Positions 1 through 15,630 of a stretch of 15,630 bases of DNA are shown piece after piece. The position numbers and the translations under genes were made by a program. The stretch lies in NCBI GenBank assembly GCA_031281115.1, contig JAITFV010000059.1, positions 1 to 15,630 of the forward strand. Reading direction: 5' to 3'. The stretch comes from Oscillospiraceae bacterium (GTDB lineage Bacteria; Bacillota; Clostridia; Oscillospirales; Ruminococcaceae). Every line of letters begins with the position of its first letter. The stretch's first letter is position 1. The notes below the pieces were generated by a model that was not told the DNA's origin, did not search any database, and saw nothing but the letters and a program-made list of their open reading frames with translations.

Positions 1-1
1 T

Positions 2-466
2 GAATTTATTAATGACACCGGTGTGCGTTTAATCGGTTGTGAGGCAGCCGGGAAAGGCGTTGAAACACCTGATAATGCTGCAACCATGACGCTCGGTACA
101 GTCGGGGTTTTCCACGGAATGAAGTCGCTGTTCTGCCAAGACGAGTACGGGCAGATTGCGCCGGTGTACTCGATTTCAGCAGGGCTTGATTACCCCGGGA
201 TAGGTCCCGAACACGCGCATTTAGCGGAAATTAAACGTGCGGAATATGTAGCTGTAACTGACGGAGAGGCAGTCAGCGCGTTTGAGTATTTATCGCGCAC
301 AGAAGGCATTATCCCCGCGATTGAATCGGCGCACGCGGTAGCGTATGTTCGGAAACTCGCGCCGGAAATGAACAAAGAGCAGATTATAGTCTTAAATCTA
401 TCGGGCAGGGGCGACAAAGATGTCGCGTCTATTGCGCGGTTTAAAGGAGTGAAAATCAATGAGTAG
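2..466 (+). CDS. trpB: Tryptophan synthase beta chain, 3' part (5' end outside window)
   Basis: TrpB is the PLP enzyme that joins indole and L-serine to make tryptophan, working as an alpha2-beta2 complex with TrpA. The frame is open from base 2, so only the C-terminal ~154 residues are present; the PLP lysine and phosphate loop lie upstream. Visible family signatures are [34 protein letters not shown] and near the C-terminus [10 protein letters not shown], whose serine contacts the PLP ring nitrogen in characterised TrpB. The GTG at 23 is internal (valine), not a start. The stop overlaps the trpA start by 8 nt, which implies translational coupling in a trp operon. Identification is secure; only completeness is unknown. 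Confidence 0.96.
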
Positions 467-1241
467 AATAGCAGGAGCGTTCAAAAACAAAAAGGCGTTT
501 ATCGCGTTCATTGCGGGCGGCGACCCCGATATCGAAACAACAGAAAAACTAATTATCGAAATGGCGGAAGCAGGTGTTGATTTAATTGAAATCGGCGTAC
601 CTTTTTCCGACCCCGTGGCGGAAGGTCCGGTGATTCAGGAAGCCGACGAGAGAGCGCTTCTCGCGGGTTGTACGGTTGTCCGGCTTTTTGATATGATTAA
701 GCGGGTGCGTTCTAAAGTAGAAATACCTTTGCTGTTTATGAGTTACATGAATCCGATTTTCGTCTACGGAAAAGAGAAGTTTATGCAGAAGTGCGCGGAG
801 TGCGGGCTTGACGGCGTGATTGTACCCGACCTGCCTTTCGAGGAGAAAGGGGAGTTGTCGGGTGTGTGTGAAAAATATAATATCGCGTTAATTTCGCTGA
901 TAGCACCGACATCGGGCGAGCGTATTGAAACTATTGCAAAAGAATCCGAGGGATTTATTTACTGCGTTTCTTCGCCGGGTGTTACCGGTGTACGCGATGA
1001 AATAAATACTAATATAACCGAAATGATTGAACGTGTCCGGAGCGTTTCCGATACGCCCTGCGCAATCGGTTTCGGTATTTCCACGCCGGAGCAGGCACGG
1101 ATTATGGCAGATATTTCGGACGGTGTAATTATCGGAAGCGCGATTGTGCAAATTATTGCAGAGTACGGAAGAAACTGCATAGAACCTGTGAAGAAGTATA
1201 TATCGGATATTAAAGAAGTTCTTATGCTGTTATCCATTTAG
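459..1241 (+). CDS. trpA: Tryptophan synthase alpha chain
   Basis: TrpA cleaves indole-3-glycerol phosphate to indole and glyceraldehyde-3-phosphate and channels indole to TrpB. At 260 aa it has the usual length of this TIM-barrel family. Visible motifs are IAGGDPD (19-24), the catalytic-glutamate strand [11 protein letters not shown] (Glu44, equivalent to E. coli Glu49), the substrate loop around 55-60, VPDLPFEE, and the phosphate-binding IGFGIS plus IIGSAIV near the end. The second catalytic acid, Asp60 in E. coli, is Glu55 here (PVAEGPVIQ). I believe this substitution occurs in other Clostridia, but that is from memory. The ATG overlaps the trpB stop and has AAAGGAG at 443-449. It is probably the last gene of its trp operon, since the next gene has its own promoter. 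Confidence 0.97.
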
Positions 1242-1264
1242 GAATTGCCAAGAAATGGATAACA
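1228..1264. repeat. 12-bp perfect inverted repeat enclosing the trpA stop codon
   Basis: The arms TGTTATCCATTT (1228-1239) and AAATGGATAACA (1253-1264) are exact reverse complements with a 13-nt loop. The trpA TAG (1239-1241) lies at the loop edge. No T-tract follows, so it is not a textbook intrinsic terminator. It may stabilise the 3' end of the trp mRNA. Confidence 0.6.
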
Positions 1265-1316
1265 AGGTTCCGCAGCTTGCGAGTATTATTTGGTATTAAT
1301 TTACAGGTTGTTTTTA

Positions 1317-1345
1317 TTGACATATCATGGCAATAAAGGTATAAT
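1317..1345 (+). promoter_or_regulatory. Perfect consensus sigma-A promoter for the DUF3810 gene
   Basis: TTGACA (1317-1322) and TATAAT (1340-1345) are separated by 17 bp. The expected transcription start, about 7 nt past the -10, falls on or beside the ATG at 1352, so the transcript would be essentially leaderless. The only Shine-Dalgarno-like bases (AAAGG, 1335-1339) lie upstream of the predicted transcription start. Confidence 0.8.
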
Positions 1346-1351
1346 TAATGC

Positions 1352-2440
1352 ATGAAGAAAGTATTGATTTACCTTGGAATTACAACAGCTGTTAATATTT
1401 TAATTGTAATAATAAGCCGTTTGTCACCGGATTTTTCCGAATGGTACGCGGTGAGTATTTATCCGCTTTTTGTCAGCTTTTGGGGAAGAATAAACGGGAT
1501 TTTCTGTTTCGCCGTGGTTGAAATCCTGCTGTATTTATTGATTGCAGCGGCAATCACAGGCTTGGTTTTCTTGATTATAAGGCTGATTAAAAGCAAAGGA
1601 CGGCGAAAAAGGACGCTTGTTTGCGCTGGTCTTGCGTTATCCTGTGCAGTTTCGACGCTTGTGTTGATGTTTCAGGCGGGTGGCGGGATTAATTATCAAA
1701 GACAACCTTTTTCGTATCACAGTGGGCTTGAAACCCGGATGTACAGTCCGGAGGATTTACGGGCGGTTATAGTTGAGGTGATAAGCGAACTTGAGCTGCT
1801 TGTACCACTGATTAACACGTGCGAGGACGGGAGTTTTATCCTCGATAAAAGCACATTTAACCGTGTTTCACGCAATGCAATGCAACAGCTCGGCGAACTT
1901 TACCCCGTGCTTGATACATATTATCCGAACCCTAAACCGATAATTTTTTCAAGGCAGATTATCTCGCCGCTTATGATTGGCGGCGTATTCTCCCCGTTCA
2001 CACTTGAAGCGCTTTATAACCGCGATATGCCCGATTCGAGCATACCTTTCACGGCATTGCACGAACTTTCACATCTCAGCGGTTTCATGAGAGAAGATGA
2101 AGCGAATTTCATTGCGTTTTTGGCGTGCAGAGAAAGCGGCGATGTCGGCTTCCGGTACAGCGGGTATATGAATGCGCTGTCTTCCCTGATTGGCAGATAT
2201 GATGGCGATGATTTATTTGAACTGTTCATGACGATTCCCGAACAAGTACGCTTGCAATACAGCATTGAAAGTGACTACTGGTGGTCATTTTACAGCGCGC
2301 CGGGCGGCGCGGCAATCGCGGCGATTTCGACTGCGGTCAACGATACATATCTGATAATGCAGGGGCAGGAAGATGGTGTAAAGAGTTATGGACGAGTCGT
2401 GGATTTATTGATTGCGGATTATTTGGCGAGGAATTATTAA
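1352..2440 (+). CDS. DUF3810-type membrane protein with HExxH metalloprotease-like motif
   Basis: The 362-aa protein has an N-terminal membrane portion with hydrophobic helices at about 5-24, 50-78 and 87-109, then a soluble domain. That domain carries HELSH at 237-241 followed by EDEANF (248-253), the pattern of a zinc-dependent hydrolase in which the glutamate of EDEAN would be the third ligand. Other family-like strings are GGINYQRQPF (111-120), GGVFSPFTLEA (210-220), FRYSGYMNAL and the C-terminal QEDGVKSYGRVVDLL. This layout matches DUF3810 proteins as I know them; the substrate is unknown. The ATG start follows a consensus promoter with essentially no leader. An intrinsic terminator lies about 160 bp after the stop. 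No relation to tryptophan synthesis is evident. Confidence 0.85.
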   Translation: MKKVLIYLGITTAVNILIVIISRLSPDFSEWYAVSIYPLFVSFWGRINGIFCFAVVEILLYLLIAAAITGLVFLIIRLIKSKGRRKRTLVCAGLALSCAVSTLVLMFQAGGGINYQRQPFSYHSGLETRMYSPEDLRAVIVEVISELELLVPLINTCEDGSFILDKSTFNRVSRNAMQQLGELYPVLDTYYPNPKPIIFSRQIISPLMIGGVFSPFTLEALYNRDMPDSSIPFTALHELSHLSGFMREDEANFIAFLACRESGDVGFRYSGYMNALSSLIGRYDGDDLFELFMTIPEQVRLQYSIESDYWWSFYSAPGGAAIAAISTAVNDTYLIMQGQEDGVKSYGRVVDLLIADYLARNY

Positions 2441-2602
2441 GGATTATAATATTTATTTTATATTCTGTTTTGTCTTGATTTAATGCGGATTTTTCTCTAA
2501 TGCGTCTAAAAGGTCAAGGTCGGTTTCTATCGTGATTATGGTGCGGGTTGTGGTAGCAGTTGTGGTATGAAATTCATAACTTTTCGATTTTATAAAAAGG
2601 AT

Positions 2603-2627
2603 AAAGGTGCTTTCGAGCGCTTTTTTT
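2603..2627 (+). terminator. Intrinsic terminator with UUCG loop after the DUF3810 gene
   Basis: A stem of about nine pairs (AAAGGTGCT with AGCGCTTT, two G-T wobbles) closes a TTCG tetraloop and runs into seven T residues at 2621-2627. It ends transcription arriving from 1352-2440 and insulates the next gene. Confidence 0.8.
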
Positions 2628-2684
2628 GTTATAGTGTATTTTTAAGTGCTTATAAGTTTATTGTGTACTATTAGTATTAACTTC

Positions 2685-2713
2685 TTGACTTTAAAGAAAT
2701 TATGATGTATAAT
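2685..2713 (+). promoter_or_regulatory. Sigma-A promoter of the zinc-ribbon membrane protein gene
   Basis: TTGACT (2685-2690), a 17-bp spacer and TATAAT (2708-2713). The start codon at 2759 is preceded by AAGGAGG at 2747-2753. Confidence 0.75.
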
Positions 2714-2758
2714 GAACTGTACTGACAGTATATTGAGATATACGGCAAGGAGGATATT

Positions 2759-3916
2759 ATGTTTTGTCCGGAATGTGGTTTCAACGCTAAAGGTAGGAAG
2801 TTTTGCTCTGGGTGCGGGTATAATCTATTTGAGGAGCAAGAATCTGCTCAAAAGGAGCAAGTGTCTGCTCAAAAAGAACAAATGTCTGCTCAAAAGGAGC
2901 AAGTGCAAGAATTACAGGAAGTACAGCAAGAATTTTCGTCAAGGCAAATTAAAGTATTCGGTATGAAATATTGGTACATAATTGACGGTAACGCTATCAC
3001 TATCACTGTAAATAAAACAGGAAAAGAATTTTACAAGGGTGAAATTGATTCTATACAGGTGCTTTCATTTAAGAAAAATAAATTATCTGCGGGTGAATTT
3101 CATTTTACTGGCGAGGGGATAAAGACTACAGGTGATATATTTGAAAAGCAAAACGAAGTCGGTTTTTTTGAATTAATTGAGTGCTTGACGGCTGTTAATC
3201 CATGCCTTAATTTGTCTTTTACGCAAGCAATGAATTATGATAGCAACAAGGAAAAATACAAAATCAATAATCTTGACGGAAAGCAAGCAGAGCAAGGAAG
3301 TTCAAAGGTTGAAAAAAAGCGTTCATCAAAAATTAAAACAGGGTGTTTATCGGTAGTAGTTATTTTATTTGTATTGATAATTATAATTGAAATTATTCCT
3401 GATAATACGGAAGAAACACCTATTGGAACAGGGATTTCACAAGAAAACAATGGTGAACAAGTAAGTACAGGAATTATAATTGATTTTGATACAAATTTAT
3501 TATTTAACAAATACGATATTAGAATTCTTGTAAACGGATTTCCGTTAGATATTCAAACACAAGGTGAAAAAGTATTATATGAATTTGCTTTATCAGAGGG
3601 TTTACACACGCTTACTCTTTCCGAAATCGGGAACGATAAAAACACAATAACAGAAACATTTGAAGTATTGGCGAATAATTATTATTTCTTCTTCATAAAG
3701 GCAGGGTGGAGCGGGATTGAAATTGAACGTAAAGATACCATGACACTTGATGAAGCGCAGTTATTTGTGGGTGATTTGTCACAGGTGGAAGCAAACACTG
3801 AGCCGTCAAATGTGATTGATAATAACAGATTTAATGATTCGGACTACATAAGACACCCTGGTAAGATTGAAGAAAAACACAATAGCCCTCAAACCCTCTA
3901 TTTATCGACATTATAG
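2759..3916 (+). CDS. Zinc-ribbon single-pass membrane protein, 3' end probably replaced by the inserted element
   Basis: The 385-aa protein begins with a zinc ribbon (C3, C6, C16, C19), followed by a Glu/Gln-rich stretch with three SAQKEQV/M heptads (29-49). A beta-rich cytoplasmic region at about 62-155 resembles PH-like domains. After a basic stretch comes one membrane helix (194-213) and an extracytoplasmic beta-rich domain (about 238-325). It resembles zinc-ribbon plus membrane proteins of unknown, possibly envelope-sensing, function common in Firmicutes. AAGGAGG sits 5 nt before the ATG. No terminator follows the stop. Codons from about 371 on (EEKHNSPQTLYLSTL) lie past the proposed insertion point and are probably element-derived. 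The ancestral end would read EAKKT-stop, now at 15559-15576. Function unknown. Confidence 0.8.
   Translation: MFCPECGFNAKGRKFCSGCGYNLFEEQESAQKEQVSAQKEQMSAQKEQVQELQEVQQEFSSRQIKVFGMKYWYIIDGNAITITVNKTGKEFYKGEIDSIQVLSFKKNKLSAGEFHFTGEGIKTTGDIFEKQNEVGFFELIECLTAVNPCLNLSFTQAMNYDSNKEKYKINNLDGKQAEQGSSKVEKKRSSKIKTGCLSVVVILFVLIIIIEIIPDNTEETPIGTGISQENNGEQVSTGIIIDFDTNLLFNKYDIRILVNGFPLDIQTQGEKVLYEFALSEGLHTLTLSEIGNDKNTITETFEVLANNYYFFFIKAGWSGIEIERKDTMTLDEAQLFVGDLSQVEANTEPSNVIDNNRFNDSDYIRHPGKIEEKHNSPQTLYLSTL
2843..2905 (+). repeat. Three tandem 21-bp repeats encoding SAQKEQ-V/M heptads
   Basis: Three units start at 2843, 2864 and 2885. The first and third are identical and the second differs at a few bases. 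They encode a charged heptad linker between the zinc ribbon and the rest of the protein. Such tracts change copy number easily. Confidence 0.85.
3868..3872 (+). other. Candidate left attachment core (TGAAG, GA dinucleotide)
   Basis: TGAAG here matches TGAAG at 15558-15562, and both are followed by A-rich sequence (GAAAAA and GCAAAAAA). It lies inside the 3' end of the zinc-ribbon gene. The call rests on the gene-end reconstruction rather than on repeat length. Confidence 0.45.
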
Positions 3917-3938
3917 CGTATTTTTTGCGATTTGTCAA
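3910..3938 (-). promoter_or_regulatory. Outward-facing perfect consensus promoter at the element's left end
   Basis: On the minus strand TTGACA (3938-3933), a 17-bp spacer and TATAAT (3915-3910). In the integrated state it fires leftward, antisense to the zinc-ribbon gene. In a circularised element it would cross the joint and read into the 52-aa gene and the recombinase after a leader of roughly 100 nt. Confidence 0.75.
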
Positions 3939-3968
3939 GGTTTTTTGAAAAGTTCCGCTTTTTATCCC

Positions 3969-4037
3969 TGTCAAGGGTAGGTGTGGAGATTTTTTCGCCC
4001 ATATTTTAAAGCGAAAAAATACTACCCGACCTTGACA
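3969..4037. repeat. 69-bp imperfect palindrome near the left end
   Basis: TGTCAAGG (3969-3976) pairs with CCTTGACA (4030-4037), GGTAG with CTACC, and ATTTTTTCGC (3989-3998) with GCGAAAAAAT (4011-4020). A further direct TGTCAAGG at 3933-3940 forms the -35 of the outward promoter. Possible binding site for a recombinase, accessory factor or regulator. Confidence 0.6.
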
Positions 4038-4058
4038 ACGCACCATAAATTATAATTG

Positions 4059-4097
4059 AAAAAGGGTAATCCCTTACCGCAGTGAGGGATTGCCCTT
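4059..4097 (-). terminator. Intrinsic terminator downstream of the coupling-protein gene
   Basis: Read on the minus strand, AAGGGCAATCCCT (4097-4085) pairs with AGGGATTACCCTT (4074-4062) with a single wobble and continues into TTT. It lies about 33 bp past the stop of the coupling protein and closes the minus-strand mobilization operon. Confidence 0.75.
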
Positions 4098-4129
4098 ATC
4101 AGCAAAAAATTATTAATTCGCACTTGTTA

Positions 4130-6001
4130 TCAATTCATAAACAGCCACATAAGAAATGCCCCCGCTCCCATTGAAAAGCCGATTATGGCTAAAAACAGAA
4201 CGTATTTTCTAATTTTGCGCCATACAGGTAAAAATTTAACTCTGAATATTTTAACTTTATTTTTTATTTGCTTTGTTTTAATGCTTAGTGATTCGGCATG
4301 GAATAAGTCACCGCCCGCGAAAACCTTATCCACCCTGCAAAAGCCCTCGGGTGTCATTAAAACTATGTCTTTCAGCTTCGCTAAGTCGTGCGGGAAAATA
4401 ATAGGCTCACGGTGCTTGCTCCAGTGGCTACCCCTGCTCGTTTCGATTCCCTCATCAGAATCATATTGAACCCCTCGGCTTTCTTTCTCGATTTCACAGC
4501 TTCCAATAAGATTACTGAAATAACGCTGACTATCCGCGTCCGTTACCCCTAAAATCGCCTTATAAGGGCAGTTGTCAACGATTGCCCGCCGTGCTTTCTC
4601 GCCGTAGATTTCGTCAAGCTGTGCAAGGCTCTGCACCATAATGCAGATTGTCACTTTTTTGCTTCTCAAGGTTGCAAGCGCGGATTTTATGGCTTCGATT
4701 TTTCCTAACCTCGGAAATTCGTCTAATAATATCAATATCGGCGGTAATGCCTTGCCCTGCTCTGTGTAAAAATCTGCTCGTCTTTCAAGATGTCGGATAA
4801 GCTGGTTAAGTTTTAATAAAATATCCGCGCTCCATTGGTCTAATTTATGTTCGGGATAATTCAAAAAGATGTTAAAATCATCAATCATATTCCAATTAAA
4901 GCTGTTATCTTCATCACCGTCCCGCAATGAATCTTTAATTAATAAGTCGGTGGCGAAAACCATGATTTTATTACTTAATTCCGTGGCGATTCCCGCCAGT
5001 GTCTTTAACTCCAAATCCCGCACTTGATTTATAAACATCTTGGCGGGTGTGTTTTCGCTTTCTAAAATTTCTTCGATTAGCTTATCAACCGCCGTTGTTT
5101 GTATGCCTGTCATGGCTTCGCTGAAACTCGCGCCTAAATCGTAGTAATACAGAATCGCGCCTGTAAGTAAATTTTGCGCTGATTGCACCCAAAACGGCTC
5201 GTTAATACTCGCAGGGATAGGAATAATCGACAAAGCCATTTCACGCGCATTTTGCACCACATAATCAGCCCCGCCTGTTCGCAGGGAATAAAAAGGGTCG
5301 TAACCGTGACCGTCTTTCCTCGCGGGGCAGAAAACAATAGATTTTCTCCCTACTTTCCCCGCTTCGGATAGTTGTTTATAATACTCCGATAACTCGCCTT
5401 TTATATCAGTCGCAACTATAGGGGCTTTCCATGCTTCAAGTACGTTTTTGGCAATACAGGCACTTTTCCCGCTCCCTGCACCGCCTACAACTAATATATG
5501 TCCGTCTTTGTCTGTTGGCTTTCCGACAAAGAAACTTTTCTGCTTTTTCCATTTATTTATTTTTGCACCAAAGAAAAAACCAACACCCCATAATTCGCTT
5601 TTTTTCATAAAAGCAGGGATATTATTTCCCTCGCGTTCGGGTCGATAATTTACGTTAAAAATAGATTTGATAAATCGCGTAAAAATATTATCGGGCATAG
5701 CTTTATAAAATCGGTAACAGTTAAGCGCGAAAAGTGAAAAGGTAATAACAAGGCAACCGATAAAAAGAAACACGTCTAAATGCTTCCACTCATAAGCAAA
5801 AAACGGATTATATGTGATTGATATTTTGTAAGGCATATAAAAAACCAACATCACCCATGCGCCTGTAAAAATCAGCAGAAAGCCCAATAGCTTATTGAAA
5901 AACCTAAATAATAATTTTAACCCGCCTGTCAGCGTTGTAATCATTTTCCCGCTCAAAAATTTTACCCCCTGTTTGATTTTATCGCGATAAATCGCGGTCA
6001 T
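4130..6001 (-). CDS. VirD4/TraG-family type IV coupling protein
   Basis: Coupling proteins are membrane ATPases that hand the relaxase-DNA complex to a type IV secretion channel. From the ATG at 6001 the protein has 623 aa. It shows two N-terminal membrane helices (about 38-58 and 76-96), Walker A GGAGSGKS (173-180), Walker B LILLDEFPRLG (423-433) with D427-E428, and the downstream VQSLAQLDEIYG typical of TraG/VirD4. A third hydrophobic helix at 599-620 sits at the extreme C-terminus, which is unusual for the family. The frame stays open upstream to 6304, but that part only overlaps the relaxase gene. The ATG at 6001 overlaps the relaxase stop by about 23 nt. A TTG at 5953 with a G-rich stretch before it is another possible start. 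No VirB partners are present. Confidence 0.9.
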   Translation of the reverse strand: MTAIYRDKIKQGVKFLSGKMITTLTGGLKLLFRFFNKLLGFLLIFTGAWVMLVFYMPYKISITYNPFFAYEWKHLDVFLFIGCLVITFSLFALNCYRFYKAMPDNIFTRFIKSIFNVNYRPEREGNNIPAFMKKSELWGVGFFFGAKINKWKKQKSFFVGKPTDKDGHILVVGGAGSGKSACIAKNVLEAWKAPIVATDIKGELSEYYKQLSEAGKVGRKSIVFCPARKDGHGYDPFYSLRTGGADYVVQNAREMALSIIPIPASINEPFWVQSAQNLLTGAILYYYDLGASFSEAMTGIQTTAVDKLIEEILESENTPAKMFINQVRDLELKTLAGIATELSNKIMVFATDLLIKDSLRDGDEDNSFNWNMIDDFNIFLNYPEHKLDQWSADILLKLNQLIRHLERRADFYTEQGKALPPILILLDEFPRLGKIEAIKSALATLRSKKVTICIMVQSLAQLDEIYGEKARRAIVDNCPYKAILGVTDADSQRYFSNLIGSCEIEKESRGVQYDSDEGIETSRGSHWSKHREPIIFPHDLAKLKDIVLMTPEGFCRVDKVFAGGDLFHAESLSIKTKQIKNKVKIFRVKFLPVWRKIRKYVLFLAIIGFSMGAGAFLMWLFMN

Positions 6002-6824
6002 TGTCGCGGGTTCGGTTTCTGCTCTGCTCCCGCTCTTTTTGTCTGCGCCGTTCCCATTCCTGTCGCTGTATGTTGCGCTTGATAATTTCCCTGTTTCTGT
6101 CGCCCTGCTCGGTGCGTATTCCCCGCCGTTCAAGTGCGGTGTTTTTATGCCCCATGTGCAGGGTCGGCTCGTTTTTAATTCCTCGTTTTGTGTGGCTCTC
6201 ATGCGATACTCTTTCAGATAAACCTTTCTTTTCAAATTCCTTGTTTTGTACTTTCGCCCAATTTTCCCGCCATAAATGCACGTACTTTCTTTTGTCATAT
6301 TCACGGAAAACAGTTTTACTTTTCAAAAATCCTTTTTCATTAATCGGGCGGGTCGTAAGTAAAATATGCGCGTGAGGATTATTTTTGTGAATAATTCTGT
6401 CGTGCTTTGCTCCTTCGTGTTCTTCATCTTTTCTGTGGCGGTGTCCGCTGTGAATGGAAATATCCGCACACATTCCGCGTTTAACAAAATTATCGTTCAC
6501 ATAATTACGCACTAATTTTATTTGCTCGTCCTTGTTTAATTCGCGGGGTAATGCTATCTCGATTTCCCGCGCCGTTCTTGCGTTCTTACCCCGCTCCGCT
6601 TTTTCTACCGCGTTCCACAAAGTTTGGCGGTTGTAAAATTCTTGCGGTGCATTTTCGGGGAGTAAAATTTCTGTGAAATTAATTCCGCGCTTATCTGCAT
6701 AATCGTGAGTTAAGCCGTCATGTTCATTGTAAAGTTTTTCGCCCGCTCGGTAAGCAGAAGCACCCACGGCAGAACGCCCCTGTCCTCGGCTGACATACTT
6801 TACTGACAGATGATATATAGCCAT
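5979..6824 (-). CDS. mobA: MobA/MobL-family (MOBQ) relaxase
   Basis: The relaxase nicks oriT and stays bound to the 5' end to pilot DNA transfer. The ATG at 6824 gives 281 aa beginning MAIYHLSVKYVSRGQGRSAV, the standard N-terminus of the family, followed by ASAYRAGEKL (22-31). The histidine metal-binding motif is NPHAHILLTTRPI (149-161). Further family strings are LWRENWAKVQN (184-194) and the Pro-Thr-Leu-His-Met-Gly segment near 220-226. The tail beyond 230 is highly charged (Arg/Glu). The protein is short because it is essentially the nicking domain plus tail, with no primase or helicase domain. The frame is open to 6911, but that stretch overlaps palindromes and lacks family sequence. No clear ribosome site precedes 6824. 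It overlaps and is probably co-transcribed with the coupling protein. Confidence 0.9.
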   Translation of the reverse strand: MAIYHLSVKYVSRGQGRSAVGASAYRAGEKLYNEHDGLTHDYADKRGINFTEILLPENAPQEFYNRQTLWNAVEKAERGKNARTAREIEIALPRELNKDEQIKLVRNYVNDNFVKRGMCADISIHSGHRHRKDEEHEGAKHDRIIHKNNPHAHILLTTRPINEKGFLKSKTVFREYDKRKYVHLWRENWAKVQNKEFEKKGLSERVSHESHTKRGIKNEPTLHMGHKNTALERRGIRTEQGDRNREIIKRNIQRQEWERRRQKEREQSRNRTRDNDRDLSR

Positions 6825-6870
6825 AAAAAAATATATTCTTGTTATGCGATAAAAATACCGCTCCGATAAA

Positions 6871-6891
6871 AAATGCGTTATTAACGCATTT
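6871..6891 (-). terminator. Palindrome resembling an intrinsic terminator in the relaxase leader
   Basis: Arms AAATGCGTTA and TAACGCATTT are perfect with one central base. On the minus strand they run into a T stretch, 47 bp before the relaxase ATG. This may limit or attenuate relaxase expression, or end a transcript arriving from the right. Confidence 0.5.
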
Positions 6892-6892
6892 G

Positions 6893-6910
6893 TGCCTTGC
6901 TTGCAAGGCA
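6893..6910. repeat. Palindrome TGCCTTGC-TT-GCAAGGCA
   Basis: Perfect 8-bp arms around TT lie between the oriT core and the relaxase gene, next to the terminator-like palindrome. It may belong to the oriT region or to a relaxase-leader switch. Confidence 0.6.
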
Positions 6911-6930
6911 TAGCCCTACGCAGTAGCGCA

Positions 6931-6967
6931 CTACGTTTTCAAAGAAAATGTGTAAGTGCGCCCTTAC
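6931..6967 (+). other. oriT: Candidate oriT with RSF1010-type nic core
   Basis: TAAGTGCGCCCT at 6953-6964 equals the nic core of RSF1010/R1162-type MOBQ origins as I remember it, where the relaxase cuts between TAAGTGCG and CCCT (here 6960/6961). Just 5' is the expected inverted repeat, ACGTTTTC (6933-6940), AAA loop and GAAAATGT (6944-6951), with one G-T wobble. GTAAG/CTTAC (6952-6956, 6963-6967) also brackets the core. The site lies about 130 bp upstream of the MOBQ relaxase start, the usual arrangement. Transfer would lead with the 6961-rightward DNA. Confidence 0.75.
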
Positions 6968-6980
6968 TTCGTGCGGGAAT

Positions 6981-7010
6981 TTGCTGAAACTTATAACCTT
7001 GTGGTATAAT
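6981..7010 (+). promoter_or_regulatory. Promoter of the 118-aa mobilization-type gene
   Basis: TTGCTG (6981-6986), an 18-bp spacer and TATAAT (7005-7010), about 50 bp before the start at 7061 and next to oriT. Confidence 0.55.
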
Positions 7011-7060
7011 TCGATATAGTTTGTAATAGATATGTTAGTAAAAAAGGTATGGTGATAATT

Positions 7061-7417
7061 ATGCCGTCCATGACATTAGATGAACGCATTAAGCGTGAAA
7101 CAGAAAAACTTGAACAGTTGAAACAGCAAAAACGCTCACTGGAAGCGCGGGAAAAAGAAAAAGAACGCGCAACCGATACCCGCCGTAAAATTATAGCGGG
7201 TGCGATTCTGCTTGACGTTTTTCCGCAGTTTCAAATATTAGAACCAAAAAGAAAAAAAGCGGAAAATCTCAAAGAATTTTCCCCGCTTGCTAACTTCTTA
7301 AAAAATATAGCAGATAATAAAGAGCTGACCGCACAGCTTGAAAAAAATACCGAGCAGAAAACGAACGCTCCCGCCCCGCCCAAGATTGAGCAGGGCGAAA
7401 ACGATTCGCAAAGTTAG
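7061..7417 (+). CDS. Small TraD/MobC-like mobilization accessory protein
   Basis: This 118-aa charged protein opens with MPSMTLDERIKRETEKLEQL, a predicted coiled coil to about residue 45. It continues with ATDTRRKIIAGAILLDVFP, which resembles the R-x-x-DTRRKI-x-x-G core of TraD/MobC-type accessory proteins of MOBQ systems. Its location beside oriT and opposite the relaxase supports a role in relaxosome assembly, by inference. I prefer the ATG at 7061, preceded by GGTGAT, over the ATG at 7049, because the paralogue at 8025 starts at the matching point after a similar GGTGAT site. The tail is Lys/Glu/Asn-rich and low complexity. No experimental family is certain. Confidence 0.7.
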   Translation: MPSMTLDERIKRETEKLEQLKQQKRSLEAREKEKERATDTRRKIIAGAILLDVFPQFQILEPKRKKAENLKEFSPLANFLKNIADNKELTAQLEKNTEQKTNAPAPPKIEQGENDSQS

Positions 7418-7484
7418 CTTTTTCCTGTTCTGATTTTTCACAAAAAATTAAAGAACTGCTGAAAAAGTAACTTTAAAATATAGC

Positions 7485-7513
7485 ATGATACACTATGATG
7501 TACTTTTTGTCAA
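7485..7513 (-). promoter_or_regulatory. Minus-strand promoter, twin of the SprT-gene promoter
   Basis: TTGACA (7513-7508), a 17-bp spacer and TATCAT (7490-7485). It shares the 17-mer GCATGATACACTATGAT (7483-7499) with the promoter at 9094-9122. It would transcribe leftward, antisense to the 7061-7417 gene and on toward oriT and the relaxase. Confidence 0.6.
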
Positions 7514-7522
7514 CAGGCAAAA

Positions 7523-7762
7523 TTATTCCAGTAAATTATCTAAGTCAATATATGCGGGTACAGGGATAATGCCAAACATATAATCAAACTTGCTCTCCCC
7601 CCATTGGCTTAATAAATATTCCTCGGCTGATTCTCTGCTCGGAAATAACATCAACGTGCCGTCGTCGCGACGTTCAAATTCAAGCGGTTCTTTCAATTCC
7701 TCGTCAGAAACATAGCATATCGCTATTGTTGGTCTTATTTCATTATAATTTTTTTTGCTCAT
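7523..7762 (-). CDS. Small acidic hypothetical protein (79 aa)
   Basis: The protein is not recognised. It has 79 aa, starts MSKKNYNEIRPTIAICYVSDEE and ends PAYIDLDNLLE. It is acidic with a mixed alpha/beta pattern and no membrane segment or signal peptide. AAAGG lies 6 nt before the ATG, which supports real translation. It stands alone on the minus strand between the two paralogous plus-strand mobilization-type genes, and it diverges from 8025-8294 across a large palindrome. A regulatory or host-interference role is possible for such small acidic proteins on mobile elements, but nothing in the sequence shows it. Confidence 0.65.
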   Translation of the reverse strand: MSKKNYNEIRPTIAICYVSDEELKEPLEFERRDDGTLMLFPSRESAEEYLLSQWGESKFDYMFGIIPVPAYIDLDNLLE

Positions 7763-7807
7763 GATAAACCTTTCTATGAGCTAATTTATATTGTAGCGAT
7801 TTTCATG

Positions 7808-7920
7808 TTCGCTTTTTATTGATTTACCCCGCTTAGAAAAATCAAAATCAAGACCGCGAGTTTACGAGCGTTTATTTAGTCTTGAATTTGAATTTTTGCG
7901 GGGTATATTCAAAAAGCGAA
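7808..7920. repeat. 113-bp imperfect inverted repeat between divergent genes
   Basis: The left arm (7808-7854) and right arm (7879-7920) pair over their whole length with interruptions. Outer TTCGCTTTTT pairs with AAAAAGCGAA, ACCCCGC with GCGGGGT, and inner TCAAGAC with GTCTTGA. A 24-nt loop contains CGAG-TTTA-CGAG. No gene lies in 7763-8024. It could form a long RNA hairpin or a single-strand DNA structure during transfer. Confidence 0.7.
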
Positions 7921-8024
7921 TAAAAGAAAAACGCGGAAATATTTTAGCGAATTACAAAAAGCATGAGTAAAAATTGATACTAATAATACGATAAAGCACA
8001 TAAGTATATATTGAGGTGATTATT

Positions 8025-8294
8025 TTGAAAACATTAGATAAAAGAATAGACGATAAAAAGCGCAGGGGGGATTCACGTAAAATAATTATCGGTGATATTT
8101 TTCTTAATTTTTTCCCTGAATTTGGAAAAATAAAAGTACGAAAAACTGTTGAAGAAAATGAAGCGGTTTTTGAAGATGTGTACAACCTTATAGGAAACAT
8201 TGCGTATGAAAAAGCATTAGAAGAATGGGAAAAAGAAAAAAAGGGAGAAAAGCCAAAACATGAAGATTATTATGTTGAACCATACCCTTTTTAA
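8025..8294 (+). CDS. Second small TraD/MobC-like protein, paralogue of the 7061 gene
   Basis: The 89-aa protein begins MKTLDKRIDDKKRRGDSRKI at a TTG, with GAGGTGAT ideally spaced before it. The GTG at 8016 lies inside that ribosome site. It aligns with the product of 7061-7417: TLDKRID with TLDERIK, DSRKIIIGDIFLNFFPEF with DTRRKIIAGAILLDVFPQF. It lacks most of the N-terminal coiled coil and has a different tail (EDYYVEPYPF). A mobilization accessory role is inferred from the paralogue and context. Its stop codon lies inside a perfect 36-bp palindrome. Confidence 0.7.
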   Translation: MKTLDKRIDDKKRRGDSRKIIIGDIFLNFFPEFGKIKVRKTVEENEAVFEDVYNLIGNIAYEKALEEWEKEKKGEKPKHEDYYVEPYPF

Positions 8295-8316
8295 TTTACA
8301 AATTAAAAAGGGTATG
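8281..8316. repeat. 36-bp palindrome over the stop of the 8025 gene
   Basis: Seventeen-base arms (8281-8297 and 8300-8316) are exact reverse complements around a 2-nt centre. The TAA at 8292-8294 is in the left arm. No T-tract follows on the plus strand, so if it terminates transcription it is not canonical. It may be a 3'-end stabiliser. Confidence 0.7.
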
Positions 8317-8334
8317 AGTAAAAAAATTAAACAG

Positions 8335-8377
8335 AAAAAAGCCCCACGCTTGCCGACAACTCGGCATAGCATGGGGC
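8335..8377 (-). terminator. Intrinsic terminator of the SprT-like gene
   Basis: On the minus strand a GC-rich hairpin (8377-8341) with arms GCCCCATGCTATGCCGA and TCGGCAAGCGTGGGGC, one bulge and one mismatch, is followed by six T residues (8340-8335). It sits 20 bp after the SprT stop. Confidence 0.9.
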
Positions 8378-8380
8378 GAT

Positions 8381-8399
8381 TTTGAAAGTTAAGTTTCAA
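8381..8399. repeat. Repeat copy TTTGAAAGTTAAGTTTCAA at the SprT 3' end
   Basis: This exact 19-mer recurs at 13794-13812, at the 3' end of the recombinase gene. A variant with longer perfect arms lies at 9062-9093. The SprT TGA stop (8398-8396) is inside it. Confidence 0.75.
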
Positions 8400-9028
8400 G
8401 ATGTCTGCATGAGAATTTCACAGTCGGCGCATTGTATGTTGACTTCCTTTGTCGCTCGGACTGTTACCCCGCAATCGGGGCAAATGTACTTTCTGCTTGA
8501 TTGTCTGCTCCCGCCTGTGCGTGTTTGGTTGGTGTCGGCTCTGACAAGACGAAAAGCGTCCTCGTCAATGCTGATTGACGTGATTAGCTTTTCGGTGTCC
8601 TCGGAAAGTGCCGTGTCGCTCCAACCGTATTTTGCATGGTGCTTGACTGTTAAACCGTGAGCGGTTGCAGTGTCGCGGAAAGTAGTATTATGATAAGTGT
8701 TTCCCCTGCTACAATCCCGCTTGCCGTTTTGCAAATTAAAAAGATGAACCATTTCGTGCATTAACGTGTCGATTATTTCAATAATCGGCAAGTGCAGAAA
8801 TTCAGCGACAATAGTTATTTCGTAGAAATATTTTTTGTCGGTTTCGTCCGATTTATCCCGCCAAATTTTCTGCGTGGTACACCACCCTAAAGCGTTTTTA
8901 TGCTTGCCTTTCGACTGCACAACAATTACAGGGGTTTCAAGTTTCCCGCCGTAAAAATGTTTATTCAACAGCTTAAACAGGCGGTATAATTCGGACAGCG
9001 TTTTTTCAAGGGTCGGGGTCGTTTTCAT
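8396..9028 (-). CDS. SprT-like zinc metalloprotein
   Basis: The 210-aa protein has a SprT-like fold pattern. An N-terminal helix with ELYRLFKLLNKHFYGGKLE (13-31) is followed by strands, HEMVH (91-95) as the zinc-binding active-site motif, and H113 in TYHNTTF as the likely third ligand. A C-terminal zinc ribbon uses C183, C186, C200 and C203. Eukaryotic relatives (Spartan) cleave DNA-protein crosslinks. The bacterial mobile-element versions have no known substrate, but removing proteins attached to DNA, such as relaxase adducts, is a reasonable inference. AGGAAG lies 9 nt before the ATG. It has its own promoter (9094-9122) and a strong terminator, so it is a monocistronic unit. Confidence 0.85.
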   Translation of the reverse strand: MKTTPTLEKTLSELYRLFKLLNKHFYGGKLETPVIVVQSKGKHKNALGWCTTQKIWRDKSDETDKKYFYEITIVAEFLHLPIIEIIDTLMHEMVHLFNLQNGKRDCSRGNTYHNTTFRDTATAHGLTVKHHAKYGWSDTALSEDTEKLITSISIDEDAFRLVRADTNQTRTGGSRQSSRKYICPDCGVTVRATKEVNIQCADCEILMQTS

Positions 9029-9061
9029 TGTGTTTCACTTCCTTTACTTTTTAATTAAAGA

Positions 9062-9093
9062 GCCGATTTTGAAAATTAACTTTCAAAATCGGC
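9062..9093. repeat. Perfect 13-bp inverted repeat upstream of the SprT-like gene
   Basis: Arms GCCGATTTTGAAA (9062-9074) and TTTCAAAATCGGC (9081-9093) surround ATTAAC. It lies in the expected 5' leader, directly beside the -10 of the SprT promoter, so it could act as an operator or a leader hairpin. Its core is a variant of the 19-mer at 8381 and 13794. Confidence 0.8.
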
Positions 9094-9122
9094 ATGATAC
9101 ACTATGATACAGAAAATGTCAA
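9094..9122 (-). promoter_or_regulatory. Promoter of the SprT-like gene
   Basis: TTGACA (9122-9117), a 17-bp spacer and TATCAT (9099-9094). It shares its -10 and part of its spacer exactly with the promoter at 7485-7513. Confidence 0.75.
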
Positions 9123-9496
9123 GTTATAATTTCTGTGTATTTTTTAACATTAGAAAATTCGGGTAATATTCGGGTGTCGGTGGGTAAGAAAACCCCTAAA
9201 GGGGTTGAAGCGTTCTAAAAACGCTGTCGATAACATAATTCCGTTTTCTCTCGGTTTTATCGGTCTGTCCGCTATTCCACCTACCGCCTGTGTGCAGTAG
9301 TAGGGAGTGCCGTTCGGTCAGCTACGGTGCTACTCGCCCTATGAAGCCTTTAGACCCTGCAAAAACGCTGTTATTCGTTCTGCCGTATGGTATAAGTCCC
9401 CTCATGTATGGGTTTCACATCTTCTTTTATATCCCGCCGAGTTTAGCGGTTTTTCATTAAAAACAAACTGTGTGAAAAGGCTACATGATTGCCCGA

Positions 9497-9524
9497 TTGA
9501 CAATAGCATAAAATATGTTATTAT
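9497..9524 (+). promoter_or_regulatory. Possible plus-strand promoter opposing the candidate RNA
   Basis: TTGACA (9497-9502), a 16-bp spacer and TATTAT (9519-9524). No plus-strand gene follows. Transcription from here would meet the GC-rich hairpin and then run antisense to the XRE gene. Confidence 0.45.
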
Positions 9525-9544
9525 CTATGTCAGTGTTATTTTTA

Positions 9545-9570
9545 ATGCCCTCGCCGTGAAGCGGGGGCAT
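9545..9570. repeat. GC-rich hairpin between the XRE gene and the candidate RNA
   Basis: ATGCCCTCGC (9545-9554) pairs with GCGGGGGCAT (9561-9570) with one T-G wobble and a CGTGAA loop. No T-tract follows on either strand. It is either the 5' hairpin of the candidate RNA or a weak terminator for the XRE gene. Confidence 0.65.
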
Positions 9571-9575
9571 TTACT

Positions 9576-9604
9576 ATGTTATGTCATTTTTATGAATTTG
9601 TCAA
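9576..9604 (-). promoter_or_regulatory. Minus-strand promoter overlapping the XRE gene end
   Basis: TTGACA (9604-9599), a 17-bp spacer and TAACAT (9581-9576). It predicts a start near 9569, at the GC-rich hairpin. The 14-mer ATTTGTCAAGGTTT (9596-9609) is also present at the outward left-end promoter (3930-3943). Confidence 0.5.
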
Positions 9605-11071
9605 GGTTTCCAACGCTTCACGCAGAACTTTCAATGTATCAGTCTTGGAATAAACTAAGTCAGAATCAACCGCATTTACTAAAAAATCATGAAATGCTGC
9701 AACTATACTCGATTCACCAATTTTAATAGTGCTAATATCAGCGGTTTTGCCGTCAACAGGCGAACCGATTACAAGGTTCATGTGAGAGTTTGGGAATACA
9801 TCAGTATAAAAACAACTCGGCACTTTTATATTAGATGTGTTAATCGTCCTGTAAAGTATGGAATCATTTTCCGTGTCTGTAATCATCTTCTTTATAACCT
9901 CTGCACGTTCGGGCGGTGTACAAGTTCGGAAAAACCCTTCCATGATTGTTTCAATTATACCCTTGCGGACAAACAAATCAAAACCATCAAGGGTGAAAAA
10001 AGACGGTGTGTTGCCTTTATCGGCTAACTTTCGTAACCCACTGCCTAACATGGTTATTACTTCAATCATCTGCTCTCGGCTTGGCAATCCGTGCGGGATA
10101 TGTGCTTCTAAAACCTCTTTGTTGTAATAAACCGCAACGCAAGGGTGTGAACCGAATCCCGAAATGCCTGTTGCTCCCGATTTTTCAATATCGCCGTAAA
10201 ACATGATACTATCTTCTAAAGATTCCACGTAGCCGATTAATGGTTGTGCCTTATGTTTCATATCGTCAAAAATCTTGTTATAACATTCTATAATCTCTGC
10301 ATTTCTGAAAATAATCGCCGTTTGCAAATCAATCGTAAACGCAGTAACGCAATCATGCGTAATAAGGAAATAGGGTGTTGCAACGGTCGGAACGTATTTT
10401 ACAGGAAATGCCGAGTATAAATAATACGCGGTGAAGCTCCCGCCTGCTTTCATGATGAACGGCATTAACGCACCGATAACATCAAGATTGCTGTTGCGTT
10501 TTTCTTTTACAATCTCGTTCTTTTTAGAAAACTCAAAAAGACATTCAATTTTCAATGCGGGATTTTTGCAATATTTCAAGAAAAGATTATTATAAAAGAA
10601 ATTATAATCACGGGGTATGATAAAACGGACACAGGGATTTTTATAAAAATCGGCTTCTCTTGAAAGTAAACTTTCAAGTGCGTGATTAACGGATAACTCG
10701 CCGTTAATAACTTCGGTTTCTCTTCTGCTTTCATCAGCTTTTTCTTTTATTTGAAAGTTATTTTTCATAGGTGTAGAAAGTTGTTGAACCTCACACATTC
10801 TGTCAATTAAACGCTTGACTTGAATACGCTGATTATATAAAAACTCTCCGTCCTTGCTGATTTTATAAGCTGTTAAAAGCTCGTCCTTTTCAAAAGGTGA
10901 AATTGAAAGCGCGTTAATCAGACTTTGAAAATTTTCCTCGCTCGGAATACTGCCCTGCGATATTATTTTATGAATATATGTCCGTCCAATCCCCGAACTT
11001 TGCGAAAGCTGATAGATTTTTATGTTGTTGTTCTCTATACATTTTTTCAGAACATCGCCAAAAAGCACCAC
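9590..11071 (-). CDS. XRE-type helix-turn-helix regulator with large unknown C-terminal domain
   Basis: The 493-aa protein has an N-terminal HTH of the XRE/Cro type at about 3-68 (QLSQSSGIGRTYIHKIISQG holds the turn and recognition helix). A C-terminal portion of more than 350 residues follows that I cannot assign. That portion has no clear membrane helix and no catalytic motif I recognise, and it may be a ligand-sensing or oligomerisation domain. The GTG start at 11071 is preceded by GGAGGAG at 6 nt. The gene diverges from the secreted LRR gene at 11246. A TTGTAA-18 bp-TATAAT promoter (11137-11108) fits it. By position it is the likely regulator of the LRR cargo and perhaps of itself. Confidence 0.75.
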   Translation of the reverse strand: MVLFGDVLKKCIENNNIKIYQLSQSSGIGRTYIHKIISQGSIPSEENFQSLINALSISPFEKDELLTAYKISKDGEFLYNQRIQVKRLIDRMCEVQQLSTPMKNNFQIKEKADESRRETEVINGELSVNHALESLLSREADFYKNPCVRFIIPRDYNFFYNNLFLKYCKNPALKIECLFEFSKKNEIVKEKRNSNLDVIGALMPFIMKAGGSFTAYYLYSAFPVKYVPTVATPYFLITHDCVTAFTIDLQTAIIFRNAEIIECYNKIFDDMKHKAQPLIGYVESLEDSIMFYGDIEKSGATGISGFGSHPCVAVYYNKEVLEAHIPHGLPSREQMIEVITMLGSGLRKLADKGNTPSFFTLDGFDLFVRKGIIETIMEGFFRTCTPPERAEVIKKMITDTENDSILYRTINTSNIKVPSCFYTDVFPNSHMNLVIGSPVDGKTADISTIKIGESSIVAAFHDFLVNAVDSDLVYSKTDTLKVLREALETLTNS

Positions 11072-11107
11072 GGCAAACTCCTCCTATTTTTCATCAAATC
11101 TCTGCTC

Positions 11108-11137
11108 ATTATACCACAAAGAGCCATTGAATTACAA
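11108..11137 (-). promoter_or_regulatory. Promoter of the XRE regulator
   Basis: TTGTAA (11137-11132), an 18-bp spacer and TATAAT (11113-11108). The -35 overlaps the inverted-repeat half-site CAATATGT (11135-11142). Confidence 0.65.
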
Positions 11138-11185
11138 TATGTTACAAAAAATATTTTTTTCGGTGACATTGGCGGTTACATATTG
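11135..11185. promoter_or_regulatory. Candidate operator: CAATATGT ... ACATATTG
   Basis: CAATATGT (11135-11142) and ACATATTG (11178-11185) are exact reverse complements 35 bp apart. One overlaps the -35 of the XRE promoter and the other touches the -35 of the LRR promoter. This spacing would suit coordinated or looped repression by the XRE protein. Inferred from position only. Confidence 0.45.
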
Positions 11186-11212
11186 AAAGGTAGGTTTTTC
11201 CTCTGCTATAAT
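11183..11212 (+). promoter_or_regulatory. Promoter of the LRR surface-protein gene
   Basis: TTGAAA (11183-11188), an 18-bp spacer and TATAAT (11207-11212), followed by AGGAGG at 11232-11237, 8 nt before the TTG start at 11246. Confidence 0.75.
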
Positions 11213-11245
11213 TATCCTTGAATAAATTTATAGGAGGACAAAAGA

Positions 11246-13732
11246 TTGAAAAAGAGGATTTTTTCAGCTTTTTTAGCAATTTCATTAGCATTGACTTTAA
11301 TCGCGGGGGTTTCCGCCGTGGAAGTACCCCCCACGTTCCCCACACCCGCAGGTTTCAACGACAACGATTATCAGAAACTTGTCGCGTTTGCCTTGCAGTA
11401 TGATAATTTAGATAAGTTGGGGTGGGATTTGGAATCGCCTGAATCATTATATGGAGTTACATGGAATAACGAAACAGAAAAAAGGGTAACAAAAATTGAA
11501 CTTTATGGTAGTGAATTAGAGGTTTCACTTGAGGGTTCTCTTGATTTATCAGATTTTACCGCGCTCACATCATTACTCATTACCAAAGGCTTTATTAGCG
11601 ATTATTTAATTTCTGAACTTAATTTGTCAAATTGCACCGCGCTCACATCATTGCTTATTAGTAGCCGTTTAATATCTGAAATTGATTTAACAGATAATAC
11701 CTCGCTTATATCATTAAATATTAGCGGTGAATCAATTTCCGAACTTGACTTGTCAAAAAATACCGCACTTACAACATTAGCTATTGGTGGGTCTTCTATT
11801 TCTGAACTTGATTTATCTGAAAACACCGCGCTTACAGCATTATTTGTAGGTAATGACCCATTTATTACCAATCTTGATTTATCTCAAAATATCGCTCTTA
11901 AAACTTTAGAAATCAATGGAACGGGTGACGAGGGTGTCATATTAAAAGAAATAAATATATCAAATAACACCGCACTCGAAAGACTTGTAATAAACTATAT
12001 ATGTCTTGAAAAGATAGATGTAACAAACAACACCGCACTTAAAGGTTTGAGCATTTCAAGTAATAAGGTTAAAGAGATTGATGTATCGAACAACATCGCA
12101 CTTGAATGGCTGCATGTAAACGATAATCTTTTAACCGAAATTGACACATCAAATAATATTTTACTTCATGAATTATTTATACAAAACAATCTTATTTCTG
12201 AAATTGATTTATCAAAAAATATTGCACTTGAATGGTTAAATGCAGGATTAACAGCAATCACCGATATTGATTTATCTAATAATTTGCTTTTAAAATTTTT
12301 ATGGTTTTCATGGAGTGGTTTAACAGATATATCTGCTTTTGATAATTTAGAGAACTTACAGTCTGCACAGGTTTTGTATAATTTTCTTGATTTAGAATGT
12401 TCTGATGTGCTTACTTCTATTGAAGCAATACAGGAAACCGTTGATAAAAACGGCGGTCATTTTTGGTACGAAACACAAGGCAGAACAATAGATAGAAATA
12501 CACTGATTGATTTTAAAGACGGCAAAGTCAGTGTAAATATTGTACTTGCCAACGGACGAATAATCGAAATCGACCCTGCTCGAATTACTTCTGAAGCGCG
12601 GGAAACGGATTTGAATATTGATATTCAAATTACAAGTCAAGGGAATCAAGTGTCGGGTGTACCCGCAAATAGTATAGTTATCCGCCCGTTTGACCACGGC
12701 GAGTTTGGTTTTGAAATTAGCTTTGTGCTTTCAGCAGAGGAGCTTGAAGAAGCAGGGCTAAACGGCAATAGTGCGCGGTTATGGCACATTGACGATGACG
12801 GCAAGGTCGTAGAGGACGGCAGGGTAACGCGCAATAATGACGGCTCGGTGACAATCGGAATAACCCGCGCTTCGTATTATGTAATGTCCGAGGACGAACC
12901 CGCGGGCGGGAATAATCAGGGTGAGGACGATTGCGATAATTGCGGCAAATTCCCCTGTGAATGTGAAAATAAGCCCGAGCCTTGCAAAGACTGCGAGAAA
13001 GACCCCTGCGAGTGCGAAAAAGCTCACGATTGCGCTGCCCTCGGTCACAAATTCGGCGCGTGGAAAACTACGGTAACGGCAACAACAGCGCGTGAGGGTT
13101 CTCGTGAGCGGATTTGCGAAGTTTGTGAACATAAAGAAACTGAAACAATCGCGAGATTAACAGGTGGGGGTAATACTGGCGGCGGCGGCAGCGGTGGCGG
13201 CGGGGGCGGTGGTTCGTCCACGACAGACACACCGACAACCCCGACCATAGCTGTAACAACAGGCACGGCTACATGGGCGGTTACGAGTATTCCGCGCACA
13301 GCCTTAACCGCTCTCGGTCTTAGCACGAATATTCCAGTTAATCAACTTCGCGTACCAACAGGCGCGACAGGCAACACAACCGTGAGTGTTGGCGCGAGTT
13401 TCGCGGGTCAAAACGCGGTTTTAGTGAAATTCAACGCAGAAACACAACAACTTGAATTTGTTTCTGCTTCCACGGTCAGCGCAAACGGTAACGCGAGTAT
13501 AAATATTACTCAAACGGGCGATTTCCTTGTGCTGACGTTCAAGACTGGCGATATAACGGGAACTGGCGAGGTGCAAACGGCTGACGCGCTCGCGGTGCTT
13601 CGTGATGTCGCGGGGATTTCAAAGCTGAACAGCATACAAACATTCGTTGCGAACGGCGGGAAAGGCGATATAGGCACAAATAACGCGCTTGATATTCTAA
13701 GGCTCGTTGCAGGGATTATTGATAAGATTTAA
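11246..13732 (+). CDS. Secreted leucine-rich-repeat protein with Cys-rich region and degenerate dockerin-like tail
   Basis: The 828-aa protein starts at a TTG with a good AGGAGG. A signal peptide (1-24, cleavage near VSA) is followed by leucine-rich repeats at about 97-375, each close to NTAL-x-x-L-x-I with ISELDLS. A beta-rich domain (about 410-548) comes next. Then there is a cysteine-rich stretch with repeated C-x-x-C and PCEC (563-590), and a C-x-x-C-H module (596-636) of a kind common in Clostridia surface proteins. A Gly-rich linker (639-657) and a beta domain lead to a C-terminal pair of dockerin-like segments (GDITGTGEVQTADALAVLRDVAGI and a second around 807-825). The calcium loops are degenerate, so cohesin binding is unproven. 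It is probably surface-attached cargo. Base composition changes sharply from AT-rich in the LRR half to GC-richer after about 12540. Confidence 0.85.
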   Translation: MKKRIFSAFLAISLALTLIAGVSAVEVPPTFPTPAGFNDNDYQKLVAFALQYDNLDKLGWDLESPESLYGVTWNNETEKRVTKIELYGSELEVSLEGSLDLSDFTALTSLLITKGFISDYLISELNLSNCTALTSLLISSRLISEIDLTDNTSLISLNISGESISELDLSKNTALTTLAIGGSSISELDLSENTALTALFVGNDPFITNLDLSQNIALKTLEINGTGDEGVILKEINISNNTALERLVINYICLEKIDVTNNTALKGLSISSNKVKEIDVSNNIALEWLHVNDNLLTEIDTSNNILLHELFIQNNLISEIDLSKNIALEWLNAGLTAITDIDLSNNLLLKFLWFSWSGLTDISAFDNLENLQSAQVLYNFLDLECSDVLTSIEAIQETVDKNGGHFWYETQGRTIDRNTLIDFKDGKVSVNIVLANGRIIEIDPARITSEARETDLNIDIQITSQGNQVSGVPANSIVIRPFDHGEFGFEISFVLSAEELEEAGLNGNSARLWHIDDDGKVVEDGRVTRNNDGSVTIGITRASYYVMSEDEPAGGNNQGEDDCDNCGKFPCECENKPEPCKDCEKDPCECEKAHDCAALGHKFGAWKTTVTATTAREGSRERICEVCEHKETETIARLTGGGNTGGGGSGGGGGGGSSTTDTPTTPTIAVTTGTATWAVTSIPRTALTALGLSTNIPVNQLRVPTGATGNTTVSVGASFAGQNAVLVKFNAETQQLEFVSASTVSANGNASINITQTGDFLVLTFKTGDITGTGEVQTADALAVLRDVAGISKLNSIQTFVANGGKGDIGTNNALDILRLVAGIIDKI

Positions 13733-13756
13733 TTTCTTTTGCTCCGTTTAATAGAA

Positions 13757-13790
13757 TCACCCGCCCTGCTTTTCACAGTGGGGCGGGTGA
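13757..13790. terminator. Bidirectional hairpin between convergent LRR and recombinase genes
   Basis: TCACCCGCCC (13757-13766) and GGGCGGGTGA (13781-13790) are exact complements with a 14-nt loop. T-tracts are weak on both sides, but the position between convergent stops supports a terminator role. Confidence 0.65.
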
Positions 13791-13793
13791 CTC

Positions 13794-13812
13794 TTTGAAA
13801 GTTAAGTTTCAA
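13794..13812. repeat. Repeat copy TTTGAAAGTTAAGTTTCAA at the recombinase 3' end
   Basis: Identical over 19 nt to 8381-8399. It begins just after the recombinase stop and lies beside the convergent hairpin. Confidence 0.75.
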
Positions 13813-13814
13813 AA

Positions 13815-15335
13815 TCAAGCATAGTTAAATTCAACGCTGTCAATATTCACAGAGCTTGAATTGTAGCTCTGTTTTTCAACGGTGATAATGATTTTTTTTA
13901 CAAATCTTCGTAAAAATATCATTTTTTCCGTGTTGGTTAAGTAGTTCCAGTTTTCTTTGAGGTTCAAAATAACATCTTCATTTATTATTTTTGGCGTGAT
14001 TTTCAAGTTTGATAATTTTGTTTTTTTGCGTTGCAATTCATCTTCAAGTTTTTCAAAGTTTTTGTTAAATTTCTTGATTAAAATTTTATACTCGTCATAC
14101 TCAATAGCACCTTGTACATACTGCTCCATTACTTGATTTTTGCGGGTTTGTAAATTTTTCAACTTCTTTTCACAGGCAACAATGCTTTTTAATAATTCCT
14201 GTTCTGCGCTGTTTGCGGTTTCGATTGCGATAAGGTCTGCGGTTTCCGTGATGTCGTTTATATTTTGTATGTACTCGCAAAAAGCAATTTCAACTTTCCA
14301 GTGTGTTATGTTTGGGTTTGTGCATTGATTTATACTGCGGTCTTTTCTTGTTCGGCAAATGTACGACGATTTATAATTTTTGTCACTTTTAGCGGTTTTA
14401 TAGGTGTAATTCTGCGTAGTGAATTTACAACCGCACCGCCCACAGTACAGCACACCGCAAAAATAACTCCTTTCTTTGGGTAGTTTTGTCCTTGTGTGGC
14501 TTGTTGTGCTTTCTATGCGTTGCTGTGTATCTCGGAAAACTTCATCAGAAATAATAGGTTCGTGCTGTCCGTCTGCGGTAAAATATCTGCTTTTATCTTC
14601 CATTGCATAGCGCACTTTTCCTATGTAGGTAGGGTTTACAAGTATTGCCCTTATGGTTGCAGAACCCCACGACACGCCCGTTTTTGTCGGAATTTCCCGC
14701 AGGTTTAATTCCTGTGCAATTCTATTCATCGAATAGTTTTGATAAGCATACAGCGAAAATATTTCTTTTATGATTTCGGCTTCTTCAAGGTGTACATTCT
14801 GTACCCTTTGTTTAGGCTCTTTGTAATAACCGTAGCTTATAGAGTGGTTAGCTATGGTGTAGCCCTCTTTTACCTTGCGTTCAAGCCCCATTTTAACCCT
14901 TGCGATTAAATTCTCACGTTCAAACTCAGCGAATATGCCTATGATTTTTAAAAACATTCTACCGCTTGGGCTGTCGGTGTCTATGCTCTCGGTTAAGCTG
15001 TTGAAAGTACAATTATATTCCTCGAATAACTCCACCAATTCAAGCAGATTTTTTGTACTGCGTGTAAGGCGGTCAACCTTGAACACTAAAACATTGTTTA
15101 TTTTCCCGCTCTCTACGTCTGCCATAAGGCGGTTAATCGCAGGGCGGTCAACAATATTTTTCCCGCTTATGCCCTCGTCAGCGTAAATATCGTATATGTC
15201 CCACTCTTTGAGTAAAGCATAAGTTTTTAACTTTTCCATTTGCCCACGGATTGAAAAGCCCTCTTGTGCTTGTTCCTCGGTGGAAACTCGGACATAAATT
15301 CCCGTGCTTAAACTTTTTTTTGAAATTGCTTTCAA
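13815..15335 (-). CDS. Large serine recombinase (TnpX/TndX-type integrase)
   Basis: The 506-aa enzyme would excise and insert the element through a 2-bp staggered cut and covalent seryl-DNA links. The catalytic domain starts YVRVSTEEQ with nucleophile Ser18. It has FSIRGQ, ADEGISGK (52-59), and the KVDRLTRS arginines (R89, R92), ending near FAEFERE. A recombinase domain (about 165-275) contains NPTYIGKVRY. A zinc ribbon uses C298, C301, C327 and C338, and a coiled coil (about 378-445) precedes the C-terminal tail. The length is typical of the family. The start is a TTG at 15335 that overlaps the stop of the 52-aa gene (TTGA), with AGGAG 9 nt upstream, so translation is probably coupled. The 3' end converges on the LRR gene. 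Confidence 0.93.
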   Translation of the reverse strand: MKAISKKSLSTGIYVRVSTEEQAQEGFSIRGQMEKLKTYALLKEWDIYDIYADEGISGKNIVDRPAINRLMADVESGKINNVLVFKVDRLTRSTKNLLELVELFEEYNCTFNSLTESIDTDSPSGRMFLKIIGIFAEFERENLIARVKMGLERKVKEGYTIANHSISYGYYKEPKQRVQNVHLEEAEIIKEIFSLYAYQNYSMNRIAQELNLREIPTKTGVSWGSATIRAILVNPTYIGKVRYAMEDKSRYFTADGQHEPIISDEVFRDTQQRIESTTSHTRTKLPKERSYFCGVLYCGRCGCKFTTQNYTYKTAKSDKNYKSSYICRTRKDRSINQCTNPNITHWKVEIAFCEYIQNINDITETADLIAIETANSAEQELLKSIVACEKKLKNLQTRKNQVMEQYVQGAIEYDEYKILIKKFNKNFEKLEDELQRKKTKLSNLKITPKIINEDVILNLKENWNYLTNTEKMIFLRRFVKKIIITVEKQSYNSSSVNIDSVEFNYA

Positions 15336-15490
15336 CTTTCATCACTCCTGTCTGAATTTTCAGATAGAGGGGTGATTTTTGCTTGCTTTTCACTTTTAAT
15401 TCTCGGTATGGAAGTGTCAAGAAAAAATTTTAACATCTGCTTTTGTAATTCTTGGGGTAATGTAATTTTAATTTTTTCTTGTTCTCTCAT
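15332..15490 (-). CDS. 52-aa protein translationally coupled to the recombinase
   Basis: The ATG at 15490 has GGAG 8 nt upstream. The product contains KIKITLPQELQKQMLKFFLD and is rich in Lys, Gln and Ser. It has a short strand-helix look reminiscent of small DNA-binding accessory proteins, but I do not recognise a family. The stop overlaps the recombinase TTG start. As the first gene inside the right end, it would be reached first by the circle-joint promoter. A recombination directionality factor or regulator is possible, by position only. Confidence 0.65.
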   Translation of the reverse strand: MREQEKIKITLPQELQKQMLKFFLDTSIPRIKSEKQAKITPLSENSDRSDES

Positions 15491-15557
15491 GTCAAAAACT
15501 CCAATATAAATAGTAATTTATCTATATTCAAAGTTCGGTTTGTCCTATACCTGAAAA

Positions 15558-15562
15558 TGAAG
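15558..15562 (+). other. Candidate right attachment core (TGAAG, GA dinucleotide)
   Basis: This matches 3868-3872. Joining GA at 3869-3870 to what follows 15560 gives codons E-A-K-K-T and then TAA (15574-15576) in the frame of the zinc-ribbon gene. Confidence 0.45.
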
Positions 15563-15574
15563 CAAAAAAGACGT

Positions 15575-15598
15575 AAAACCGCATTGTAATGCGGTTTT
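15575..15598. terminator. Bidirectional intrinsic terminator, probably the displaced end of the zinc-ribbon gene
   Basis: AAAACCGCATT (15575-15585) and AATGCGGTTTT (15588-15598) are perfect 11-bp arms. The TAA restored to the zinc-ribbon gene is at 15574-15576, directly at the stem. The 32 bases beyond, to the window end, are too short to assign. Confidence 0.7.
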
Positions 15599-15630
15599 AG
15601 CCTATTGCGTTTATCTTCAAAGTAGCTCTG

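Follow-up and report, generated by a model that had tools for sequence, protein, structure and literature searches.

We find it likely that an integrative mobilizable element (IME) of about 11.76 kb (3864–15624), carrying a large serine recombinase, is inserted in the middle of a gene for a zinc-ribbon membrane protein. The window, that is, the whole stretch of DNA analysed, is the entire contig C82 (15,630 bp) of a metagenome-type assembly with 333 contigs and an estimated completeness of 87%. The reading is directly supported by the left junction, by a pair of inverted-repeat arms and by gene content. The initial annotation had already recognised a serine-recombinase element of about 11.7 kb interrupting the zinc-ribbon gene, and this is borne out; both ends, the proposed GA core, the C-terminus assigned to the host protein and the role of a hairpin at the right end are revised here. 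The features of the window are as follows; C48 is another contig of the same genome (G000), where the left end occurs again beside sigK, and G118 and G053 are related genomes.

Left of ~3860: trpB- and trpA-like genes and a membrane protein (trp names from our reading of the translations)
2759–3862, + strand: 5′ part of the host gene (ORF), encoding zinc ribbon, membrane segment and extracellular domain and ending ...YIRHPG
3861–3863, unstranded: left crossover region GTA with the attL core within, from the ungapped C48 alignment from 3863 and the departure from sigK after GGT
3863–3916, + strand: tail of 17 residues that the element adds to the host protein, KIEEKHNSPQTLYLSTL-stop (reading frame; same DNA beside sigK in C48)
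3864–15624, unstranded: inserted element, ~11.76 kb, right end predicted
3867–3887, + strand: left inverted-repeat arm TTGAAGAAAAACACAATAGCC
3910–3938, − strand: consensus sigma-70 promoter TTGACA-17-TATAAT (12/12), reading outward across the left end
3953–4060, unstranded: mobilization-associated repeat, candidate oriT, with 79–85% copies at G000:C189 and G053:C14
4130–6304, − strand: VirD4/TraG-type coupling protein (PF02534, 7.5e-39)
5979–6911, − strand: MobA/MobL relaxase (PF03389, 1.2e-68)
9590–11071, − strand: HTH regulator-like protein (PF01381, 5.6e-6)
11246–13732, + strand: large cargo protein without Pfam match, with leucine-rich-like repeats and probably secreted (repeats and signal judged by eye)
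13815–15335, − strand: large serine recombinase (PF00239, 1.6e-40; PF07508, 1.8e-22; PF13408, 4.1e-8)
15332–15490, − strand: ORF of 52 aa immediately preceding the recombinase gene, candidate regulator or directionality factor
15574–15599, − strand: leftward-reading intrinsic terminator, within the element at its right end (perfect 12-bp inverted repeat; terminator scan; same order in G118)
15600–15620, + strand: right inverted-repeat arm GCCTATTGCGTTTATCTTCAA
15622–15624, unstranded: predicted right crossover region GTA with the attR core within, from G118-like arm spacing and the GTA shared with 3861–3863
15625–15630, + strand: last bases of the contig, which ends at 15630; the host gene is predicted to resume here

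The Pfam matches give the recombinase all three domains by which serine-recombinase IMEs are recognised (catalytic, recombinase and zinc-ribbon). A frame resembling the 52-aa ORF, for which a Pfam search returned no match, was also seen by eye upstream of the recombinases of relatives. As for secretion-system genes, a Pfam scan of 10 ORFs, with smaller ORFs outside it, recognised VirD4 only. An Rfam search of the window gave no match. The element is probably a further serine-recombinase IME, ordinary in kind, and its possible link with sporulation is the more interesting part.

The left junction is defined by the second copy. A DNA search with positions 3600–4200 detected it at the start of C48 (97% identity), and from 3863 on an ungapped alignment of the two left ends covers 306 positions, 10 of them mismatched. 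Past this copy, the C48 sequence codes for a little over 60 N-terminal residues of SigK (match to profile TIGR02846, 2–65). The host DNA of C48 follows sigK as far as TTGGT, after which it no longer agrees with the sister sequence GGTTGGTGGCTTTTATC of G053, in which sigK goes on past GGT as GGCTTTTATC; the nearest sister gene, that of G053, reads CATAATTTGCGGTTGGTGGCTTTTATC and C48 reads CATAATTTGCGGTTGGTAAGGCATG. C48 likewise departs from the codons for LV[AV][YF]IV, kept in 19/19 same-genus sigK genes fetched. Since sigK in C48 leaves both the sister sequence and the conserved codons after GGT, the element begins right after GGT, and by sequence equivalence with C48 the left junction in the window is placed directly after GGT 3860–3862. 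This is upstream of the GA core, of Tn4451/Tn5397 type, that had been proposed earlier with junctions at GA 3869–3870 and GA 15559–15560: the former is about 7 bp off and the latter about 62 bp off.

In C48 the left end alone is visible, and the recombinase of that copy lies outside the sequence seen. A search for its right end found no sigK 3′ half in the same genome (9 SigK-profile matches); two candidates, on contigs C241 and C76, were both read by eye as other sigma factors. The missing right end would be expected to show an arm followed by GT or GTA and by sigK sequence resembling GCTTTTATC. It may be added that 7 of the 10 mismatches between the two left ends cluster in a 9-nt patch (3866–3874), inside the arm and beside the crossover, which counts against our preferred explanation.

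The host ORF (2759–3916) does run into element sequence, as had been noted, judging from both the ORF itself and the C48 match, and its tail ...HNSPQTLYLSTL was correctly taken as element-encoded, the same DNA standing next to sigK in C48. The ORF gave no Pfam match. A protein search returned, besides the window's own entry, two partial homologues (P0002 and P0003), which share the common domain only, from residue 197/234 on, and then continue for 264 and 331 further residues; from residue 234 on, the host domain shares 63% identity with P0002 across 123 aa. Given these longer homologues, the gene is probably cut in mid-gene and not at its 3′ end, where the target had been placed. Because neither homologue has a zinc ribbon, the 3′ continuation of the window's gene is a prediction. 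A search of the same genome with P0002 for the 3′ part returned the window itself only, and no orthologue of the intact zinc-ribbon gene was detected in 149 relatives (11 matches with that of the same genome counted; lowest E value outside it, 6e-8). Two of the checks suggested by the initial annotation gave no empty site in the relatives' genomes and, as zinc-ribbon homologues, two partial and much longer proteins. A join at GTA would keep the frame open over the few bases available, as ...YIRHPGSS. With the corrected ends, the insertion would truncate the gene in its middle and add 17 foreign residues, which goes beyond a mere exchange of the C-terminus.

At the other end, the perfect hairpin at 15574–15599 is present, as reported. 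It had been read as the terminator of the host gene, but a terminator scan recognises it on the minus strand alone, and its tail CGTCTTTTTT points into the element. The minus-strand scan found 1 terminator against 0.1 expected, and no T-run follows the hairpin on the plus strand. Next to it lies the right arm, which matches the left arm (3867–3887) at 18 of 21 positions, a value reached by 0/500 shuffles. The arm is followed by GTAGCTCTG and then by the contig end. When arms were scored at the proposed right end, 3, 0 and 0 of 500 shuffles were as good (lengths 12, 16 and 21); at the end claimed earlier, which lacks the inverted-repeat arms that a serine-integrase end should have, the corresponding numbers were 495, 429 and 153.

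A related element in genome G118 provides a controlled comparison. A 57%-identical recombinase, together with a MobA/MobL relaxase and VirD4, is found there inside spoVFB, both gene halves being matched by the spoVFB profile (10–158 and 146–186). The intact dpaB (spoVFB) of G094, a genome of the same genus, shows NKKNVFFVPMYQDD; comparison with the G118 halves therefore puts the crossover in the T-run of GTGTTTTTTGTG. The arms CAGTTTTTTAT (18701–18711) and ATAAAAAACTG (9898–9908), separated from the crossover by 9 or 10 nt on its inner side, form a perfect 11-nt inverted repeat (11/11) reached by 1/500 shuffles; at longer lengths, 14/16 is reached by 0/500 shuffles, and at 21 nt the count is 10/500. 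In the predicted attP, the arms are 22 nt apart when the T's at the two junctions and in the gene are all counted. The G118 hairpin (18664–18692) lies inside the element, and the order is hairpin, inverted-repeat arm, crossover. This element (the second in the G118 region) is like that of the window in its recombinase, MobA/MobL relaxase, VirD4 and hairpin–arm–core order, but differs in arm and core sequence and in target. As a separate observation, G118 has a further serine recombinase between spoVFA and the interrupted spoVFB (L092:595–1608 and 7146–8687), and two adjacent elements may be present there.

A GTA core in the window leaves 23 nt between the 11-nt arm motifs, versus 22 nt in G118. 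The G118-like order of hairpin, arm and GTA, together with the direction of the terminator, therefore moves the right crossover outward by about 62 bp from the end first assigned, to GTA 15622–15624. As no empty site of the locus was found, we infer this right end by comparison, and since about 6 host bases remain beyond it, the right host side cannot be aligned. With a TA core the two arms are 10 and 11 nt away (9 and 12 with GT), which is not exactly symmetric. A pattern search of the same genome and of viral contigs revealed neither an empty site nor a circle joint, nor another right end; the exact arm patterns had 0 and 0 occurrences in viral contigs, and the last 20 bases, with 2 mismatches allowed, were found in the same genome in the window only.

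We also compared the right ends at 12 recombinase loci, the window and 11 relatives with 42–68% identical recombinases. The hairpins of the window, L056, L061 and L051 were surpassed by 0, 0, 0 and 5 of 100 shuffles, and six further loci were not significant (L058, L049, L053, L055, L060 and L059; 10 to 69 of 100). Low values in L054 (1/100) and L057 (0/100) were discarded as due to other repeats (sigK coding sequence; promoter-like repeat). By eye, hairpins can nevertheless be made out in L058, L054 and L055. By the shuffle test, then, a right-end hairpin is common, not universal, among the 12 right ends.

Other placements of the ends have to be weighed against this evidence. Agreement between the window and C48 is near perfect only from 3875 (3 mismatches in 3875–4168), and GTTT at 15609–15612 mirrors AAAC at 3875–3878, as might be expected if the crossover fell at the arm motif itself (GTTT-AT-AAAC) and the element ran from ~3875 to 15614. 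We consider this unlikely, however: sigK in C48 would then read LVRHEI in place of the LV[AV][YF]IV of the 19 same-genus genes, the two bases beside AAAC differ (AA in the window, AT in C48), and in G118 the crossover lies 9–10 nt outside the arm motif. An empty sigK of the strain reading GGTTGGTGGC or GGTTGGTAGC would be incompatible with it. Equally, the contig stops at 15630 with no host gene recognisable in its last bases, so that the element might continue past this point; but arm, hairpin and spacing match the completed G118 end, and the recombinase and its small upstream ORF adjoin the right end as they do in relatives, which makes a right end beyond the contig quite improbable. The GA-to-GA placement, with the host gene ending in EAKKT-stop and the hairpin as its terminator, is very improbable: it draws on TGAAG at both sides, on an in-frame stop beside a perfect hairpin and on GA being the core dinucleotide of Tn4451 and Tn5397, yet the ungapped C48 match extends to 3863, the T-run of the hairpin is on the element side with the equivalent G118 hairpin inside the element, the claimed end has no inverted arms, and the homologues are much longer. 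TGAAG at 15558 and the join yielding EAKKT-stop are present as described, but within chance expectation. TGAAG occurs 20 times on the plus strand, and 2 of the 19 occurrences outside 3800–3900 (the proposed site included) give a stop within 5 residues in that frame; GA sites joined in the same frame do so in 160 of 807 cases. With a stop at chance level and homologues of this length, EAKKT is not supported as the host C-terminus.

For the element ending at GTA, site-specific recombination can be envisaged as follows. The recombinase would join attP and attB at a short core inside GTA, attP consisting of two inverted arms (TTGAAGAwAAACrCAATAGsC) about 10–11 nt either side of the core; att sites of serine integrases are treated in PMC3783163. 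By cutting the core, the enzyme would release the element in circular form and insert it again at sites like TGGT(A/G)GC. The proposed ends predict an empty site in which 3862 is joined to 15625 onward, ...CACCCTGGTAGCTCTG..., and a circle joint reading ...TATTGCGTTTATCTTCAAAGTAAGATTGAAGAAAAACACAATAG.... Relaxase and VirD4 may act on oriT, with transfer in trans through the secretion channel of another, helper element. The candidate oriT repeat (3953–4060) has one copy just upstream of a MobA/MobL gene (G000:C189) and another just after a VirD4 gene (G053:C14). The leftward terminator beside the right end may shield the recombinase genes from transcription out of the flank. In the circle, the promoter at 3938–3910 would face this terminator and the recombinase genes; a promoter scan at a lax threshold counted 1, not above the 1.2 expected. 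The attP model (hairpin, arm, 22–23-nt centre) can be used to find the ends of related elements.

The right flanks of the 11 recombinase relatives include three named sporulation genes: spoVFB (G118), spoVFA (G003/L049; PF16924, 4.9e-21) and sigK (G094; TIGR02846, 3.5e-16). These matches are to gene pieces and so fall below the whole-protein cut-offs of NCBIfam models. C48 adds sigK, by the left end of the element only. The flank in G090 encodes a peptidoglycan-binding protein with a weak SleB match, the left half of whose gene was not found within 40 kb, and that in G094:C9 is feoB. A family search of the flanks in C125, G053 and C305 gave no family above cut-off; those of G136, C274 and G022 lay outside this search. 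Among 71 genomes of the genus and 394 of the order, no recombinase was nearer than those of C125 in the same genome (64%) and G003 (68%). A tentative and rather doubtful reading of these flanks is that mobilizable elements of this recombinase clade dock in sporulation genes (sigK, spoVFA, spoVFB and perhaps a SleB-like cell-wall gene), where they would be harmless in growth and spliced out in spore formation, the window copy being an escape to a secondary site that is similar to the one in sigK but outside the sporulation genes (TGGTAGCT versus TGGTGGCT). If true, such targeting would tie developmental gene splitting, already shown by skin, SPbeta and gin (phage-like and other elements), to conjugative mobilization.

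Like Tn4451-type IMEs, the element has one large serine recombinase and a mobilization gene, with no secretion-system genes recognised in it beyond VirD4. It differs from Tn4451, whose relaxase is of another type, in having a MobA/MobL relaxase with its own VirD4, a core in GTA and not GA, and relatives in sporulation genes. According to the part available of an IME review, Tn4451 recombines at 2 bp and serine-recombinase IMEs insert in dispensable genes; in its main text, to the same extent, the word ‘sporulation’ has 0 occurrences (PMC5704250). The skin elements of B. subtilis and C. difficile resemble the present case in that the sister left-end copy splits sigK, and in serine recombinase and inverted-repeat att sites, the latter described for C. 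difficile skin in sigK in the part available of PMC5025042. Skin elements are prophage-like, whereas the window element has a relaxase and coupling protein. The window copy itself lies in the zinc-ribbon gene and not in sigK, unlike skin; the C48 left-end copy alone is in sigK. The gin element in gerE of Bacillus cereus is a non-phage intervening element of 28.6 kb with a serine recombinase and three recombinases in all; the available part of that report mentions no relaxase (PMC5595907), and the window element has one. No relaxase-bearing element in sigK or another sporulation gene could be recognised from titles and the starts of abstracts in the open literature.

Further sporulation genes may be split as well. 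A gene that we read as sigG, with the SigK profile as the only model, appears to be split in G000:C177 (L112, L181) and G000:C149 (L115, L182), where its 5′ part may lie beside another serine recombinase. In 7 of 99 genomes the spoVFB profile matches pieces of the gene only, with two pieces in G004, G016, G033, G058 and G118 and the 3′ piece only in G021 and G022. In the stretches fetched from G058, G004, G033, G022 and G021, another type of serine recombinase accompanies the 3′ piece of spoVFB or the 3′ end of its gap.
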